A stretch of DNA of 64,000 nt, taken from assembly GCF_001854125.1 (NCBI RefSeq), contig NZ_CP017715.1, forward strand, positions 3,472,001 through 3,536,000. The letters are read 5' to 3'. Under the pieces are notes generated by a model that had not been told where the DNA came from, ran no database searches, and was given only the letters and a program-made list of their open reading frames with translations. A program made the position numbers and the translations under genes. The stretch is from Marinobacter salinus. Its GTDB lineage: Bacteria > Pseudomonadota > Gammaproteobacteria > Pseudomonadales > Oleiphilaceae. Of this stretch, positions 1-64,000 are shown piece after piece (the first letter of the stretch is position 1; every line of letters begins with the position of its first letter).

Positions 1-115
1 GATCGCATGGCTGCTGGGCAACGGCGGTTGATGCTATCGCCAGGCTTGCGACAACGGCCAGGCTAACCGATCCCAGTATTGAAATGAGGCGTTGGAGTGA
101 ATATTTGTCACGCAT
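1..115 (-). CDS. Secreted protein, N-terminal fragment only
   Basis: Only the first 38 codons lie in the window; the gene runs off the left edge. The peptide starts MRDKYSLQRL, continues with a hydrophobic stretch (ILGSVSLAVVASLAIAS) and then TAVAQQ, which looks like a Sec signal peptide cleaved near AVA-QQ. A strong ribosome-binding site (AAGGAGA) lies seven bases before the ATG and begins just after the stop codon of the upstream exporter gene, so the two are probably co-transcribed. Too little remains to name the protein. Confidence 0.75.
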   Translation of the reverse strand, partial: MRDKYSLQRLISILGSVSLAVVASLAIASTAVAQQPCD

Positions 116-128
116 AAGGTCTCCTTTT

Positions 129-1073
129 TCATCCCATTTTTCGGTACTCAGGTGTGCGACGACCGGCACGGGTAGCCAGTAGCAGCCCGCAGAGAATCAA
201 CAGTCCGCCGATAATGTGGAACAGCCCCAGGGATTCTCCCAGAAGGATACCCGCGAGCACAGAGGCGAACACCGGTGTCAGATACATGAAAATGGCAGCT
301 TTGGACGGTCCTATTTTTTGCACACCGTGGTTCCAGAAGCCATAGGCCAGAATACCGGGGAAAATGGCGACGAAGAGCAAGGGTAGCGCGGTCTCCCCGG
401 AGAGTTCGAATCCGCCGCTGAAGAAAAACAGATCTGTCAGATAAAACGGCAGAATGACCATTGCGCCCAGGAAGATCTGCGTCGTCAGAAATGTTAGTGC
501 TGGCAGTGGAACCGACTGGCGGCGCAACAACACTGAGAACAGCCCCCAGCTGAAGACCGCAGCGACCATGATCAGATCCCCGGGTTGGGCTTCGAGACCA
601 GTGAGCACAGTAATGTCCCCTCTGGCCACCACGGTCAGAATCCCCAGTACAGCCAGAGCAATACCCACTGCCTGAATGGGGCGGGTGCGATCGCCCAGCA
701 GGACCCACGCCAGAAAGGCAACAAAGATCGGAATGGTGGCATTGATCAGGGCAATATTGGTTGCCGTGGTGGTTGTGGCTGCAAAATACAGCAGCGAATT
801 GAATGCGCCGACACTGAAGGTGGCCAACGCCAGCATCGAACCCAGCCGCTGACGAATGATTTTGCGGTGTTGCCATACGCCTGGCAGCCCGAACGGCAGC
901 AGGAACGCGAGCGCTATGACCCAGCGCCAGAAGGACATGGACAGGGGCGGGATACTCTCCACAGTGCCTCGTGCCACCACTGCATTGCCAGCCCAGAACA
1001 AGGGGGTAAGAACCAGGCCGATGTAGGCCAGGCCCAGTGACCTGGTATTACTGACAGCGTTTTCCGAAGACAC
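129..1073 (-). CDS. EamA/DMT family inner-membrane transporter
   Basis: This is a drug/metabolite transporter of about 314 residues. Two EamA halves are visible: the first begins with a helix holding the motif FWAGNAVVARG, and the second with FSWGLFSVLLRR. About ten hydrophobic helices and short basic loops are present. The family exports amino acids, metabolites or toxic compounds across the inner membrane; the substrate cannot be told. I chose the GTG at 1073 because GGGAG precedes it. The frame stays open up to a TTG at 1166, but that would overlap the upstream gene by 47 bases and add a polar tail without a ribosome-binding site. Its stop codon lies 13 bases from the next gene's start. 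Confidence 0.85.
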   Translation of the reverse strand: MSSENAVSNTRSLGLAYIGLVLTPLFWAGNAVVARGTVESIPPLSMSFWRWVIALAFLLPFGLPGVWQHRKIIRQRLGSMLALATFSVGAFNSLLYFAATTTTATNIALINATIPIFVAFLAWVLLGDRTRPIQAVGIALAVLGILTVVARGDITVLTGLEAQPGDLIMVAAVFSWGLFSVLLRRQSVPLPALTFLTTQIFLGAMVILPFYLTDLFFFSGGFELSGETALPLLFVAIFPGILAYGFWNHGVQKIGPSKAAIFMYLTPVFASVLAGILLGESLGLFHIIGGLLILCGLLLATRAGRRTPEYRKMG

Positions 1074-1119
1074 ACTCGCTCCCGTTGGTTGGGTGTTGTC
1101 AGGTAAAACGCATAGGATA

Positions 1120-2529
1120 CTACTCTCCCGGAACTTCTGCCTCCGTACCAATGTGGTAGGCGGCAAAGCCGGCCATTACCACCTGGTCGACCGCCATACC
1201 GATAATTCGGCCATTGCTGCTGGAGCGAATCGGGTACTGGGCATTGGTGATCGGATCTGCCACATAGCCCAGCACTTCACCTTCTGAGACCCGGGCGCCC
1301 AGCTCCACGTCACTGAACAGGATGCCGCCGTGTTCCGCCCGGATCCAGTCGGAGTCGTAGTAGACCGGCTCCGGGTCGCCCCAGACGAACATTCGGGAAA
1401 TCATGCCCTGTCTTTCCATCAGGCTGGTAAGGCTGTTCACGCCGGCTTCAATCTGGTGTTCCTGAATACGGTGGGATTCCCCGGCCTCAAGGGTGACGGT
1501 GGTAATGCCCGCTTCCACGGAAGCGCTGCGAAGCATGCCGGGTGAGCCCGTACTGTGGACAACCGCCATCCGGTCGAACCCCTGAGTGAAGGTGGCCACA
1601 TCGGGATTATTCATGTCGGCCCGAAGCTGCGGAAGGTTTGTGCGCTTGAGTGAACCGGTGTGGATATCCACCAGCATGTCGCAGCGGCGGATGATGTTCT
1701 CGAACAGGGAATGGGCGATCCGATCGGCCAGACTGCCTTCCGGACTGCCCGGAAAGTGGCGATTCAGATCGCGACGGTCGGGCAGGTAGCGACTGCCCTG
1801 CTGAAATCCCGGTAGATTCACAATCGGGACACCGACTACCCTGCCGGAGAGTTTTTCCGGCTCAAGGTCGTACATGGTGCGGCGAATGATCTCGATGCCA
1901 TTGAGCTCGTCGCCGTGAATCGCGCCGGTCAGGCACAATGTTGGGCCGGCCTTGGCCCCGTTCACCACCAGAACCGGCGTGGGCTGTGACAAGCCTGCAA
2001 TCTGGATGCCCGGAGACCAGGCGAGTCGGGTGGAGGTGGCCGGCAGTACTTCGTTGCCCAGTAACGTGAAGTTCTCAGCTGCTTTAACCGCCTTCTCCAC
2101 CGGCGCTGCTGTCACTTCTTCTCCGGGACGGACCTCGCTATCTTCCGGTAAGGGAGTCTTTGCCATCTGCTCCGGTTCGGGAGTTTCGATGTCCTGAACC
2201 ACCGGTTCGGCTTCGGTTTTCGGTGCCGGAGCGACGTCCTTGAGATCAATGTTGGGCGCAACTTTTTTGGCCGGTTTCGGTTTGGGAGCCTGGCTGACCG
2301 TTGAGGTTAAAGGTTTGGTCTTCGGGGGTTTTGCCGTTTTCCGTGGTTCGGACTGCTCAACATCTTCAACGTTTTCGTCTTCGGCCAGTTCGGCAACCAG
2401 CATCTCCGAACTGCTTTTCCCCGAGGCGGCGGATGAACCGGCAAACAGGGGTGTCGGCATCATCAAGAAAGCCATCAGGCAGGGAAACAATCTGGATAAC
2501 GTCGGTTTTCGAAGCCAGTGAAACAGCAT
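1120..2529 (-). CDS. Secreted succinylglutamate desuccinylase/aspartoacylase-like metallohydrolase
   Basis: The C-terminal two thirds (from about residue 150 to 469) is an AstE/aspartoacylase-type M14-like zinc hydrolase. The motif HGDE at residues 205-208 supplies zinc ligands, followed by DLNRHFPG and a third ligand in DIHTGS. The N-terminus has a signal peptide (hydrophobic to about residue 30, ending PLFAG). A low-complexity linker rich in Pro, Lys and Glu follows (about residues 50-145). The enzyme is therefore probably periplasmic or surface-attached, unlike the cytoplasmic AstE of arginine breakdown. The family removes acyl groups from amino acids or cuts amide bonds; the substrate here is unknown. 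The ATG is preceded by TGAGGAAT. About 240 bases upstream carry no gene and probably hold the promoter. Confidence 0.8.
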   Translation of the reverse strand: MLFHWLRKPTLSRLFPCLMAFLMMPTPLFAGSSAASGKSSSEMLVAELAEDENVEDVEQSEPRKTAKPPKTKPLTSTVSQAPKPKPAKKVAPNIDLKDVAPAPKTEAEPVVQDIETPEPEQMAKTPLPEDSEVRPGEEVTAAPVEKAVKAAENFTLLGNEVLPATSTRLAWSPGIQIAGLSQPTPVLVVNGAKAGPTLCLTGAIHGDELNGIEIIRRTMYDLEPEKLSGRVVGVPIVNLPGFQQGSRYLPDRRDLNRHFPGSPEGSLADRIAHSLFENIIRRCDMLVDIHTGSLKRTNLPQLRADMNNPDVATFTQGFDRMAVVHSTGSPGMLRSASVEAGITTVTLEAGESHRIQEHQIEAGVNSLTSLMERQGMISRMFVWGDPEPVYYDSDWIRAEHGGILFSDVELGARVSEGEVLGYVADPITNAQYPIRSSSNGRIIGMAVDQVVMAGFAAYHIGTEAEVPGE

Positions 2530-2770
2530 AATTCCTCACGGGTCGTCAGAATGCGCTCAAGGATAGAGGGCCACTGCCGGTCATGAATACAGCTGTGACA
2601 AAGGTTTAATGCCACTTTCATGAAAATCGGGCCTGGTTTCTTCACGCAGCCTTCAAAGCAGCGTTACCGGTGCTCTAGCGCGTTTCAAGGGACTTTATAC
2701 GCCGCGAAGAAGAATAACGGTATGGAACTTTTGCGAATTCTGGTTGCGATTTTGTTACCACCGTTATCAT

Positions 2771-4408
2771 TCAGGTTTCCTCTGTAGCGTGCCAGAGTTC
2801 GCCGCTCTGATCCGCGCGGCCATCGGATTCAAGCTTCACCAGATGTGCCAGGGCTGAGCGTGCCGCAACGCCGTGGATAGCAGCGGGCACATCATCGTAG
2901 GCTTTGGTGGTCAGATCCTTCAGGGTTACCGGCGCCAGTTCTTTCAGCGCTTTGGCGACCTTATGCTCCCGGGCAAGGCGGTGGGTTATCAGGTAATCGA
3001 TTACGGCCTCCGGCTGGCCCATAAGGAAACCATGACCGGGAGCAATAAACCGGATTGGCTCTGACAGCAGGTCATAGAGCGATTCCAGGTAGGCTTTCAT
3101 ATCGCCGTCCGGCGGATTAATCACGACGGTGGACCCCTGCATGATGTGATCCCCGGAGAACAGCAGTTCCTGATCCGTCAGCAGAAAACACAAGTGGTTA
3201 GAGGCGTGGCCTGGCGTGTGAATTACTTTCAGTAATCCCGCATCGGTGTGGATAAACTCGCCGTGAACCGGCTGTTCATCCGGTGCAAAACCGGAATCCT
3301 GAGACGCGCCATCCGGAGCGGGAAGGCCGGTCAGCGGGCTGCCGGTTTCCTGTTTCAGCGACCGTGCGCCAGGGGAGTGGTCACGGTGCGTATGGGTGAC
3401 CAGCACACGGTCAATCTGACCGCCGGTCAGCTCAAGAATGCGGGCTATGTGCACCGGGTCGTCGGGGCCCGGATCAATCACCGTATACCGATCGTGACCG
3501 ATGATATAGGTGTTGGTGCCAGGGCCAGTCATCACACCGGGGTTGGGGGCCGTGAGCCGCTTTACGCCGGCGGCAACTTCCACCGCAGTGCCGGGAATAA
3601 TCTCGGCACCGACCGAACCCTCTCCCTCCGGGTCCAGTTTGGCAGCTTCATCATAGGCGGGTGCACCTGGTTCCAGGACCACCGGTTTACCCTTCCTGAT
3701 GGCTGGCCAGGGTTTGTCCGGAGCCGCTTCCGGGGGATTGGCGTGGGCATAACGCATCAGCGCGTCACACGTGCTGAAATCGCTCAATACCCGAAGCGTG
3801 CGAAGGGTTGGCAGACCCAGTAACCGGCGACCGCTGCGGTGGTCTTCCAGCGCCTCTTCCGGACGGATCCAGAGATGGTCAATGGTCTCCACGCCATCAT
3901 GGCAGGCCGGTTGACCCTCGGGTGCCGTAGTGACAAAAAAGCGGGTATCGAAACGGCGAGGCGGGCCCGGTGGCGTCGTCCAATGGCTGAGGTAGGCTAC
4001 CCGGTCCAGCGGAATGGTCAGCTTGTGACGCTGGCAGATGTCTGCCAGCGTCAGGTTGCCCCGAAATACCGCATCCCGATCCGCATGAACTTCGTGATCT
4101 CCACCGACGGTGCGCCCCGCCTGATCCACTGCCAGCAGAACTCCGGCCTCCTCGAAACATTCACGGACAGCCGCAAGCATATAGTCGGCGCCGCCCTCGT
4201 CGAGGCTCATAGTATGGCTGATCTCGGCATCTTCCGGGCCGACCACGTGTTGGCGTGCGAAGGATTCCTGCTGGTCGACGGCCCCGCCGGGGAATACGAA
4301 ATAGCCCGGCATAAACACGGCACTCCAGGTACGTTGGAGCAGTAACACTTCAAGGCCGTCCTGAGTATCGCGTGTCAGAACCAGCGTTGCGGCAGGGCGA
4401 ATATCCAT
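2771..4408 (-). CDS. NUDIX hydrolase fused to metallo-beta-lactamase-fold hydrolase
   Basis: One 545-residue chain carries two catalytic domains. Residues 1-200 form a NUDIX domain: the Nudix-box glycines are at 41-42, and after an insertion of about 30 residues the core RECFEEAG is at 82-89. Residues 275-545 form a metallo-beta-lactamase domain with the metal motif HTHRDH at 339-344, further ligands in HTPGHASNH and SGDH, and a C-terminal winged-helix-like tail as in LACTB2-type proteins. NUDIX enzymes cut nucleoside diphosphate derivatives (including acyl-CoA) and LACTB2-like proteins cut RNA or thioesters, so the joint substrate is open. I start at ATG 4408 (MDIRPAATL); the open frame runs to 4465 but the extra residues do not look like family sequence. 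It is divergent from the thioesterase gene. Confidence 0.82.
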   Translation of the reverse strand: MDIRPAATLVLTRDTQDGLEVLLLQRTWSAVFMPGYFVFPGGAVDQQESFARQHVVGPEDAEISHTMSLDEGGADYMLAAVRECFEEAGVLLAVDQAGRTVGGDHEVHADRDAVFRGNLTLADICQRHKLTIPLDRVAYLSHWTTPPGPPRRFDTRFFVTTAPEGQPACHDGVETIDHLWIRPEEALEDHRSGRRLLGLPTLRTLRVLSDFSTCDALMRYAHANPPEAAPDKPWPAIRKGKPVVLEPGAPAYDEAAKLDPEGEGSVGAEIIPGTAVEVAAGVKRLTAPNPGVMTGPGTNTYIIGHDRYTVIDPGPDDPVHIARILELTGGQIDRVLVTHTHRDHSPGARSLKQETGSPLTGLPAPDGASQDSGFAPDEQPVHGEFIHTDAGLLKVIHTPGHASNHLCFLLTDQELLFSGDHIMQGSTVVINPPDGDMKAYLESLYDLLSEPIRFIAPGHGFLMGQPEAVIDYLITHRLAREHKVAKALKELAPVTLKDLTTKAYDDVPAAIHGVAARSALAHLVKLESDGRADQSGELWHATEET

Positions 4409-4496
4409 AGGTTTTCCATTATTCCAGTCTGTCGTTGTTCTTGGTGCGCACAGGATAATAAGCAAGATACCGAATTCACCGGGAGGTGAACAGAAA

Positions 4497-4979
4497 ATGC
4501 CGAAGGCGTATCATTCTGTGCTCCAGTTTACCTCATCAGACAAGGTAGCCAACGTGGCCAGAATCAAACTCTCCTTTCCGGACGATGTTTTCTGTTTTGA
4601 AACCAGAATGCCGGTAAGAATCACTGACATCAACGGTGCCAATCATCTGGGTAACGATGCTCTGATTTCCATGCTGTCAGAAGCCCGGGCCCAGTTTCTG
4701 GTGAACTATGGCATACAGGAAGCGGGTAAGGATGGCACGGGTATCATCGTGACCGATCTGGCCACCATGTATCAGTCGGAATCTTTTTTCCCGGAAATGC
4801 TGCGTTTTGAAGTGGGTCTGATGGATTTCAACAGGTATGGCGGAGATTTCGTGTTTCGGGTCACCAAGGCTGAAAGTGGTCAGCCCGTAGCGCTGGCGAA
4901 GTATGGCTTTGTCTTCTTCAACTACCAGCGCAAAGAAGTGGTGCCGATACCGGAGAGTTTTCGTTCACGCTTTGGCTGA
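4497..4979 (+). CDS. Hotdog-fold acyl-CoA thioesterase family protein
   Basis: The protein has 160 residues and resembles the 4HBT/YbgC-like hotdog fold: a region like the family's catalytic loop (VRITDINGANHLGNDAL), a long helix (MLSEARAQFLVNYG) and later beta strands. Such enzymes hydrolyse acyl-CoA thioesters in the cytoplasm. The usual Asp-x-x-x-His arrangement is modified (DINGANH), so specificity is uncertain. The ATG has an excellent ribosome-binding site, GGGAGGTGA, seven bases upstream. It is divergent from the NUDIX/MBL gene and its 3' end overlaps the MATE gene on the other strand by 15 bases. Confidence 0.75.
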   Translation: MPKAYHSVLQFTSSDKVANVARIKLSFPDDVFCFETRMPVRITDINGANHLGNDALISMLSEARAQFLVNYGIQEAGKDGTGIIVTDLATMYQSESFFPEMLRFEVGLMDFNRYGGDFVFRVTKAESGQPVALAKYGFVFFNYQRKEVVPIPESFRSRFG

Positions 4980-6302
4980 GGACAGGCTGGCCCTCAGGCT
5001 GGTCATGCCGGCGCGATAGAAACTGTAAGCCATGGCTCCGGCGAACAGGTTGCCCACCAGCGCTCCGCTCATCAGACCAAAGATGCCATTGATCTGGCTG
5101 CCGAGCCAGAGGAGGGGCAGAAAACAGAGAAACAGGCGTAGTGTGGACACCAGCAACGCCCGCATAGCCAGCCCCAGGGCGTTGCACACAGACACCATCA
5201 GCATACACACACCCAGGCCGCTGTAGCTGAGCGGCACGCGAACCAGGTAGCCGGCCAGTATGCCCTGAACCTCCTGGTCACTGGTGAACAATTCGGAAAC
5301 CAGTCCCGAAGCCACCAGCCAGATCAGGCCGATCGCCAATTGCCAGACCACCACAAAGCGGACCGCAATGCGCACCAGCTTCCGGATCTGTTCGATATCG
5401 CCGGCACCCAGCAGGCGGCCGATCATCGGCGGCATGGACATGGTCAGGGCCAACACCACTACGATCGAGAAAAACTCCAGACGGGTGCCGAGCCCCCAGG
5501 CCGCTACAGCAGCAGATCCGAAGCCCGCCACCAGTGCCGTTGCCAGCATGGCAGAGGCTGGCGGCATAAGCTGGCTGACCATGGCCGGTGCCATGATGCC
5601 GTTGAGCTGCTTCAGTGCCTGAACCAGGGCAAGTTCGCGCAGATCAAAACGGACCCAGGAACGCTTCAGGAGCTTCGGATAAATCACCAGGCAGCCGATG
5701 CCAAAGGAAGTGACGGTCGCCCAGGCCGCACCGGGAAGGCCCCAGTCAAAAATAAAGATGTACAAAGGATCCAGGGCAATGTTGGTCAGGCTGGTTGCGA
5801 CCATCATATAGCCGGGCAATTTGGTGTCGCCGTGGGAGCGGCACACGCTGTAGCCAAAATACAGAACTGCCCCCGCCCAGGCAGCCAGAAGCCAGGGAAT
5901 CCAGTAACTGCGGATTAACGGCAACAGTGAATCCTCGGCGCCGAGCGCGGTCATGATGCGGCTCTGTAACAGCCATAGGCTGACACACAATAAGAAGACC
6001 AGGGTTCCGCCTACGGTGATGATCAGACCGCCGAGTCGGTAAGCCCGGAGTTCGTCACCAGCGCCCAGTGTTCGTGAAATGATGGCGGTGGTGGCGATTC
6101 CCAGGCCAACCTGAAGGCCAATGATGAGTTGCTGCATTGGCAGGGTGAAACCGAGTGCCGCCAGTGGGTCTCTGCCCAGTTGGCCGATAAAGGCACTGTC
6201 TGCCAGCTGGAAGGTCATCAGTGAGAGCACGCCGAAGAGCATAGGCCAGGTCATGGTGTAGAGCTGGCGGGAGAGGCTGGCGTTCTCGGGTGGTTTGCTC
6301 AC
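4965..6302 (-). CDS. MATE family multidrug efflux transporter
   Basis: This is a 445-residue inner-membrane protein with about 12 hydrophobic helices in two similar halves, the MATE (NorM/DinF) pattern. It has the typical N-terminal TMTWPMLFG, a GLQVGLG-type helix and the mid-protein ATALVAGFGSAAVAAWGLGTRLE segment. MATE pumps export cationic compounds using sodium or proton gradients. The start is a GTG at 6302 (MSKPPENASL). I see no convincing ribosome-binding site, so a start a few codons downstream is possible. The palindromic repeat at 6370-6474 lies directly upstream. The gene ends inside the 3' end of the convergent thioesterase. Confidence 0.88.
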   Translation of the reverse strand: MSKPPENASLSRQLYTMTWPMLFGVLSLMTFQLADSAFIGQLGRDPLAALGFTLPMQQLIIGLQVGLGIATTAIISRTLGAGDELRAYRLGGLIITVGGTLVFLLCVSLWLLQSRIMTALGAEDSLLPLIRSYWIPWLLAAWAGAVLYFGYSVCRSHGDTKLPGYMMVATSLTNIALDPLYIFIFDWGLPGAAWATVTSFGIGCLVIYPKLLKRSWVRFDLRELALVQALKQLNGIMAPAMVSQLMPPASAMLATALVAGFGSAAVAAWGLGTRLEFFSIVVVLALTMSMPPMIGRLLGAGDIEQIRKLVRIAVRFVVVWQLAIGLIWLVASGLVSELFTSDQEVQGILAGYLVRVPLSYSGLGVCMLMVSVCNALGLAMRALLVSTLRLFLCFLPLLWLGSQINGIFGLMSGALVGNLFAGAMAYSFYRAGMTSLRASLSSAKA

Positions 6303-6369
6303 AGGTCAGGATTGGGCTTTGGTTTGAATGGGGGAGGGATTCTAACAGGTTTGGCTGCCGGTGCATGCG

Positions 6370-6474
6370 GGCAACCAGGATGTGCCCCCTGAAACACGCT
6401 GTGAATACATCCATGTACGCTCGGCTCCGCCATCCATGGCTCCGCACGGTTTCAGAGGACACACCCCGGTTGCC
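6370..6474. repeat. Interspersed palindromic element, copy 1
   Basis: Imperfect terminal inverted repeats of 26 bases (6370-6395 and 6449-6474, four mismatches) flank a 53-base centre. The centre contains GCTCCGCCATCCATGGCTCC. Nearly the same core, in opposite orientation, occurs in the element at 8341-8440. No open reading frame is carried. It fills most of the gap between the MATE gene and tpx, so it probably forms a hairpin in transcripts that cross this gap. Confidence 0.8.
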
Positions 6475-6496
6475 AGCCCGAGTGAATCAGTCCTGG

Positions 6497-6994
6497 TCAG
6501 AGTGCCTTCAATGCCGCCTCATAATCAGGCTCGTCTTTAATTTCGTCGACCAGTTGGCTGTGCAGCACCTTGTTGTCCTCGTCCAGGACCACAACCGCGC
6601 GGGCGCAAAGACCGGCCAGCGGGCCATCCTGAATGGCGACACCATAGTCCTGCTGAAAGCTGTAGTTACGGAACGTGGACAGGGTAATGACATCTTTCAG
6701 GCCTTCGGCGCCGCAGAAGCGTGCGGCCGCGAAGGGCAGGTCTGCGGAAATCACCAGAACAACGGTGTTGTCGAGGCCGCTGGCCTTTTCATTGAATTTT
6801 CGGGTCGAGGCCGCGCATACGCCGGTGTCGATGCTGGGGATGATGTTCAGGATCTTGCGTTTGCCCGCCCAGCTGTCCAGTTTCACTTCTTCCAGGCCGC
6901 TGTTGGTCAGAGTGAAGGGAGCTGCGTTGTCGCCCGGCTTGGGAAAGGTGCCGCTCAGTTCAATGGGATTACCGTCGAGGTTGACTGTACTCAT
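6497..6994 (-). CDS. tpx: Thiol peroxidase (Tpx, atypical 2-Cys peroxiredoxin)
   Basis: This 165-residue protein reduces hydrogen peroxide and organic hydroperoxides, normally using thioredoxin. The peroxidatic cysteine is C60 in DTGVCAAS and the resolving cysteine is C94 in ARFCGAEG, matching the spacing of the Tpx family. The N-terminal [15 protein letters not shown] and full length agree with E. coli Tpx. AAGGA lies six bases before the ATG. It stands alone on the minus strand, followed by the palindromic element. I see no OxyR-type site that I would defend. Confidence 0.96.
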
Positions 6995-7093
6995 GGAAGG
7001 TCCTTTTTCGGGTGCGTGGGTTTATCTGATGGTAATTTACTCTTTGTAGTCCAGTTTGGACTATCTTGCACCCGACAAATACCCTGTTTCCGC

Positions 7094-8314
7094 TTACTGG
7101 GCGGAAACTCCCTGGGGTTCGAAGCCTGCCGCGGGATGGCGTTGCACCAGTAGCAGGTAACTGGCCAGTGCCGCGCAGGCACAGGTGGCGATGACCACCG
7201 CCATGACGAGCGAAGTGCCGTCGTGGAGATGGCCCACAAGCATGCCGGCACCGGCGGCAAGGGCCATCTGAACGAAGCCGAACAGTGCGGAAGCGGAGCC
7301 GGCCATGCGTGGGAAGTTGGCCATGGCGCCTGCCATGGTTTGGGGCAGCACCATGCCGGTACCGACCATGAACAGAGCCTGGGGCAGGATAACGGCCCAG
7401 ACGTTGTAAACTTCGCTCAACGCCAGTCCCGCCATCAGGCTGCCACCGGCCACCGCTATGACCAATCCCCGCACCAGAATCTGATCAGGAACAAGCATAC
7501 TACCCAGGCGAACGGCGAACAGGTTGCCGGTGACAAAGCCTGCCACCATCAAGGCAAAGTAGAGTCCAAAGTGTTCGGGAGCAACGCCAAGAAAGTCGAT
7601 CAGTACGAACGAGGAACCGGACAGAAATGCGAACAGACCTGAGAAAGTCAGTGCATTGGTCAGGGTATAGCCCAGAAAGCTGACATCGGTACCGATCTTC
7701 CGATAGTTCCGCAGCAGGCTGCAGAGTTTCAGCGTCTGGCGGTTTTCCGGGCGCATGGGCTCTGGAATACCGAACGCCACAACCACTGCCATGACCAGAG
7801 CGTAGCCACCGAGTGCCAGGAAGATGGACGACCAGCCGAGGCCGGTGACCAGGAAACCGCCGATGGTTGGCGCAATAGCTGGCGCAAGGGCCATGATGCT
7901 GGCCAGGATGGCGAGTATTTTTGCGGCTTCGCGCGGTGTGTAGATGTCACGGATGGCGGCGCGGCCAAGCACCGGGCCGGCGGAACCGCCCAACGCTTGC
8001 AGGAATCGGCACAGGATCAGTGTTTCGATATTCGTTGCCAATGCGCAGCCGATGCTGGCGAGGGCGAACAGCACGAAACCGCCGATCATGATCGGTTTGC
8101 GACCGAAGCGATCCGCCAGCGGTCCACAGATAAGCTGGGCGATGGCGAAACCGGCCATGTACAGACTCAGTGTCAGCTGGACCTGATCGGTACCGGTACC
8201 AAAATCACTGCCGATCTGCGGCAGTGCCGGCAGATACATGTCGGTCGCAAGCGGGCCAAGGGCCACGGCGGCTGCTAGCAGAACGGTTGTCCAGATACTG
8301 GTTAACGTAAGCAT
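7094..8314 (-). CDS. Bcr/CflA family multidrug efflux transporter (MFS)
   Basis: This is a 12-helix major facilitator protein. The family signature is at the N-terminus (LGPLATDMYLPALPQIG), followed by the MFS motif A region GPLADRFGRKPIM. A second signature-like segment (RFLQALGGSAGPVLGRAAIRD) also fits Bcr/CflA exporters of drugs, sulfonamides or peptides. I start at ATG 8314 (MLTLTSIWTT) because AGGATCAGC precedes it; the frame continues to 8392, but that extension lies in the palindromic element and looks non-coding. A LysR regulator gene lies upstream on the same strand, separated by copy 2 of the repeat. Confidence 0.88.
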   Translation of the reverse strand: MLTLTSIWTTVLLAAAVALGPLATDMYLPALPQIGSDFGTGTDQVQLTLSLYMAGFAIAQLICGPLADRFGRKPIMIGGFVLFALASIGCALATNIETLILCRFLQALGGSAGPVLGRAAIRDIYTPREAAKILAILASIMALAPAIAPTIGGFLVTGLGWSSIFLALGGYALVMAVVVAFGIPEPMRPENRQTLKLCSLLRNYRKIGTDVSFLGYTLTNALTFSGLFAFLSGSSFVLIDFLGVAPEHFGLYFALMVAGFVTGNLFAVRLGSMLVPDQILVRGLVIAVAGGSLMAGLALSEVYNVWAVILPQALFMVGTGMVLPQTMAGAMANFPRMAGSASALFGFVQMALAAGAGMLVGHLHDGTSLVMAVVIATCACAALASYLLLVQRHPAAGFEPQGVSAQ

Positions 8315-8340
8315 GCTGATCCTGAAGTTAGAACAGGCGG

Positions 8341-8440
8341 GGTGAGGCAGGGCTTTCCGAAACTGTGCGGAGCCATGGATGGCGGAGCTCAAGCGTCACA
8401 GGGATGTGCTTGAGCGGGTTTCGGAAAGCCCTGCCTCGCC
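8341..8440. repeat. Interspersed palindromic element, copy 2
   Basis: The terminal arms are a perfect 20-base inverted repeat (8344-8363 and 8418-8437) that extends to 23 bases with one mismatch. Inside, GCTCAAG and CTTGAGC form a second small stem. The centre holds the same core as copy 1 in reverse orientation (CATGGATGGCGGAGC on the plus strand). The arms differ in sequence from those of copy 1 yet remain self-complementary. The element sits between the LysR gene and the MFS pump gene, both on the minus strand. Confidence 0.85.
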
Positions 8441-8533
8441 TCGCCGAAGTACTGTGAGCAGGGAGTCTAGTGGTGTGTGGCCTGAAAGATAACGGCCGCA
8501 GGCTTCATACGATATATGAACAATATCGATTGA

Positions 8534-9445
8534 TTACGGGTTCAGGCTGTTCATGGTGGCTGCGACGCTATTCACCTGATTCCGTAACCAGCGATGGGCG
8601 GGGTCGTTCTGGTTGCGGCGGTGCCACAGCATCAGCAGAGTGAAGGGCTTGAAATCGAAGGGCAGGGGCGTCCAGGCGAAATCCCGGAGTAAGTGTTTGC
8701 TCATCAGCTCAGGGGCGGTGGCCAGCATGTCGGTACCGCGGAGGAATTCGGGCAGCCCGGAAAAGTTGGAGACGGTGACCACCGTGCGCCGGGTCAGGCC
8801 CTGGGCAGTGAGGGATATCTCGAGGCTTGGTTTCTCGCCGGTGGCAAACAGCAGGGCAATGTGGTCGGCCTTCAGATACTCCGGCAGATCCTGCGGCGCT
8901 TCCCGTTGGTCCGGGTCATAGAATACCACCATACGATCCGCCATCAGGCCCCGCTGCATGATGTCCGTCGCTTCCGGAGCATGGGGTGAGATAATCAGAT
9001 CGCAGACATCCTTGCGCAGCAAGTCAGCACTGGGAATGCCTGACGGAATCACCTGCAGCCGTATGCCGGGCGCTTCCCGGCGCAGGATGGTCACCAGAGC
9101 TGGCAGCAGGAGGTCACGCTGGTAATCGTTGGCGGCGATGGTGAATGTGAACTCTGCGGTTTGCGGTGAGAATGGTGGCCCCGATGACAGCGAGTGCAGG
9201 TCATCCAGGATCTGACGGATGTGGGGTCCAGCCTGCAGGGCGTATCGGGTCGGGGTGATGCCGCGCCCGGATTTTACGAACAGCGGATCGCCCAACGCCT
9301 GTCTCAGGCGGTCCAGGGTGTGGCTGACTGCGGATTGGCTGACACCGAGTTTGACTGCAGCGCGGGAAACACTGCCTTCGTCCAGTACGGCAATAAAGGT
9401 GACCAGGGCACGGATATCGAGGTTAAATGCATCAACGGGGTTCAT
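8534..9445 (-). CDS. LysR family transcriptional regulator
   Basis: The protein has 303 residues. Residues 9-68 form the LysR winged helix-turn-helix (LVTFIAVLDEGSVSRAAVKL, then GVSQSAVSHTLDRLRQALGD). The rest is a periplasmic-binding-protein-like effector domain. The helix-turn-helix and the DPLFVKSGRGITPT wing match NodD/LeuO-like members. A likely target is the adjacent Bcr/CflA pump gene, although LysR genes are more often divergent from their targets, so this is only an inference. The start ATG lacks a good ribosome-binding site. Confidence 0.9.
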   Translation of the reverse strand: MNPVDAFNLDIRALVTFIAVLDEGSVSRAAVKLGVSQSAVSHTLDRLRQALGDPLFVKSGRGITPTRYALQAGPHIRQILDDLHSLSSGPPFSPQTAEFTFTIAANDYQRDLLLPALVTILRREAPGIRLQVIPSGIPSADLLRKDVCDLIISPHAPEATDIMQRGLMADRMVVFYDPDQREAPQDLPEYLKADHIALLFATGEKPSLEISLTAQGLTRRTVVTVSNFSGLPEFLRGTDMLATAPELMSKHLLRDFAWTPLPFDFKPFTLLMLWHRRNQNDPAHRWLRNQVNSVAATMNSLNP

Positions 9446-9749
9446 GAATGGCAGTCTACCTCAGAGATGCCTTTGTCGGAATGGCTACGGTGCGGTCTGG
9501 CCATGAATAAAGGTTGCCATGCCGGGGCAAGGGCAATGAGGCCTTCGGGTCTGGGTTTCTGGTCAGACAGGGCATATTCCGTTGCCAGAGCGCCTCCGAG
9601 GGAGAAGCCGCCGATGAAGGCGTGGTCTACCTCCCGTGACAGAACGGTGAAGTGCATGCCGTGGTGATGGCCATGAGCATCAGTGCAACAGCACTGCCGG
9701 TGGTCGGGGTGCGCCATTGCCTGCTGGAGGGCTCTGGGGTTTGGGGCAT
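9446..9749 (-). pseudogene. Decayed alpha/beta-hydrolase lipoprotein
   Basis: An ATG at 9749 opens a frame reading MPQTPEPSSRQW, then a hydrophobic stretch (SAVALMLMAITTAC) with a lipobox-like end and CTSPF, and stops soon after. A second frame resumes with REVDHAFIGGFSLGG, the serine nucleophile elbow of an alpha/beta hydrolase, and continues ALATEYALSDQKPRPEGLIALAPAW before unrelated sequence. The N-terminal signal and the catalytic core are in different frames. Most of the hydrolase domain before the elbow and all of it after is missing. This looks like the remnant of a hydrolase lipoprotein after internal deletion and frameshift. Confidence 0.6.
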
Positions 9750-9846
9750 GGGGCTCTTTTATCTGTTAGGGTTGAGTGATTGTTCAAGTCGTTACAGTAC
9801 GTTGTACGGTCAATCGGGCACAACTGGATGAAGGGGAAGTGTGGTC

Positions 9847-10518
9847 ATGAAGATGCGGGTCGCGTTTGATGTCTATGGCACTCTGGTAGATCCCATGGGT
9901 ATGTCAGAGTTGCTGAAACAGGATGCCGGTGATGATGCTGAAGCGGTGGCAGCGCTGTGGCGGGAAAAGCAGCTGGAGTTCTCCTTTCGAAAGGGGCTGA
10001 TGAGAGTCTATGAGGATTTCGGGGTTTGTACCCGCCAGGCGCTGCGCTTTGCTATGGCGACTCGCAAGCTGCCATTATCTGAGCAGCGTGAGGACGAGTT
10101 GATGGCGGCCTATCTGTCCCTGCCTGCATTCGATGACTCGTTACCGGCGTTGAAAACCCTGAAAGGGCAGTATCCGTTGTTTGCGTTTTCCAATGGCAGT
10201 TATCCAGCGCTGGAGAAGGTGCTCGGACACAATGGTTTGCTTGAGCAGTTTGACGGGTTGGTGTCGGTGGATGACATTAAGAGTTTCAAGCCGGATCCGG
10301 CCGTCTATACCTATGCCCGTCGGGCCACCGGTGCTTGGGACGAGCCGTTATGTCTGGTGTCCAGTAATGCCTGGGACGTGATCGGGGCTCGGGCTGCGGG
10401 GTTGCTGGCAGTATGGGTCAAGCGGGATTCGGAGAAGGTGTTTGAGGACTGGGGGATTGAGCCTTCGGCTGTGATCGGTTCGCTTTCGGAGCTGCCGGAA
10501 ACCCTGAATCGCCTTTGA
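9847..10518 (+). CDS. Haloacid dehalogenase type II-like HAD hydrolase
   Basis: The protein has 223 residues and is a HAD-superfamily hydrolase. The nucleophile motif FDVYGTLVD (D8) has the Tyr typical of L-2-haloacid dehalogenases instead of the Asp of phosphatases. Motif II is FSNGSYP, the lysine motif is KSFKPDPAVY and the final motif is SSNAWDVIGARAAG, all as in the type II dehalogenase family. The likely reaction is hydrolytic dehalogenation of short 2-haloacids, though many members act on other substrates. Two starts are possible, GTG 9841 and ATG 9847, both after AAGGGG; I prefer the ATG. It is convergent with the next gene, 18 bases apart. Confidence 0.85.
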   Translation: MKMRVAFDVYGTLVDPMGMSELLKQDAGDDAEAVAALWREKQLEFSFRKGLMRVYEDFGVCTRQALRFAMATRKLPLSEQREDELMAAYLSLPAFDDSLPALKTLKGQYPLFAFSNGSYPALEKVLGHNGLLEQFDGLVSVDDIKSFKPDPAVYTYARRATGAWDEPLCLVSSNAWDVIGARAAGLLAVWVKRDSEKVFEDWGIEPSAVIGSLSELPETLNRL

Positions 10519-10536
10519 CCGAGGTGGCCTGGTTGT

Positions 10537-11700
10537 TTAATCAGATCGCTCTGCCAGCCACTCAGCCAATTCCAGCCAGCTTTCCTTTGGCGCTTTGCTG
10601 CCTGCCAGAATGCCCATATGACCACCAGGTACGACCCGAAAGGTTTTGTCTTCAGAGCTGACGTGATCCATCACCCGATTGGCGGCGTCCGGCGTGACCA
10701 GTGTGTCCTCGCTGCCGGCGATCGCCAGTAGGTTGGCGTTTACGTTTTCCAGGCGGGCGATGTCTTCGCCAATCTGGATCTCGCCCCTGGATAGCTGATT
10801 GTCGATCCAGACGCGCACGACGGTGTCCTGAATTATACCGCCGGGATAGGCGACCATCCGGTCAAGGAACGCCGAGGTGGTGGCATGGCTGGTGACGAAT
10901 TCGCGGTCGCCCAGACGGACCACAAGTTCCCAGTAGCCCATGGCGCTGGCGACGGGGTTTGTCAGCTTGAAGCCGATGGTGTTGGCCCAGCCGGGCGTGT
11001 GGAACCAGTGTGGCTTGACGTTGTGAATCCGAAAACCGGTGCGTGTGCGCACGAACTCGGCAACGTCGGCCATGCGCTGGTTCAGCAGTCCGAGGATGCC
11101 GGAGGCGTGGCTGTCGATCGGCGAGCCGAGCACGATGGCGTTGCGGACATGCTGATCCTGGCTCAGGGCGGAGTAAAACAGGGTGAACATGCCGCCGAGG
11201 CTCCAGCCGTGCAGGGTAAGTTCCTGTTCGCCGCTGTGTTCCCGTACCCTGTTCAGGTAAGACGGCAAAAGCTCGGCCACGTAGGTGTGCAGGTTGTAGT
11301 GGCTGTGTGCTCGAGTAGGCACTCCCCAATCGATCAGGTAGACCTCGAAGCCTTTAGCGCGCAGGAAACGAACCAGGCTACGCTGGGGAAACAGGTCATA
11401 GATGAGCATGTTTACGGCCAGCGGCGGGATGATGACGACCGGGGTTCTGTGAGTCTGGCGCTCAACCGTCAGTACCATGTCGTCCAGCTCGATAAAATCT
11501 TCGTCCAGCGGCGGATAGTAACGAAGACTAACCAGCCCATCGCTGAAAAGTGTCTCAAAGGGTGTCTGGCCGGCCTGAACCAGGCTGGCCGTGCGGAATA
11601 CGCGATCAAAGGCGTTGCTGGCGTAGTGCGCCGTCTGACGTTTTAATCCCGAGGCTTTGGTAATGGCGGCTTTGACGAAGTCTGGCATTGGCATGTCCAT
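10537..11700 (-). CDS. PHA synthase-like alpha/beta hydrolase with serine nucleophile
   Basis: The 387-residue protein has the PhaC layout: an N-terminal helical region, PPLAVNMLIYDLFPQRSLVR, GFEVYLIDWG, a nucleophile elbow and a C-terminal GGHMGILAGSKAP with the catalytic His. The nucleophile is Ser (S167 in HGWSLGG), where true polyhydroxyalkanoate synthases carry Cys in GxCxG. It is therefore more likely a hydrolase or acyltransferase related to PhaC than a polymerase. No phaA, phaB, phasin or phaE gene is in the window. Starts at 11700 or 11694 are both possible. It is divergent from the acyltransferase gene, with about 180 bases between the two starts. Confidence 0.75.
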   Translation of the reverse strand: MDMPMPDFVKAAITKASGLKRQTAHYASNAFDRVFRTASLVQAGQTPFETLFSDGLVSLRYYPPLDEDFIELDDMVLTVERQTHRTPVVIIPPLAVNMLIYDLFPQRSLVRFLRAKGFEVYLIDWGVPTRAHSHYNLHTYVAELLPSYLNRVREHSGEQELTLHGWSLGGMFTLFYSALSQDQHVRNAIVLGSPIDSHASGILGLLNQRMADVAEFVRTRTGFRIHNVKPHWFHTPGWANTIGFKLTNPVASAMGYWELVVRLGDREFVTSHATTSAFLDRMVAYPGGIIQDTVVRVWIDNQLSRGEIQIGEDIARLENVNANLLAIAGSEDTLVTPDAANRVMDHVSSEDKTFRVVPGGHMGILAGSKAPKESWLELAEWLAERSD

Positions 11701-11883
11701 GGAAACGTGACCCGGGCGTATCGCAGAAAAACATCATCAACAATACGGCAAGCGCCCTGGCCAGGCTATGGCATATCCGTCCAACTCCATTGGCAAAGAG
11801 GTCACTTTCGGCTACTGCCCAAGTCTTGCTGCGATTGTTATCATTACCCACCATTTGGACACAACAACCACAACTGGAATCCC

Positions 11884-12774
11884 ATGCTTAGTTTTCTTCC
11901 CGCTCCCGTTACTGGCGTACTTAATTCCCTTCTGCTGGGCATCAATACTTTGTTCTGGTGCATTCTGTTGTATATCCCGGCACTGCTGAAGCTCATTGTC
12001 CCGATTCAGGGCTTCCGGGTGCTCTGTACCAAGGCGATCATTGCCATTGCTGAAGCCTGGGTGGCCTGTAATGTCGGCTGGATGAAGCTGACCCACGGAA
12101 CGAAGTGGGAGGTGAAGGGCGCGGAAAACCTCAAGCGGGAGAGTTGGTACCTGGTGCTTAGCAACCATCAGAGCTGGGTGGATATTCTGGCCATGCAGCG
12201 GGTGTTCAATCATCGGGCACCGTTTTTGAAGTTTTTCCTGAAGCAGCAGCTGATCTGGGTACCGGTGATTGGTCTGGCCTGGTGGGGGCTGGATTTCCCG
12301 TTCATGAAACGCTACACCCGCGAGTATCTGATCAAGCATCCGGAAAAGCGTGGCGAGGACCTCAAGGCCACCCGTATCGCCTGCGAGAAGTTTCGGTACA
12401 CACCGGTCAGCGTCATGAATTTTGTGGAAGGCACCCGCTTTACCCAGGCCAAGCATGATAAGCAGAAGTCGCCCTACAAGCACCTGCTCATACCCAAGGC
12501 CGGTGGCGTGGCGTTTGTGCTGGACGCTATGGGTGACTCTATCCAGACACTGGTCGATGTCACCATCGCCTATCCGGGCGGAGCGCCGACGTTCTGGGAT
12601 TTCATCTGCGGGCGGGTAAAGGAAATCAAGATGGAGATTCATACCGTTGATATCCCGGAACACCTTAAAGGCCGGGACTACTCAAAGGACGCGGAGCATC
12701 GCAGAAACGTGAAGGATTGGCTGGCGGAGCAATGGCGGGCCAAGGACGAACGGCTGGAAAAGATGTTGGGTTAA
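11884..12774 (+). CDS. PlsC-family lysophospholipid acyltransferase (YihG-like)
   Basis: The protein has 296 residues. An N-terminal hydrophobic segment anchors it in the inner membrane. The acyltransferase motif NHQSWVD (NHX4D type) and the second motif FVEGTRFT are intact, followed by KAGGVAFVLDAM. Length and sequence resemble the YihG/YihY-type acyltransferases that acylate lysophosphatidic acid in phospholipid synthesis. I start at ATG 11884 (MLSFLPAPVTG); the frame is open back to 11707, but the upstream residues look non-coding and GGAATCCC precedes this ATG. Confidence 0.85.
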   Translation: MLSFLPAPVTGVLNSLLLGINTLFWCILLYIPALLKLIVPIQGFRVLCTKAIIAIAEAWVACNVGWMKLTHGTKWEVKGAENLKRESWYLVLSNHQSWVDILAMQRVFNHRAPFLKFFLKQQLIWVPVIGLAWWGLDFPFMKRYTREYLIKHPEKRGEDLKATRIACEKFRYTPVSVMNFVEGTRFTQAKHDKQKSPYKHLLIPKAGGVAFVLDAMGDSIQTLVDVTIAYPGGAPTFWDFICGRVKEIKMEIHTVDIPEHLKGRDYSKDAEHRRNVKDWLAEQWRAKDERLEKMLG

Positions 12775-12781
12775 AAACGAC

Positions 12782-12994
12782 TCAGCGTTCGCCTTTGTCG
12801 TCATCGTTTTCCACCTCATCCGGGTGTTCACGCTTGTAGCGCTCCCATTCTTCCCAGTCGTGAGGTGTGCCGGCGTGGGGCCGGCGCAGGTGTTTCGCAT
12901 GCTCCATGGCGTTGTGGCGCAGGCTGTGATCCCGGCCCTCTTCTTCGTTGTCGAAACCGTATTTTTTCAGAAACTCATCGGGCGTGATGGGCAT
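12782..12994 (-). CDS. Small acidic hypothetical protein
   Basis: This 70-residue soluble protein begins MPITPDEFLKKYGFDNEEEG and is rich in Glu, Asp, His and Arg (SLRHNAMEHAKHLRRPHAG). It has no membrane segment and no cysteine. A very strong ribosome-binding site (TGGAGGTG) is placed properly before the ATG, which supports this strand against the overlapping plus-strand frame. I do not recognise a function. It is convergent with the acyltransferase gene (7 bases apart) and lies downstream of the RNase II gene. Confidence 0.65.
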   Translation of the reverse strand: MPITPDEFLKKYGFDNEEEGRDHSLRHNAMEHAKHLRRPHAGTPHDWEEWERYKREHPDEVENDDDKGER

Positions 12995-13056
12995 GACGCA
13001 CCTCCATCAAACAGGAATTGTCCTTTGTTTTACGATGCGCCTGCCCGGCCGGTTTT

Positions 13057-15045
13057 TCAATTGTCTGTTGAATCCTTGCTGGCAGACTGAGCCTCTTTGT
13101 TTTCCACCAGTTTGAAATTGATCTGTCGGCGTTCTTCGTCCACACCTGCAAAGATGACTTTCACCGGCTGTTCCAGCTGGAAGATGCGGCCGTTCTTGTT
13201 GTGAATCAGGCGCAGGGTGACCGGATCGAAGCTGTACTTTCCGTCCAGGTCCTTGCAGCTGACAAACCCTTCCAGTCCATTGGTGTCGAGCCGGACGAAG
13301 AACCCGGCCGGGACTGTGCGGCTGATAACGCCGGTCATGGGCTCCTCCCCCAGAGTTCTGGCAAAGTCGCTCTTCAGCCACGCCTCAAGGCTGTTCGCGG
13401 CCTGGCGGGCCCGGATCTGGGCACTCTGAAGGCTTTCCAGCTGGTCCTCTGTCAGTGCCTTCATGGGAATATCCCACAGGGCGGCCTTGATCAGCCGATG
13501 TACGTAGAAGTCCGAGAACTTCCGCAGCGGTGAGGTGAACGTCGTATAGGCGTCAAGTCCCATGCCCTGGTGTGGAGCGGCCTGGAAGGCCAGCTCGGCC
13601 CGGGCCAGCTGCCTTGAAATGATGGCTTTTACCGGTACTTCTGCTTCCAGCTGATCGGTATGCTTCATGAGTTGGCGGAAGCCGTCCGCGCTGTTGGCAT
13701 CTACCTCGGATAGGTGGGGGGCATGACTCTCCAGCAACGCACGAATGTTGTCGATACGGTCGTCCCGGAGACCGGGATGCCGGATAAACAGCCCGGAGGC
13801 CTGACGAGTCAGAAAATCGGCCGCACAGCGGTTAGCGGCCACCATGCATTCCTCAACGAGTCGGTGGGCTTCATTCTGCACTGAGGGCTCGATCAGGCGG
13901 ATGCGCTTGTTCTCGTCCAGCCGCAACCGGAACTCGGGTCGGTCACCGCTGAGCAGGGCATGCTCGCTCCGCCATTTGCGCAACGCAGTGGCAACCTGGT
14001 GCAACTGATCCAGGCTGTTGGCTACTGCATCCGGCAGTGCCTTGATCTCGTCGTCTTCGCGCCCCTCAATCAGGTTGGCAACCAGCTCATAGCTGAGCTT
14101 GCGCTGGGAGCGGATGACGGCCTCATGAAAGCTGTAATCGCCAAGACTGCCATCGTTGTTGACTTGCAGGTCACACACCAGTGCCAAGCGGTTGACTTCC
14201 GGCATCAGGGAGCAGAGACGGGTGCTGATGCTGTCTGGCAGCATCGGCAGTGGTTCGCCCGGAAAGTAGATGGCCGTGGCGCGATTGAACGCTTCCTGCT
14301 CGACCGGGCTGTCAGACCCTATCAGCGAGGTTGGGTCAGCGATGGCGATTGACAGGGTCCAGCCGGTGGCATTGGGCTCCGCCTGCAGAGCGTCATCCAT
14401 GTCCTGAGTGCCTGGGCTGTCTATGGTCACGTAGGGCTGGTCAGTCCGGTCCTGTCGATCGGCTCTCCCGGCTCCAATATCCTGCTCACTCAGCTGGTCA
14501 GCCTGTTGCTGAACGGCATCCGGCCAGGTATCCGCCAGATCGTATGTGGCCAGTGTCAGCGACCGCTCAATACCAGGCTCCCCGGCCTTGCCGATCACCC
14601 GCAGGACGCGGGCCTGTCCCTTACCGTCCTTTATCGGATGCTTGGAGATCTCGCAATAGATGTAATCGTCCGGCTGGGCGTTCATCCGCTCTTTTGGTGG
14701 AATGAAAATCCAGCGGTTAATGCCCGGAGTCTCCGGCACCACGAAATGCCCTTTGCCCTTGACCAGGTAACGGCCGACAAAGGTGGTCAGCCGGGTTGCC
14801 AGCAGTTCGTCTACCACACCCTGGGTTTTGCCCTTTTCTACTTCCTGCTCGGTTACGTTTACGCGATCGCCGGGCAGAACCTTTTGCATCTCTTCGGGGG
14901 GCAGAAAAACGTCCCGCCCTTCATCCAGGGCGACAAACCCGAAACGACCGTTGGTGGCTTTAACGGTGCCGGGAAAGACCACCTTGTTTTCCTCGATGTC
15001 GGATTTCAGCTGGCGCAATTGGCTGAGAGCGTCGGCATTAAGCAT
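13057..15045 (-). CDS. rnb: Exoribonuclease II (RNB family)
   Basis: The 662-residue enzyme degrades single-stranded RNA from the 3' end. N-terminal cold-shock-like RNA-binding regions (NGRFGFVALDEGRDVFLPP) precede the RNB catalytic domain. The metal-binding acidic cluster is D209, D215, D217 and D218 in TIDSPGTQDMDDA. A C-terminal S1 domain follows (GFFVRLDTNGLEGFVSCKDL). Length is close to E. coli RNase II (644), shorter than RNase R, which favours rnb over rnr. The gene is single on the minus strand. Confidence 0.9.
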   Translation of the reverse strand: MLNADALSQLRQLKSDIEENKVVFPGTVKATNGRFGFVALDEGRDVFLPPEEMQKVLPGDRVNVTEQEVEKGKTQGVVDELLATRLTTFVGRYLVKGKGHFVVPETPGINRWIFIPPKERMNAQPDDYIYCEISKHPIKDGKGQARVLRVIGKAGEPGIERSLTLATYDLADTWPDAVQQQADQLSEQDIGAGRADRQDRTDQPYVTIDSPGTQDMDDALQAEPNATGWTLSIAIADPTSLIGSDSPVEQEAFNRATAIYFPGEPLPMLPDSISTRLCSLMPEVNRLALVCDLQVNNDGSLGDYSFHEAVIRSQRKLSYELVANLIEGREDDEIKALPDAVANSLDQLHQVATALRKWRSEHALLSGDRPEFRLRLDENKRIRLIEPSVQNEAHRLVEECMVAANRCAADFLTRQASGLFIRHPGLRDDRIDNIRALLESHAPHLSEVDANSADGFRQLMKHTDQLEAEVPVKAIISRQLARAELAFQAAPHQGMGLDAYTTFTSPLRKFSDFYVHRLIKAALWDIPMKALTEDQLESLQSAQIRARQAANSLEAWLKSDFARTLGEEPMTGVISRTVPAGFFVRLDTNGLEGFVSCKDLDGKYSFDPVTLRLIHNKNGRIFQLEQPVKVIFAGVDEERRQINFKLVENKEAQSASKDSTDN

Positions 15046-15161
15046 GAAGTAACCTGGCTGGTAAAAATGAATGATGGGGCGGAGTATAACGGTTATGGCC
15101 CCATGCGTCAGATGGAGGAAGCAGGTATTAAGGACTTTTAAAGGTGCGGGTCAGATCTCTA

Positions 15162-15199
15162 GCCGGTAACGGCCGGGTTATCCCCCGGCCGTTACCGGC
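15162..15199. other. Long hairpin enclosing a stop codon
   Basis: A perfect 16-base inverted repeat (15162-15177 and 15184-15199; arms GCCGGTAACGGCCGGG and its complement) has a six-base loop. The TAA stop of the diguanylate cyclase gene (15178-15180) lies in the loop and its last codons form one arm. No T-run follows on the minus strand, so it is not a standard intrinsic terminator. It may instead protect the 3' end of the mRNA. Confidence 0.7.
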
Positions 15200-16899
15200 C
15201 CATCTTCATATTTGGCAATGCACACTCGATTGCGCCCCTGGTTCTTGGCCTGGTACAGCGCTCTGTCAGCTTGTCGAAGGATGGTATTGCTATTGTCCTC
15301 GGGGCTGCACAGGTAGCCACCCACACTGACTGTCACGACATGCCCGGTTTTTCGGCTTTCCTGTTCCACCAGCTGGCGTATGCGCCCGGCGATTTGCTCA
15401 AGTGTCTGTTGGTCACACGGCGACAGCAGAACCACAAACTCGTCGCCGCCCCAGCGCCCCGGGTGGTCGTAAGGACGAACGCCGGCCTTCAGCCAGAGTG
15501 CCACGCGGCAGAGAATCTCGTCGCCCGCCTGATGCCCGAGCTGGTCATTGATGGTTTTGAAGTGATCGATATCGAGCCAGATAATGCCGAACCCGGTGCC
15601 CTGTCGTTTCGCCCGCTGAATTTCCTCATCCAGGACTTCATCGAGTCCCCGCCGGTTTTTCAGCCCCGTGAGCGGGTCAATACGGGCAAGACGGTTCAGT
15701 TCGTCCGTGCGTTGGGCCACCTTGTTTTCAAGGTCCCGGGTAGAGTGCCGAAGCCCCTGGCTCATTTTTTCAAAGTGGTCTGCCAGCCGGCCAATTTCAT
15801 TATCGGGTTTGTCCATTCTGGGCAGCTCAAAGCTACCGTCCCGGACTTTCTCTACCGCATGCTCCAGAGTCATGATGGGTTTAAGGATCTTGGACTGGAT
15901 AATCAGGTGGAACAGTGCCAGCGTCACGAGCAGGCTTACCAGGAAAACACCGACAAGTGGCCAGAGGTAACTGGTGGGCAGCAGGGTATTGAGGTCCAGC
16001 AGTGTGATTTCGAACCAGCCGATGGCAGGCAGGAAGGCGACACCGGCCAGGTGCTTGCGCCCGTCGACGGTGACAAAGCCACTTTCAACTTCGCCTGCCT
16101 GATCTCCCTTCTTTTTAAGGAGTTGCAGCATGCCGAGAATCTGTTGTTTGTCTTCGGGGTCGTCAAACAGCAGATCAACCGTGTTCTTCTGGCCTTCGGG
16201 CTTGATGATGCTGGCGAAGTCTATGTAGTTACGGTCGCGGTACAGCTGAATCGCACCGTTGTAATCCACGAACAGAGTGGTAATGCCTTCCTGACCGATA
16301 TCGACAATATCCTGGAGGAAGTCGTCGAGGTTGAGTCCGGTGCCGACCATACCGACCACCTGGTTTTCCGCATCCCGCATCAGCACATCGATCCAGAGTT
16401 TGGTGACTCCGAGCTCAACATCAGGGTTCACGTTCAGGTGAAAATCCCGGCCTTCTTCGATCAGCTGAAAAAACCAGGCGTCATCCGGCTTGTCCTGGTC
16501 CAGTACGTACCGGAACTGATCCCCGGCGAATTCATTAGCGGCGTTGTTGTAGTAATAATGCCCATTTTTACGCAAGGCAACGAAGTAACTGTTGTCTCGA
16601 AAATTGGAACGGAAACTTTCCATCTGGCGTATGGCTTCGGTCTTAAGCCCGTCAACTGCCGGAGCTTGGGCCCAGTTGACCAGTGCCGATGACTGGGCCA
16701 TCTGCTTCGCGAGACCGATTTCACGCTCAAGGGACTGCAAGAGCCGGGCGCTGTCATAGCGAACCTGTATTTCCGCAACTTGCTGTCCCCATCGCTCGAT
16801 AATGTCTTCGGACAACTCCCGGTAGGCGAGCCAGGATGCGATGGCTGCAACGGTGATCAGGCAGGCTGCCAGGCCGAGAATACGAGTTTTCAGGCTCAA
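15178..16899 (-). CDS. Membrane diguanylate cyclase with periplasmic sensor (dCACHE-HAMP-GGDEF)
   Basis: The 573-residue protein makes cyclic di-GMP. A transmembrane helix at about residues 5-25 is followed by a large periplasmic CACHE-like sensor region to about 285, a second helix (LWPLVGVFLVSLLVTLALF), a HAMP-like linker and a C-terminal GGDEF domain. The active site is intact (RWGGDEFVVL) and an RxxD product-inhibition site (RPYD) lies five residues before it. The sensor ligand is unknown; CACHE domains often bind small organic molecules. The stop codon falls in the loop of the hairpin at 15162-15199. Confidence 0.9.
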   Translation of the reverse strand: MSLKTRILGLAACLITVAAIASWLAYRELSEDIIERWGQQVAEIQVRYDSARLLQSLEREIGLAKQMAQSSALVNWAQAPAVDGLKTEAIRQMESFRSNFRDNSYFVALRKNGHYYYNNAANEFAGDQFRYVLDQDKPDDAWFFQLIEEGRDFHLNVNPDVELGVTKLWIDVLMRDAENQVVGMVGTGLNLDDFLQDIVDIGQEGITTLFVDYNGAIQLYRDRNYIDFASIIKPEGQKNTVDLLFDDPEDKQQILGMLQLLKKKGDQAGEVESGFVTVDGRKHLAGVAFLPAIGWFEITLLDLNTLLPTSYLWPLVGVFLVSLLVTLALFHLIIQSKILKPIMTLEHAVEKVRDGSFELPRMDKPDNEIGRLADHFEKMSQGLRHSTRDLENKVAQRTDELNRLARIDPLTGLKNRRGLDEVLDEEIQRAKRQGTGFGIIWLDIDHFKTINDQLGHQAGDEILCRVALWLKAGVRPYDHPGRWGGDEFVVLLSPCDQQTLEQIAGRIRQLVEQESRKTGHVVTVSVGGYLCSPEDNSNTILRQADRALYQAKNQGRNRVCIAKYEDGPVTAGG

Positions 16900-17064
16900 A
16901 AAAAGGGTCCCTCATCGGTGAACAGAATGGTCGGAGGCAATGATAGAACACTGAATGAGCAGAGTGTAGAAAAAACAGACAGAATAGTTGTTTGTTGGAG
17001 AGGCTGTTTGCCAGCATAGCCCCGGACCAGATCGCCCGGATCAGGGCTTGATGCCGGCGCCGTA

Positions 17065-17514
17065 TCAGTTGTGTTCGGAGAACACCCGCGTCTGCCCCTT
17101 GTCGTTGAACAGCAGCACCTGGTAGTGGTCCTTGCGACCGCCCATTTCCATGCCCGGAGAGCCGACCGGCATGCCGGGAACGCTCAGACCTTTGGCCTGT
17201 GGAGCTTCAGCGATGAGACGGCGGATATCGCTGGCGGGAACGTGGCCTTCGATCACGTAGTCACCAATGAATGCGGTATGGCAGCTTGCCAAAGCCGGGG
17301 TGAGACCGGCGTCGATTTTTACCGGGTTGAGGTTATTGGTTTCTGTGACGTCCACGTCAAAGCCGTTGTCTTCCAGGTGTCTGACCCAGTCCTTGCAGCA
17401 GCCACAGGTAGGTGACTTGTAGACATGGATGTTCTGCGCCGCGCCTGCAGCCATCAAAGGCGTACTGAAGCTGATGACGGCGGTCAGTGCGAACCCGAGA
17501 GCCTGTTTTTTCAT
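17065..17514 (-). CDS. DUF411 periplasmic metal-binding protein
   Basis: The protein has 149 residues, with a signal peptide (MKKQALGFALTAVISFSTPL, cut near MAAGA) and then a DUF411 domain. The metal-binding motif TCGCC (C37, C39, C40) lies in HVYKSPTCGCCKDW, and a later CHTAFIG segment and Met-rich tail (PGMPVGSPGMEMGG) suit copper. DUF411 proteins are linked to copper and other metal resistance. I start at ATG 17514 because AGGA precedes it and a signal peptide follows at once; the frame extends to 17637, but that part overlaps the small ORF in another frame. It is last in the merR-copA operon. Confidence 0.88.
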   Translation of the reverse strand: MKKQALGFALTAVISFSTPLMAAGAAQNIHVYKSPTCGCCKDWVRHLEDNGFDVDVTETNNLNPVKIDAGLTPALASCHTAFIGDYVIEGHVPASDIRRLIAEAPQAKGLSVPGMPVGSPGMEMGGRKDHYQVLLFNDKGQTRVFSEHN

Positions 17515-17539
17515 GAGAGTGTCCTCAGTGAGAGAAAGA

Positions 17540-17656
17540 CTAGTGATGACTGTGATCGTTTTCCTGAGGCTCGCCGGTTGATGGCGACAGCCAGAACCAC
17601 CAGACAATAGCCGCCATAAGTAGCACGCCTCCAGCATTGACCAATAGGGTATCCAT
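17540..17656 (-). CDS. 38-residue membrane miniprotein of the copper operon
   Basis: An ATG shares its A with the copA stop codon (TGATG), the usual arrangement for translational coupling. The peptide reads [13 protein letters not shown], then a hydrophobic Trp-rich helix (MAAIVWWFWLS), then a polar tail ending in NDHSHH. It is one membrane span with a short His-containing tail. The N-terminus resembles the membrane anchors of some small cupredoxin-type copper proteins, but no cupredoxin domain follows; this likeness is from memory and untested. A role in copper handling next to CopA is inferred only from position. Confidence 0.6.
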   Translation of the reverse strand: MDTLLVNAGGVLLMAAIVWWFWLSPSTGEPQENDHSHH

Positions 17657-20274
17657 CAGTTCCGCTCCTGTCTTGGATTTTGCTCGGTAAATGATGAGTC
17701 TTTCCGGGGATTTTGACTGGTTCTAAACAGCCGTAACCGGTTGGCGTTGGATACCACGGTAACCGACGACATCGACATGGCCGCGCCAGCCAGGATAGGG
17801 CTCATCAGGATGCCCCATGCCGGGTACAACAGACCGGCGGCGACCGGGATGCCCAGGCTGTTATAGATGAAGGCGCCAAACAGGTTCTGGTGGATGTTTT
17901 TCACCGTGGCCCGGGAAATTTCGATGGCGTCAGGCACGCCATGCAGGGAACCGCGCATCAGGGTAATGGCAGCACTTTCGATGGCTACATCGGTGCCGGT
18001 TCCAATGGCGAAGCCCACATCCGCGGCCGCCAGAGCCGGAGCATCGTTGATGCCGTCACCGACCATGGCGACGGTATAACCCAAACCACGCATCTGGCTG
18101 ACGACGTCAGCTTTGTCTTCCGGCAGGACCTCCGCCCGGTAGTCATCAATGCCTGCTTTGGTGGCGATGGCTTTGGCAGTGGCATCGACATCGCCGGTAA
18201 CCATCATGACCTTGAGGCCCGCGTCGTGAAGCCGTGCAATGGCGGCTTTGGAATCGGGCTTGATAGCATCAGCCACGCCGATCACACCAAGCACCTGCTC
18301 CCCGTGGGCCAGAAACAATGGCGTGCCCGCTTCTTCTGTAATTTCCCGGGCTGCGCCCTTCAGGGGTGTGAGGTCCAGCCCCTGGGTTTCAAGCCAGCGA
18401 CGATTGCCAAGGCGCACAGGCTGGCCTTCGAAATTGCCTTTGACCCCTTTACCATTCAGTGCCTCGAAGCCATCGACCCGGTCAGCTTGTACATCGTCGG
18501 CTTTAGCCTTGCTGAGAATGGCTTCGGCCAGCGGGTGTTCTGAATGCTGTTCGAGACCGGCGGCCAGGCTCAGCAGTCTGTTTTCATCACCGTTTACGGC
18601 ATGAACCCGGGTGACGGCGGGGTGGCCTTCGGTAATGGTGCCGGTCTTGTCAAGAATAACCAGGTCCAGCTTGCCCGCGGTCTGCAGGGCATCACCCTGG
18701 CGAATCAGCGCACCGTATTCAGCGGCCTTGCCCACGCCAACCATGACCGACATGGGCGTGGCCAGACCCAGAGCACAGGGACAGGCGATGATTAGCACCG
18801 TGGTTGCTGCCACCATCATGTGAACGACGGCAGGTTCCGGCCCGACGTTATACCAGATGAGGGCGGCCACCACGGCAATCAACATGACGGTTGGTACGAA
18901 AACCGATGAAATCTTGTCCGCCAGGCGACCGATAGCCGGTTTCGAGCCCTGGGCCTTTTTAACCAGCCTGATGATCTGGGCCAGAGCTGTCTCGCTACCC
19001 ACCCGGGTGGCTTCATAGATGACGGAGCCGTGGGTATTCAGGGTACCGGCAGAAACCTCGTCCCCTTCACCCTTACTGACGGGCATTGGCTCACCCGTCA
19101 GCATGCTTTCATCGATTCGGGTGTGGCCCTCGGTAATCAAGCCGTCCACCGGAAGTTTTTCACCGGGACGTACTCTTATGCGGTCGCCTCTCTGGACGTC
19201 TTCCACGGGAATATCCCGCTCCTCTCCATCGCGAAGCACCCGGGCGGTTTTGGCCCGAAGGTCCAGCAGCCGGCGTACCGCTTCCGAGGTCTTGCCTTTG
19301 GCGCGAAGCTCCAAAGCCTGACCGAGATTGATCAGGCCGATAATCATGGCGGAGGCCTCAAAATAAACGTGCCGCGCCATTTCCGGTAAGGCTCCGGGCA
19401 CGCTTGCGACAACCATGGAATAAATCCAGGCGGTGCCGGTACCCAATGCAATCAGCGTATCCATGTTGGCGTTATGGTGCTTGAAGGCTTTCCAGGCGCC
19501 GGTATAAAAATGCCCGCCTGTTGCGGCCATGACAATCAATGTGAGCATTCCCAGCCCAAGCCAGATGCCCTGGTTTGCGCCGGTCACCATCATCGTGCTG
19601 AAGCCCATGCCCCAGACCATCAGGCCCAGGCCAAGGGACAGACTCACCGCCATCTTTATCAATAGCGTGCGGTACTGTTTCCGGTCCTGTGCCTGCTTGC
19701 GGTCATCCGCCTGGTCCGGATCCTCTATCACGCTGGCGCCATAGCCCGAGCTTTCAACAGCCTTTACCAGCGCGTGGGGGTCGGCCTGCCCGGCGGCAGT
19801 GGCTGTGTTGTCCGCCAGGTTCATATGGGCATGGGTAACGCCCGGAACCGATTTCAGCGCCTTCTCAATGGTATTGACGCAAGACGCACAGGTCGCGCCG
19901 GTCACCGACAAATGAATCTGGTCATCGCCGGATGTTGCTGGCGTGGTCTGTGCCTCGTCGGATTTCTGGTGCCCTTTGTGTCCGGTCTCCGGTTTATTCT
20001 GGTCATTGGCCTGCTTCGAGCTGCAACAACTGGCGCCGGATTCTGCCGATCTGTGCACCGGTTCGGCGGGATAGCCGGTCTCGGTCACAATGCGCGCAGC
20101 TTCATCAGCGTCAGTGCCTTCGGGCAATGCCACCGTCTGATCCTCAAGGTTGACCTCTACCAGTTCGGTATCGCCGGTCAGAGGTTCCAGGGCATTGCGG
20201 ATCTTCTTAGCGCAGCCCTGGCATGAGGCGCCAGAGATGCTGAGAGTCGTCTGAAGCACGGGTATATCGCTCAT
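17656..20274 (-). CDS. copA: Copper-exporting P1B-type ATPase CopA
   Basis: The 872-residue protein pumps Cu(I) out of the cytoplasm using ATP. Two heavy-metal-associated domains are at the N-terminus: GASCQGC (C18, C21) and GATCASC (C129, C132). Between them is an unusual linker with a CC pair (83-84), His and Lys. The membrane CPC site is in [11 protein letters not shown], the phosphorylated Asp in [11 protein letters not shown], and the hinge motif is [16 protein letters not shown]; all are intact. The ribosome-binding site AGGAG overlaps the merR stop. Order merR-copA-miniprotein-DUF411 and the MerR operator at 20805-20825 indicate metal-induced expression. Confidence 0.95.
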
Positions 20275-20280
20275 GATGAT

Positions 20281-20712
20281 TTACTCCTGAGCCTGCTTTG
20301 CCGGGATGCTGTCGTCCCAGTGTTCAATCAATCGACAGATGGTATGTCCATCCGGGGTCCCATCAGGCATATCGCGCCAGGCGCTGAGCGCCGTTTCCAT
20401 TCGTTCACGCAGCTGCTGAAGCTCTGTGATCTCCCGCTCAACCTCCAGCAATCGCTGTTCAAACACCTTACGAACCATCGGGCAGGGCGAATGGTGATCG
20501 TCCGCCTGGTCCAGAATGGCCCGGATCTCAGGCAGCGAGAAACCTAATTGCCTGGCTTTTCGCGCAAAACGCAGACGGCGGAGGTCGTCGGTATCGAATT
20601 GTTGATAATTGTTGTCCGGATTACGGGTCGGGTTCAGCAATCCTTCCCGGGTGTAGAAACGGACAGTGTCGGGGTTTACCGCCGCCGCTTCTGCTATTTC
20701 TTTGACTTTCAT
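20281..20712 (-). CDS. MerR family heavy-metal-responsive regulator
   Basis: This 143-residue MerR-type activator starts MKVKEIAEAAAVNPDTVRFY; the N-terminal 70 residues are the winged helix-turn-helix (YTREGLLNPTRN). A dimerisation helix follows. Candidate metal ligands are the Cys in HHSPCPMVR and the Cys/His in GHTICRLIEHW. The single SPCP cysteine at the start of the dimer helix resembles the ZntR/CadR/PbrR branch more than CueR. It is the first gene of the copA operon, and the palindromic operator upstream implies autoregulation. I use ATG 20712; the longer frame to 20781 has no merit. Confidence 0.88.
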   Translation of the reverse strand: MKVKEIAEAAAVNPDTVRFYTREGLLNPTRNPDNNYQQFDTDDLRRLRFARKARQLGFSLPEIRAILDQADDHHSPCPMVRKVFEQRLLEVEREITELQQLRERMETALSAWRDMPDGTPDGHTICRLIEHWDDSIPAKQAQE

Positions 20713-20796
20713 TCGTGAATCCCCTGCCTGAGTTGGCGAAGTGGCCGCTACCCCCAAGCGGACACGGCATGCACCCCACATGAACTTATTGAGAAT

Positions 20797-20828
20797 AGAC
20801 TAAAACCTGTGAGCTACTCACAGGTCAA
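20797..20828 (-). promoter_or_regulatory. MerR-type promoter and operator of the copper operon
   Basis: On the minus strand a -35 element TTGACC (20823-20828) is separated by about 20 bases from a -10 element TAGTCT (20797-20802). The spacer is filled by a perfect palindrome with nine-base arms ACCTGTGAG and CTCACAGGT around three bases (20805-20825). An over-long spacer with a dyad between the hexamers is the hallmark of MerR-activated promoters. It lies 85-116 bases upstream of the merR start. Confidence 0.85.
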
Positions 20829-20848
20829 AGCTTTTTTGGAAGGGAGAG

Positions 20849-21163
20849 TTACTTACTTTTGGCGCGCAGAAAGGCACCGCAACTCTTGCACTGGTCTGGC
20901 GCCATCAGCTTCGCCTGCCAGCCAATCTTATGGCCACAGGCCGGACACTTCAGTTTCAGCTGGAGAACGATGATTGGAACAATCAGCAGGGCAATCAGAA
21001 TGCCCAGAGACTCCCAGCTTTCGCCACTGGACAGCCCCAGCTGGCTGCTGAACACCAGGATGATGGTCAGTGCCAAGAAGGCAAACATGAAGTAGTTGCG
21101 GTTCCAGCGTTCCCAGCGGCGGATCTCGCTGTCCTGTTCCGGAGTCAGGTATTTTGCAGCCAT
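20849..21163 (-). CDS. Small membrane protein with C-terminal zinc ribbon
   Basis: This 104-residue protein has a charged N-terminus (PEQDSEIRRWERWNRN), two hydrophobic helices (about 25-45 and 55-72) and a cytoplasmic tail with two CxxC pairs (CPACGHK and CKSCGAF), a typical zinc ribbon. I do not recognise a named family. It is on the minus strand just upstream of the MerR promoter and may simply be an independent gene. Confidence 0.75.
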   Translation of the reverse strand: MAAKYLTPEQDSEIRRWERWNRNYFMFAFLALTIILVFSSQLGLSSGESWESLGILIALLIVPIIVLQLKLKCPACGHKIGWQAKLMAPDQCKSCGAFLRAKSK

Positions 21164-21214
21164 AGAAAGTCACCCAAACAATGTAACCCTAATGGTGGGG
21201 GTGGCTGATCGCTA

Positions 21215-23548
21215 TTACAATCCGCTATCCATTACCGCACCCGGCACCAGTATGCCCTCGGCTAATACCTTTTCCAGTTCTTCGGCCGGAATCGGCCGGC
21301 TGATCAGGTATCCCTGAACCAGGTTGCATCGATGATTTTTCAGGAAGGTCAGCTGCGCTTCGGTTTCCACGCCTTCAGCTACCACCTGGATGCCCAGATT
21401 GTGGGCCAGATTTATTACAGCGCGGGTGATAACGGCGTCGTCGTGTCGTTCTGCCACATCAGTGATGAACGAACGGTCAATCTTCAGCAAATCTACCGGG
21501 AAATCCCGCAGGTAACCCAGCGAGGAATAGCCAACTCCGAAATCATCTATGGCGAGGTGCACCCCCAGCTGACGCAGGCGCGAAAGCTGGTTCAGGTTGT
21601 GCTCGATGTTCTGGATGAAAATTTCCTCGGTCAGTTCGACTTCGAGGCGATCGGCGGACACATTCTCGGCATCCAGGGCTTCTCGGATATTATCCACCAG
21701 CTTTTCATCATCCAGCTCCCGGCCAGACAGGTTCACCGCGATTTTCAGATGTTCATAGGGAGTGCCCTTCCAGGCCGCCAGTTGGCGACATGCGGCCATC
21801 ACGACCCAGCGGCCAATCTCGGTAATCCGTCCGCTTTCCTCGGCCAGCGGAATAAACTCGATCGGCGGCAGCAGGCCCCGGCGCGGGTGGTGCCAGCGAA
21901 TCAACGCCTCAACACTGTGTATCTCGGAGCTGTCAAGGTCCAACTGTGGCTGGTAATAGAGGACAAATTCGTTGTTAGTGAGTGCCTGGCTCAGATCCTT
22001 GTCGAGCTCCAGCCGCAGGACCTCCCGGTCCTGCATGCCCTCGGTGTAGAACTGGTAGGTGTTGCGGCCCTGCTCCTTTGCCCGATACAGGGCTATGTCG
22101 GCATTGCGCATCAAAGTATCTGCATCCAGGCCACTTTGTGGATATACCGCGACGCCCATTGTAGCCGTGACACTGTGTCCTTCGTTCTGAACATCGAAGG
22201 GTTGCTCGAAGCATTGCTTGATCTGGCCGAGCAGGTGAATAACATCGTCGATGTCATCCACTTGCTGTTGGCAGATCATAAATTCATCGCCGCCGGAATA
22301 AGCCACCAGAATTCGTTCATTGCTCAGTTGGTTCAGCCGCTCGGATATTTTTATCAGCAATTCATCACCGAACTGGTGGCCAAGGGAATCGTTAAGCATC
22401 TGGAACCGGTCAAGATCCAGCATGATCAGGGCAACCTGTCGCATCTGGCGATCGGCAATGTTCAGTGTGTGAGCTAGGTCCTCCATGAAGAATCGACGGT
22501 TGGCCAGGCCGGTCAGGGTGTCGGTGGACTCCAGCCTTGCCAGATCCTGCTGCATGCTCTTGCGCTGATAAATTTCCCTGTCCAGCTCCTTACGGGTTTT
22601 CAGCAGGGCCTGATTGCGTTTCAGAATAAGCTGGACGAGCAAGGTTGTCAGGCTGGTCAGCAGACCCATCAAAAGCAGTGAGGAAAAGGTCACTGCCGGC
22701 CAATAGCTGCGCCGTTCGTCGACCCACTCCACGCTTGGTTTCACGGTAATCGACCAATTCAGAATGGGCTGCTCAACCTGCTCGGTTTGAGAGAATAAGG
22801 GACTGGTGGTCATGGAGTCGTTGAGCTCATAGCTCATTACACCATTCCGTCGGATCTCAATTTTGAAGGATTCCAGAACCCGGTTCGTCAGTAACTGCCG
22901 GGCCAGGGTTTCCATCCGGAACACACCGGCAATAAACCCACGATTGTCTGCGGCTGCGCCAACCGGCGCATAGATGACAAGCCCCTTGCCCCCCTGCCGT
23001 AAATCGATCACACCCGAGATGTCGAGCTCTCCCGAGCGTTGGGCGATTTCCAGGGCTTCGCGACGCTGATCGGAAAAGGCCACGTTAAAACCGATAACAT
23101 CCTCGTTCCCGGAGTAGGGTTCCAGCCAGCGAATAATGAAATCCCTGTCAATCCACTCAATTGCCTGATAAACACCAAAATCCTGGAGATGATTCCGGGC
23201 GTCGCGGCGCCAGTTCTGCTCAGAGGTTTCCGGGTTGGTGTGCATGCGGTCGGCCATGCGCCGGATTGCTCCGGCAAGAATAGTGAACTCCCGTTCCAGG
23301 GTGTTCGCGAGCGCACGGGTTTCGTTGGCGAGATTGGTGTTGATTTGACTGTTGTCTTGCCGGATAAGGCCTTCCCGAAGACCAGCAGCGAGACCGAGAA
23401 AAACCAGAAAGATCACCACCGGAAACGCCGGACTGAGCAGGCCTTTCACTATAATATTGATAGGTGGTGCCGGTTTTTCCACAGTATGCTCCGCAGCTGG
23501 CATGAAGGTTACCGGATTGTCGGCAGGCCGGTGGCGATTATGAGGCAT
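21215..23548 (-). CDS. CHASE-GGDEF-EAL cyclic-di-GMP enzyme
   Basis: The 777-residue protein has an N-terminal membrane helix (about 35-55), a periplasmic CHASE-like sensor region with the motif DFGVYQAIEWID, a second helix near residue 290, then GGDEF and EAL domains. The GGDEF site is intact (YSGGDEFMI) but lacks an RxxD inhibition site. The EAL domain keeps its key motifs (EALIRW, VNLSGREL, ELTEEIF, DDFGVGYSS, KIDRSF, AEGVET, QGYLISRP), so it can probably hydrolyse cyclic di-GMP. The 5' end overlaps the HD-GYP gene by 11 bases, so both are likely one operon. A start at M16 (23503) is also possible. Confidence 0.9.
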   Translation of the reverse strand: MPHNRHRPADNPVTFMPAAEHTVEKPAPPINIIVKGLLSPAFPVVIFLVFLGLAAGLREGLIRQDNSQINTNLANETRALANTLEREFTILAGAIRRMADRMHTNPETSEQNWRRDARNHLQDFGVYQAIEWIDRDFIIRWLEPYSGNEDVIGFNVAFSDQRREALEIAQRSGELDISGVIDLRQGGKGLVIYAPVGAAADNRGFIAGVFRMETLARQLLTNRVLESFKIEIRRNGVMSYELNDSMTTSPLFSQTEQVEQPILNWSITVKPSVEWVDERRSYWPAVTFSSLLLMGLLTSLTTLLVQLILKRNQALLKTRKELDREIYQRKSMQQDLARLESTDTLTGLANRRFFMEDLAHTLNIADRQMRQVALIMLDLDRFQMLNDSLGHQFGDELLIKISERLNQLSNERILVAYSGGDEFMICQQQVDDIDDVIHLLGQIKQCFEQPFDVQNEGHSVTATMGVAVYPQSGLDADTLMRNADIALYRAKEQGRNTYQFYTEGMQDREVLRLELDKDLSQALTNNEFVLYYQPQLDLDSSEIHSVEALIRWHHPRRGLLPPIEFIPLAEESGRITEIGRWVVMAACRQLAAWKGTPYEHLKIAVNLSGRELDDEKLVDNIREALDAENVSADRLEVELTEEIFIQNIEHNLNQLSRLRQLGVHLAIDDFGVGYSSLGYLRDFPVDLLKIDRSFITDVAERHDDAVITRAVINLAHNLGIQVVAEGVETEAQLTFLKNHRCNLVQGYLISRPIPAEELEKVLAEGILVPGAVMDSGL

Positions 23549-24851
23549 TTTCGCTTGAGGTTGCCATCAGTTCGTGAAGGCGCCCCCTGAGGGAAACACC
23601 ATACGCGCCGTCTGGCAAGGGCGAAATGATCTCCGGCAGACTCTGATCCTCTGTTACCGTGCTGGCCAAATCGACGATGCGGGGTCTGACAGGGTTCTTG
23701 TTGGCATCCAGCAACACTTCAACACGGGGTTTCAACTTTCGTCCCGGATGGGTGGCGACCACAATGGCGACTTCGCCGGTGTTAAGTTCGACCAGGCTGC
23801 CAGGCGGATAAACGCCAATCATCCGGATGAAGGCCTCCACCATGCTGGCATCAAACTGTTGCCCGCGATTGCGGAACAGGATACTGATTGCCTCCGGAGT
23901 AGAGAGGCCGTCCCGGTAACAACGATCACTGGTAATGGCATCGAACGCATCCACGATGGAAATCAGGCGGGCAAACCGGCTGATTTGCCACTCTGTCAGT
24001 TGCTGGGGGTAGCCCTGTCCATCTATGCGTTCGTGATGGTGTCGGGTTACGTCACTGATGATCGGGTCCAGAGTCCTGTCGGCACGCAACAGTTCGTAAC
24101 CCAGAGTGGTGTGCTCCCTCATCGCCCGGAACTCATCGGGAGTCAGTGCGCCAGGTTTGTTCAGGATCGCATCTGATACTTTCAGTTTGCCCAGGTCATG
24201 AAGCAGTCCGCACATGCCGACGGTTTCCAGGTCTTCATCCGGCACTCCGAGAAAGCGGGCAAAAGCCACTGAAAAAACGGCGACACGAAGACAGTGTTCG
24301 GCAGTGTAGGCATCCCTGCTCTTGATGCGGCTCATCCAGAACATGGCACTGGCGTTGTTTTTTATGCTTTCAACGCACTCGCAGATTATCGGGCGGGCGG
24401 CCTGAAGATCGGGATAATTACCCCCGTTGATTTCTGCAGTAATCTGCTGGACGAATTGTTGGGTCCGATTCCAGGCCTGATGGGCCCGGGGTATTTCCTC
24501 TGCCAGAGACCGGGCCTCTGCCTGTGGTTCTGTCGTCCGTTTTTTAAGTGCGGAAATGCAATCCAGAATCGGGTTCAGGCGCTCTTCAGTATCTTCCACC
24601 AAGACCCACTCGCAATATTGGCGAAGAATTTGCGCCTGGGAGTCATCGGTGAGGGTGAACCCCTGGAAAAGGACAGGCACTTCCGTCCAGGGGCGATCCA
24701 GCTTCACGATTTTCAGACCGGGTTCGAGCAAGTCGACCGGCAGTCTCACCCGCTGCAACGTGGTTGTCTGGCTTGGCGCTTTAACGCTAGGGCTTTTGGA
24801 GGCAGACTTCGCCGGTGCTGCTGAATTGCTGGATTTACGTCGGAACCACAT
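23538..24851 (-). CDS. HD-GYP domain phosphodiesterase with DUF3391
   Basis: The 437-residue cytoplasmic protein has a basic N-terminus (MWFRRKSSNSAAPAKSASK), a DUF3391-type domain (about 35-130) and an HD-GYP domain. Visible catalytic motifs are HCLRVAVFS, LLHDLGKLK, HTTLGYELL, HHHERIDGQGYP and DAFDAITSDR, all intact. HD-GYP enzymes hydrolyse cyclic di-GMP to pGpG or GMP. Its 3' end overlaps the GGDEF-EAL gene, placing two enzymes of cyclic-di-GMP turnover under shared transcription. Confidence 0.9.
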   Translation of the reverse strand: MWFRRKSSNSAAPAKSASKSPSVKAPSQTTTLQRVRLPVDLLEPGLKIVKLDRPWTEVPVLFQGFTLTDDSQAQILRQYCEWVLVEDTEERLNPILDCISALKKRTTEPQAEARSLAEEIPRAHQAWNRTQQFVQQITAEINGGNYPDLQAARPIICECVESIKNNASAMFWMSRIKSRDAYTAEHCLRVAVFSVAFARFLGVPDEDLETVGMCGLLHDLGKLKVSDAILNKPGALTPDEFRAMREHTTLGYELLRADRTLDPIISDVTRHHHERIDGQGYPQQLTEWQISRFARLISIVDAFDAITSDRCYRDGLSTPEAISILFRNRGQQFDASMVEAFIRMIGVYPPGSLVELNTGEVAIVVATHPGRKLKPRVEVLLDANKNPVRPRIVDLASTVTEDQSLPEIISPLPDGAYGVSLRGRLHELMATSSENAS

Positions 24852-24955
24852 GGCTCAACCAGTCTTTTGATTATTTCAGCGGATTATGGCAGACCCGGCG
24901 GCCGTGTCATAGCGAGCGGGGGGAAGTGTGACGAACCTCTCACTTCGGAGCAAAT

Positions 24956-25393
24956 TCAGGCCCGGCCAGGCAGCCTTGAAACGCCGAGGCGGGGTATTTC
25001 CTGCTTGGGGCATCGGTCCATGACCACGGTCAGCCCAGCCGCTTCAGCTCGGGCGGCGCCGTCTTCATTAATCACGCCAATCTGAAGCCAGAGAGCGGGA
25101 ATGCTTAGCTCGATAGCTTCATCAATGAGGGCGTCAGTGCGCTCAGGAGCCAGGAACAGATCCACCATGTCCACCGGCTCAGGCAGCGAAGCGAGGTCGG
25201 CATAGACGGTTTCCCCCAGCAGCGTTTTGCCGGCAATCCGGGGGTTGACCGGAATCACCCGGTAACCCTGCTCCTGTAGAAACTCCATGACTTCATGGGA
25301 CGGACGGTTGGTCTTTTCACTGGCGCCCACAAGCGCGATTGTGCGAACGCGCTCCAGGAGGGCGCGCATCTGTTCCGGAGAGTTACTCGGCAT
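24956..25393 (-). CDS. CoA-binding domain protein (YccU family)
   Basis: The 145-residue protein has a Rossmann fold: RTIALVGASEKTNRPSHEV near the N-terminus and YRVIPVNPRIAGKTLLGE next, which match the CoA_binding_2/YccU family. A Cys near the end (MDRCPKQEIPRLG) is also conserved. The family binds coenzyme A, with no clear enzyme role. It follows folX by 23 bases on the same strand. Confidence 0.88.
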   Translation of the reverse strand: MPSNSPEQMRALLERVRTIALVGASEKTNRPSHEVMEFLQEQGYRVIPVNPRIAGKTLLGETVYADLASLPEPVDMVDLFLAPERTDALIDEAIELSIPALWLQIGVINEDGAARAEAAGLTVVMDRCPKQEIPRLGVSRLPGRA

Positions 25394-25416
25394 GGTCGGG
25401 ATAAGCCTGAATGGGT

Positions 25417-25791
25417 TTAACGATGTGCCTCAAGACATACAGACACGGACTCGGCATAGCGTAACGCGTGAGGCTTGTCGATTTCCACCTGGGCCCACCG
25501 TACCGCCTGGTGTTCCATGACGATACTCAGTACTTCGTGTGTAAGCCGTTCCAGCAGGGCAAACCGGTTACCATCCACATGATGGATGATCTGCTTGGTG
25601 ATTGTGCGGTAGTTGAGCGCCGCGGAAATCTCATTCTCATTGATGGCATCGGCGGCATCGTAGGTCAAACAGACGTTGATCAACACGTCCTGCTGATTGT
25701 TGATCTCTTCGTCTTTTATGCCGATATAGGCTCGCAGCAGAAGATCCTTGATGCGGACTCGGGCCTGATGGTTTCCGATTACGTCTGTCAT
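25417..25791 (-). CDS. folX: Dihydroneopterin aldolase/epimerase family protein (FolX-like)
   Basis: The 124-residue protein belongs to the FolB/FolX family: RVRIKDLLLRAYIGIKDEE at the N-terminus, YRTITKQI in the middle and a C-terminal VEIDKPHALRYAESV. The KPHALR segment fits the epimerase FolX better than the aldolase FolB. FolX epimerises dihydroneopterin triphosphate. The ATG at 25791 has GGAGACGCT before it; the longer frame to 25884 overlaps folE. It is just downstream of folE, so both are probably in one operon for pterin synthesis. Confidence 0.85.
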   Translation of the reverse strand: MTDVIGNHQARVRIKDLLLRAYIGIKDEEINNQQDVLINVCLTYDAADAINENEISAALNYRTITKQIIHHVDGNRFALLERLTHEVLSIVMEHQAVRWAQVEIDKPHALRYAESVSVCLEAHR

Positions 25792-25816
25792 AGCGTCTCC
25801 GTTATCCAGGGTTGGA

Positions 25817-26386
25817 TCAGCGGTTGTTGCCAATGAGGTTGAGGAACTCGGTGCGAGTTGCCTGGGATTTCCGGAACTGCCCAAGCATCATCGACGTTTT
25901 CATTCGCGAGTTCTGTTTTTCCACGCCCCGCATCATCATGCACATGTGCTGGGCTTCGATAACCACGGCCACACCCTTGGCATTAGTGACGCTTTCGACG
26001 GCCTCGGCAATCTGGCGGGTCAGATTCTCCTGAATCTGAAGGCGGCGTGCATACATATCGACGATGCGGGCGAACTTGGACAGTCCGAGAACCTTGCCCT
26101 GAGGCAGGTAGGCAATGTGGCACTTGCCGATAAACGGCAACATGTGGTGTTCACACATGCTATACAGTTCAATGTCCTGGACAACCACCATTTCATCCAT
26201 GGCAGATTCGAAGACGGCGTTATTCACCAGGTCGCCCAGACTTTGCTGGTAGCCCTGGGTAAGGAACTGCATCGCCTTGGCGGCACGCATTGGAGTGTCT
26301 TGCAGACCTTCGCGGCTGGTGTCTTCACCGAGTCCGTTGATAATGGCGGTGTAGTGGCCCGCGAGGTCGTCAAGGAGTTTGGTCAT
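25817..26386 (-). CDS. folE: GTP cyclohydrolase I
   Basis: The 189-residue enzyme converts GTP to 7,8-dihydroneopterin triphosphate, the first step of folate and pterin synthesis. The zinc and active-site motifs are present: [20 protein letters not shown], the [12 protein letters not shown] helix and [12 protein letters not shown] followed by KTSMMLG. Length is close to the usual 180-220 for type IA. I start at ATG 26386 ([10 protein letters not shown]); an in-frame TTG at 26392 has less support. The gene is first of folE-folX. Confidence 0.95.
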
Positions 26387-26581
26387 AGTCAATTCCGGTC
26401 AGCTGTGTCGTACATGGGCGAAAGCTTAAGGCAATTCGCCCATGATCTCTACGCTTTACGCTGACCTGTCAGGAAAAGACCACTTTGGCTTTGATGCCGT
26501 GCCTGCTCTGCTGCAGGGCTATGGCAGATGATCCCGGATTGTTTTACAGTTTGAGGCTCTGAAAGTCACCGGGGATAATGC

Positions 26582-27499
26582 ATGGAACAGGTGATAGCCA
26601 ACGCCCGAACCGACGCCAATAAAGGGCGCGAGGCGAGTAGCCTTGAGGGATGGCAGCATGGAGGCAAGTGGTTCAGTTACGGGGGGCATGCGATCTTCAG
26701 TCGCATGGCCGGTCACGGTGAACCACTGGTTCTGATTCATGGCTTTCCAACGGCCAGTTGGGATTGGAGCCGGGTATGGCCGATGCTGGCTCAGCAACAC
26801 AATGTCCTGACGATCGACATGCTTGGATTCGGTTTCTCGGACAAGCCCGTGGCCTACCCGTACAGCATTGAGGATCAGGCAGACCTGCTCCAGGGCTGGA
26901 TCGAGGGACTTGGCCTGGCGTCGGTCCATTTGATGGCCCATGACTACGGGTGCAGTGTGACTCAGGAGCTAATGGCCCGAGAGCAGGAGGGAGTGCTGCA
27001 GTTTGGCATTGCCAGTGTCTGCTTTCTCAATGGAGCCCTGTTTCCTGAAGTCCACAACCCATTGCTGATTCAGAAGCTCTTGAATAGCCGGCTGGGGGGG
27101 CTGATCAGTCGTGGCTTGACCCGCCGCACCTTCGAGCGGAACTTCCGCCGCCTGTTCGGCAGCCAGAACCCGCCAGATCATCAGGATCTGGAGGACTTCT
27201 GGCAGTTGCTGACCTACAACAATGGACGCGGCATCCTTCATCATCTGATTCAGTTCATGGAAGAGCGTCGGTGCCACCGAAATCGCTGGGTAGGTGCTCT
27301 GCAAAATGCCCGTCAGCCAATGCGCCTGATTTCCGGAACTTCGGATCCTGTGTCCGGGGCTGCCATGGCAAGACGTTATCGGGAGCTGATCTCGGAAGCG
27401 GATGTGGTGAGCCTCAGGAACGTGGGGCACTATCCCCATTTCGAGTGTCCCTGGGATGTATTCAGCGCTTATCGGGATTTCAGAAAGCGGGCGCAGTAA
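26582..27499 (+). CDS. Alpha/beta hydrolase with aspartate nucleophile (epoxide hydrolase/dehalogenase-like)
   Basis: The 305-residue protein has the alpha/beta-hydrolase oxyanion motif HGFPTASWDW, then DMLGFGFSDKP and the nucleophile elbow AHDYG with Asp at 121 instead of Ser. The catalytic His is in NVGHYPHFECP near the C-terminus. An Asp nucleophile is typical of epoxide hydrolases and haloalkane dehalogenases. It resembles the bacterial relatives of MEST. Substrate cannot be deduced. It is divergent from folE. Confidence 0.85.
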   Translation: MEQVIANARTDANKGREASSLEGWQHGGKWFSYGGHAIFSRMAGHGEPLVLIHGFPTASWDWSRVWPMLAQQHNVLTIDMLGFGFSDKPVAYPYSIEDQADLLQGWIEGLGLASVHLMAHDYGCSVTQELMAREQEGVLQFGIASVCFLNGALFPEVHNPLLIQKLLNSRLGGLISRGLTRRTFERNFRRLFGSQNPPDHQDLEDFWQLLTYNNGRGILHHLIQFMEERRCHRNRWVGALQNARQPMRLISGTSDPVSGAAMARRYRELISEADVVSLRNVGHYPHFECPWDVFSAYRDFRKRAQ

Positions 27500-27526
27500 T
27501 CCGGATTCTTTGTTCAGTGCGGTAGG

Positions 27527-28594
27527 TTAATCCGGTACCTGGTTTGGCAACTCATCAGACTCTTCCAGATGCTCGGGTGAAGGACGGACGGCGTTGACAA
27601 CCTGATTTCTGCCCCGGGACTTCGCTTCGTAAAGGGCCTGGTCCGCCCGGTTGAGCCAGACCGACCAGGTTTCTCCCTGGCACACCTCTGCGACACTGGC
27701 GCTTGCCGTTATTTTTATGTCTTCCAGAAACGGTCGGGAACTGATGCTGGTTAATAACTGTTGGGCGAGGCTGTCCGCATCCTTCTGGCGAGTTTCCGGT
27801 AGCACGATCATGAATTCCTCTCCGCCGATGCGGAACAGTTGATCGCTTTCTCTCAGTCGCTTGCGCATTCGCAAGGCCATTTCCCTGAGCACTCTGTCTC
27901 CGGCCAGGTGGCCCCATTGATCGTTGATGGTCTTGAAAAAATCGAGATCCAGCAGTACCAGGCTGGATACCCGCTCGTAGCGCTCCCGCATCTGGATCTG
28001 GCTGTTAAGAATGTCGGCCAGTTGGGAGCGGTTCAGGCAACCGGTTAAAGGATCGGTTGTTGCCAGTCGGGTCAGTTCCTGCTGGAGCTTGCCCACGAGC
28101 CAGGCAAAAATCATGGCAAACAGGCATGTCAGGCCAAGAGAAAAGGTGATACGCCAGAAGTCGGCTTCGGGAAATTTCATGAACGACACCACCGCCATAA
28201 CCGTCACGAAAATGGTGTTGCTGACGATCGCTTCTCTAAGTGGCAGCAGGAAAAACAGGGCGGTGGCTGCGGGATAAGCCCAATACAGTCCGGCATGGCC
28301 GTTAATACTGGTTGAGTACGCTGCGGATACCACGGCCAGCAGAGGGAACAGGCGGCCCTTGAAGAAATAGGCATTGCGAAAACGGAGGAAGGCAATAACC
28401 ATCAGGGCATTCAGGCAAAACAGGATCAGAATACTGGAAAGCAGAAAATGATCCTGCCGCCATTGCACCATGACCAACGGTGCGACAGCGATAAAAGCCC
28501 AGAAGTGAAGGTGGTATACCAGTTGCTTTTTAAATCCCAGAACTGCGAGAGTCGGGTTGGTTGCCAGTGAATTGGGTGAGGCAAAAACGTTCAC
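27527..28594 (-). CDS. Diguanylate cyclase with membrane sensor region (GGDEF)
   Basis: The 355-residue protein has about six hydrophobic helices in residues 25-185, a MASE-like integral membrane sensor, followed by a GGDEF domain. The active site reads RIGGEEFMIVLP (the functional GGEEF form) and an RxxD inhibition site (RESD) stands five residues before it. It should make cyclic di-GMP. The start is GTG 28594 with GGGAG before it. It is divergent from the patatin gene across about 180 bases and convergent with the hydrolase. Confidence 0.9.
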   Translation of the reverse strand: MNVFASPNSLATNPTLAVLGFKKQLVYHLHFWAFIAVAPLVMVQWRQDHFLLSSILILFCLNALMVIAFLRFRNAYFFKGRLFPLLAVVSAAYSTSINGHAGLYWAYPAATALFFLLPLREAIVSNTIFVTVMAVVSFMKFPEADFWRITFSLGLTCLFAMIFAWLVGKLQQELTRLATTDPLTGCLNRSQLADILNSQIQMRERYERVSSLVLLDLDFFKTINDQWGHLAGDRVLREMALRMRKRLRESDQLFRIGGEEFMIVLPETRQKDADSLAQQLLTSISSRPFLEDIKITASASVAEVCQGETWSVWLNRADQALYEAKSRGRNQVVNAVRPSPEHLEESDELPNQVPD

Positions 28595-28776
28595 AGCAAG
28601 CTCCCGCTGTCTGAGGAAAATCCGCCCAGGTCCGACTTTAGGCTACTTTGAAGTCTAGCATGGCGTGTCCATTAATGAAGCACACAGCGAGGCTTATGAC
28701 CATCATTAGTTTTGTTCAGTTGGCTGGTGCCTGCCCTCTTCGCTAAACTCCGCGCGTTGTAATCAGGGAATTTGCC

Positions 28777-29859
28777 ATGACCGCTATCCACACCCGTGAA
28801 CCGGCTTTAACTATCCGCGCAGGACGCCGGGCCTTGCAGCGCCTGAAAGAAAAACCGCTGACGCCGGGTGATGTTCACGTTATCCCAGGCGCGGCAGGTG
28901 GCCCGAAAGCGTTGGGCATCAGCGGGCTGGACAAGGCCGTTTTCGGCGATTGGTTGCCCCGGGTAGAGCAGGAGCGTTCCCTGATAGGCTCCTCCATCGG
29001 CAGCTGGCGTTTTGCGGCGGTGGCGTCTTCGGATGACCCGAGATCCCAGCTTGAGAGGTTGGCGGAACTATACACAGCCCAGCGTTTTGCCAAGGGTGTC
29101 AGCCCTGCGGAAGTGAGCCGCAAGAGCGTATTGTTCCTCGAAGAACTGCTAGGGGGCCGGGAAGACTCCATTCTCAACCACCCCTGGTATCGGCTGAATA
29201 TTGTCGTGGTTCGTAGCCTTGGCATGTTGGAGTCCGATACCAGGGGCCGCCTCAGTCTCGGGCTGCTGAACGCGATCAGTGCCAATATGGTCAGTCGGCG
29301 CCATCTTGGCCGCTTTATGGAACGTGGGATCATTTGTGATGCCCGTCTGAAGACTCCGGTGTCTAAGCTCGTCGATTTCCCCAGTCACGAAGTTGCCCTG
29401 ACCCGAGACAATCTTTTGCCAGCACTGCTGGCGTCGGCTTCGATCCCGATGGTTATGTCCGGTGTGCGCAACATACCGGGTGCCCCCGACGGGGTATACC
29501 GTGACGGAGGTTTGCTGGATTACCACCTGGACCTGCCGTACGAACAATCTGGAGTCATCCTCTATCCTCACTTCACTGACAAGATCGTTCCCGGATGGTT
29601 CGACAAAACGCTTCCCTGGCGCCGTGGCAATGCCGCCCGCTTGCAGGACGTCCTGCTGGTTGCTCCCTCCGCTGACTACCTGGCCTCTTTACCCGATCGC
29701 AAACTGCCGGACCGAAAGGATTTTGAGAAGTACGTAGGCGATGACCGAGGCCGGGAAGCTTCCTGGCGAAGGGCCATTGCCGAGAGCGACCGTTTGGGTG
29801 ATGAGTTCCTGGAACTGGTGGATACCGGAAAGTTGCCGGGTGTCATCAGTGCGCTCTGA
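28777..29859 (+). CDS. Patatin-like phospholipase
   Basis: The 360-residue protein has a patatin-type catalytic dyad: Ser73 in GSSIG and Asp243 in YRDGGLLDY. An oxyanion-hole-like glycine stretch is PGAAGGPK near residue 40. Patatins hydrolyse acyl esters of phospholipids or other lipids. No signal peptide is visible, so it probably acts in the cytoplasm or at the membrane. It lies 70 bases before the CDGSH gene on the same strand. Confidence 0.85.
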   Translation: MTAIHTREPALTIRAGRRALQRLKEKPLTPGDVHVIPGAAGGPKALGISGLDKAVFGDWLPRVEQERSLIGSSIGSWRFAAVASSDDPRSQLERLAELYTAQRFAKGVSPAEVSRKSVLFLEELLGGREDSILNHPWYRLNIVVVRSLGMLESDTRGRLSLGLLNAISANMVSRRHLGRFMERGIICDARLKTPVSKLVDFPSHEVALTRDNLLPALLASASIPMVMSGVRNIPGAPDGVYRDGGLLDYHLDLPYEQSGVILYPHFTDKIVPGWFDKTLPWRRGNAARLQDVLLVAPSADYLASLPDRKLPDRKDFEKYVGDDRGREASWRRAIAESDRLGDEFLELVDTGKLPGVISAL

Positions 29860-29929
29860 TGGCAAGGCCTCCGCTGAGAATTGTCTATACTGCTTACATC
29901 ATTGCGGACAAAGAAAGTTCGGAGGTTGG

Positions 29930-30178
29930 ATGAGTGATGAGAAAGCCCGGGTGGCGAGCACGACGCCTTATTCCGTTCTGGTAGAAGGCGGGAAGAACTA
30001 TTTCTGGTGTGCCTGCGGAAGAAGTCAGAGTCAGCCGTTTTGCGACGGTTCTCACAAAGGCACTGAGTTTACCCCGGTGAAGTACACGGCCGAGAAAAAG
30101 GAGTGGGTCTGGTTTTGCGGTTGCAAGCAGGCCGGGTCACCCCCGATCTGTGATGGCACCCATAAATCCCTGGCTTAG
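29930..30178 (+). CDS. CDGSH iron-sulfur domain protein (two motifs)
   Basis: The 82-residue protein holds two CDGSH motifs: CACGRSQSQPFCDGSH and CGCKQAGSPPICDGTH. Each supplies three Cys and one His, so it can bind two [2Fe-2S] clusters. It is a bacterial mitoNEET-like protein. I start at ATG 29930 (MSDEKARVAS), with GGAGGTTGG directly upstream; the same frame is open further upstream inside the patatin gene, which is not meaningful. It ends one base before the stop of the convergent sensor gene. Confidence 0.9.
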   Translation: MSDEKARVASTTPYSVLVEGGKNYFWCACGRSQSQPFCDGSHKGTEFTPVKYTAEKKEWVWFCGCKQAGSPPICDGTHKSLA

Positions 30179-30179
30179 G

Positions 30180-31175
30180 CTACGGTAGTGCGCTGATACG
30201 GTAGCCGTTAAACCCGTAAACAGGATCCTTGAGGGACCGGATACGGAGCGTGACGGGCACCAGGGTTTCGGTATTCTGGTGTACCAGCGACAGGTCAATT
30301 CGTTCAATGCTGTGGTCCTTTCTGGACGCCTCCAGAGTACGTCTGAAATTCTCCCTCGAAGACGGGACGACCAGGGATTCGAAGGCTTGGCCTGTCATGT
30401 CGGTAGGAGCCCGATTCAGCAGGTCGGCGATCTGGGCCGAGATGAATCCTATCTGCCCGGATTCATCGAGCTCACAAATCATGGCGCCAGACAGGGCGAC
30501 CAGGTCCCTGCTGCGCTGTTCGCTGTCGTTCAGTGCCTGGCGCAGGACCGATTTTTCGACCTGAAGATTGTTTACCTGCCCTTCTGCGCTTGCCTGTCCC
30601 CGACTGAGATCAATGATCTGCAATGACTGCATGTAAAGGCGTCGGCACAGGAGCAAGGTAAGCAGGGTTGCGGTGGTGCAAAGCGCCAGGCCGGTTATCC
30701 AGATGGTTCTGCCTGCTTTCTGAGCCGCCTCTTCGAGCAGCCAGGACGAGGGCACGGTTGTCAGCATCCAGCGGACATCGCCGGGGCTTACTTCGGTGCG
30801 AAGGGAACGAGTTGGGTCAATGGCGCCATTGGTATGAGCCTGAAACAAAGGTACTTTCGTGTGGCGATCAAGCGTGTCGATACGCAGTCCCAGGGCGGGT
30901 GGCAGGACTTCGTCGAACAGGGACTGCAACCACACCGACGTGTCTGTGGTGCCAGAAATTCTGGCTGGTGCATGGGCCAGGAGCAAATTGACAAGCGCCT
31001 GATGCTGGGCATGGTAGCGGGCTTCGGCCAGATCCCTGGCGCGGCTGGATTCAATGCTGGCTGCAATGCCCGTTGTTAACAGGCCGCACACCAGAATGAC
31101 CAGTGGCACCCAGAGACCGGGCCAGAGCACCAGCTTCCACGGAAAAGGGACTTTTAAGCCTTCCATGCACGACAT
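30180..31175 (-). CDS. Membrane sensor protein with periplasmic domain and PAS-like domain, no output domain
   Basis: The 331-residue protein has a membrane helix (about 14-40), a periplasmic region to about 160, a second helix (TIWITGLALCTTATLLTLLL), a coiled stretch (VNNLQVEKSVLRQALNDSEQR) and a PAS-like domain (about 225-331, ELDESGQIGFISAQIADLLNR). The chain ends at the PAS fold, with no kinase, GGDEF or methyl-accepting domain. It may signal through a partner. ATG 31166 is an alternative start. It follows znuB on the same strand. Confidence 0.65.
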   Translation of the reverse strand: MSCMEGLKVPFPWKLVLWPGLWVPLVILVCGLLTTGIAASIESSRARDLAEARYHAQHQALVNLLLAHAPARISGTTDTSVWLQSLFDEVLPPALGLRIDTLDRHTKVPLFQAHTNGAIDPTRSLRTEVSPGDVRWMLTTVPSSWLLEEAAQKAGRTIWITGLALCTTATLLTLLLCRRLYMQSLQIIDLSRGQASAEGQVNNLQVEKSVLRQALNDSEQRSRDLVALSGAMICELDESGQIGFISAQIADLLNRAPTDMTGQAFESLVVPSSRENFRRTLEASRKDHSIERIDLSLVHQNTETLVPVTLRIRSLKDPVYGFNGYRISALP

Positions 31176-31255
31176 CCCGGCTGATGTGGTTCCGCGACCG
31201 GACCCACCTCGTGTTTCCCTTCACTTTAGACCAGTCCCCGGTTTCGGGGAAGTGT

Positions 31256-32068
31256 TCACCCACGGACCTTGCCGGCGCCGCCGTAAACCACCAGGAAAGC
31301 CATAAAGGCCGTTACCACGACCGAGGGCCCCGCCGGCGTATCCAGATACCAGGACAGGCTGAGACCACCGGTTACCGCCACAAAGCCGAAGATCATGGCA
31401 AGCCCCACCATGTGTTCCGGGTTGTGGGCCAGCCTCCGTGCCGTTGCCGCCGGTATTATGAGCAGTGCCGTGATCAGGAGAACGCCCACGATTTTCATGG
31501 CAACTGCAATCACGACTGAGAACATCAGGACGAGGACCAGTCGAAGCCGCTCCACGGGGACACCTTCAACGCGAGCGAGCTCTTCATGGATGGTGCTCAT
31601 CAGCAAACCTCGCCAGAGAGTGGCAAGCAGAATCAAAACCAGCCCGGCTCCACCGTAAATCCAGAACAGATCCTTCCGACTCATGGCCAGAAGGTCGCCG
31701 AACAACAGGCCAGTCAGATCCACTCGTACGTCGGGCATGAAACTCAGTGTCACCAGACCGATAGCAAGGGCACTGTGGGCGAGAATGCCGAGCAGGGTGT
31801 CAGTCGCCAGCGCCTTGGTACGGGAAAATAAAACCAGTGCCAGGGCGAGGATAATGCAGGTGATAACCACGCCGAGATTGAGCGGAATGCTGATCACAAA
31901 GCTCAGAGCGATGCCGAGCAGGGCAGAGTGGGCGAGGGTGTCGCCGAAGTACGCCATTCGTCGCCATACGACAAAACAGCCGAGAGGACCGGCCACCAGG
32001 GCTACGCCCAAACCGCCAATCAGCGCCCGCCAGAAGAAGTCATCCAGGATAGCGTTAATGATGGGCAT
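31256..32068 (-). CDS. znuB: Zinc ABC transporter permease ZnuB
   Basis: This is the membrane subunit of the ABC zinc importer, about 270 residues with eight or so hydrophobic helices. The family segments WRRMAYFGDTLAHSALLG and ALLIIPAATARRLA match ZnuB. I start at ATG 32068 (MPIINAILDDFF), which overlaps the end of znuC by 14 bases; the frame is open to 32236, but that part is the reverse of the znuC His tail. GAGGAG lies upstream. Controlled with zur and znuC by the Zur box at 33321-33350. Confidence 0.93.
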   Translation of the reverse strand: MPIINAILDDFFWRALIGGLGVALVAGPLGCFVVWRRMAYFGDTLAHSALLGIALSFVISIPLNLGVVITCIILALALVLFSRTKALATDTLLGILAHSALAIGLVTLSFMPDVRVDLTGLLFGDLLAMSRKDLFWIYGGAGLVLILLATLWRGLLMSTIHEELARVEGVPVERLRLVLVLMFSVVIAVAMKIVGVLLITALLIIPAATARRLAHNPEHMVGLAMIFGFVAVTGGLSLSWYLDTPAGPSVVVTAFMAFLVVYGGAGKVRG

Positions 32069-32825
32069 GGCCGGAGCACTCCTCGTGGCCCGAGCCAACG
32101 ACATTGCCATGAAGATCGTGACGATGATTGTGATGGTGATGGTAGACCGCCAGTGATTCCGCCACCTGGTGTCCAAAGGTGTCAATAAAGGCGGGATCAT
32201 GGGAGATGTCGGCCGGGTACCCACTGCAACAGACATGCTGGTTCAGGCAGATAACTTTGTCGGTGGCCGCCATGACAAGGTGAAGGTCATGGGAGATCAT
32301 GATGACGCCGCAGTGGAGTTCGTCACGTAGCTGTCGAATCAGCTCGTACAATGCAGCCTGACCGTTAATGTCCACACCTTGGGCCGGTTCATCGAGAACC
32401 AGCAGGTCCGGTTGCCGGACCAGTGCCCGGGCCAGCAACAAACGCTGCCTTTCGCCCCCGGAAAGATGGTGGACTGACGCATCGAGCAGGTGGCTGACGC
32501 CAGTCCGGGCCAGCGCGTTTTCACATTCCGACAGGGGGCGCCCACTCAGCAACATGAAACGCTTGACGCTCAGTGGCAGGGTTGGCTCCAGAGTGAGGTG
32601 CTGCGGTACATAACCAATGACCAGATTATTTGCCAGCCTGACCGCTCCCCGGGTCAGCTTCTGAATACCCAGAATGGCTTTGATCAGTGTGGTTTTGCCG
32701 GCACCGTTCGGACCGATGATCGTAATGATATCACCCCGGTGAACGTTCAGATTCACCCTGTCCACCACCGGGCGACCCTCAAACTCAACGGTCAGATTGT
32801 CAAGGGTGACCAGCGACTCACTCAT
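32055..32825 (-). CDS. znuC: Zinc ABC transporter ATPase ZnuC
   Basis: The 256-residue ATPase energises zinc import. Walker A is GPNGAGKTT (38-46), the signature is LSGGERQR, Walker B is LLVLDEPAQGVD and the switch His is in MISHDLH. The C-terminal 40 residues are rich in His (VYHHHHNHRHDLHG, ending SGHAHH), a tail that may bind zinc. I start at ATG 32825 (MSESLVTL), overlapping the zur stop by eight bases. Confidence 0.94.
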   Translation of the reverse strand: MSESLVTLDNLTVEFEGRPVVDRVNLNVHRGDIITIIGPNGAGKTTLIKAILGIQKLTRGAVRLANNLVIGYVPQHLTLEPTLPLSVKRFMLLSGRPLSECENALARTGVSHLLDASVHHLSGGERQRLLLARALVRQPDLLVLDEPAQGVDINGQAALYELIRQLRDELHCGVIMISHDLHLVMAATDKVICLNQHVCCSGYPADISHDPAFIDTFGHQVAESLAVYHHHHNHRHDLHGNVVGSGHEECSGHAHH

Positions 32826-33309
32826 TATCAGAATCCGCCTGACATCCAGGACATAGACCTGCGATTTCCAGGGTAACGTCATCCATTTTGAAGGCCTCCC
32901 GCTCGGCGGCAGCCTGAACAGCCCGGGAAACAGCAGGCGCCTTCAGTTCCAGAACGTTCCTGCAGGCTCGGCAGATGAGAAACATGCCAGTGTGGGTTTC
33001 GCCAGCGTGAGTGCATCCGATAAAGGCGTTGAGGGATGCGATGCGATGAACCAGTCCCTGTTGCTGGAGAAAGTCGAGCGCCCGATAGACCGTGGGTGGT
33101 GCGGCGTTGTGCCCGTCTTCGGCCAGCCCCGCCAGAACGTCATAGGCGCCCAGAGGCTTGTGTGATTGCCAGATCAGCTCCAATACCCGTTCGCGGGTAG
33201 GGGTCAGCCTTGCATTATGTTGCTGGCAGATTGACCTGGCGTCAGCAATTGCCCGAGTGACGCAGGCATCATGATTGTGTGGGCGATAGGGCAGTGCACT
33301 GGCAGACAT
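32818..33309 (-). CDS. zur: Zinc uptake regulator Zur (Fur family)
   Basis: The 163-residue Fur-family repressor has a winged helix (LTPTRERVLELIWQSHKPLGAYDVL, then PTVYRALDFLQQQGLVHRI) and two CxxC zinc-structural motifs (CRAC and CPGC). Its place in front of znuCB and the Zur-like box upstream identify it as Zur rather than Fur or PerR. With zinc bound it should repress its own operon. The ATG has AGGATCCCGACC before it. Confidence 0.93.
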   Translation of the reverse strand: MSASALPYRPHNHDACVTRAIADARSICQQHNARLTPTRERVLELIWQSHKPLGAYDVLAGLAEDGHNAAPPTVYRALDFLQQQGLVHRIASLNAFIGCTHAGETHTGMFLICRACRNVLELKAPAVSRAVQAAAEREAFKMDDVTLEIAGLCPGCQADSDNE

Positions 33310-33320
33310 GGTCGGGATCC

Positions 33321-33350
33321 TGCAAAATTTGTAACATTATAACATTTGCA
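33321..33350 (-). promoter_or_regulatory. Zur box overlapping the zur-znuCB promoter
   Basis: The sequence between outer TGCAAA and TTTGCA arms contains GTAACATTATAAC, which on the minus strand reads AAATGTTATAATGTTAC. This closely follows the gammaproteobacterial Zur consensus (AAATGTTATA followed by a mirrored half). A -10-like TATAAT lies inside it. It is 12 bases from the zur start, in the right place for autorepression by zinc. Confidence 0.8.
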
Positions 33351-33376
33351 AGAATCCCTGCTACGGGGGTGGGCAT

Positions 33377-33838
33377 TCAGAGAAGGGATTGTCTGGCCAG
33401 GGATTCGATGTACTCCAGATTCGGAATCCAGGCCTGTTCGCCGTCCACTTCAACCTGCATCAGGTCAGCGGGACCGGCCTCGCCATCCAGTTTTCGTATC
33501 TGATCTTCAGTAAGGCGTGCCTGGCTCGGAATGCCTTGGGTAATCAGGGCAACGAACGGAACCTCCTGATGATGTTCACCGACGGTGTTAAGAACCACAA
33601 TTCGGCCGCGGTTATCGCCCGGAACGATCATCGTCCCGCCGTTGGCGGAATCGTAAGAGATGACGGGCAAGTTCAGTCCCCGCCAGTCCAGATAACCCAC
33701 CAGCCAATCAGGCGCGTTTCTTCCCGCATCCGTGCTGGCGTAATCCACCACCTCGGCGATAGTGACGTTTGGCAGTAACAGTTGACGCCCACTCATGGGA
33801 ATCATAACGCAGGAGAGGGTCTGACTGTTGTCGTTCAT
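33377..33838 (-). CDS. chpC: ChpC, CheW-like adaptor of the Pil-Chp system
   Basis: The 153-residue protein is a CheW-type SH3-like adaptor. It has the fold's opening (CVMIPMSGRQLLLPNVTIAEVV) and the WRGLNLPVISYD region. In Pseudomonas, ChpC is a second CheW of the Chp system and couples extra receptors to ChpA. It is the last gene of the operon before the zur operon. Confidence 0.85.
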   Translation of the reverse strand: MNDNSQTLSCVMIPMSGRQLLLPNVTIAEVVDYASTDAGRNAPDWLVGYLDWRGLNLPVISYDSANGGTMIVPGDNRGRIVVLNTVGEHHQEVPFVALITQGIPSQARLTEDQIRKLDGEAGPADLMQVEVDGEQAWIPNLEYIESLARQSLL

Positions 33839-33849
33839 GGCTTGTGTCC

Positions 33850-34905
33850 TCAGGCGGAATCCCGTTTTTGCCGGCCTTTCAGCAGACAGGCTTCTTCAAT
33901 GGTTTTGACCAGCTCCCGGGCCAGTTCTTCCGGGGTGCCACAGAAAGTGGAGCAACCGGTAGCGGCCACGGAATCCGGCATGGAGCTGTTGCCACAGCTG
34001 TTACTTTCCTGAACCCAGATCTTGCTTCCATACGCCTTTAGCAGGGGTGCAGCGATGGCGCCGTCGTTGCCCATGCCGGAAAACAGGATAGCATGGCATC
34101 GTGGACCGAAATGGTCTGCAACATTCAGCAATACCTGATCAATCGAGGGGCCGTAGGGGCCTGGCCAGGCACTGTTGAGCTTGCTCAGCTCCCCGGTCTT
34201 GTCGATTTTCCACTCGTGTTCCACCGGCATCAGCACAACATCTCCGTTATGCACGCGCTTGCCTTCCTCTGCAGTTTTCAGCTGGTAATGTGCGTGACGT
34301 CCAAGTACCCGCGTCAGTGCGTCGGTGAAATTGCCGTCAATATGTTGGGCGTAGATAAAACCTACCGGCAGCGCTGGCGGTAGATTATCGAGAAACGTTT
34401 TGACTGCGGCAGGCCCACCAAGTGAGGCACCGAGAATCCAGATTTCCTCGGCCACCGAGTTAGGTGCTGCGGGGGGGATCCAGTGCGGTAAGGTCGCGCT
34501 GACCGGCTCGGAGGGAGGCTGCGCCTCAAGGGCCTCAAGACTGGATTCGGAGTCCAGTTCCTCAAGGTGGCCGAGCTGTTGTTCAAGCTTGCCCAGCAGT
34601 CGACGCTCCCACCGGAAATAGTCGGTACCGCCGGGTTTGGGGGCCTGATCGAGTCCAAACAGGACTGGCGTATCGGTGTTTTCCAATAAGTGATCAAACA
34701 GGGCCGGGTGGTCGGCTTCGTCTGCCAGGGTAACCAGCCACAAAGCAGCGTCGGGAAATCCCGGGTAGCCCAGAAGGCGTTCGGGATCACCGGAAAAACA
34801 CACCTCGAGGCCGAACTTCGCTGTTGCCTCTTGCAGACGATGGCGCTGCAAAACGACATCCGAGACGATCCCGACTCTGGGCCGGCCACTGTGGCCGGCC
34901 ATCAC
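33850..34905 (-). CDS. chpB: ChpB, CheB-like methylesterase with degenerate receiver
   Basis: The 351-residue protein removes methyl groups from the PilJ receptor. The C-terminal CheB domain is complete: Ser in GASLGG, His in AQHIDGN and Asp in SGMGNDGA. The N-terminal receiver-like domain (VGIVSDVVLQRHRL) lacks the phosphoacceptor Asp: WLVTLADE stands where a D is expected. Its start overlaps the chpA stop by four bases (ATGA). Confidence 0.88.
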   Translation of the reverse strand: MMAGHSGRPRVGIVSDVVLQRHRLQEATAKFGLEVCFSGDPERLLGYPGFPDAALWLVTLADEADHPALFDHLLENTDTPVLFGLDQAPKPGGTDYFRWERRLLGKLEQQLGHLEELDSESSLEALEAQPPSEPVSATLPHWIPPAAPNSVAEEIWILGASLGGPAAVKTFLDNLPPALPVGFIYAQHIDGNFTDALTRVLGRHAHYQLKTAEEGKRVHNGDVVLMPVEHEWKIDKTGELSKLNSAWPGPYGPSIDQVLLNVADHFGPRCHAILFSGMGNDGAIAAPLLKAYGSKIWVQESNSCGNSSMPDSVAATGCSTFCGTPEELARELVKTIEEACLLKGRQKRDSA

Positions 34906-37900
34906 TGGTTACCAGTTAGCCGTTTAATGGTCTCAAGCAGCTCGGTTTCCTGGAACGGCTTGCCGAGATACTCATTGACGCCGATGGCCATGGCACGCTC
35001 CCTGTGCTTTTCTCCGGTACGGGACGTAATCATGCAGATGGGTGTCTCCCGCAGATTGTCGTCATGGCGGACAAAGCTGGCCACCTCAAAGCCGTCCATT
35101 CGAGGCATCTCGATATCCAGCAGGATGATGTCAGGCTGATGATCCTGCAGCTGGGCCACGGCATCCAGGCCATCTTTGGCCGTGATGACTTCCATACCAT
35201 TCCGCTCAAGCAGACGGGATGTAACCTTCCGCACGGTAACCGAGTCATCCACCACCATGACTGTGGTGACCCGCTCCTCATAGCGTGCCGCTTCGCGCGC
35301 TTTCTCAAGGCTGGCGAGGCGTTGGCGCTCGGACAGAATATCGGAACGGATCATCGCTGGCAGGTCGAGAATCACCACCACGTTACCATCACCGAGAATG
35401 GTTGCGCCGGATACGCCCCGGACGGTGCCGAACTGCGGACCGAGAGATTTGACCACAATTTCCCGGCTACCCATCAGGTTGTCTACCTGCAGCGCCATTG
35501 GCTGCTCCGCACCCCGCACCAGAATGACCGGCAGTGGAAGGGCCTGGCCCTGGAGCTTGGGCTGATGGTCGCTGTTCAGCAAGCTGCCAAGGTACTGCAG
35601 GCGATACTCTTGGCCGGCGTACTCGTACATTGGCGCTTCCGGCTTATAGTATTCTTCCAGCTCGTAAGTGCTGACGCGAACGATGCCTTCAATGGTGTTG
35701 AGCGGGATCGCATAAAAGTCTTCGCCGGTCGATACCATCAACGCGCGGTTGACGGACACCGTGAACGGCAGGCGAACCGTGAAGGTCGTGCCACGGCCGA
35801 CGGCGGAATCGATGTCGAGACTGCCTCCGAGCTGTTTGATCTCGCTGGCTACCACGTCCATACCGACGCCACGCCCGGAAATCTGGGTGACCTGCTGGGC
35901 GGTGGAGAACCCGGGCTGAAGGATGAACTGCAGCACTTCCCGGTCAGAAAGATCCTCGTCCTCGCGCATCATGCCCTGTCGGATAGCTTTATCACGGATT
36001 ACCGAAGAAGGAATGCCGGCGCCATCGTCCATCATGCGAAGTACCACATCACCGCCTTCGCGGGTCAGGGACAGGGTGACCTCACCGGTTTCGGGCTTGC
36101 CGGCGTTCTTCCGGTCGCCAGGCGCTTCGATGCCGTGATCAAGCGCGTTACGAAGCATGTGTTCAAGCGGGGCAATCATCCTCTCCAGGATGTTGCGATC
36201 CATTTCGCCCTCGGCGTTGCGAACGTCGAAGTCGACCTTCTTGCCGAGCTCGCCGCTGATTTGTCGTACGATTCGGCGTAGACGCGGCACCATGGAGGCG
36301 AACGGAATCATCCGGGTCTTCATGAGACCTTCCTGCAGTTCCGTGTTGATACGGGACTGCTGGACCAGCAGGGTTTCCGTGTCCCGTACCCGATCGGACA
36401 GGGTCTCACGCAGATCCGCAAGGTCGGAGGATGATTCGGTCAAAGCTCGTGACAACTGCTGGATGGACGAATAACGGTCCATTTCCAGAGGGTCGAAGTC
36501 CTCGCCGTAGTCGGGGCCGTGCTCCTTTTCGGCGCTGAACAGAATCTGCGCCTCGGTTTCAATTTCCATCCGGCGCAGCTGTTCACGCAGACGCTCGATG
36601 GTGGCCGCCATTTCGTCCAGGGTGTGGCCAAAGTCACTGGTCTGCTGTTCCAGGCGGCCACGGGTAATACTGGTTTCACCGGCCAGGTTAACCATCTCGT
36701 CAAGCAGCGGCGCCGATACCCGGATGGTTTCCTGGGCTGCGCGCTGAACCTCGGCGGCTCGGTTGCGGGCTTTGGCCTGTGCCTTAACGGGCTTGGCTGC
36801 GGGCTCAGTCGGTTTTTCCGGCGTGGGCTCTGCTGGCGCTGGCCCGGGTGCTGCCTTTTGTTCGGGCTTGGATTCTGGCTCCGGCGCCTTCGCGGGTTCT
36901 GGTGATACGGCGCCCGATTCAAAGCGTTTCCGGATCTCGGCGACCATTGCAATAATGGCGTCGTGGTCTTCGGTAATTGCTTGCCACTGGCTTTCGTCCG
37001 GAGCATTGCCGCCAAGATCAATCAGGCGGGTTTCGAACGCGTGAGCCTTGTCGCCCAGTTGCGTCAGCTGTGACAGGCGCGCACCACCTTTAAGAGTATG
37101 CAGAGCACGCTGAGCTTCCTGATTGAACGTATGGTTGGCTGGCTCCTTGCGCCAGTCATCAAGCATCTGTTCGAGCTGGTCCAGAATCTCTCCGGCTTCT
37201 TCCAGGAAGATTTCGAGAACTTCCGGATCTACTTCTTCGGCCGGGGCGCTTTCGGTCTCTGCCGGTTTTGCCTGAGTGTCGTCAGCGGCCATCTCGTGAG
37301 CCGCTTTCAGTGCCTCTACCAGGTCGTCGTCGGCATTCGGTTTGCGGCCCTCTTCCAGGCTCGTGAGCATAAGCTTGAGCGAGCCCAGAGCCTTCTCACT
37401 GAGTTCAAGCAGTGCGGGCTGGTTATTCGAGCCGGCAATAAGCGGGTCAAGAGCGTCTGACCAGGCCTCGGCCAGGTCAGCAATGGTGTCAACGTCCGAC
37501 AGGCGCGCGCCACCCTTGAGAGTATGCAGTTCCTGCTGAAGCTGGGTGACACCGGTTAGCTCTTCCGGTTCTTCACGCCATTGCGCCAGACATTCACCAA
37601 TGGCGCTGTGAATCTCCATGCCTTCGTCAAGGAAAATGCCCGTCAGGTCGTCGTCACTGGCTTCTGCCAGGGACTCAATCGGGGATGATTCTTCAATGTC
37701 AGGCTCTGGTGGCTCGACCTCGTTTTCCGGGGCCCGGGACGCGGGAGCTTCCCCGCGAAGAATGGCCTGAACCTGAGTAACCAGTTCGGTAGCGGGCGGG
37801 CAGGGTTTTTGAGTCGCAGCCTGTTCAACCATTTGCGCAAGCCGGTCATGGCAGGCGAACAATAGGTCATTCATGGCGTCGCTGGCATCCAGTTGACCCT

Positions 37901-40900
37901 CGGCGACTTTCTCGAACAGGTCTTCCAATACGTGCGTCAGATCACCAATCGCCTCAACACCCGCCATACGAGCGCCACCCTTAAGGGTATGCACGTCGCG
38001 TTGTAGCTCTGCAGCGACCGCACGGTTCGATGGGTCTTCGCTCCAGGTATGGAGTGCACTACCGGTGGAATTGATCAGGTCATAGGCTTCTTCGAGGAAA
38101 ATGCCGACCAGTTCCGGGTCCAGGTGCGATAGATCGGTAGCCGCGTGCTCCTCAGCTGCTTCGGCCACGCCATCCTCTGTTGACGTTTCCTCAGGCTCCG
38201 CTACTGCAGCCACTTCGTCATCGGCCCCGGCCTCTTCGGCCGGACTGACGTCGGTGACGGGTCGGGAGCCGTTAGCGGTGTCCATGTAGGCGCGGATTTC
38301 TCCGATAAGATCCGGTGCCGGGCGAGGCGTTTCCTTCTCTTCCAGAGCCTCTACCATTCCCGCGAGACGGTCATGGGACCGGAACAGCAGGTCTGACAGT
38401 TCGTTATTGATGGACAGTCGCTGTTCGGTCAGGCCTTCAAACAGGTTTTCCAGCTCGTGGGAGAGGTCACCAACAGCCGGGATATCTGCGAGCCGGGCAC
38501 CGCCCTTCAGTGTATGGAGGTCACGTTGCAGAAGGCGGAGGATATCAAGGTTGTGAGTACTCTCACTCCAGCTCTGCAGCGCTTCTGCGGTGCTGTCGAT
38601 CAGGTCCCGGGCTTCCTCCAGAAAAATTTCCGCCAGTTCCTGATCCATTTCATCATCGGATTCGGTGAGCTCCGGGCGCGGCGGCTGTTCCGAAACTTCC
38701 TCCGGCACCTGGGGAGTCTCGACGTCTTCCATGTCAAAGCTAAGATCAATCTCTTCCAGGTCACTGGTGAATTCCTGCTCGAATTCATCCGGTTCGGGAG
38801 CATCTTCTGTGGCTTGGCCATGGGTTTGTGTCAGGACTTCCAGCCGGGCCAGAAGCTCGTCGCTGGATTCCGTCGCAAGGCCGGCCGCGACCTGATCCAT
38901 CATGTTAATCAATTGTTCGTGGGCAGCACGTACGGTCTCGAAGAAATCTCGGTCCGGTGCCTCACTGTGGGCTGCACTGGTGTCGTAGACATCCGTCAGT
39001 GCCCCGGACAGTGCGGCTATATCGGATAATCCGGCATCTGCAGCACCCTCGGTTAATTGTCCCAGTTCGGCACGCAACTGGTTGAGAGCATCGGTTTCTT
39101 CCGGATGTGCAGACCAGTGGTCCAGGATGCGATCGGCATCAAGGACAATATCCAGACCTTCGTTCAGGAACAGCTGCACCAGTTGTGGCTGCGACTGGCT
39201 TTCTGACTTGTCGCTGACGACTTCACTGTGACTTCTCAGAGTTTCGTTGGAGATCCGCTCCAGTTTCTCAAGGTAGGCGTCCGTGCCCGGCAGAGAAGCC
39301 TGCGGACTTTGTCGGAGCTGGGACAGCCCCTGAGCCAGAAACTCGCAGGCGGATTCAATGAGGGACAGAACCTCGCGGTCGGCCCGTTTGTTCTGGGCCC
39401 GGGACTCCTTGATGAACCTTTCCAGAGGCGCAATTACCGCTGCAATAGGAGCGATACCTGCGGTGTGGGCACTGCCTTTGAGCGTATGTAGGGCGCGGGA
39501 CAAATCATCGGTGTAGGAGAGCGACGTCTTGTTACCGGCGGCGGCCAGATAGTCCTTAAGCGTTTGCAGATGGGTCTCGGTCTCGCTTTCAAAGATATCG
39601 AGCAGTACCGGATCTACTCCGGGTTCATCTGCATCTACATTCTCAATGTCGGCCATGGCAGCAGGTGCGTCGGCCTGGATGGCTCCGTCCGATTCCGCAT
39701 CCGGCATTGTGCTTGTATCCGGGATTTCACCGTTGGCCAGGGCATTGGCCCGGGCCTCGAGGTTACCCGTATCGATGCTAGGGCCCCGCCGTTTTTCAAA
39801 GTCTTCGACCAGTGTTGGTAACGCACCGGTTACGCTCTCCAGCAGGGCTGCGATGTCGTCATTCATGAAGATGCTGCCGTCTATGACGCGATTCAGCATG
39901 TTCTCAACGGACCAGGCGAGCTCGCCGACTGCCAGCGCGCCAACCATTCGGCCACTGCCCTTCAGAGTATGGAAGGCGCGACGGACTTCCGACAGGGCGC
40001 TTCGGTCATCGTGCTGGCGAAGAAGCATTGGCAGGTATTCCCGAATGGTTTCGAGTACCTCACCGGCTTCTTCGATGAATATTTCAAGGATCTCGTCATC
40101 GATGAGGTCATCGTCGTCCGCTGATCCTGCAGCAGCGCTTGCTGCCTCCTCATTGGAGGTTTCCGCCGGCACCGGTTCTGATGTCGGAGTTGTGGCAACC
40201 TCTGGCTCGTCTGTCGTCTCGCTCCCGGAATGTACTGAGTCGTCGTCAGTCCGGCGGGTGGTGGCCATGGCTTCGGCACGCTGAATCAGCGCGTCAACGT
40301 CGCCCGTGGCAATGCCATCCCGGAACTCCTGAATCAATGCGGGAATTCGGGCATTAACCTCATCGATGAGCGAGAACAGGTCATCATTGGGTTTGATGGT
40401 TTGATCGATGACACGGTTCAGCAGGTTTTCTACCGACCAGGCCAGCTCACCCAGACTTGTTGCCCCAACGAGGCGCCCGCTGCCCTTGAGCGTATGGAAT
40501 GCCCGGCGAACTTCCGTCAGCGCTTCGCGGTCTTCGTGGTTCTGTCGGAGACGCGGGTAGAATTCGTGAATGGTTTCGAGCACTTCCTCGGCTTCTTCCA
40601 CAAATATGCCGAGGATCTCGTCATCCAGGAGCTCTTCGTCTGAGCCCGTGGAATCATCTTCTGTTGCCGCCCCAGACGGAGTCTCAGCAACCTGTGTTTG
40701 AACGACCGGAATATCTTGTTCCGCCGTGGCTTCGGTCCAGGTCGGTTCAGCGCCAACTGGGAAACCAAGGGCGGCCAGGCTGTCTTCGGCTACCCGAAGC
40801 ACACTGTCATTCTCGCCAATGCCCTCGGCAAGTCGCTCCAGGTAATACTCGATACTGGTCACTGCATCGGCCAGGGTATCGAGCTGCTTCCAGTCAGGCA

Positions 40901-42449
40901 CCTGTTTGCCGCCCAGGAGAACGTCGGTAACGTAGCGCTCCGAGGCCGCCAGCATGTCGGCTACACGGTCCAGTGGGACCAGACTCAGACCGCCACGAAT
41001 GCTGTGCAGTAACCCGGGGACATGCTCAATTTCACGGGTATCCCATTGCGAGGCGATAAAATTCACAATGGCGGATTTTACCTGCTCGAGGGTGTTTCTG
41101 GACTCTCTGAGTAGCGCGCCACTGGCCTCTCCCAGCTCGCGGGAGCCGAGATTGATCCGCTGATCGCTCTCGTCTTCGCTGGCTTCCCGTTGCCTGTCGC
41201 TGTCAAGGCCTGCCAAACTGGCTTCAACGTAGAGCAGCGCACCGGCAATATCCATCAGGGTGCCGTCATCAACCAGCTCGCTCTGATTACTCAGTTTTTC
41301 AACCAGCTCAATTTGTTCAGTAACCACCTTGCGGGGAATTCCCAGGCCAAGTACCGCCAGTGTGTTGGCGACCTGTTGCAGACCGGGAAGCAAATCTTCG
41401 AGTTCACTGTTCTGGCGCAGTTCCGACCGGACAAAAAGGTCCAGCTGGTCTTTCAGCTTGGCCAGTTCTTCATTCAGGGCGCTCACAACGGAGTGAATGG
41501 CTTCGCGTCCGGGACCTGAAACCCGGCTGCGGGCGGCATCCACATCGTCTTCGGACGGCAGCGCCTGATTCAGCTGGTATGCGTCACGGAGGGTTTTAAC
41601 CTGGGGCGAGCCAAGATCCCGCGCGCGGGCAACGTAGTAGAGCAGATGCTTCAGCAGGGCTTCGGGTGCCGGCTGTTGCAGGATATCTGCGTGCTCGTCG
41701 GCCAAGCGCCGGATTTCGCTGTCCAGTTCGCGCAGCAGGGATTTGACGGCAGCATTTACCGGATTGACATGAGCCTGCAGGGTCTCAACGAAAGCGCTGG
41801 CAGATTTCCAGAGTTCACCCCGTGGTGTTTGCTGGCACAGGCGCATCAACCGCTGAATTACCTTCTGCATGTAGTCGAAATGGGCGTCCAGATCTGCCTC
41901 GCGCACCACGCCGGCAAGAGCGTACTGGTACATCTGGCGGAGTTTCCGGATATGGCCAAGGACCTTGGGGTCCTGGAGACGCTGCGAAACCTTGGCGCTG
42001 ACGTTGATTCGGGAAGGGCTGAGGTCAGGCTTGAACAGTGAGGTATCTGAGAGCAGAGAGTCGCCACGTGCTGCACGCAAATCATTCAATAGAGGCAGCA
42101 GCACCATAGGGAAATCGTCCTGGCTGCTGGCCAGGTGTTCCAGGTACTGAGGCAACTGAAGAATTGCCTGCATGAGGACTTCGACGGCCTCGTCAACATT
42201 GACTGCGTCGTCGTTCAGTATGGCCTGGGTGAGCTTCTCCATCTCTTCGGTGAGCAATGCTGCACCATAGAGTTCAACCATCTGCAGGGTGCCATGCACC
42301 TGATGGAGATAATTCAGGCAGAAGCGCAGGCGCGCGGTGTCGTCACGATTTTCGACATACGCTTCCAGTGCATGCTGACCTTGGGTCAGCGTGTCCTGTA
42401 TCTCGCCCCGAACCCAGTCGAGGGCGATGCTGTCATGGTGATTGCCCAT
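34902..42449 (-). CDS. chpA: ChpA, giant CheA-type hybrid histidine kinase
   Basis: The 2515-residue kinase is the hub of the Pil-Chp system controlling type IV pili. After an N-terminal FimL-like/degenerate region come seven histidine phosphotransfer domains with HTLKG motifs, at His 652, 827, 988, 1312, 1487, 1642 and 1784. There are also weaker Hpt-like segments (HQVHGTLQ, HSIRGGLS, and one without His near 1150). A Pro/Lys/Glu-rich linker leads to the CheA dimer, ATPase (N box LRNALDHGIE, GRGVGMDVV) and CheW domains. A C-terminal receiver holds Asp in ILLDIEMPRMDG. Pseudomonas ChpA has eight such modules. The gene overlaps chpB and follows pilK. Confidence 0.96.
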   Translation of the reverse strand: MGNHHDSIALDWVRGEIQDTLTQGQHALEAYVENRDDTARLRFCLNYLHQVHGTLQMVELYGAALLTEEMEKLTQAILNDDAVNVDEAVEVLMQAILQLPQYLEHLASSQDDFPMVLLPLLNDLRAARGDSLLSDTSLFKPDLSPSRINVSAKVSQRLQDPKVLGHIRKLRQMYQYALAGVVREADLDAHFDYMQKVIQRLMRLCQQTPRGELWKSASAFVETLQAHVNPVNAAVKSLLRELDSEIRRLADEHADILQQPAPEALLKHLLYYVARARDLGSPQVKTLRDAYQLNQALPSEDDVDAARSRVSGPGREAIHSVVSALNEELAKLKDQLDLFVRSELRQNSELEDLLPGLQQVANTLAVLGLGIPRKVVTEQIELVEKLSNQSELVDDGTLMDIAGALLYVEASLAGLDSDRQREASEDESDQRINLGSRELGEASGALLRESRNTLEQVKSAIVNFIASQWDTREIEHVPGLLHSIRGGLSLVPLDRVADMLAASERYVTDVLLGGKQVPDWKQLDTLADAVTSIEYYLERLAEGIGENDSVLRVAEDSLAALGFPVGAEPTWTEATAEQDIPVVQTQVAETPSGAATEDDSTGSDEELLDDEILGIFVEEAEEVLETIHEFYPRLRQNHEDREALTEVRRAFHTLKGSGRLVGATSLGELAWSVENLLNRVIDQTIKPNDDLFSLIDEVNARIPALIQEFRDGIATGDVDALIQRAEAMATTRRTDDDSVHSGSETTDEPEVATTPTSEPVPAETSNEEAASAAAGSADDDDLIDDEILEIFIEEAGEVLETIREYLPMLLRQHDDRSALSEVRRAFHTLKGSGRMVGALAVGELAWSVENMLNRVIDGSIFMNDDIAALLESVTGALPTLVEDFEKRRGPSIDTGNLEARANALANGEIPDTSTMPDAESDGAIQADAPAAMADIENVDADEPGVDPVLLDIFESETETHLQTLKDYLAAAGNKTSLSYTDDLSRALHTLKGSAHTAGIAPIAAVIAPLERFIKESRAQNKRADREVLSLIESACEFLAQGLSQLRQSPQASLPGTDAYLEKLERISNETLRSHSEVVSDKSESQSQPQLVQLFLNEGLDIVLDADRILDHWSAHPEETDALNQLRAELGQLTEGAADAGLSDIAALSGALTDVYDTSAAHSEAPDRDFFETVRAAHEQLINMMDQVAAGLATESSDELLARLEVLTQTHGQATEDAPEPDEFEQEFTSDLEEIDLSFDMEDVETPQVPEEVSEQPPRPELTESDDEMDQELAEIFLEEARDLIDSTAEALQSWSESTHNLDILRLLQRDLHTLKGGARLADIPAVGDLSHELENLFEGLTEQRLSINNELSDLLFRSHDRLAGMVEALEEKETPRPAPDLIGEIRAYMDTANGSRPVTDVSPAEEAGADDEVAAVAEPEETSTEDGVAEAAEEHAATDLSHLDPELVGIFLEEAYDLINSTGSALHTWSEDPSNRAVAAELQRDVHTLKGGARMAGVEAIGDLTHVLEDLFEKVAEGQLDASDAMNDLLFACHDRLAQMVEQAATQKPCPPATELVTQVQAILRGEAPASRAPENEVEPPEPDIEESSPIESLAEASDDDLTGIFLDEGMEIHSAIGECLAQWREEPEELTGVTQLQQELHTLKGGARLSDVDTIADLAEAWSDALDPLIAGSNNQPALLELSEKALGSLKLMLTSLEEGRKPNADDDLVEALKAAHEMAADDTQAKPAETESAPAEEVDPEVLEIFLEEAGEILDQLEQMLDDWRKEPANHTFNQEAQRALHTLKGGARLSQLTQLGDKAHAFETRLIDLGGNAPDESQWQAITEDHDAIIAMVAEIRKRFESGAVSPEPAKAPEPESKPEQKAAPGPAPAEPTPEKPTEPAAKPVKAQAKARNRAAEVQRAAQETIRVSAPLLDEMVNLAGETSITRGRLEQQTSDFGHTLDEMAATIERLREQLRRMEIETEAQILFSAEKEHGPDYGEDFDPLEMDRYSSIQQLSRALTESSSDLADLRETLSDRVRDTETLLVQQSRINTELQEGLMKTRMIPFASMVPRLRRIVRQISGELGKKVDFDVRNAEGEMDRNILERMIAPLEHMLRNALDHGIEAPGDRKNAGKPETGEVTLSLTREGGDVVLRMMDDGAGIPSSVIRDKAIRQGMMREDEDLSDREVLQFILQPGFSTAQQVTQISGRGVGMDVVASEIKQLGGSLDIDSAVGRGTTFTVRLPFTVSVNRALMVSTGEDFYAIPLNTIEGIVRVSTYELEEYYKPEAPMYEYAGQEYRLQYLGSLLNSDHQPKLQGQALPLPVILVRGAEQPMALQVDNLMGSREIVVKSLGPQFGTVRGVSGATILGDGNVVVILDLPAMIRSDILSERQRLASLEKAREAARYEERVTTVMVVDDSVTVRKVTSRLLERNGMEVITAKDGLDAVAQLQDHQPDIILLDIEMPRMDGFEVASFVRHDDNLRETPICMITSRTGEKHRERAMAIGVNEYLGKPFQETELLETIKRLTGNQ

Positions 42450-42460
42450 AACCTCTCCGG

Positions 42461-43360
42461 TTATTCTTCGTCAGTCTGGCGCTTGATCCACGCCAGTACA
42501 TGTTCCGAGGGTACCCTCTGCAGGCCTGGAGGCTGCCAGTCGGTCAGCTCTCCCTGGCCCAGCACCAGCAACCCCCCGGGCGCCAGCCGCTCTGCAAGTC
42601 GCTTGACAATTTCCCGCCGGCGCCAGCGGCGGAAATAAATCAGCAGATTCTGGCAGAAGATAATGTTCATTCCGTGCATGGGTGCTTTATCAAGGTCCAG
42701 TACATTCAGTCTGGTAAAGCACACCCTGTCCCGGATGCTTTGCACTATTTCTACGGTATTCCGCTCGGCCGGGCGGAAGTACCGGGATTTCATGTCTTCG
42801 TCCATGCCCAGCAGTTTGCGGGGGTTGAACTGGCCGTTTCGAGCCTTCTCGATCACAGGCTTGCTAATGTCAGAGCCGGTCACACCGAACAGCGGCTGTA
42901 ATGCGAGCTGACCCATGCATTCATTCAGCACCATGGCCAACGTGTATGGCTCCTCTCCAGTGGAACAACCGACGCTCCAGGCCTCGAGGGGTCGCTTCTT
43001 CAGAAGCTCCCTTGGCCGTGTCATGACATAGTCCGACACCAACCGGAAAGCATCCGGGTCCCGGAAGAACCGCGTTTCCTGGACCGTTAGCCGGTCCACC
43101 AGCGTTGACCACTCCCTGATCGCATCAGGCCCGGATACGATTTTTTCGTAATAGGCCTGGTAGCTGCCGCACCCTATTTCCCGCATCCGGATACCAAGGT
43201 TGGTCTCCAGAAAGGATCGGCGCTCCGCAGACAGTGTTATACCGGTGCGGTGCTCCAACAAGGTCTGCCACTGGCTGAACTGCGCCTCGTCCATGTCTGG
43301 GAGTCGGCGCAGCGACCAGATGCCATCGGCAGGCGACAGGGTGTTATGCATTTGCGCCAT
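42461..43360 (-). CDS. pilK: PilK, CheR-type receptor methyltransferase
   Basis: The 299-residue protein methylates the PilJ receptor with S-adenosylmethionine. An N-terminal CheR helical domain (about 25-100, with VDRLTVQETRFFRDPDAF) precedes the Rossmann-type methyltransferase domain, with the AdoMet motif VGCSTGEEPYTLAM. The later FCQNLLIYF is also conserved. It is downstream of pilJ and upstream of chpA, the Pseudomonas order. Confidence 0.92.
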   Translation of the reverse strand: MAQMHNTLSPADGIWSLRRLPDMDEAQFSQWQTLLEHRTGITLSAERRSFLETNLGIRMREIGCGSYQAYYEKIVSGPDAIREWSTLVDRLTVQETRFFRDPDAFRLVSDYVMTRPRELLKKRPLEAWSVGCSTGEEPYTLAMVLNECMGQLALQPLFGVTGSDISKPVIEKARNGQFNPRKLLGMDEDMKSRYFRPAERNTVEIVQSIRDRVCFTRLNVLDLDKAPMHGMNIIFCQNLLIYFRRWRRREIVKRLAERLAPGGLLVLGQGELTDWQPPGLQRVPSEHVLAWIKRQTDEE

Positions 43361-43387
43361 AAACCGTCAACAGCCCTGGAACAGAAA

Positions 43388-45463
43388 TCAGCCCACCACC
43401 GGGACGTCGCTGTCTTCCTCTTCTTCCTGATCGGCCATATCCTCTTCCGGCAGTGTGAAGCCGGCAACGGAGGACCGCAGCTCGGACGCCATTTCTGCCA
43501 GGTTACCGATAGACTTCGCAGTCGCGTTGGTACCGGAGGAAGTCTGGGAGGTGATTTCCTGGATAACGTTCATGGTGTTGGAAATGTGCGCCGCAGAAGA
43601 CGACTGCTGACGTGCGGCGTTGGAGATGTTCTGGATCAATTCCGCCAGAGACATGGATACGTTCTCGATTTCCTCGAGGGCGATACCCGCGTCCTGTGCC
43701 AGGCGGGCACCACGGACCACCTCGGCGGTGGTGTGTTCCATGGAAATAACGGCTTCGTTGGTATCCGACTGGATCGTCTTAACCAGTGCTTCAATCTGCT
43801 TGGTTGCCGCGGAGGAACGTTCCGCCAGTCGCTGGACTTCGTCCGCAACTACCGCAAAGCCTCGACCCGCGTCACCGGCCATGGAGGCCTGGATCGCTGC
43901 GTTCAAAGACAGGATGTTGGTCTGGTCGGCAATGTCGTTGATCAGGGATACGATGTCACCGATTTCCTGGGAAGACTCACCCAGACGCTTGATCCGTTTG
44001 GAGGTTTCCTGGATCTGTTCACGGATATTGTCCATGCCGCGGATGGTGTTCTGTACCACTTCCGCGCCTTTCTTCGCGATCGCAACCGACCGCTCCGCAA
44101 CCGCAGAGGATTCGGCGGCGTTCGAGGATACCTGGTCGATGGACACCGCCATCTCGTTCACCGCGGCAGAAGCACCGGCAATTTCCTGGGCCTGGTGCTC
44201 GGAAGCGTCGGCCAGATGCATCGCAGTCGCCTGGGTTTCCTGGGCCGCCGAAGCAACCCGTACGGCGGTTCCACGAATCGCCTGTACCAGTCCGCGCATC
44301 TGGTCGATCGCGTAGTTGATGGAGTCCGCGATAGCACCGGTGAAGTCCTCGGTTACCGTGGCCTCTGTGGTCAAGTCACCATCCGCCAGGTCGGCGAGTT
44401 CGTCCAGCAGTCGCAGGATCGCGTTCTGGTTTTGCTCGTTCTGCTCCTGGGTTGTCGCCAGGCGAGCCTGGGCTTCGCGGTAGAGAGCAAAACCAATGAT
44501 CACGACGATGCCAACCATGGCTGCCAGAATGATGAAGGCCAGGGTCGGACTGATCAGGCCGGAACCAGACTGATTCCGGAACCTGTCTGCAAGTACAGAC
44601 AGCTCAGAGAGCAGGATTTCGGAATTCCGGAAGATGTCACTGGCAGCAGTACGCACCTTGAAGAGGTCGGGAGAGGCTTCAAGGATCGCGTCTACGTTCT
44701 GGGAAACAAACTCGAACAGCTCATCAACGGCTTCAAGGCCGTAAATCGCGTCTTCATCGTTTACCTTGGAAATGCCCATGGCAGCGTTGCCGTTCAACTG
44801 GCCTTCGAGTACGCGCCCGAAAAGGCTGGCATCCCGACCGAACCGGTCGGCGGCGATAACGGCATCTTCGTCACCGGAAAGTACGTTGTTGACCGAGCGA
44901 ACAATCCGCTCTGCAAGCAATGACTGGCGCTGTGCCAGGGCAATCTGCTCAGCCGGTGCGCCATTGTCGAGCAGGATCTGTACGATGTCGTCGTATTCCA
45001 CCTGCAGCTGCGGAATGGTTTCGTTCAGGGTCCGGGCGACTTCGTGCAGGCCTAACACCGCATCCTGGGTAGAGAGGATGCTGTCGGCGTTTTCACGCAA
45101 GGTGTTCCAGTTCTCCTGAACGCCACTCTGTTTCGCCAGTTCGCTGGGCGGGAGGCCGGTTTCCGGGTTGCCTTCAGTTACATTGCTCCAGAGCGTCTGG
45201 AACTCGTCCCGTGAGCGCCGGAGCTGGTTGAAGGCCTCGGCGGTGCCGCCCGCAGCTTCGGTCGCGTTCTTCGCAATGGCTTGCGAAAGAACCCTCAGCT
45301 CAGCGGTGTTGGCAATGTACTCCTGGTCGTTCTGGCTGTCCCTGTTGATAATAAACAGGACCACAACGAGCAGGACGGTGAGTGCAATCAGTGCGGCGAT
45401 CAGGCCGGCAACCAGCTTGTTGCCTCCCTGTCCCATACCGAGTCTTCCGGCTCTGTTTTTCAT
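43388..45463 (-). CDS. pilJ: PilJ, type IV pilus chemoreceptor
   Basis: The 691-residue methyl-accepting protein has an N-terminal membrane helix (about 17-37), a periplasmic PilJ-type sensor of about 270 residues, a second helix (LAFIILAAMVGIVVIIGFALY), a HAMP-like linker and a signalling domain. The hairpin tip reads ISLINDIADQTNILSLNAAI and VVADEVQRLAERS. It senses surface contact or pilin subunits in Pseudomonas. The C-terminal tail is acidic (EEDMADQEEEEDSD). Confidence 0.95.
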   Translation of the reverse strand: MKNRAGRLGMGQGGNKLVAGLIAALIALTVLLVVVLFIINRDSQNDQEYIANTAELRVLSQAIAKNATEAAGGTAEAFNQLRRSRDEFQTLWSNVTEGNPETGLPPSELAKQSGVQENWNTLRENADSILSTQDAVLGLHEVARTLNETIPQLQVEYDDIVQILLDNGAPAEQIALAQRQSLLAERIVRSVNNVLSGDEDAVIAADRFGRDASLFGRVLEGQLNGNAAMGISKVNDEDAIYGLEAVDELFEFVSQNVDAILEASPDLFKVRTAASDIFRNSEILLSELSVLADRFRNQSGSGLISPTLAFIILAAMVGIVVIIGFALYREAQARLATTQEQNEQNQNAILRLLDELADLADGDLTTEATVTEDFTGAIADSINYAIDQMRGLVQAIRGTAVRVASAAQETQATAMHLADASEHQAQEIAGASAAVNEMAVSIDQVSSNAAESSAVAERSVAIAKKGAEVVQNTIRGMDNIREQIQETSKRIKRLGESSQEIGDIVSLINDIADQTNILSLNAAIQASMAGDAGRGFAVVADEVQRLAERSSAATKQIEALVKTIQSDTNEAVISMEHTTAEVVRGARLAQDAGIALEEIENVSMSLAELIQNISNAARQQSSSAAHISNTMNVIQEITSQTSSGTNATAKSIGNLAEMASELRSSVAGFTLPEEDMADQEEEEDSDVPVVG

Positions 45464-45555
45464 TTTCTGGCTCCCGGCCTCTTCATAAAGATTGGCAAGT
45501 TTGTTGTAGCGGGTATAAGGCGGTCAGGGTGATGTTCCTGCCATTGTCACCACCC

Positions 45556-46101
45556 TTACCACTGTGCGACGTCAAGAAAGCGTTCGTCGTCGAGCAGATC
45601 GACGGCGGAAAATACTTTCCAGACTTCCTCGTTACGTTCGTAGCCGCCTGTGACAAACGGTTGAACGTTTTCAGGTACACCTTCCGGTGCGTCCTTGAAA
45701 CTGTCTGATGCGAAGTACTGCATGCCCAGTACGCTGTCCACGACCAGTCCGCTGAAAATGTCTCCCTGTTCGACCACCAGCACGCGGCGTTCACGCATGC
45801 TGCGTGAGGAGCGCGGGATGTCGAAGAAGCCGGCTAGATCTACCAGAGGGAGGAGACGACCACGGACGTTGGCGGCACCCAGAAGAAACGGGCGAACGCC
45901 CGGTATATGGGTGAACCGGGGAACATGGAGGATTTCAGTGACTTCGCCCATAGGCGCCACGTAACGCTCACCTGCGAGAACAAAACCGATGCCGTTCCAG
46001 AGTTCAACGGCCTCCTGTTGTTCTGGCAGGCCGGCTGCCATGGACCGGCTGCGCTGGGCGATATCCGTCAGAACGGCAAAAGGGGCGGCCTGGGCGGACA
46101 T
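45556..46101 (-). CDS. pilI: PilI, CheW-like adaptor
   Basis: The 181-residue CheW-domain protein has the fold's conserved core (GVRPFLLGAANVRGRLLPLVDLAGFF). It couples PilJ to ChpA. The order pilG-pilH-pilI-pilJ supports the assignment. Its stop lies 92 bases before pilJ. Confidence 0.93.
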   Translation of the reverse strand: MSAQAAPFAVLTDIAQRSRSMAAGLPEQQEAVELWNGIGFVLAGERYVAPMGEVTEILHVPRFTHIPGVRPFLLGAANVRGRLLPLVDLAGFFDIPRSSRSMRERRVLVVEQGDIFSGLVVDSVLGMQYFASDSFKDAPEGVPENVQPFVTGGYERNEEVWKVFSAVDLLDDERFLDVAQW

Positions 46102-46121
46102 GCTTACTCCACGGTTAGGGA

Positions 46122-46484
46122 TCAGGCAATCAGACTGTTGATTGTTTTGATCAGATCGTCTTCGTTAACCGGCTTGACCAGATAACCTTTGGCGCCCTGA
46201 CGGGTGCCCCAGACTCGGTCAGTTTCCTGATCCTTGGTGGTTACGATAACCACCGGGATGGACGCGGTCTCAGGAGCGCGGGTCAGTTGGCGGGTGGCCT
46301 GGAAGCCGTTAAGGCCCGGCATCACAACATCCATCAGAACCAGGTCCGGCGTTTCGGCACGGGCCTTGGCAACACCGTCCGCGCCATTGTCGGCGGTCAG
46401 GACTTCGTGCTGGTGTTTTTCCAACAGGGTGGAAATCTTTTTCACCTCGGTGGGGGAGTCATCAACAATAAGAATGCGAGCCAT
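46122..46484 (-). CDS. pilH: PilH, response regulator
   Basis: The 120-residue single receiver domain has the acidic pair in IVDDSPTEVKK, phosphoacceptor Asp in LVLMDVVMPGLNG and Lys in GYLVKPVNE. In Pseudomonas PilH modulates retraction and dampens the PilG output. It follows pilG by 32 bases. Confidence 0.95.
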   Translation of the reverse strand: MARILIVDDSPTEVKKISTLLEKHQHEVLTADNGADGVAKARAETPDLVLMDVVMPGLNGFQATRQLTRAPETASIPVVIVTTKDQETDRVWGTRQGAKGYLVKPVNEDDLIKTINSLIA

Positions 46485-46516
46485 GGTTTCCTCGATGGTT
46501 CTTGGTTTCAGCAGGT

Positions 46517-46909
46517 TTACTGTTCCGCCTGGGGGACATACTGGCGGATAGTGTTGAGCAGCTCATCCTTGCTGAACGGTTTGGTCAGATACTGGTCCGA
46601 GCCGACGATACGTCCCTTGGCCTTGTCAAACAGTCCGTCTTTGCTGGAGAGCATGATAACCGGCGTCTTTTTGAAAGAGGAATTGTTCTTGATAAGTGCG
46701 CAGGTCTGGTAGCCGTCCAGGCGGGGCATCATGATATCTACAAAAATGATGTCCGGTTGGGAATCGGCAATTTTTGCCAGAGCGTCAAAGCCGTCAGTTG
46801 CGGTGATGACCTCACAGCCGACCTTTTTCAGAAGGGTTTCTGCGGTGCGACGGATCGTTTTGCTGTCGTCGATCACCATGATCTTCAAGTTCTCGAAGTT
46901 GTCATCCAT
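46517..46909 (-). CDS. pilG: PilG, response regulator
   Basis: The 130-residue receiver domain has the acidic pocket (VIDDSKTIRR), phosphoacceptor Asp in FVDIMMPRLDG and the KPFSK lysine. It is the main output regulator of Pil-Chp in Pseudomonas, promoting pilus extension and cAMP signalling. It is the first gene of the operon, divergent from gshB; the 296 bases between their starts should contain both promoters. Confidence 0.95.
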   Translation of the reverse strand: MDDNFENLKIMVIDDSKTIRRTAETLLKKVGCEVITATDGFDALAKIADSQPDIIFVDIMMPRLDGYQTCALIKNNSSFKKTPVIMLSSKDGLFDKAKGRIVGSDQYLTKPFSKDELLNTIRQYVPQAEQ

Positions 46910-47150
46910 TGTCCAACTGCCTTGCGCTCAGCGACTGTCATTATTTTCAAACGAAGGTTTTTAACACAAACCTTAAGGTTCTTCTATAAACCCCGCTCAT
47001 TTATAGATTATCAATGGCTGGATAAAAAGTATTACTTTGTGACCAAATGTACTTTCGCCTGCAACGTCACGTAATCGGCTGAGGATTTCTGCGGATGCAT
47101 TCGTGGCTCGGGTACAATACCATCTGACGTCTCAGCATAGCACTTATCGC

Positions 47151-47182
47151 CCGGTCCGCTCTGCAGACCGGTTCGTGTTTTT
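47151..47182 (+). promoter_or_regulatory. Hairpin and T-run in the gshB leader
   Basis: A six-base stem CCGGTC/GACCGG (47151-47156 and 47166-47171) is followed six bases later by five T residues (47178-47182). It sits between a -10-like TACAAT (47113-47118) and the gshB start. It could be a weak attenuator, but the stem is short and the gap before the T-run is long. Confidence 0.35.
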
Positions 47183-47205
47183 AACCTCGGAGCTCAAGAG
47201 ACACT

Positions 47206-48168
47206 ATGACAGTCCGACTCGGGATCGTGATGGATCCAATTGAGGATATCCATTTCAAGAAAGACAGTTCACTGGCGATGTTGCTGGCGGCGCAAAAGCG
47301 TGGCTGGGAAATCGAATACATGGAACTGCCGGATATGTATCTGGATGGTGGCAAGGCCATGGCGCACACCCGTGACCTGACCGTGCATTTGGATCCTGAA
47401 AACTGGTACAGCTTTGGCCCGAGCCAGGACCGGGCGCTGGGCGATCTGGATGTTATTCTCATGCGCAAGGATCCCCCGGTTGACCGGGAGTTCCTGATGG
47501 CGACCTATATCCTGGAGGCGGCTGAGCAGCAAGGCGCTCTGGTGGTGAATCCGGCTGCGACCCTCAGGGACTGCAACGAAAAGTTGTTCGCCACCCAGTT
47601 CGAGGACCTGACTCCGCCCCTGTTGGTGAGTCGTTCCGCAACCCGTTTCCGGAAGTTCTACGCCGAACATGGCGACGTTATCATGAAGCCGGTGGACGGT
47701 ATGGGCGGGCATTCCATCTTCAGGATCAAGGAGAACGACTTCAATCTGGGCGTCATCATTGAGACCCTGACCAACTATGGCACACACCAGGCGATGGCCC
47801 AGAAATACATTCCCGAAATCTCCGACGGTGATAAGCGCATCCTCCTGATTGAGGGCGAGCCGGTGCCTTATTCTCTTGCACGGATTCCGTCCCAGGGCGA
47901 GAATCGCGGCAATCTGGCGGCTGGCGGTCGTGGAGAAGGGCGTGAACTCACTGCTCGTGACCGTGAGATCTGCGAACGTGTTGCTCCGGCCATCAAGGAA
48001 AAAGGCCTCATTTTTGTCGGCCTGGATGTGATCGGGGAGTACCTCACAGAGATAAATGTGACCAGTCCAACCTGTATCCGCGAACTCGACTCGGCTTTCG
48101 GTATCGACATTAGCGGCATGCTTATGGATGCCATTGCAAAGCGTCTCGGCGTGAGCCATCAGGCATAA
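47206..48168 (+). CDS. gshB: Glutathione synthetase
   Basis: The 320-residue ATP-grasp enzyme joins gamma-glutamylcysteine and glycine with ATP, the last step of glutathione synthesis. It opens MTVRLGIVMDPIEDIHFKKD. Family motifs are visible: KPVDGMGGHSIFRI, the loop RIPSQGENRGNLAAGGRGE and INVTSPTCIREL. Length matches E. coli GshB (316). It is divergent from pilG and followed by tonB, as in Pseudomonas. Confidence 0.97.
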   Translation: MTVRLGIVMDPIEDIHFKKDSSLAMLLAAQKRGWEIEYMELPDMYLDGGKAMAHTRDLTVHLDPENWYSFGPSQDRALGDLDVILMRKDPPVDREFLMATYILEAAEQQGALVVNPAATLRDCNEKLFATQFEDLTPPLLVSRSATRFRKFYAEHGDVIMKPVDGMGGHSIFRIKENDFNLGVIIETLTNYGTHQAMAQKYIPEISDGDKRILLIEGEPVPYSLARIPSQGENRGNLAAGGRGEGRELTARDREICERVAPAIKEKGLIFVGLDVIGEYLTEINVTSPTCIRELDSAFGIDISGMLMDAIAKRLGVSHQA

Positions 48169-48206
48169 AGGTCATGGCAGGGCTAACGATTTAACCAGGA
48201 TCAGGA

Positions 48207-49073
48207 ATGGCAGTTCAGGTAAGCGACTTCGACCGGTTTTCCTTCACCCTTTTCATGGCGCTGGCGGTGCACGCCATCGTCGTGCTGGGGATTACCTTCG
48301 CCCCTGAGCCGCCGCGTTCTTCGGCGCAGACGATGGAAATAACCCTGTCCCAGTTTGACGACGAGAAAGCGCCTGAAAAAGCGGACTTTCTGGCTCAGAC
48401 CAGCCAGCAGGGCAGCGGCTCAGAGGAAGAGGCCCGGGAAATGACCACTCCACAGCCAGCGGAGGTCAGTCAGGCGGAAGTGGCCGAGGTGCAGCCGGAA
48501 CCTCCGGCACAAACGAAGCCTCAGCCTCGCCAGGAACAGCAAGTTGTGAAGACTGAGAGTGCATCCAGCCGGAAAGTTCAGGCGCCGGAGAAGCGCACCG
48601 AACCGGTTGAAGAGCCCCTCCCCGTCCGGGAAAAGAAAAGCCTGATGGAACGGAGCCTGGAAATTGCCAGTCTGGAAGCACGTTTTGACGCCCAGCAAAG
48701 GGCCTATGCCCGTAAACCCCGGGTTATGCGGGTGACAGCTGCTTCTACCCTGAAATCAACCAACGCCTGGTATGTGCAGAACTGGATCAGCAAGGTGACG
48801 CGGGTCGGCAACATTAACTATCCCACGGAGGCCCGGCGTGCGGGCATCTATGGAACGTTACGAATGCTGGTTTCTCTGAAGAAAGATGGCACAATCAAGG
48901 AAGTGGCCATTCTGCAGTCATCCGGCAGCACGGTGCTGGATGACGCAGCGATCCGTATTGTCAGAATGGCGTCACCGTTTGCTCCTTTCCCGGATGGTAT
49001 GAGGAAGGAGGTTGATGAACTGGAAATCATACGAACCTGGTCTTTCCAGCAACGGGGGCTGACATCGGGATGA
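48207..49073 (+). CDS. tonB: TonB-family energy transducer
   Basis: The 288-residue protein has one N-terminal membrane helix (FTLFMALAVHAIVVLGITFA), a Pro/Glu/Gln-rich periplasmic spacer (about 60-150) and a C-terminal TonB domain (NYPTEARRAGIYGTLRMLVSLKKDG and ILQSSGSTVLDDAAIRIV). No exbB or exbD gene is nearby. The place between gshB and yqgE corresponds to tonB3 of Pseudomonas aeruginosa, which is linked to twitching motility. It ends with an ATGA overlap into yqgE. Confidence 0.9.
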   Translation: MAVQVSDFDRFSFTLFMALAVHAIVVLGITFAPEPPRSSAQTMEITLSQFDDEKAPEKADFLAQTSQQGSGSEEEAREMTTPQPAEVSQAEVAEVQPEPPAQTKPQPRQEQQVVKTESASSRKVQAPEKRTEPVEEPLPVREKKSLMERSLEIASLEARFDAQQRAYARKPRVMRVTAASTLKSTNAWYVQNWISKVTRVGNINYPTEARRAGIYGTLRMLVSLKKDGTIKEVAILQSSGSTVLDDAAIRIVRMASPFAPFPDGMRKEVDELEIIRTWSFQQRGLTSG

Positions 49074-49636
49074 CAGCATCTAAACACTCTCCTCATAGTC
49101 TCAGGCATCATTTTCTGGTGGCTTCTCCGTACCTTGCTGATCCACGTTTTCATGGTGCTGTCATTTATCTGTGTGAGCACTCTGACGACGGCGCACTGGG
49201 GTTAATGGTGAACCACCCTCTGGATATCCACCTGGGCGAGATCCTTGAGCAGCTGGATATGCACGGAGGCGAGCTGGATCTGCCCGTGTTCAGCGGCGGT
49301 CCGGTCGAGCCTGAGCGGGGTTTTGTCCTGCACCCATCCGGCACCAGCTGGCAGAGCACCGCGAAAGTGGACGACGACATCATGCTCACCACCTCTCGGG
49401 ATGTGCTGGCGGGAATTGGTCGTGGCGATGGCCCCGACGAGTTCCTCGTGGCGCTTGGCTATTCAGGGTGGGGCGAAGGCCAGCTTGAAGAAGAGCTGGG
49501 TAGCAACTCCTGGCTGACCTGTCCCGCCAACACAGACATTCTGTTTCGTACCCCCTGGAAAGACCGTTACAAAGCGGTGCTTGAACTGATCGGAATTGAT
49601 CTGAACCAGCTCAGCGAGTCCATCGGTCATGCCTGA
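49070..49636 (+). CDS. yqgE: YqgE/AlgH family protein
   Basis: The 188-residue protein has the DUF179 pattern: HFLVASPYLADPRFHGAVIYL near the N-terminus and FSGGPVEPERGFVLHP in the middle. The family is widespread and its biochemical role is unclear. It was linked to alginate control in Pseudomonas (AlgH). It overlaps tonB by four bases and ruvX by eight. Confidence 0.93.
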   Translation: MTASKHSPHSLRHHFLVASPYLADPRFHGAVIYLCEHSDDGALGLMVNHPLDIHLGEILEQLDMHGGELDLPVFSGGPVEPERGFVLHPSGTSWQSTAKVDDDIMLTTSRDVLAGIGRGDGPDEFLVALGYSGWGEGQLEEELGSNSWLTCPANTDILFRTPWKDRYKAVLELIGIDLNQLSESIGHA

Positions 49637-50072
49637 AGAAGGACATCGTCGGGTAATGGCTTTTGATTTCGGGACTCGCCGTATCGGTGTGGCCTCGGGC
49701 CAGGAAGTTCTCGGCACTGGGCAGCCCGTGGCGATGATTCCGGCACGTGATGGCGTCCCCGACTGGAGCCAGATTGAGAAACTGCTGGAAGAGTGGCGTC
49801 CGAACCTTGTGGTGGTGGGTTTGCCGCTCAATATGGACGATACCGAGAATGAGATGTGCGCCCGCGCACGCAAATTCGGGAAGCGTCTCCATGGCCGCTA
49901 TCATGTGCCCGTTGAGATGGTGGACGAACGCCTGACCAGCTTCGAAGCCAAGGGGGAGGTTATGGCTGCGGGCGGCAACCGGGACTTCGGTCGAAACGGT
50001 GTGGATGACCGGGCCGCTGTATTGATTCTGGAAACCTGGTTTGGACTGCAGGATAATCGCGCCGGCAACTAA
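49629..50072 (+). CDS. ruvX: RuvX/YqgF, Holliday-junction resolvase-like pre-16S rRNA nuclease
   Basis: The 147-residue RNase H-fold protein has MAFDFGTRRIGVASG with the first Asp, VVGLPLNMDDTENEM in the middle and VDERLTSFEA plus a C-terminal DDRAAVLILE. These match YqgF, which processes the 5' end of 16S rRNA and was once named a Holliday-junction resolvase. It overlaps yqgE by eight bases. Confidence 0.93.
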   Translation: MPEEGHRRVMAFDFGTRRIGVASGQEVLGTGQPVAMIPARDGVPDWSQIEKLLEEWRPNLVVVGLPLNMDDTENEMCARARKFGKRLHGRYHVPVEMVDERLTSFEAKGEVMAAGGNRDFGRNGVDDRAAVLILETWFGLQDNRAGN

Positions 50073-50104
50073 TGGATGCCGGCCCTTAAAGCAATGGGGA
50101 TGAA

Positions 50105-50614
50105 ATGACCGCACAGCTTGATATCAACCAGCTGCTGGATGAACTCGAAACGGCTTTGCGCCATGTGCTCGAAGAGCGGGGCGTGGAATCTCCGGCCCTG
50201 ATCGGTATCCGGACCGGTGGCGTCTGGCTGGCGGATGCGCTCGGGAAACGTCTGGGGATGGAAGAACCCTGCGGCGAACTGGACATTTCGTTTTACCGGG
50301 ATGATTTCAGCCGCATTGGCCTGAACCCAAAAGTTAAACCTTCCAGCCTGCCGTTTGATACCGAAGGCCGGGACATCATTCTCATTGATGATGTGATCAT
50401 GAGCGGCCGGACTATCCGTGCCGCCATGAACGAAATTTTCGATTATGGACGCCCTGCCAGTATCATATTGGCCACGCTGATTGACCTCGGCGCCCGGGAG
50501 CTTCCCGTCCAGCCAGATGCTGTAGGCAGGGCGCTTTCGCTGGAATCACACCAGCGCGTAAAATTGCGTGGCCCTGATCCCTTGCGCATAGAGCTTCTGG
50601 AAACAGGGCAGTAA
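50105..50614 (+). CDS. pyrR: PyrR, uracil phosphoribosyltransferase-like pyrimidine regulator
   Basis: The 169-residue phosphoribosyltransferase-fold protein has the PRPP motif [17 protein letters not shown] and [12 protein letters not shown] near the N-terminus. In Bacillus, PyrR binds pyr mRNA and also forms UMP. In Pseudomonas PyrR acts before pyrB. The gap to pyrB here (about 50 bases) is too short for a classic attenuator, so enzymatic or other control is more likely. Confidence 0.93.
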
Positions 50615-50664
50615 GAAGCAAGACCTCGGGCCACTCACACCGCAGAACAGCGAACAGGCGACTC

Positions 50665-51678
50665 ATGACCGCAAACGACCCTTCCCCGCACCACTTGCAG
50701 CTGACCCGGGACGGTCAGTTGCGTCATTTCCTGACCCTGGATGGCCTTGACCGCGAATTGCTGACCGATATTCTGGACACGGCCGATTCGTTTATAGAAG
50801 TTGGTGAACGTACCATCAAGAAGGTGCCGCTGCTTCGGGGGCGGACCGTGGTCAACCTGTTCTTCGAATCGAGCACCCGAACCCGAAGCACTTTTGAGCT
50901 GGCGGCCAAGCGCCTGTCGGCAGACGTACTCAATCTCGATATCAGCACCTCGGCTACCTCAAAGGGCGAATCGCTCTCTGATACCTTGCTGAACCTCGAA
51001 GCCATGGCCAGCGACATGTTTGTTGTTCGCCATTCCCAGAGCGGCGCACCGCATTTCATTGCCGAAAGCGTGACCCCTGGAGTAGCCATTATCAACGCCG
51101 GGGACGGCCGTCATGCGCATCCAACCCAGGCGATGCTGGACATGCTCACTATCCGGCAGCACAAAGGAACTTTTGACGGCCTGAAAGTTGCCATTGTCGG
51201 GGATGTATTGCACTCCCGCGTCGCGCGCTCGCAAATCCGCGCCTTGAACGAACTGGGTGCCGCCGAAGTCCGGGTGATCGCGCCCGGTACCTTGTTGCCG
51301 AAGGACGTGGAAAGCCTGGGCTGCAGCGTTGAATACGACATGGCGAAAGGCATGAAGGATCTGGATGTGGTTATCATGCTGCGGCTGCAAAAAGAGCGGA
51401 TGGAGGGCGCGCTGCTGCCCAGTGAACGGGAGTTCTATCGCTTGTACGGGTTGAGCCAGGAAAAGCTGGCGCTGGCCCATCCCAAGTGCATTGTGATGCA
51501 CCCCGGGCCGATTAACCGGGGCGTGGAAATCGAATCGGCGGTTGCGGACGGACCCCACTCGGTAATCCTGAATCAGGTGACGAACGGCATTGCGATCCGG
51601 ATGGCGGTTATGTCCATGGCGATGGGCGGCCAGGTTGCAGAGCGTCAGAAGAAACAAAGTGAGAGGGCCCGGGCATGA
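50665..51678 (+). CDS. pyrB: Aspartate carbamoyltransferase catalytic subunit
   Basis: The 337-residue enzyme makes carbamoyl aspartate in pyrimidine synthesis. Carbamoyl-phosphate motifs [19 protein letters not shown] and [12 protein letters not shown] are present, together with [11 protein letters not shown]. An N-terminal extension of about 20 residues precedes the fold, as in the Pseudomonas-type enzyme that associates with the inactive PyrC'. It overlaps the next gene by four bases (ATGA). Confidence 0.96.
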
Positions 51679-52982
51679 GTTTGGTAGAAGCAACCAGCGG
51701 AGGCAGTCTGAAGATTGTCGGTGGGCGCCTGATCGATGGGACAGGCGCTGAATCGGACAACATCGCACTGCTGATTCTCGATGGCAGGATCGCCGCCTCG
51801 GGGGACACCGCCAAAAGGGCGACTGCCACTGAAACCGTGAATGCGGAAGGCTGTGTGATCACGCCGGGATTCGTCGATCTGTGCTGCAACCTGCGTGAGC
51901 CTGGTAACGGCCAGAAGGGCAATATCTCCTCGGAAACCCGCGCAGCAGCCCATGGCGGCTTCACAACAGTATGTGCGTCCCCGGAGACCTCGCCGGTGAA
52001 CGATTCCGGTGCTGTCACCCATCTGATTCGGGATGTTGCGGCAACTCGCTCACCCATTCACGTGCTGCCCGTGGGCGCGGTAACCCGCGGTCTGGAAGGG
52101 GACCTTCTTAGTGACATGGCTGGTCTGGCTGCAGCCGGATGTGTGGCGGTAGGCAACGGTTCCAAAGGGGTCCGTAACGCCCGCATCCTGCGCCGTTGTA
52201 TGGCCTATGCCCAGACGTTCGGGCTGACCGTGATGTTCAGCCCGGAAAACCAGGCCCTGGCTGCTGACGGCTATGCCCACGATGGTCTGGTAACGTCCCG
52301 TCTCGGCCTGCTGGGTATTCCGGAAGTCGCGGAAACGGCCGCAGTTATGGAAATGATTCTGCTGGCAGAGGAAACCGGTGTGCGACTGCACCTCAGTCAG
52401 CTTTCCTGCGCCCGCAGCGTGGACATGCTTGCCGAAGCCCGCCGGCGAGGGGTTGCGGTGACGGCCGATGTGGCCATGCATCAGCTGATTTTCACCGAAA
52501 GCGCGCTGGCTGGCTTTGATAGCCGCTTCCACGTTCGTCCGCCCCTGCGCAGGGAAGCGGATCGCAAGGCCTTGATTGCAGGTGTTCGTGCGGGAACGAT
52601 TGATGCCATCGTCAGCCAGCACCAGCCTCACGATTCTGCGGCCAAACAGGCGCCCCTGGCCGCTACCGAGCCTGGCTTGTCGAGTGTAGAGAGCGTGTTG
52701 TCCCTCGGTCTTGAACTGGTGGAATTGAACGAGATGACCCTGCCGGAACTTGTGCGGGCACTGACTGCCGGACCGGCTGCGGCCATTGGCCGGAAGGCGT
52801 CGCTGGCGGAGGGTGAAATAGCCGACCTTTGTGTGTTCGATCCCGAGGAATACTGGACTCCGGGAAAGGATACTCTGGTCTCTGCCGGGCGCCATGCCCC
52901 GATCACGGGGCGGGAGTTGCCTGGGGTTGTGCGCCTCACGGTCGCAGCAGGCCGGATCGCCTGGCAACCAGTAGCGGGCTAA
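51675..52982 (+). CDS. pyrX: Inactive dihydroorotase-like subunit PyrC'
   Basis: The 435-residue protein is homologous to dihydroorotase but the metal motif is lost: where catalytic enzymes read DxHxHLREPG, this has [10 protein letters not shown], with C70 and N72 replacing both His. The amidohydrolase fold is otherwise present (TPGFVDL, then [20 protein letters not shown]). In Pseudomonas such a pseudo-enzyme is needed to assemble active aspartate carbamoyltransferase dodecamers. Overlap with pyrB implies equal production. Confidence 0.92.
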
Positions 52983-53007
52983 TTTGCCGGGTGAGCCTGA
53001 AATGCGG

Positions 53008-53027
53008 CAGAGGTTGTACAACCTCTG
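53008..53027. promoter_or_regulatory. Perfect 20-base palindrome upstream of the solute-binding protein gene
   Basis: CAGAGGTTGTACAACCTCTG is fully self-complementary with no loop. It lies 170-190 bases upstream of the solute-binding gene and 26 bases after the pyrC' stop. The TTGTACAA centre is like operators of FCD-type GntR repressors that often control TRAP transporters. No T-run follows, so it is not an obvious terminator. Confidence 0.6.
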
Positions 53028-53196
53028 TCGACCCCATCACAGAATCCTACCGCCTTGCTGAAAAACTCTTGATGACAGGCACGGGTGCCAACGTATTCTT
53101 GCAGCTGCCGGCCTTTGGTCGGCCAAGGAAAGGGCGGCACCACCGGTACATATGGACGTATCGGCGCCCGACAATAAAAAAATCAGGAGTCATCCC

Positions 53197-54222
53197 GTGA
53201 AATCAACAACCTTCCCGCAACGGGTGGCCTTGACTGCCACCCTGTGTGCCAGTCTGCTAGTACCTTCCCTGAGCCACGCTCAAGCGAAGAGCGAACCACT
53301 TGAAAGAAGCTTTTGCGTGTTCGATCCGGTTGGGGCCAACGGCCCGTTGTTTGCCATCACCAAAACATTCCAGCCGGTAGCCCTGAAACAGGGTATCAAG
53401 CTCAATCTGAGTGCCTATACCGATGAAAAGGTGGCGGCTGAGGACTTCAAGGCCGGCCAGTGCGATGCGGTTTTGCTCACCGGCACCCGGGCACGCGAGT
53501 TCAACAAGTTTACCGGAACTCTCGAGGCCATGGGCGCAGTGCCCGGCGAACACGAAATGCGCCTTCTCTACAATACGCTCAGTCAGCCGAAGGCCCGGCC
53601 GTTCCTGATTGACGGCCCTTATGAAGTGGCTGGCGTTTTTCCGGGCGGGGCCATTTACTTACACACTCGTGACCGACGTATCGACTCTGTCGAGAAGCTT
53701 CAGGGCAAACGCATAGCTACGCTCGATTACGATGAAGCATCGGTTCGCATGGTGCGCCATGTGGGGGCCTCAGTTGTGGGGTCCAATTCGGCCAACTTTG
53801 CCGGCAAGTTTAACAATGGCAGTGTGGACCTGGCCTATGCGCCTGCTGTCGCCTATACCCCGCTGGAACTCTATAAGGGCGTTCAGCCCAACGGCGCGGT
53901 TGTTAAATATGCGCTGGGTTATATGAATTTCCAGGTCATCATTCATCGCGACCGTTTTCCTGATGAAGCGGGCCAGATGGTCCGGGATGAGTCCATCAAA
54001 CGCATCAACGAAGCCTACGAGATTATCGCCGAGGCCGAAGCGGAGATTCCGAAGGATGTCTGGATGACTTTGCCTCGGGAGGACACCGCGGAGTACGACA
54101 AAATGCTGCGGAAGGTGCGGCTTTCACTTCTGGAGGATGGCGTTTACGACGAGCGAGCTATCAGGCTGATGAAGGCTATTCGGTGTCGTGTGGATGGCGC
54201 GCGTTCGGAGTGTGCCTCCTGA
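53197..54222 (+). CDS. Periplasmic solute-binding protein, TRAP-like (DUF6091 type)
   Basis: The 341-residue protein has a signal peptide (hydrophobic to about residue 25, cleaved near SHAQA). The body resembles a periplasmic binding protein: VFDPVGANGPLFAITK, ADPVLL-like AGQCDAVLLTGTRARE, then LQGKRIATLDYDEASVRMVRHVG, typical of DctP/TAXI-like or phosphonate-type folds. Four Cys (SFC, GQC, IRC, SEC) may form disulfides. The start is GTG 53197, with AGGAG seven bases before it; the frame extends to 53152 but lacks support. The partner permease and lipoprotein lie beyond the HU gene. Confidence 0.8.
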   Translation: MKSTTFPQRVALTATLCASLLVPSLSHAQAKSEPLERSFCVFDPVGANGPLFAITKTFQPVALKQGIKLNLSAYTDEKVAAEDFKAGQCDAVLLTGTRAREFNKFTGTLEAMGAVPGEHEMRLLYNTLSQPKARPFLIDGPYEVAGVFPGGAIYLHTRDRRIDSVEKLQGKRIATLDYDEASVRMVRHVGASVVGSNSANFAGKFNNGSVDLAYAPAVAYTPLELYKGVQPNGAVVKYALGYMNFQVIIHRDRFPDEAGQMVRDESIKRINEAYEIIAEAEAEIPKDVWMTLPREDTAEYDKMLRKVRLSLLEDGVYDERAIRLMKAIRCRVDGARSECAS

Positions 54223-54245
54223 ACCGAGCGTCGGAAGTGTGACTT

Positions 54246-54270
54246 GGCCCGCCGATCAGGCGGGCCTTTT
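54246..54270 (+). terminator. Intrinsic terminator after the solute-binding gene
   Basis: An eight-base GC stem GGCCCGCC/GGCGGGCC with a GATCA loop (54246-54266) is followed by TTTT. It terminates plus-strand transcription 24 bases after the solute-binding gene. Thus the lipoprotein and permease genes need their own promoter. Confidence 0.85.
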
Positions 54271-54274
54271 CGTT

Positions 54275-54547
54275 TCAGGTGATTTGCTCTTTCAGGGCCT
54301 TGCCGGCCTTGAATCCGACGGTCTTGCTGGCAGGGATGCGAATGGCAGCGCCGGTTTGCGGATTTCTGCCATCCCGGGCTTCGCGATTTCGGATGTTGAA
54401 GGTCCCAAAACCAATCAAGGTTACATCTTCGCCGCGCGCTGCGGCTGCAGAAATCTGATCGGTGACCGCCGTGATGACTTCACTGGCTTTCTCCCTGGTC
54501 AGGCCGGTCCGGTCGGCAATAGCTGCAGCGAGTTCAGGTTTGCGCAT
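54275..54547 (-). CDS. hupB: HU-family DNA-binding protein
   Basis: The 90-residue histone-like protein opens MRKPELAAAIADRTGLTREK, has the beta-arm motif GFGTFNIRNREARDGRNPQTG and ends SKTVGFKAGKALKEQI. It bends DNA and compacts the nucleoid. I start at ATG 54547 with AAGGAT before it; the frame is open to 54760 but the extension is not HU-like. HupB versus HupA is not resolvable, and hupB in many relatives follows lon, unlike here. It is on the opposite strand within the TRAP-like cluster. Confidence 0.88.
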   Translation of the reverse strand: MRKPELAAAIADRTGLTREKASEVITAVTDQISAAAARGEDVTLIGFGTFNIRNREARDGRNPQTGAAIRIPASKTVGFKAGKALKEQIT

Positions 54548-54836
54548 CGTTTTATCCTTTTTTGTTTCTGTTTTTTGGTCTGAGTGCTGTCCGCGTAGTC
54601 CGAAGGACTGGCGGTTGCACCAATCTATAGTGGTTTGTGGCCGAATGTGCAAACCGCGTGGCGGTTGGGGTATGGGGTCATTGGCGCCATTTGCGGTGTC
54701 GGTCTCATAAAAACAGGATCTTGTACGCCATAATGTGTCGCTGGTTACAGTCTGTAACAAAGCGCTCCTTTGTCAGACGAGGGGCCGCCAAACAAATTCA
54801 GCGAGCACGAGAATAAAAGCAAAAGGTGAAGACGTA

Positions 54837-55901
54837 ATGGCACATTTTCGAATTTCCTCACTGGATTGCGCCCGCGACTTGTCCGCTCTGAAAGCCTATG
54901 TCGCGGTGCTTGTCGCGAGTCTGGTTCTCAGTGGCTGTGGTGTGATGAACCAGATGATCTACAAGACCACCGGTGATGTGATGCAGGGTTTCTCCCGAGA
55001 CCATACTGTGCCCTACCTGATGAAAAGCGGCGATTTGGCTATGGGTTGTGCCATGAGCGAAGCTACCGCTCCGCTGCTGATGTCGTTTGGTCGGGTAACC
55101 TCCGAGCCTGACCAGCTGGCCGTCATGCTGTATCTCTCTGCTGGTGGCTGTGCCGAGGAGGAGGCTCGCGAGCATGAGCTTGCCGGCCTTGCTGCCATGA
55201 ATGCGCTGAACGCCAATGAGGCTGAAGACGCCATGATTCGCCAGAAACGGGCGTACATGCTGGCGTCAGCGCGTTACTTCAAGGCCTGGAAACATCACAA
55301 CGCGTTTTATGGCGAGCCTGGGAACGGTGAATGCCCGGGCTTTGACGATGACATGGACGAGTTCATCTATATGGCCGGTCTGCTCTCGGGCCTGCAGGCG
55401 CTGAACGCCCAGATCCAGTCCACATCTTCTATTGGCGTGCCGGCCAACATCGGCTCTATTGTCGCCCGGGCCACCAGTTGCCTTGAGAACGACAAGTGGT
55501 GGGGCGCCCCTATGGCACTCCGTGCGACCGTCTGGGCCATGATTCCCGGGGCACAACCACAGGGCGAGAATGCGTTTGAGCGCCTGGAGATCGCCGACAA
55601 GCAGGGTGAGGAAGCGGGTGTACGTCTACCACATGTGTTTCATGCCATTGCCGCCATCAACAAGGGCGATCAGGACATGGTCAAAGACGTTATCCGCGAG
55701 CATGCGCAGTCTCTGGACGAAAAGCCGGCCGACGAGGAATGGCGTTTTGTGGATGCCATGGCCACTAACATGATGGTCGCGATCTCGGATCGCCTTTGGG
55801 TGGAAAATACCGGCCACCGTACGCCTCTGGGGCAGCTCGGCACCTTCTGGGATGACCAGCAGGAAGAGGTCGAAACCATGAACCTAGACGATTTGTTGTA
55901 A
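54837..55901 (+). CDS. TatT-like lipoprotein of a TRAP transporter
   Basis: The 354-residue lipoprotein has a lipobox VLSGC with Cys34, so it is probably anchored to a membrane as a lipoprotein. The body is largely helical with repeated helix-turn-helix units (LAGLAAMNALNANEAEDAM, RYFKAWKHHN), resembling TPR-like TatT proteins, which work with TRAP binding proteins and were described in Treponema. I start at ATG 54837, with AAGGTGA upstream; the frame is open to 54735. It ends seven bases before the permease gene. Confidence 0.78.
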   Translation: MAHFRISSLDCARDLSALKAYVAVLVASLVLSGCGVMNQMIYKTTGDVMQGFSRDHTVPYLMKSGDLAMGCAMSEATAPLLMSFGRVTSEPDQLAVMLYLSAGGCAEEEAREHELAGLAAMNALNANEAEDAMIRQKRAYMLASARYFKAWKHHNAFYGEPGNGECPGFDDDMDEFIYMAGLLSGLQALNAQIQSTSSIGVPANIGSIVARATSCLENDKWWGAPMALRATVWAMIPGAQPQGENAFERLEIADKQGEEAGVRLPHVFHAIAAINKGDQDMVKDVIREHAQSLDEKPADEEWRFVDAMATNMMVAISDRLWVENTGHRTPLGQLGTFWDDQQEEVETMNLDDLL

Positions 55902-55908
55902 CAATTCC

Positions 55909-57990
55909 ATGTCTCAGAATGTAGCGCTTTCGAGGGTTGGTTTTCATCGTAGCGGGCTGGAGTGGTTTTCCTCTTTGCCCGCCTGTTTGCTGTTGCTGGC
56001 TGTCGTCATTTTTTCCACCAGCAGTGACATCCATAACCAGATGCTGCGTGGTGGTGAACAGCTCTGGAGCGGTTATTACAAGCTCCGAATGGATCCGGTC
56101 GCACCGACCTGTAACGCGAACCGGGACATAGAGGCCGCCGTTGCCGCTGAACTTGCGGAAGAAACCCCGACAGATGACCCCATGGCGGGCTTGCTGGGAG
56201 CCGAGGAAAAGAACCCGGCAGATGTCCGGCTGTCGATCGAGCGCGCGGTGGCTGACTGCAGGGCCGCCCATCAGAGCTATGAAAGTCTCAAGGATCAGCT
56301 CACTCCGGGTGTGAAAGTCTACCGTGCGGTGGAGCTCTTCGTTGCTGACCTGATTGCTTTTGGTCTTTCCTCCCAGCGTTATATTCTGGTCATTCTGGTT
56401 ATGCTGTGCGCTGTGACTGCCACGTTGACCCGGCACCACATAGCCATGCGGGCCATGGAAACCCGCCTGGACTACGCCGTTTCACATACCTTGCAGACCA
56501 TCGCCAACGCCATGCTGCTCGGTTCCAGCTTGATTTTTCGCCAGTCCAGCCTTGGGGCTGAGACCACGGTTTCAGCGGAAGAGCTGCTGCTGCACAATTT
56601 CTGGATTATCGGCTTTGCCTGCCTCACCCTTGCCAGCCTTTATCGACTGTTCCAGGTGCCGGATGGCCTGAAGGAGGGGGGTAGCCCGAACAAGGCATTC
56701 CTTGCCGTGCCCCTGTACACCGTAATGTGCCTTATTTCAGGAACATACTTCTTCTTCATTGGCCACTCTTCAGGGATCGGGATCTATCTCGGCAAGATGA
56801 TGGAGCTGGCAGACATGTTCCTGAATGTGGGGCTCTATGTCTGGGTGGGTATGATGCTCAAACAGACCCGCCTGGCTTCTCTGGTATTCAACGTTTTCCG
56901 GCCCTGGAGAATGCCCCCGGAGCTACTCGCCGTCGTCGCTGTTCTGGTTGCCGCAGTGCCCACTGCCTACACCGGTGCCTCCGGTATTTTCGTGATTGCC
57001 GCGGGCGCGGTTATCTACAGTGAGCTACGTGCTGCCGGGGCCCGCCGACAGCTGGCCTTGGCAGCCACCGCCATGTCCGGTTCTCTTGGTGTGGTAATGC
57101 GACCGTGCCTGCTGGTAGTTGTTATCGCATACCTCAACCGGGAAGTGACGACGGATGAGCTCTTTGGTTGGGGGATCTGGGTGTTTGTCCTGACCGCCAC
57201 CATGTTCACCCTGGTGGCGCTCACAGTGAACCGCGAGAGCAAGTTCAATCTGGCGCCTGCTTCTGAAGCCTTTCCGGTCATGATCCAGTCCTTCAAGCCG
57301 CTGATACCCTATGTCGTTGTCATTGCTATTGTGGTCCTGCTGTACCGCTTTGCACTGGACGTCCACATGGATGAATTCTCGGCGCCACGATTGCTGCCGG
57401 TAATCATGCTGGCCATCCTGCTGTACGAGCATGTGGGCTTGAAAACCAGGAAAGGCAGGGCCACCGGCGAACTCAACCACCAGGGCCTTGAGCGCAGTTT
57501 GCGGGGCGCCACCAATGACACCACGGCAGAGATCGGCGCGTTGCTTTTGCTACTTGGCCTGTCGGTCAGTATTGGTGGCGTTATTGAGCGCTCCCACCTT
57601 ATGCAGAGTTTTCCTCAGGCCTTCGACAGCGCCTGGTCGGCTATGCTGCTGATGGTGGTGATCCTGGTGATACTGGGTATGATTATGGACGCTTTCGGTG
57701 CGGTCATCCTGGTGACTGCAACGGTGGCGACCATTGCATACGCCAGTGGCATCCATCCTGTTCATTTCTGGATGGTTACGTTGGTGGCCTTCGAGCTGGG
57801 TTACCTGAGCCCGCCGGTGGCGTTGAACCACCTTTTAACCCGACAGGTGGTTGGCGAAGCGGAATTTGCGGCGGCCGATGAGCAAAACGGGACTTTTTAC
57901 CAACGTCATGAACGTATCATCATGCCGCTCATTGCTATGGGGATCTCGTTGTTGTTGGTGGCCTTCGTCCCACTGATGTTCTACGCCTGA
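55909..57990 (+). CDS. Large TRAP-type permease (DctM-like)
   Basis: The 693-residue inner-membrane protein has about 14 helices. An N-terminal helix is followed by a 100-residue periplasmic loop with two Cys (PTCNAN and VADCRA), then a DctQ-like region and the DctM-like body. Motifs of the large subunit are the segments LAATAMSGSLGVVMRP and YLSPPVALNHLLTRQVVGE near the C-terminus. Size suggests fused small and large subunits. It moves solute using an ion gradient. It has no clear ribosome-binding site, so translation may be coupled to the lipoprotein gene. Confidence 0.82.
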   Translation: MSQNVALSRVGFHRSGLEWFSSLPACLLLLAVVIFSTSSDIHNQMLRGGEQLWSGYYKLRMDPVAPTCNANRDIEAAVAAELAEETPTDDPMAGLLGAEEKNPADVRLSIERAVADCRAAHQSYESLKDQLTPGVKVYRAVELFVADLIAFGLSSQRYILVILVMLCAVTATLTRHHIAMRAMETRLDYAVSHTLQTIANAMLLGSSLIFRQSSLGAETTVSAEELLLHNFWIIGFACLTLASLYRLFQVPDGLKEGGSPNKAFLAVPLYTVMCLISGTYFFFIGHSSGIGIYLGKMMELADMFLNVGLYVWVGMMLKQTRLASLVFNVFRPWRMPPELLAVVAVLVAAVPTAYTGASGIFVIAAGAVIYSELRAAGARRQLALAATAMSGSLGVVMRPCLLVVVIAYLNREVTTDELFGWGIWVFVLTATMFTLVALTVNRESKFNLAPASEAFPVMIQSFKPLIPYVVVIAIVVLLYRFALDVHMDEFSAPRLLPVIMLAILLYEHVGLKTRKGRATGELNHQGLERSLRGATNDTTAEIGALLLLLGLSVSIGGVIERSHLMQSFPQAFDSAWSAMLLMVVILVILGMIMDAFGAVILVTATVATIAYASGIHPVHFWMVTLVAFELGYLSPPVALNHLLTRQVVGEAEFAAADEQNGTFYQRHERIIMPLIAMGISLLLVAFVPLMFYA

Positions 57991-58001
57991 TGCCGTAAGT
58001 G

Positions 58002-58029
58002 TCCTGCGCCGGTTAATGCCGGCGTAGGA
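58002..58029. terminator. Hairpin between convergent genes
   Basis: Arms 58002-58012 and 58019-58029 pair over 11 bases with one G-U pair in the plus-strand RNA and loop TTAATG. The loop holds the stop codon of the DUF2157 gene on the other strand. No T-run follows. It may act as a weak terminator or stabilise the permease mRNA end. Confidence 0.45.
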
Positions 58030-59047
58030 TCAGATCCCTCATTGCCGTCGGCAGAAAGCCTCTCAGCCTGGCAGCGATCCTCTCTTCGTGGCGTTGCCAG
58101 AGAATCCCTAGCCAAATGATAGCCAAACCAATGAACGTCAGCGCAAACGGGAACAGGAGGCTGTCCTCAAACACTTCATAGGCCAGATGGCCCAGGTAGC
58201 CCGCGACGCCGAAGCCTCCGAATACCACAAATACCCGGCGCGAGAGGACCGCGCCAATCAGGATCATCACCAGGTTGATGCAGCCGTAAAGGAACTTGTT
58301 CCATTCGCTGTCTGAGCTCATCAGAGATAAGCCTCCCCAGAAAGCAACCACGCCAAAAAGATACAACCAGAACGCAAAATCCCGGTCACTGCGGTTGCGA
58401 ATATCCACCCAGAATGCGAACAGGGCGATCAGTAAACCGAACCACAGCGACACCAGCTTGCGCAGTTCCCATGAGAAGTAGTCTTCACCCGCGATAAAAG
58501 GCGCGAGATCCATACTCATGTACCAGAGGGTTACAGCCACAGGCATAACGAGGAAGGGCAGGCGATACCGCCAAAGCATGGCAGCGCCCGTCGCCAGAGT
58601 GGCCAGTTCCATGAATAGCCAGCTCCAGTCAATGTACCGGTGATAATCGCGGTACTCGAAACCGCCCGACCACCAGCCCATACCAACCTGCAACCCGTAA
58701 ATGGCCAAGGGTGTCAGCGCCACCACAAAGGCAGCGGTGATACCGGCGGGAATCGGCAGGGCCCGGCGGTGGAGGAAAAACTCGGTAAGCCAAAGCCCGG
58801 CGGCAGCGTACACGAGGGCAATCAGGAGCAGCCCCCATCCTCCAAAGCTCTCCCAGCCAAGGGTCATGAACAGGGTCATGGCGCCAATAGCGATCAGCCC
58901 GCCGAGGTAGTAAAGGATGTGTGTAAAGCGGAAGCCGGGCGTATCCTGCCGATGTTCCGCGAGAAAATCCCAGAGTTGGTCTGCCTGATCGTTGGTGATC
59001 AGGTGCTTGTCTGCGGCTTCTTTCAGGAGGCTGCGCTTCAGTTCCAT
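58013..59047 (-). CDS. DUF2157 membrane protein
   Basis: The 344-residue protein starts with a cytosolic helix-turn region (SLLKEAADKHLITNDQADQLWDFL), then LYYLGGLIAIGAMTLF typical of DUF2157, followed by about eight membrane helices. The function of the family is unknown. It is convergent with the permease gene, sharing a hairpin, and followed upstream by another small membrane protein gene. Confidence 0.85.
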   Translation of the reverse strand: MELKRSLLKEAADKHLITNDQADQLWDFLAEHRQDTPGFRFTHILYYLGGLIAIGAMTLFMTLGWESFGGWGLLLIALVYAAAGLWLTEFFLHRRALPIPAGITAAFVVALTPLAIYGLQVGMGWWSGGFEYRDYHRYIDWSWLFMELATLATGAAMLWRYRLPFLVMPVAVTLWYMSMDLAPFIAGEDYFSWELRKLVSLWFGLLIALFAFWVDIRNRSDRDFAFWLYLFGVVAFWGGLSLMSSDSEWNKFLYGCINLVMILIGAVLSRRVFVVFGGFGVAGYLGHLAYEVFEDSLLFPFALTFIGLAIIWLGILWQRHEERIAARLRGFLPTAMRDLILRRH

Positions 59048-59089
59048 TTTACGTCCCTGGTTTGAGATGGTCCGTTTTAGCCGGTAAAA

Positions 59090-59368
59090 CTACCGGTTGC
59101 CCCACATCTTTGATACAGCTACATCCGAACCCAGTGTTCCTACGATCAGTGACACTCCTCCAATGCTGAAAAAGGCAAACACGGGAATAAGTGCGCCCAG
59201 CTCACCGGTAAAAATGAGTAAGAAGAAAGAGACAGAGGCCAGGATCAGGCATAACACGCCCACCGCATTCAGGATGGCTCGGTGAGATGGTTTGTAATTG
59301 GCGCCGACTTCCCCTGCTTCCAGAGGCTTGAGGATCGGCCCGAAAAGCTTTCTCAGTAACTGTTTCAT
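59090..59368 (-). CDS. Small membrane protein, two helices
   Basis: The 92-residue protein has a basic, amphipathic N-terminus (MKQLLRKLFGPILKPLEAG) and two hydrophobic helices (AVGVLCLILASVSFFLLIF and LIPVFAFFSIGGVSLIVGTLG). I do not recognise a family. It lies on the minus strand between pckA and the DUF2157 gene. Confidence 0.65.
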   Translation of the reverse strand: MKQLLRKLFGPILKPLEAGEVGANYKPSHRAILNAVGVLCLILASVSFFLLIFTGELGALIPVFAFFSIGGVSLIVGTLGSDVAVSKMWGNR

Positions 59369-59404
59369 GACAACTTATCCCAGGTTGTGATTTGCTCATC
59401 ATAC

Positions 59405-59434
59405 AAAAAAAGCGCCGTGCTTTCGCAGGGCGCT
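59405..59434 (-). terminator. Intrinsic terminator of pckA
   Basis: Read on the minus strand, an AGCGCC/GGCGCT stem with an inner TGC/GCA pairing around GAAA is followed by a T-run of seven. It lies 26 bases after the pckA stop, so pckA transcription should end here. Confidence 0.85.
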
Positions 59435-59459
59435 TTCTCATGGCGGAGACTTCCCGGGC

Positions 59460-60992
59460 TTAAAGCTTCGGGCCAGCCTCTACAATCGCGTCAGATACGT
59501 CGAACTTCTTGAAATTCTCAACGAACTGGGAAATCAATTCTTCCGCCTTGCCATCGTAGTACTCCGGGCTGACCCAGGTATTACGCGGGTTGAGCAGCTT
59601 GGTTTCCACGCCTGGTACATGCTTGGGCACATCCAGGTTCAGGGCATCAAGGTGCTCGGTTTCAGCATCATCCAGATCACCGTTCTGGATGCCAGCGATG
59701 ATGGCGCGGGTGGTCGGGATGCTGAAGCGACTGCCTTCACCATAGGGGCCGCCGGTCCAGCCGGTGTTCACGAGGAATACCTTGCTGCCGAATTCATCCA
59801 TCCGTTTCATCAGCAATTCCGCGTAAACACCCGCCGGACGCGGGAAGAAGGGCGCGCCAAAGCAGGTAGAAAACGTGGATTTCAGTTTCGAGGAAGAACC
59901 CATTTCCGTGGAACCCACCAGTGCGGTGTAGCCACTCAGGAAATGGTACGCCGCCGCTTCCTTGGAGAGGATGGACACCGGGGGCAAGACGCCGGTCATA
60001 TCACAGGTCAGGAACACGATGTGAGAGGGCTCGCCGGCGCGATTTTCGATAACCCGTTTCTCGACATGCTCAAGTGGATAGGCACAGCGGGAGTTCTCGG
60101 TGAGAGACACGTCGGTGTAATCAGGCTCCCGAGTCTCCGGGTCGATGGCGACGTTCTCAACGATTGCACCGAAGCGGATGGCATTCCAGATAATCGGTTC
60201 GTTCTTCTGGGAGAGGTCAATGCACTTGGCGTAGCAGCCACCCTCGATGTTGAAGACCGTGCCCGGACCCCAGCCGTGCTCGTCGTCACCGATCAGGTAG
60301 CGATGCGGGTCCGCAGAAAGGGTGGTTTTGCCCGTACCGGACAGGCCAAAGAACAGAGTAGTCTGGCCATCTTCACCAACATTGGCGGAACAGTGCATGG
60401 GCAGCACGTCTTTCTCAGGCAACAGGAAGTTCTGTACCGAGAACATGGCCTTCTTCATTTCGCCGGCGTAATGCATGCCAGCCAGAAGAACTTTGCGTTT
60501 GGCGAAGTTGATCATGACGCAGCCGTCGCTGTTGGTGCCATCACGTTCAGGATCACACTCAAAGTTGGCGGCGTTCAGGATCTGCCATTCCTGTTTGTCA
60601 GCCGGGTTGAAACTGTCCGGGCGAATGAACAGATTGCGACCGAACAGGTTCTGCCACGCCGTTTCCGTGGTCATTTTGACCGGCAGGTAGTGCTCGGGAT
60701 CAGAACCGACGTGAACGTGAGAGACGAACTGGTCTTTTTCGGCGATGTAAGCCTCAACGCGCTCCCACAGAGCGTCGAACTTTTCGGCATCGAACGGGCG
60801 ATTGATTGGACCCCAGTGGATGTCGTCAGCGGTACTCGGCTCTTCGACGATGAATCGGTCCATCGGAGACCGGCCTGTCCGGTCACCGGTTTTCACAACC
60901 AGTGAACCGTTGGAAGCCAGCTGGCCCTCATTTCGTGCCAGTGCCAGCTCGACCAGTCGTGCTGTACTCAGATCATTATAAGTGTTGCTCAC
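59460..60992 (-). CDS. pckA: Phosphoenolpyruvate carboxykinase (ATP)
   Basis: The 510-residue enzyme converts oxaloacetate plus ATP to phosphoenolpyruvate in gluconeogenesis. The P-loop [14 protein letters not shown], the [21 protein letters not shown] region and the adenine-binding [13 protein letters not shown] segment are present. Length fits the ATP-dependent form (about 515-540). The start is GTG 60992 ([10 protein letters not shown]) with GAGG upstream; the longer frame to 61040 is unlikely. Order pckA-hslO-hslR-yrfG is common in gammaproteobacteria. Confidence 0.96.
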
Positions 60993-61163
60993 TTCGACCT
61001 CGCCCTCGGGATGTCTTCGTGATTGCGCAGGCCGCCCCAACAGTTGACGGAAATCTGAGCAATCGGGTCAATTCAGGCGCGCTATTATGCCAGAGACGCC
61101 GGTAAAAAACGACTGCCCCGAAAGCCGCGTCATGACTGGCTTCAAGGCTAATCCATAATGCCT

Positions 61164-62018
61164 TTAGTGTAACGTATGACCGGTGAAAAGATGATCAATA
61201 TCATTTCTATCGAAGCGATAGTGTGCGTGACAGAACTGGCAATCCATTTCGATGGACCCCTGTTCATCCAGGATGCTGTAGCATTCATCCTGCCCGATTG
61301 CTTCCAGGGCGCCCAGTGTTCGTTCCCGTGAGCAGCTGCAGCGAAACGCAACGGTTTCCGGGTCAAACAGGCGGACAGTCTCCTCATGGAACAGACGATG
61401 CAGAAGGGTTTCGCTCTCCAGTTCCAGCAGCTCTGAAGCCTCGATGGTACGAGCCAGGTGATTGACCCGGCCCCACAGATCATCGTCTTCTTCGGTAGCG
61501 CCGGGCAGTCGCTGGAGCAGTAAGCCGGCGGCGCTGTTCTCGTCGGCAAACAGGAAAAGACTGGTGGGGATCTGCTCTGATCGCTCAAAATACTCTTCCA
61601 GACAGCCCGCGAGCGTTTCCTGCTCACGGGGCACCACGCCCTGGTAGCGATTGCCCCGGTTTGGGGTGATGGTAATGGCCATCCTGCCTTCGCCCAGCAT
61701 GTTGTGGAAGTTCTCCTCGCTCACGGCGTGTTCATCGAACCTTGCCAGTCCGCGAATGTAGCGGTCATGGCTGCATTCGGCCATAAGCGTGCTCAGGGAG
61801 CCTTCACCCTGAGCCTGAAGTGACAGAGTCCCTTCGAATTTCAGTGTGCTGCTCATCAGCACGCTCGCCACCAGGGCTTCGCCGAGCAGGCTCCGCACGG
61901 AATCGGGGTAGGGTGCCTGGCCGCCGATTTCCTGGTAGCTTTCTCCCAGCTGGACCCAGGCTCCCCGTACCTGGCTGTCCTCAAAGATGAATCGCTGGAA
62001 CTGGTCACGGGATGCCAT
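61164..62018 (-). CDS. hslO: Hsp33 redox-regulated chaperone
   Basis: The 284-residue chaperone is activated by oxidative unfolding. The C-terminal redox switch has four Cys in CSC (FRCSCSRERT) and CQFC, the CxC plus CxxC zinc site of Hsp33. The N-terminal domain has the GEALVASVLMSSTLKFEG motif. Together with pckA and hslR it preserves the E. coli order. Confidence 0.95.
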   Translation of the reverse strand: MASRDQFQRFIFEDSQVRGAWVQLGESYQEIGGQAPYPDSVRSLLGEALVASVLMSSTLKFEGTLSLQAQGEGSLSTLMAECSHDRYIRGLARFDEHAVSEENFHNMLGEGRMAITITPNRGNRYQGVVPREQETLAGCLEEYFERSEQIPTSLFLFADENSAAGLLLQRLPGATEEDDDLWGRVNHLARTIEASELLELESETLLHRLFHEETVRLFDPETVAFRCSCSRERTLGALEAIGQDECYSILDEQGSIEMDCQFCHAHYRFDRNDIDHLFTGHTLH

Positions 62019-62097
62019 GGTAAATCTCCTGAAAATCTGTTTGCTGAGTTGGGTTCGGCGGGGCCCTGCGATGGCCGGCAGGGCGTCCTGAAAAGGT

Positions 62098-62505
62098 TCA
62101 GATGTTGTTCTGTTCGCGAAAACGCTGAATGTCGCGCCGGTCTTTCTTGGATGGGCGTCGCGCCGGCGGCAGCTGGGCGGCCTGCATCGTTTTGCGTTGC
62201 CAGGCCAGATCTTCCCTTTTTTTTACGCTGTCTTCGGTTTCGTGGTAAAGCTTCTGCGCGTCCGGTGCACCACGACGGCGGTCGCTGATGTCATCGACGA
62301 TGATGACCTTCTCCTGCCAACCCAGGCGCAATGTCAGCCTGGCGCCAGTCTCGACAACTCGGCCGGGTTTGCAGCGCTGGCTGTTGTAGTGGACCTTGCC
62401 ACCTTCTATCGCCTCTTTGGCCAGTGCCCGGGTCTTGTAAAACCGCGCGGCCCAGAGCCATTTGTCGAGTCTTACCCGTTGATCGTCAGCGGTAGATGCC
62501 GTCAT
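62098..62505 (-). CDS. hslR: Hsp15 ribosome-associated S4-domain protein
   Basis: The 135-residue protein has an S4 RNA-binding domain near the N-terminus (VRLDKWLWAARFYKTRALAKEAIEGGKV) and a basic C-terminal tail (RRPSKKDRRDIQRF). It binds free 50S subunits carrying a nascent chain. It lies upstream of hslO. Confidence 0.93.
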   Translation of the reverse strand: MTASTADDQRVRLDKWLWAARFYKTRALAKEAIEGGKVHYNSQRCKPGRVVETGARLTLRLGWQEKVIIVDDISDRRRGAPDAQKLYHETEDSVKKREDLAWQRKTMQAAQLPPARRPSKKDRRDIQRFREQNNI

Positions 62506-62546
62506 GTCTCCTCACCTGATGAGCGTATGTGCCAATTATAACCCGC

Positions 62547-63236
62547 TCATCGCCCGGATGTCAGAGACTGACATTGACGAAGAGCGGGCAGAATCTCGTC
62601 GAAGTGGTGGATGCCGGGGATTTCAGGGTGATGTCGTCTGGACTCTTGCTGGCTGTCTGGCGCCAGTATCGCCAGACACTGGGCGATGCCGGCCTTGCGG
62701 GCACTTTCCAGGACAGGAAAGCTGTCATCCACCATCAGGGTAGAGTCAGCCTGATAGGGGGAAAGTTGCTGAAGGTCCTGCCAGAACCCGGGTTCTTCCT
62801 TGGCCTTGCCCAGCTGGTGGCTGGAGATTATGGCATCAACGCGATCAGCCAGTCCGGTAAGCTTGAGTTTGAGCTCAAGCGGGTCCGGATGGCAGTTGGT
62901 GACAATGACCGATCGGAGCCCGGATCCATGCAGGGCGTCCAGAAAATCAGTGACATGGGGGCGGTAGCCGATGCGGTCGCCTACTTCCGATTTCAGCCCG
63001 GTGATATCCAGGGCCAGGCGGTCGCTCCAGTAGTCGGTACAGTACCAGTTCAGGGAACCACGCTCGGCCATGATCATCGGGATCAGCCGGTCTTTGGCTT
63101 CCTGAGGATGAAGGTCAAAGTGCTCAGCGTAGCGAAGGGGCAGGTGCTCGAGCCAGAAATGGTTGTCAAAATGCAAGTCGAGCAGGGTTCCATCCATATC
63201 CAGGAACACCGTCTCAAGGGAAGACCAGTCCACCAT
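62547..63236 (-). CDS. yrfG: HAD-family nucleotidase YrfG
   Basis: The 229-residue HAD hydrolase has VFLDMDGTLLDL with the nucleophile Asp, a helical cap, VIVTNCHPDPLE and the final TLMVDDSFPVLESA. YrfG dephosphorylates purine nucleotides such as GMP and IMP in E. coli. It is first of yrfG-hslR-hslO in this order. Confidence 0.9.
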   Translation of the reverse strand: MVDWSSLETVFLDMDGTLLDLHFDNHFWLEHLPLRYAEHFDLHPQEAKDRLIPMIMAERGSLNWYCTDYWSDRLALDITGLKSEVGDRIGYRPHVTDFLDALHGSGLRSVIVTNCHPDPLELKLKLTGLADRVDAIISSHQLGKAKEEPGFWQDLQQLSPYQADSTLMVDDSFPVLESARKAGIAQCLAILAPDSQQESRRHHPEIPGIHHFDEILPALRQCQSLTSGR

Positions 63237-63237
63237 A

Positions 63238-63269
63238 CAAAAACAGCCTGAAGAATTTCCCTCAGGCTG
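63238..63269 (-). terminator. Intrinsic terminator of the small envelope protein gene
   Basis: On the minus strand an eight-base stem CAGCCTGA/TCAGGCTG (63244-63269) is followed by five or six T residues. It lies just before the yrfG start and ends transcription of the gene at 63319. Confidence 0.85.
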
Positions 63270-63318
63270 CCGGAGATATCCGGCCTTGGCAAGCCGGGAT
63301 AGTACGGATCAGGCGGCG

Positions 63319-63651
63319 TCAGTCGCCTGTGCGGTCAACCGTTTCAGGCTTGCGGCCGGTTCGGGTGCAGCCAAGACAGCGGACGAACGTGGCTCGGGCC
63401 GGGCCCATCACCAGAACTTCGCCCGCTTCATCAGCATTGCCGCCAAGCAGCGAGAAAGGCAGAGACACGAGGTACACTGCGCTGCCAATGATGGTTGTTG
63501 CCAGCAGCACCGGGCGTGCGAAAATGGCATCACCGGTCATCGCCAGTGCTGAGGGACTTTCCTCAACGGTCTTTGCGTGCCCGATGGACGAGAATGCCAG
63601 CAGACACGCTGCGAGCGTGGCCATCAGTGTGCGGGAAATCTTGCGGGTCAT
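63319..63651 (-). CDS. Small secreted or inner-membrane protein
   Basis: The 110-residue protein has a signal peptide (RTLMATLAACLLAFSSIGHA) followed by a hydrophobic segment (FARPVLLATTIIGSAVYLVSLPFSLLGG) and a short tail with two Cys (RCLGCTRTG). I do not recognise a function; similar short proteins are often named multidrug transporters without evidence. It has its own terminator at 63238-63269. Confidence 0.7.
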   Translation of the reverse strand: MTRKISRTLMATLAACLLAFSSIGHAKTVEESPSALAMTGDAIFARPVLLATTIIGSAVYLVSLPFSLLGGNADEAGEVLVMGPARATFVRCLGCTRTGRKPETVDRTGD

Positions 63652-63822
63652 CGTACTGTCTCCTGAGCTGGTCGGCCCTTTATTTTCTCGGTCGCGGCTG
63701 TTTAGGCGACCAATTATGCCGTCCCATTGTAAACGAAGTGCATGATTCTGCTGTTAACTATGAATCATATTTGCGCATTTTCAAACGGTTTTTCGTTTCA
63801 AAAGGTGCATTCCCGTAAAGCT

Positions 63823-64000
63823 TTATCGCTGGCACCTGGGGCAGTAGACCGTTGAGCGGTTATTCATGCGGATCTCTTTAAGAGCAGTGCCGCATTCCTT
63901 GCAGGGTTCGCCGGCGCGCCCGTAGACCAGCAGGGACTGGGCAAAGTAGCCCGGCTTGCCGTCACTGTTCACGAAATCCCTGAGGGTGGTGCCGCCCATC
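63823..64000 (-). CDS. mutM: Formamidopyrimidine-DNA glycosylase, C-terminal part
   Basis: Only the last 59 residues are in the window. They contain [18 protein letters not shown] and the zinc finger CKECG...YCPRCQR, the C-terminal Fpg zinc finger that binds DNA. MutM removes 8-oxoguanine and ring-opened purines. The gene runs off the right edge. Confidence 0.93.

Follow-up and report, generated by a model that had tools for sequence, protein, structure and literature searches.

The window analyzed here is a 64,000-nucleotide stretch of the Marinobacter salinus genome. One plus-strand gene in it (51675-52982; Pfam PF01979) codes for a dihydroorotase-like amidohydrolase that we take to be pyrC′, judging by the look of its translation, and on the same grounds the preceding open reading frame is presumably pyrB. 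Downstream of pyrC′, also on the plus strand, is a gene for a solute-binding protein (SBP) of the AdeT1_2 family (53197-54222; PF19582, Pfam E-value 1.1e-78). It begins with GTG and is preceded by CAGGAG at 53184-53189, and both features were conserved across the aligned loci described below. A Pfam scan of the five proteins encoded between 51675 and 57990 returned amidohydrolase, AdeT1_2, HU, no family (the gene at 54837, which we presume to be TatT-like) and DctM; none of the five looked like a candidate regulator of SBP. The sequence-only reading had placed the palindrome studied here ahead of the TRAP-like cluster, but the SBP gene and a minus-strand HU gene stand between it and the genes at 54837-57990.

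The palindrome, CAGAGGTTGTACAACCTCTG, occupies positions 53008-53027, 25 nt past the pyrC′ stop codon and 169 nt ahead of the GTG start of SBP. It is a perfect 20-bp palindrome, exactly as first described, and the sole one of that kind in the window. Positions 53005-53007 and 53028-53030 could form three additional RNA pairs, one of them G-U, again as described. Absence of a T-run was also borne out: a terminator scan found no terminator-like stem with a T-run at the palindrome, and its single match (53184-53197, minus strand) lies away from this site. In 30 first-order Markov simulations, the mean number of perfect 20-bp palindromes was 0.067 per 64 kb, which extrapolates to approximately 4 per 4.12-Mb genome. 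Thus, perfection alone is weak evidence, and conservation carries the case. A search for the palindrome elsewhere, proposed in the sequence-only reading, gave no second copy of the 20-mer in the window with up to 3 mismatches and a single place for the inner 14-mer in the whole genome. This 14-mer was present in 2 of 124 genomes of the genus, including M. salinus itself; the other genome carries AGGTTGTACAACCT (L002; G012:C13:330614-330627) at a distance of about 112 kb from SBP. No exact match to the full 20-mer was obtained in the contig collection, which may exclude the same or very near genomes.

Conservation was assessed by scanning genome contigs with pyrC′, which gave 92 relatives. Eighty loci were kept, 78 of them labelled Marinobacter; a downstream SBP match was present in 69 and absent in 11. 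The alignment contained 66 intergenic regions (the window and 65 others), with L022, L068, L076 and L078 omitted for their spacing; by eye, the repeat described below was present in L022 and L076 and absent in L068 and L078. One locus (L069) was excluded from the spacing counts, leaving 65 loci, and L069, L056 and L058 were excluded from the tree counts and from the covariance model. At the place of the palindrome, the aligned regions shared the consensus TGCGGCAGAGGT-N6-ACCTCTGTCGA. In the window, the conserved unit is a 26-bp inverted repeat, CGGCAGAGG-N8-CCTCTGTCG (53005-53030, plus strand), which contains the palindrome; its consensus, situated between pyrC′ and the SBP gene, is CGRCAGAGG-N8-CCTCTGYCG.

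Constraint was distributed unevenly over this region. By parsimony on the pyrC′ tree (63 loci), the ten-pair stem of the repeat accumulated 2.75 changes per site and two of its pairs never changed, whereas the centre (53015-53020) accumulated 14.8, compared to 16.9 in the spacer before the repeat (52985-53000) and approximately 18 at fourfold sites of pyrC′ (1399 changes at 78 sites). The conserved block started abruptly at about position 52999. Farther downstream, 9.9 changes per site were counted for both 53042-53056 and 53106-53180, and 2.5 for 53069-53099. Variants of the centre included TGCGGA, AGTGAT, CCGGTG, TGGCTA and others. Judged from these alignments, most Marinobacter genomes examined keep a short inverted repeat, of which the palindrome is the form seen in a single species; the outer arms of the repeat, rather than its centre, look like the parts that matter. 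A small open reading frame starting from a conserved ATG or GTG before the stem was also considered and rejected, since by eye L006 (ATG CGG CAG AGG TAG) and L020 (ATG CGG CAG GGG TAG) run into stop codons.

Several additional conserved elements were found between the repeat and SBP. The pentamer TCACA (53037-53041, plus strand), which forms the right half of a degenerate CRP-like TGTCG-N6-TCACA (53026-53041), showed no change at any of its five sites among 63 tips. It is followed on the plus strand by a -35-like TTGATG (53069-53074) and by a -10-like TATTCT (53094-53099), the latter inside the conserved block GCCAACGTATTCT and with no changes at 5 of 6 sites; CTTG (53068-53071) did not change on the pyrC′ tree either. 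In the middle of the 19-bp spacer between the two hexamers, sequence and tree pointed to a second dyad, GGCACGGGTGCC (53078-53089), with MerR-like geometry. Together, CTTGA, GGCAC-N2-GTGCC and AACGTATTCT belonged to the parts of the region with the fewest changes; the dyad GGCAC-N2-GTGCC is exact in the window and imperfect in several loci. A promoter scan also selected TATTCT, but paired it with ATGACA, 16 nt away, as the first hexamer, and the bases of ATGACA vary across loci. The promoter core GYGCCAACGTATYCT had one exact place in its own genome, with a mild excess of related places at up to 2 mismatches (25 matches, compared to 14 for a reversed control).

Spacing of these elements was informative. 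In all 65 loci, 37 or 38 nt separated the stem from TTGA, and the starts of TTGA and TATTCT were 25 nt apart. In contrast, the pyrC′ stop codon preceded the stem by 6-70 nt (6-36 nt in 63 of 65 loci), and the -10-like hexamer preceded the SBP start codon by 53-114 nt. Since the distance between stem and promoter is fixed and distances to both genes are variable, the repeat appears to be positioned relative to the promoter-like block.

Distribution of the element was examined with a covariance model built from 55 distinct elements. Within the genus, 98 of 124 genomes gave a match with E ≤ 0.1, always at a single place; in two of them (G032 and G095) the reverse strand of the same place was also listed, and two others (G059 and G114) matched only at E of about 0.01. 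The sequence-only reading had held that copies at many unrelated operons would mark a repeat or terminator, and such copies were not detected at this threshold. An SBP match (E ≤ 1e-40) was present in 103 genomes, including all 98 with the element, and none of the 21 genomes lacking an SBP match had the element at E ≤ 0.1; two of these gave weak matches at E ≤ 1 (G122, 0.17; G006, 0.86). Consistently, the repeat was absent, by eye, from the 70 nt after pyrC′ in 11 of 11 pyrC′ loci without SBP. The pyrC′ loci and the 124 genomes overlap (e.g., L134/L068, L135/L069, L138/L076, L139/L022 and L140/L006), so counts from one set are not independent of those from the other. Beyond the genus, 14 genomes matched at E ≤ 0.01 in a sample of 390 from the order, all of them Marinobacter, and a search of 163 genomes of the family at E ≤ 1 added two other genera at E-values of 0.04 and 0.52; searches over more than 40 genomes apply stricter filters, with which weak matches are lost.

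Five SBP-bearing genomes lacked the element at E ≤ 0.1 (G012, G054, G081, G092 and G101). In all of these except G092 (loci L133-L136), TCACA and the promoter block were visible by eye and the repeat was missing or degenerate; in L078, neither the repeat nor the TCACA/promoter block was clearly visible. The SBP gene can therefore do without the repeat in some genomes. In four genomes that have the element and a weak SBP match (G005, G065, G083 and G086; loci L137, L138, L139 and L140), the SBP gene is broken or partial, yet the upstream element is kept, suggesting that the SBP gene is decaying in several lineages. Weak second places at E ≤ 1 were found in a few genomes of the genus, including M. 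salinus (C1:2984286, E-value 0.64). When the repeat arms were searched in that genome with up to 3 mismatches, 6 forward matches were found, compared to 7 for a reversed control. Because each genome has a single place and M. salinus shows no surplus of similar sites, a regulon that could point to the regulator is lacking.

These observations suggest, with a probability of roughly 0.55, a conserved operator or activator site upstream of the SBP promoter, having the palindrome as its core and bound by a putative dimeric regulator. Constrained arms around a near-neutral centre are what an operator bound by a dimer usually shows, and both the co-occurrence of the element with SBP and its fixed promoter spacing count for this interpretation. 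The regulator would contact both arms in double-stranded DNA, around -88 relative to the predicted SBP transcription start; a reader of TCACA (perhaps CRP-like, around -72) would act alongside it, and the two together would raise or lower SBP expression. The earlier proposal of an operator for the solute-binding gene thus stands insofar as a conserved cis element tied to such a gene is present, but the gene is that at 53197 and not that at 54837. Counting against an operator are the single place per genome, the loci in which the repeat is unclear (L133-L136 and L078), and the four genomes in which the element accompanies a broken or partial SBP gene. A preference of the stem for G·U is a further point against it, and this preference leads to the alternative that we rank second.

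According to this alternative, which we regard as possible but clearly the weaker of the two, the repeat would fold into a hairpin within the 3′ untranslated part of the pyrBC′ mRNA, where it would stop 3′ exonucleases at a Rho-dependent end or insulate SBP from read-through, and adjacency to the SBP promoter would merely reflect a compact intergenic region. In the ten-pair stem, 24 tree events converted a Watson-Crick pair into a G·U pair on the sense strand and only 3 into A·C, a bias not predicted by a DNA operator; the same directions of base change at the 78 fourfold sites gave 359 to 232. A count per pair speaks against a strong reading of this bias, as G·U was favoured in only 6 of 7 pairs (one-sided sign test, 8/128 = 0.06). 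Of 55 sequences, 49 had G·U at the pair 53007/53028. Moreover, 93.9% of cells were paired, with a covariation score above all 500 shuffles, the 26-nt sense strand folded better than the antisense strand (-16.2 versus -11.7 kcal/mol), and the stem lies soon after the pyrC′ stop codon in nearly all loci. Against the hairpin, 4 pairs changed on both sides, a number reached by 91 of 500 shuffles; 6 further events broke a Watson-Crick pair outright, besides 7 that swapped one Watson-Crick pair for another; and the stem, with its unchanging pairs, is constrained far beyond the need for pairing. The T-run is absent, the distance that stays fixed is that to the promoter and not that to pyrC′, and the presence of the element follows that of SBP, not that of pyrC′. 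The bias of G·U over A·C could also arise in an operator whose half-sites are unequal. A combined role is rather unlikely: the same sequence would end and protect the pyrBC′ message as RNA, and its arms would serve as DNA operator of the SBP promoter, making it a boundary element shared by two units.

Fixed spacing through position 53100, together with the sense-strand G·U preference, would also fit a cis-regulatory leader RNA of SBP that begins upstream of 53000 and has the repeat as its first stem. We consider this improbable, as 52985-52998 contains no conserved sequence that could serve as promoter, RNAalifold detected no helix beyond the one stem in 53000-53110 (63 rows) and only a 3-pair helix in 53036-53196, and the pairings CCATCA/TGATGG and GGCAC/GTGCC were not kept across loci by eye. 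In addition, no Rfam family reached its gathering score in 52800-54900, where five sub-threshold matches were obtained. Lack of another helix in 53000-53110 makes the downstream block look like a promoter and not like a folded leader. Less probable still is a GntR/FCD-type operator with TTGTACAA as recognition core, the family to which the sequence-only reading had likened the centre. In its own genome the centre does have, to our eye, the look of such sites; however, a conserved core of this kind is absent from the near-neutral centre, TGTACA occurs in the window only among the 66 aligned loci, and a GntR match was found in none of the five neighbouring proteins scanned. With its centre near-neutral and its arms constrained, the part that resembles GntR/FCD sites is the unconstrained part of the repeat. 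Finally, a dispersed repeat or a chance palindrome is hardly credible: a few such palindromes are expected by chance in a genome of this size, but conservation at one place in 98 genomes refutes this explanation, and related sites in the own genome were no more frequent than in the reversed control.

The gene at 54837 has its own promoter-like region with an inverted repeat, GTTACAGTCTGTAAC (54744-54758), located 9 nt after CATAAT (54729-54734). Of 69 orthologous regions upstream of this gene, the window included, 50 contained a TTAC-N5-GTAAC motif, which is a candidate for a separate operator of the 54837/DctM genes. Around GTTACAGTCTGTAAC, a 17-base pattern occurred exactly once in the genome; allowing up to 2 mismatches gave 13 matches, compared to 4 for a reversed control.

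Taken together, inverted repeat, TCACA and a promoter-like block with an internal dyad form a well-delimited putative control region for the gene of an AdeT1/2-family binding protein in Marinobacter. None of the titles and abstract openings searched in the open-licence literature described this element. As far as can be read from genome comparison, it resembles an as yet undescribed gene-control site of an ordinary kind, and it opens no long-standing question. It also illustrates that, in a striking palindrome, constraint can be weakest at the centre.

Comparison with known systems places the element in context. Rho-dependent termination and trimming leave stem-loops at mRNA 3′ ends, and the repeat resembles these in having a stable stem soon after a stop codon and no T-run; it differs in that its distance is fixed to the downstream promoter and not to the upstream gene. 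Sites of CRP/FNR-type activators have the consensus TGTGA-N6-TCACA, and class I sites of CRP use a position of about -72.5. The unchanging TCACA with TGTCG 6 nt before it is similar, and with transcription starting 7 nt downstream of TATTCT its centre would lie at about -72.5. However, the left half is TGTCG in most loci and TGTGA in 0 of 66, and its two mismatching bases belong to the stem of the repeat. Membership among CRP sites therefore fails on the left half, and a weak or different activator at TCACA is possible; the genome encodes 10 HTH_Crp_2 matches, 9 of them over the cut-off. MerR-type promoters, as described in PMC1526738, have a spacer of 19 or 20 bp that contains a strong palindrome. 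By that description, the SBP promoter-like block, and not the palindrome, is similar in its 19-bp spacer and centred dyad GGCAC-N2-GTGCC, but differs in that the dyad is imperfect in several loci and that none of the four MerR_1 matches in the genome is adjacent to the block. One MerR_1 domain match lies inside the window (20506-20712, minus strand; G000:C1:3492506-3492712). Compared to palindromic operators of dimeric bacterial regulators, the element differs in its single place per genome and its sense-strand wobble bias, but it shares with them two constrained inverted arms, a free centre and a fixed position relative to a promoter-like block.
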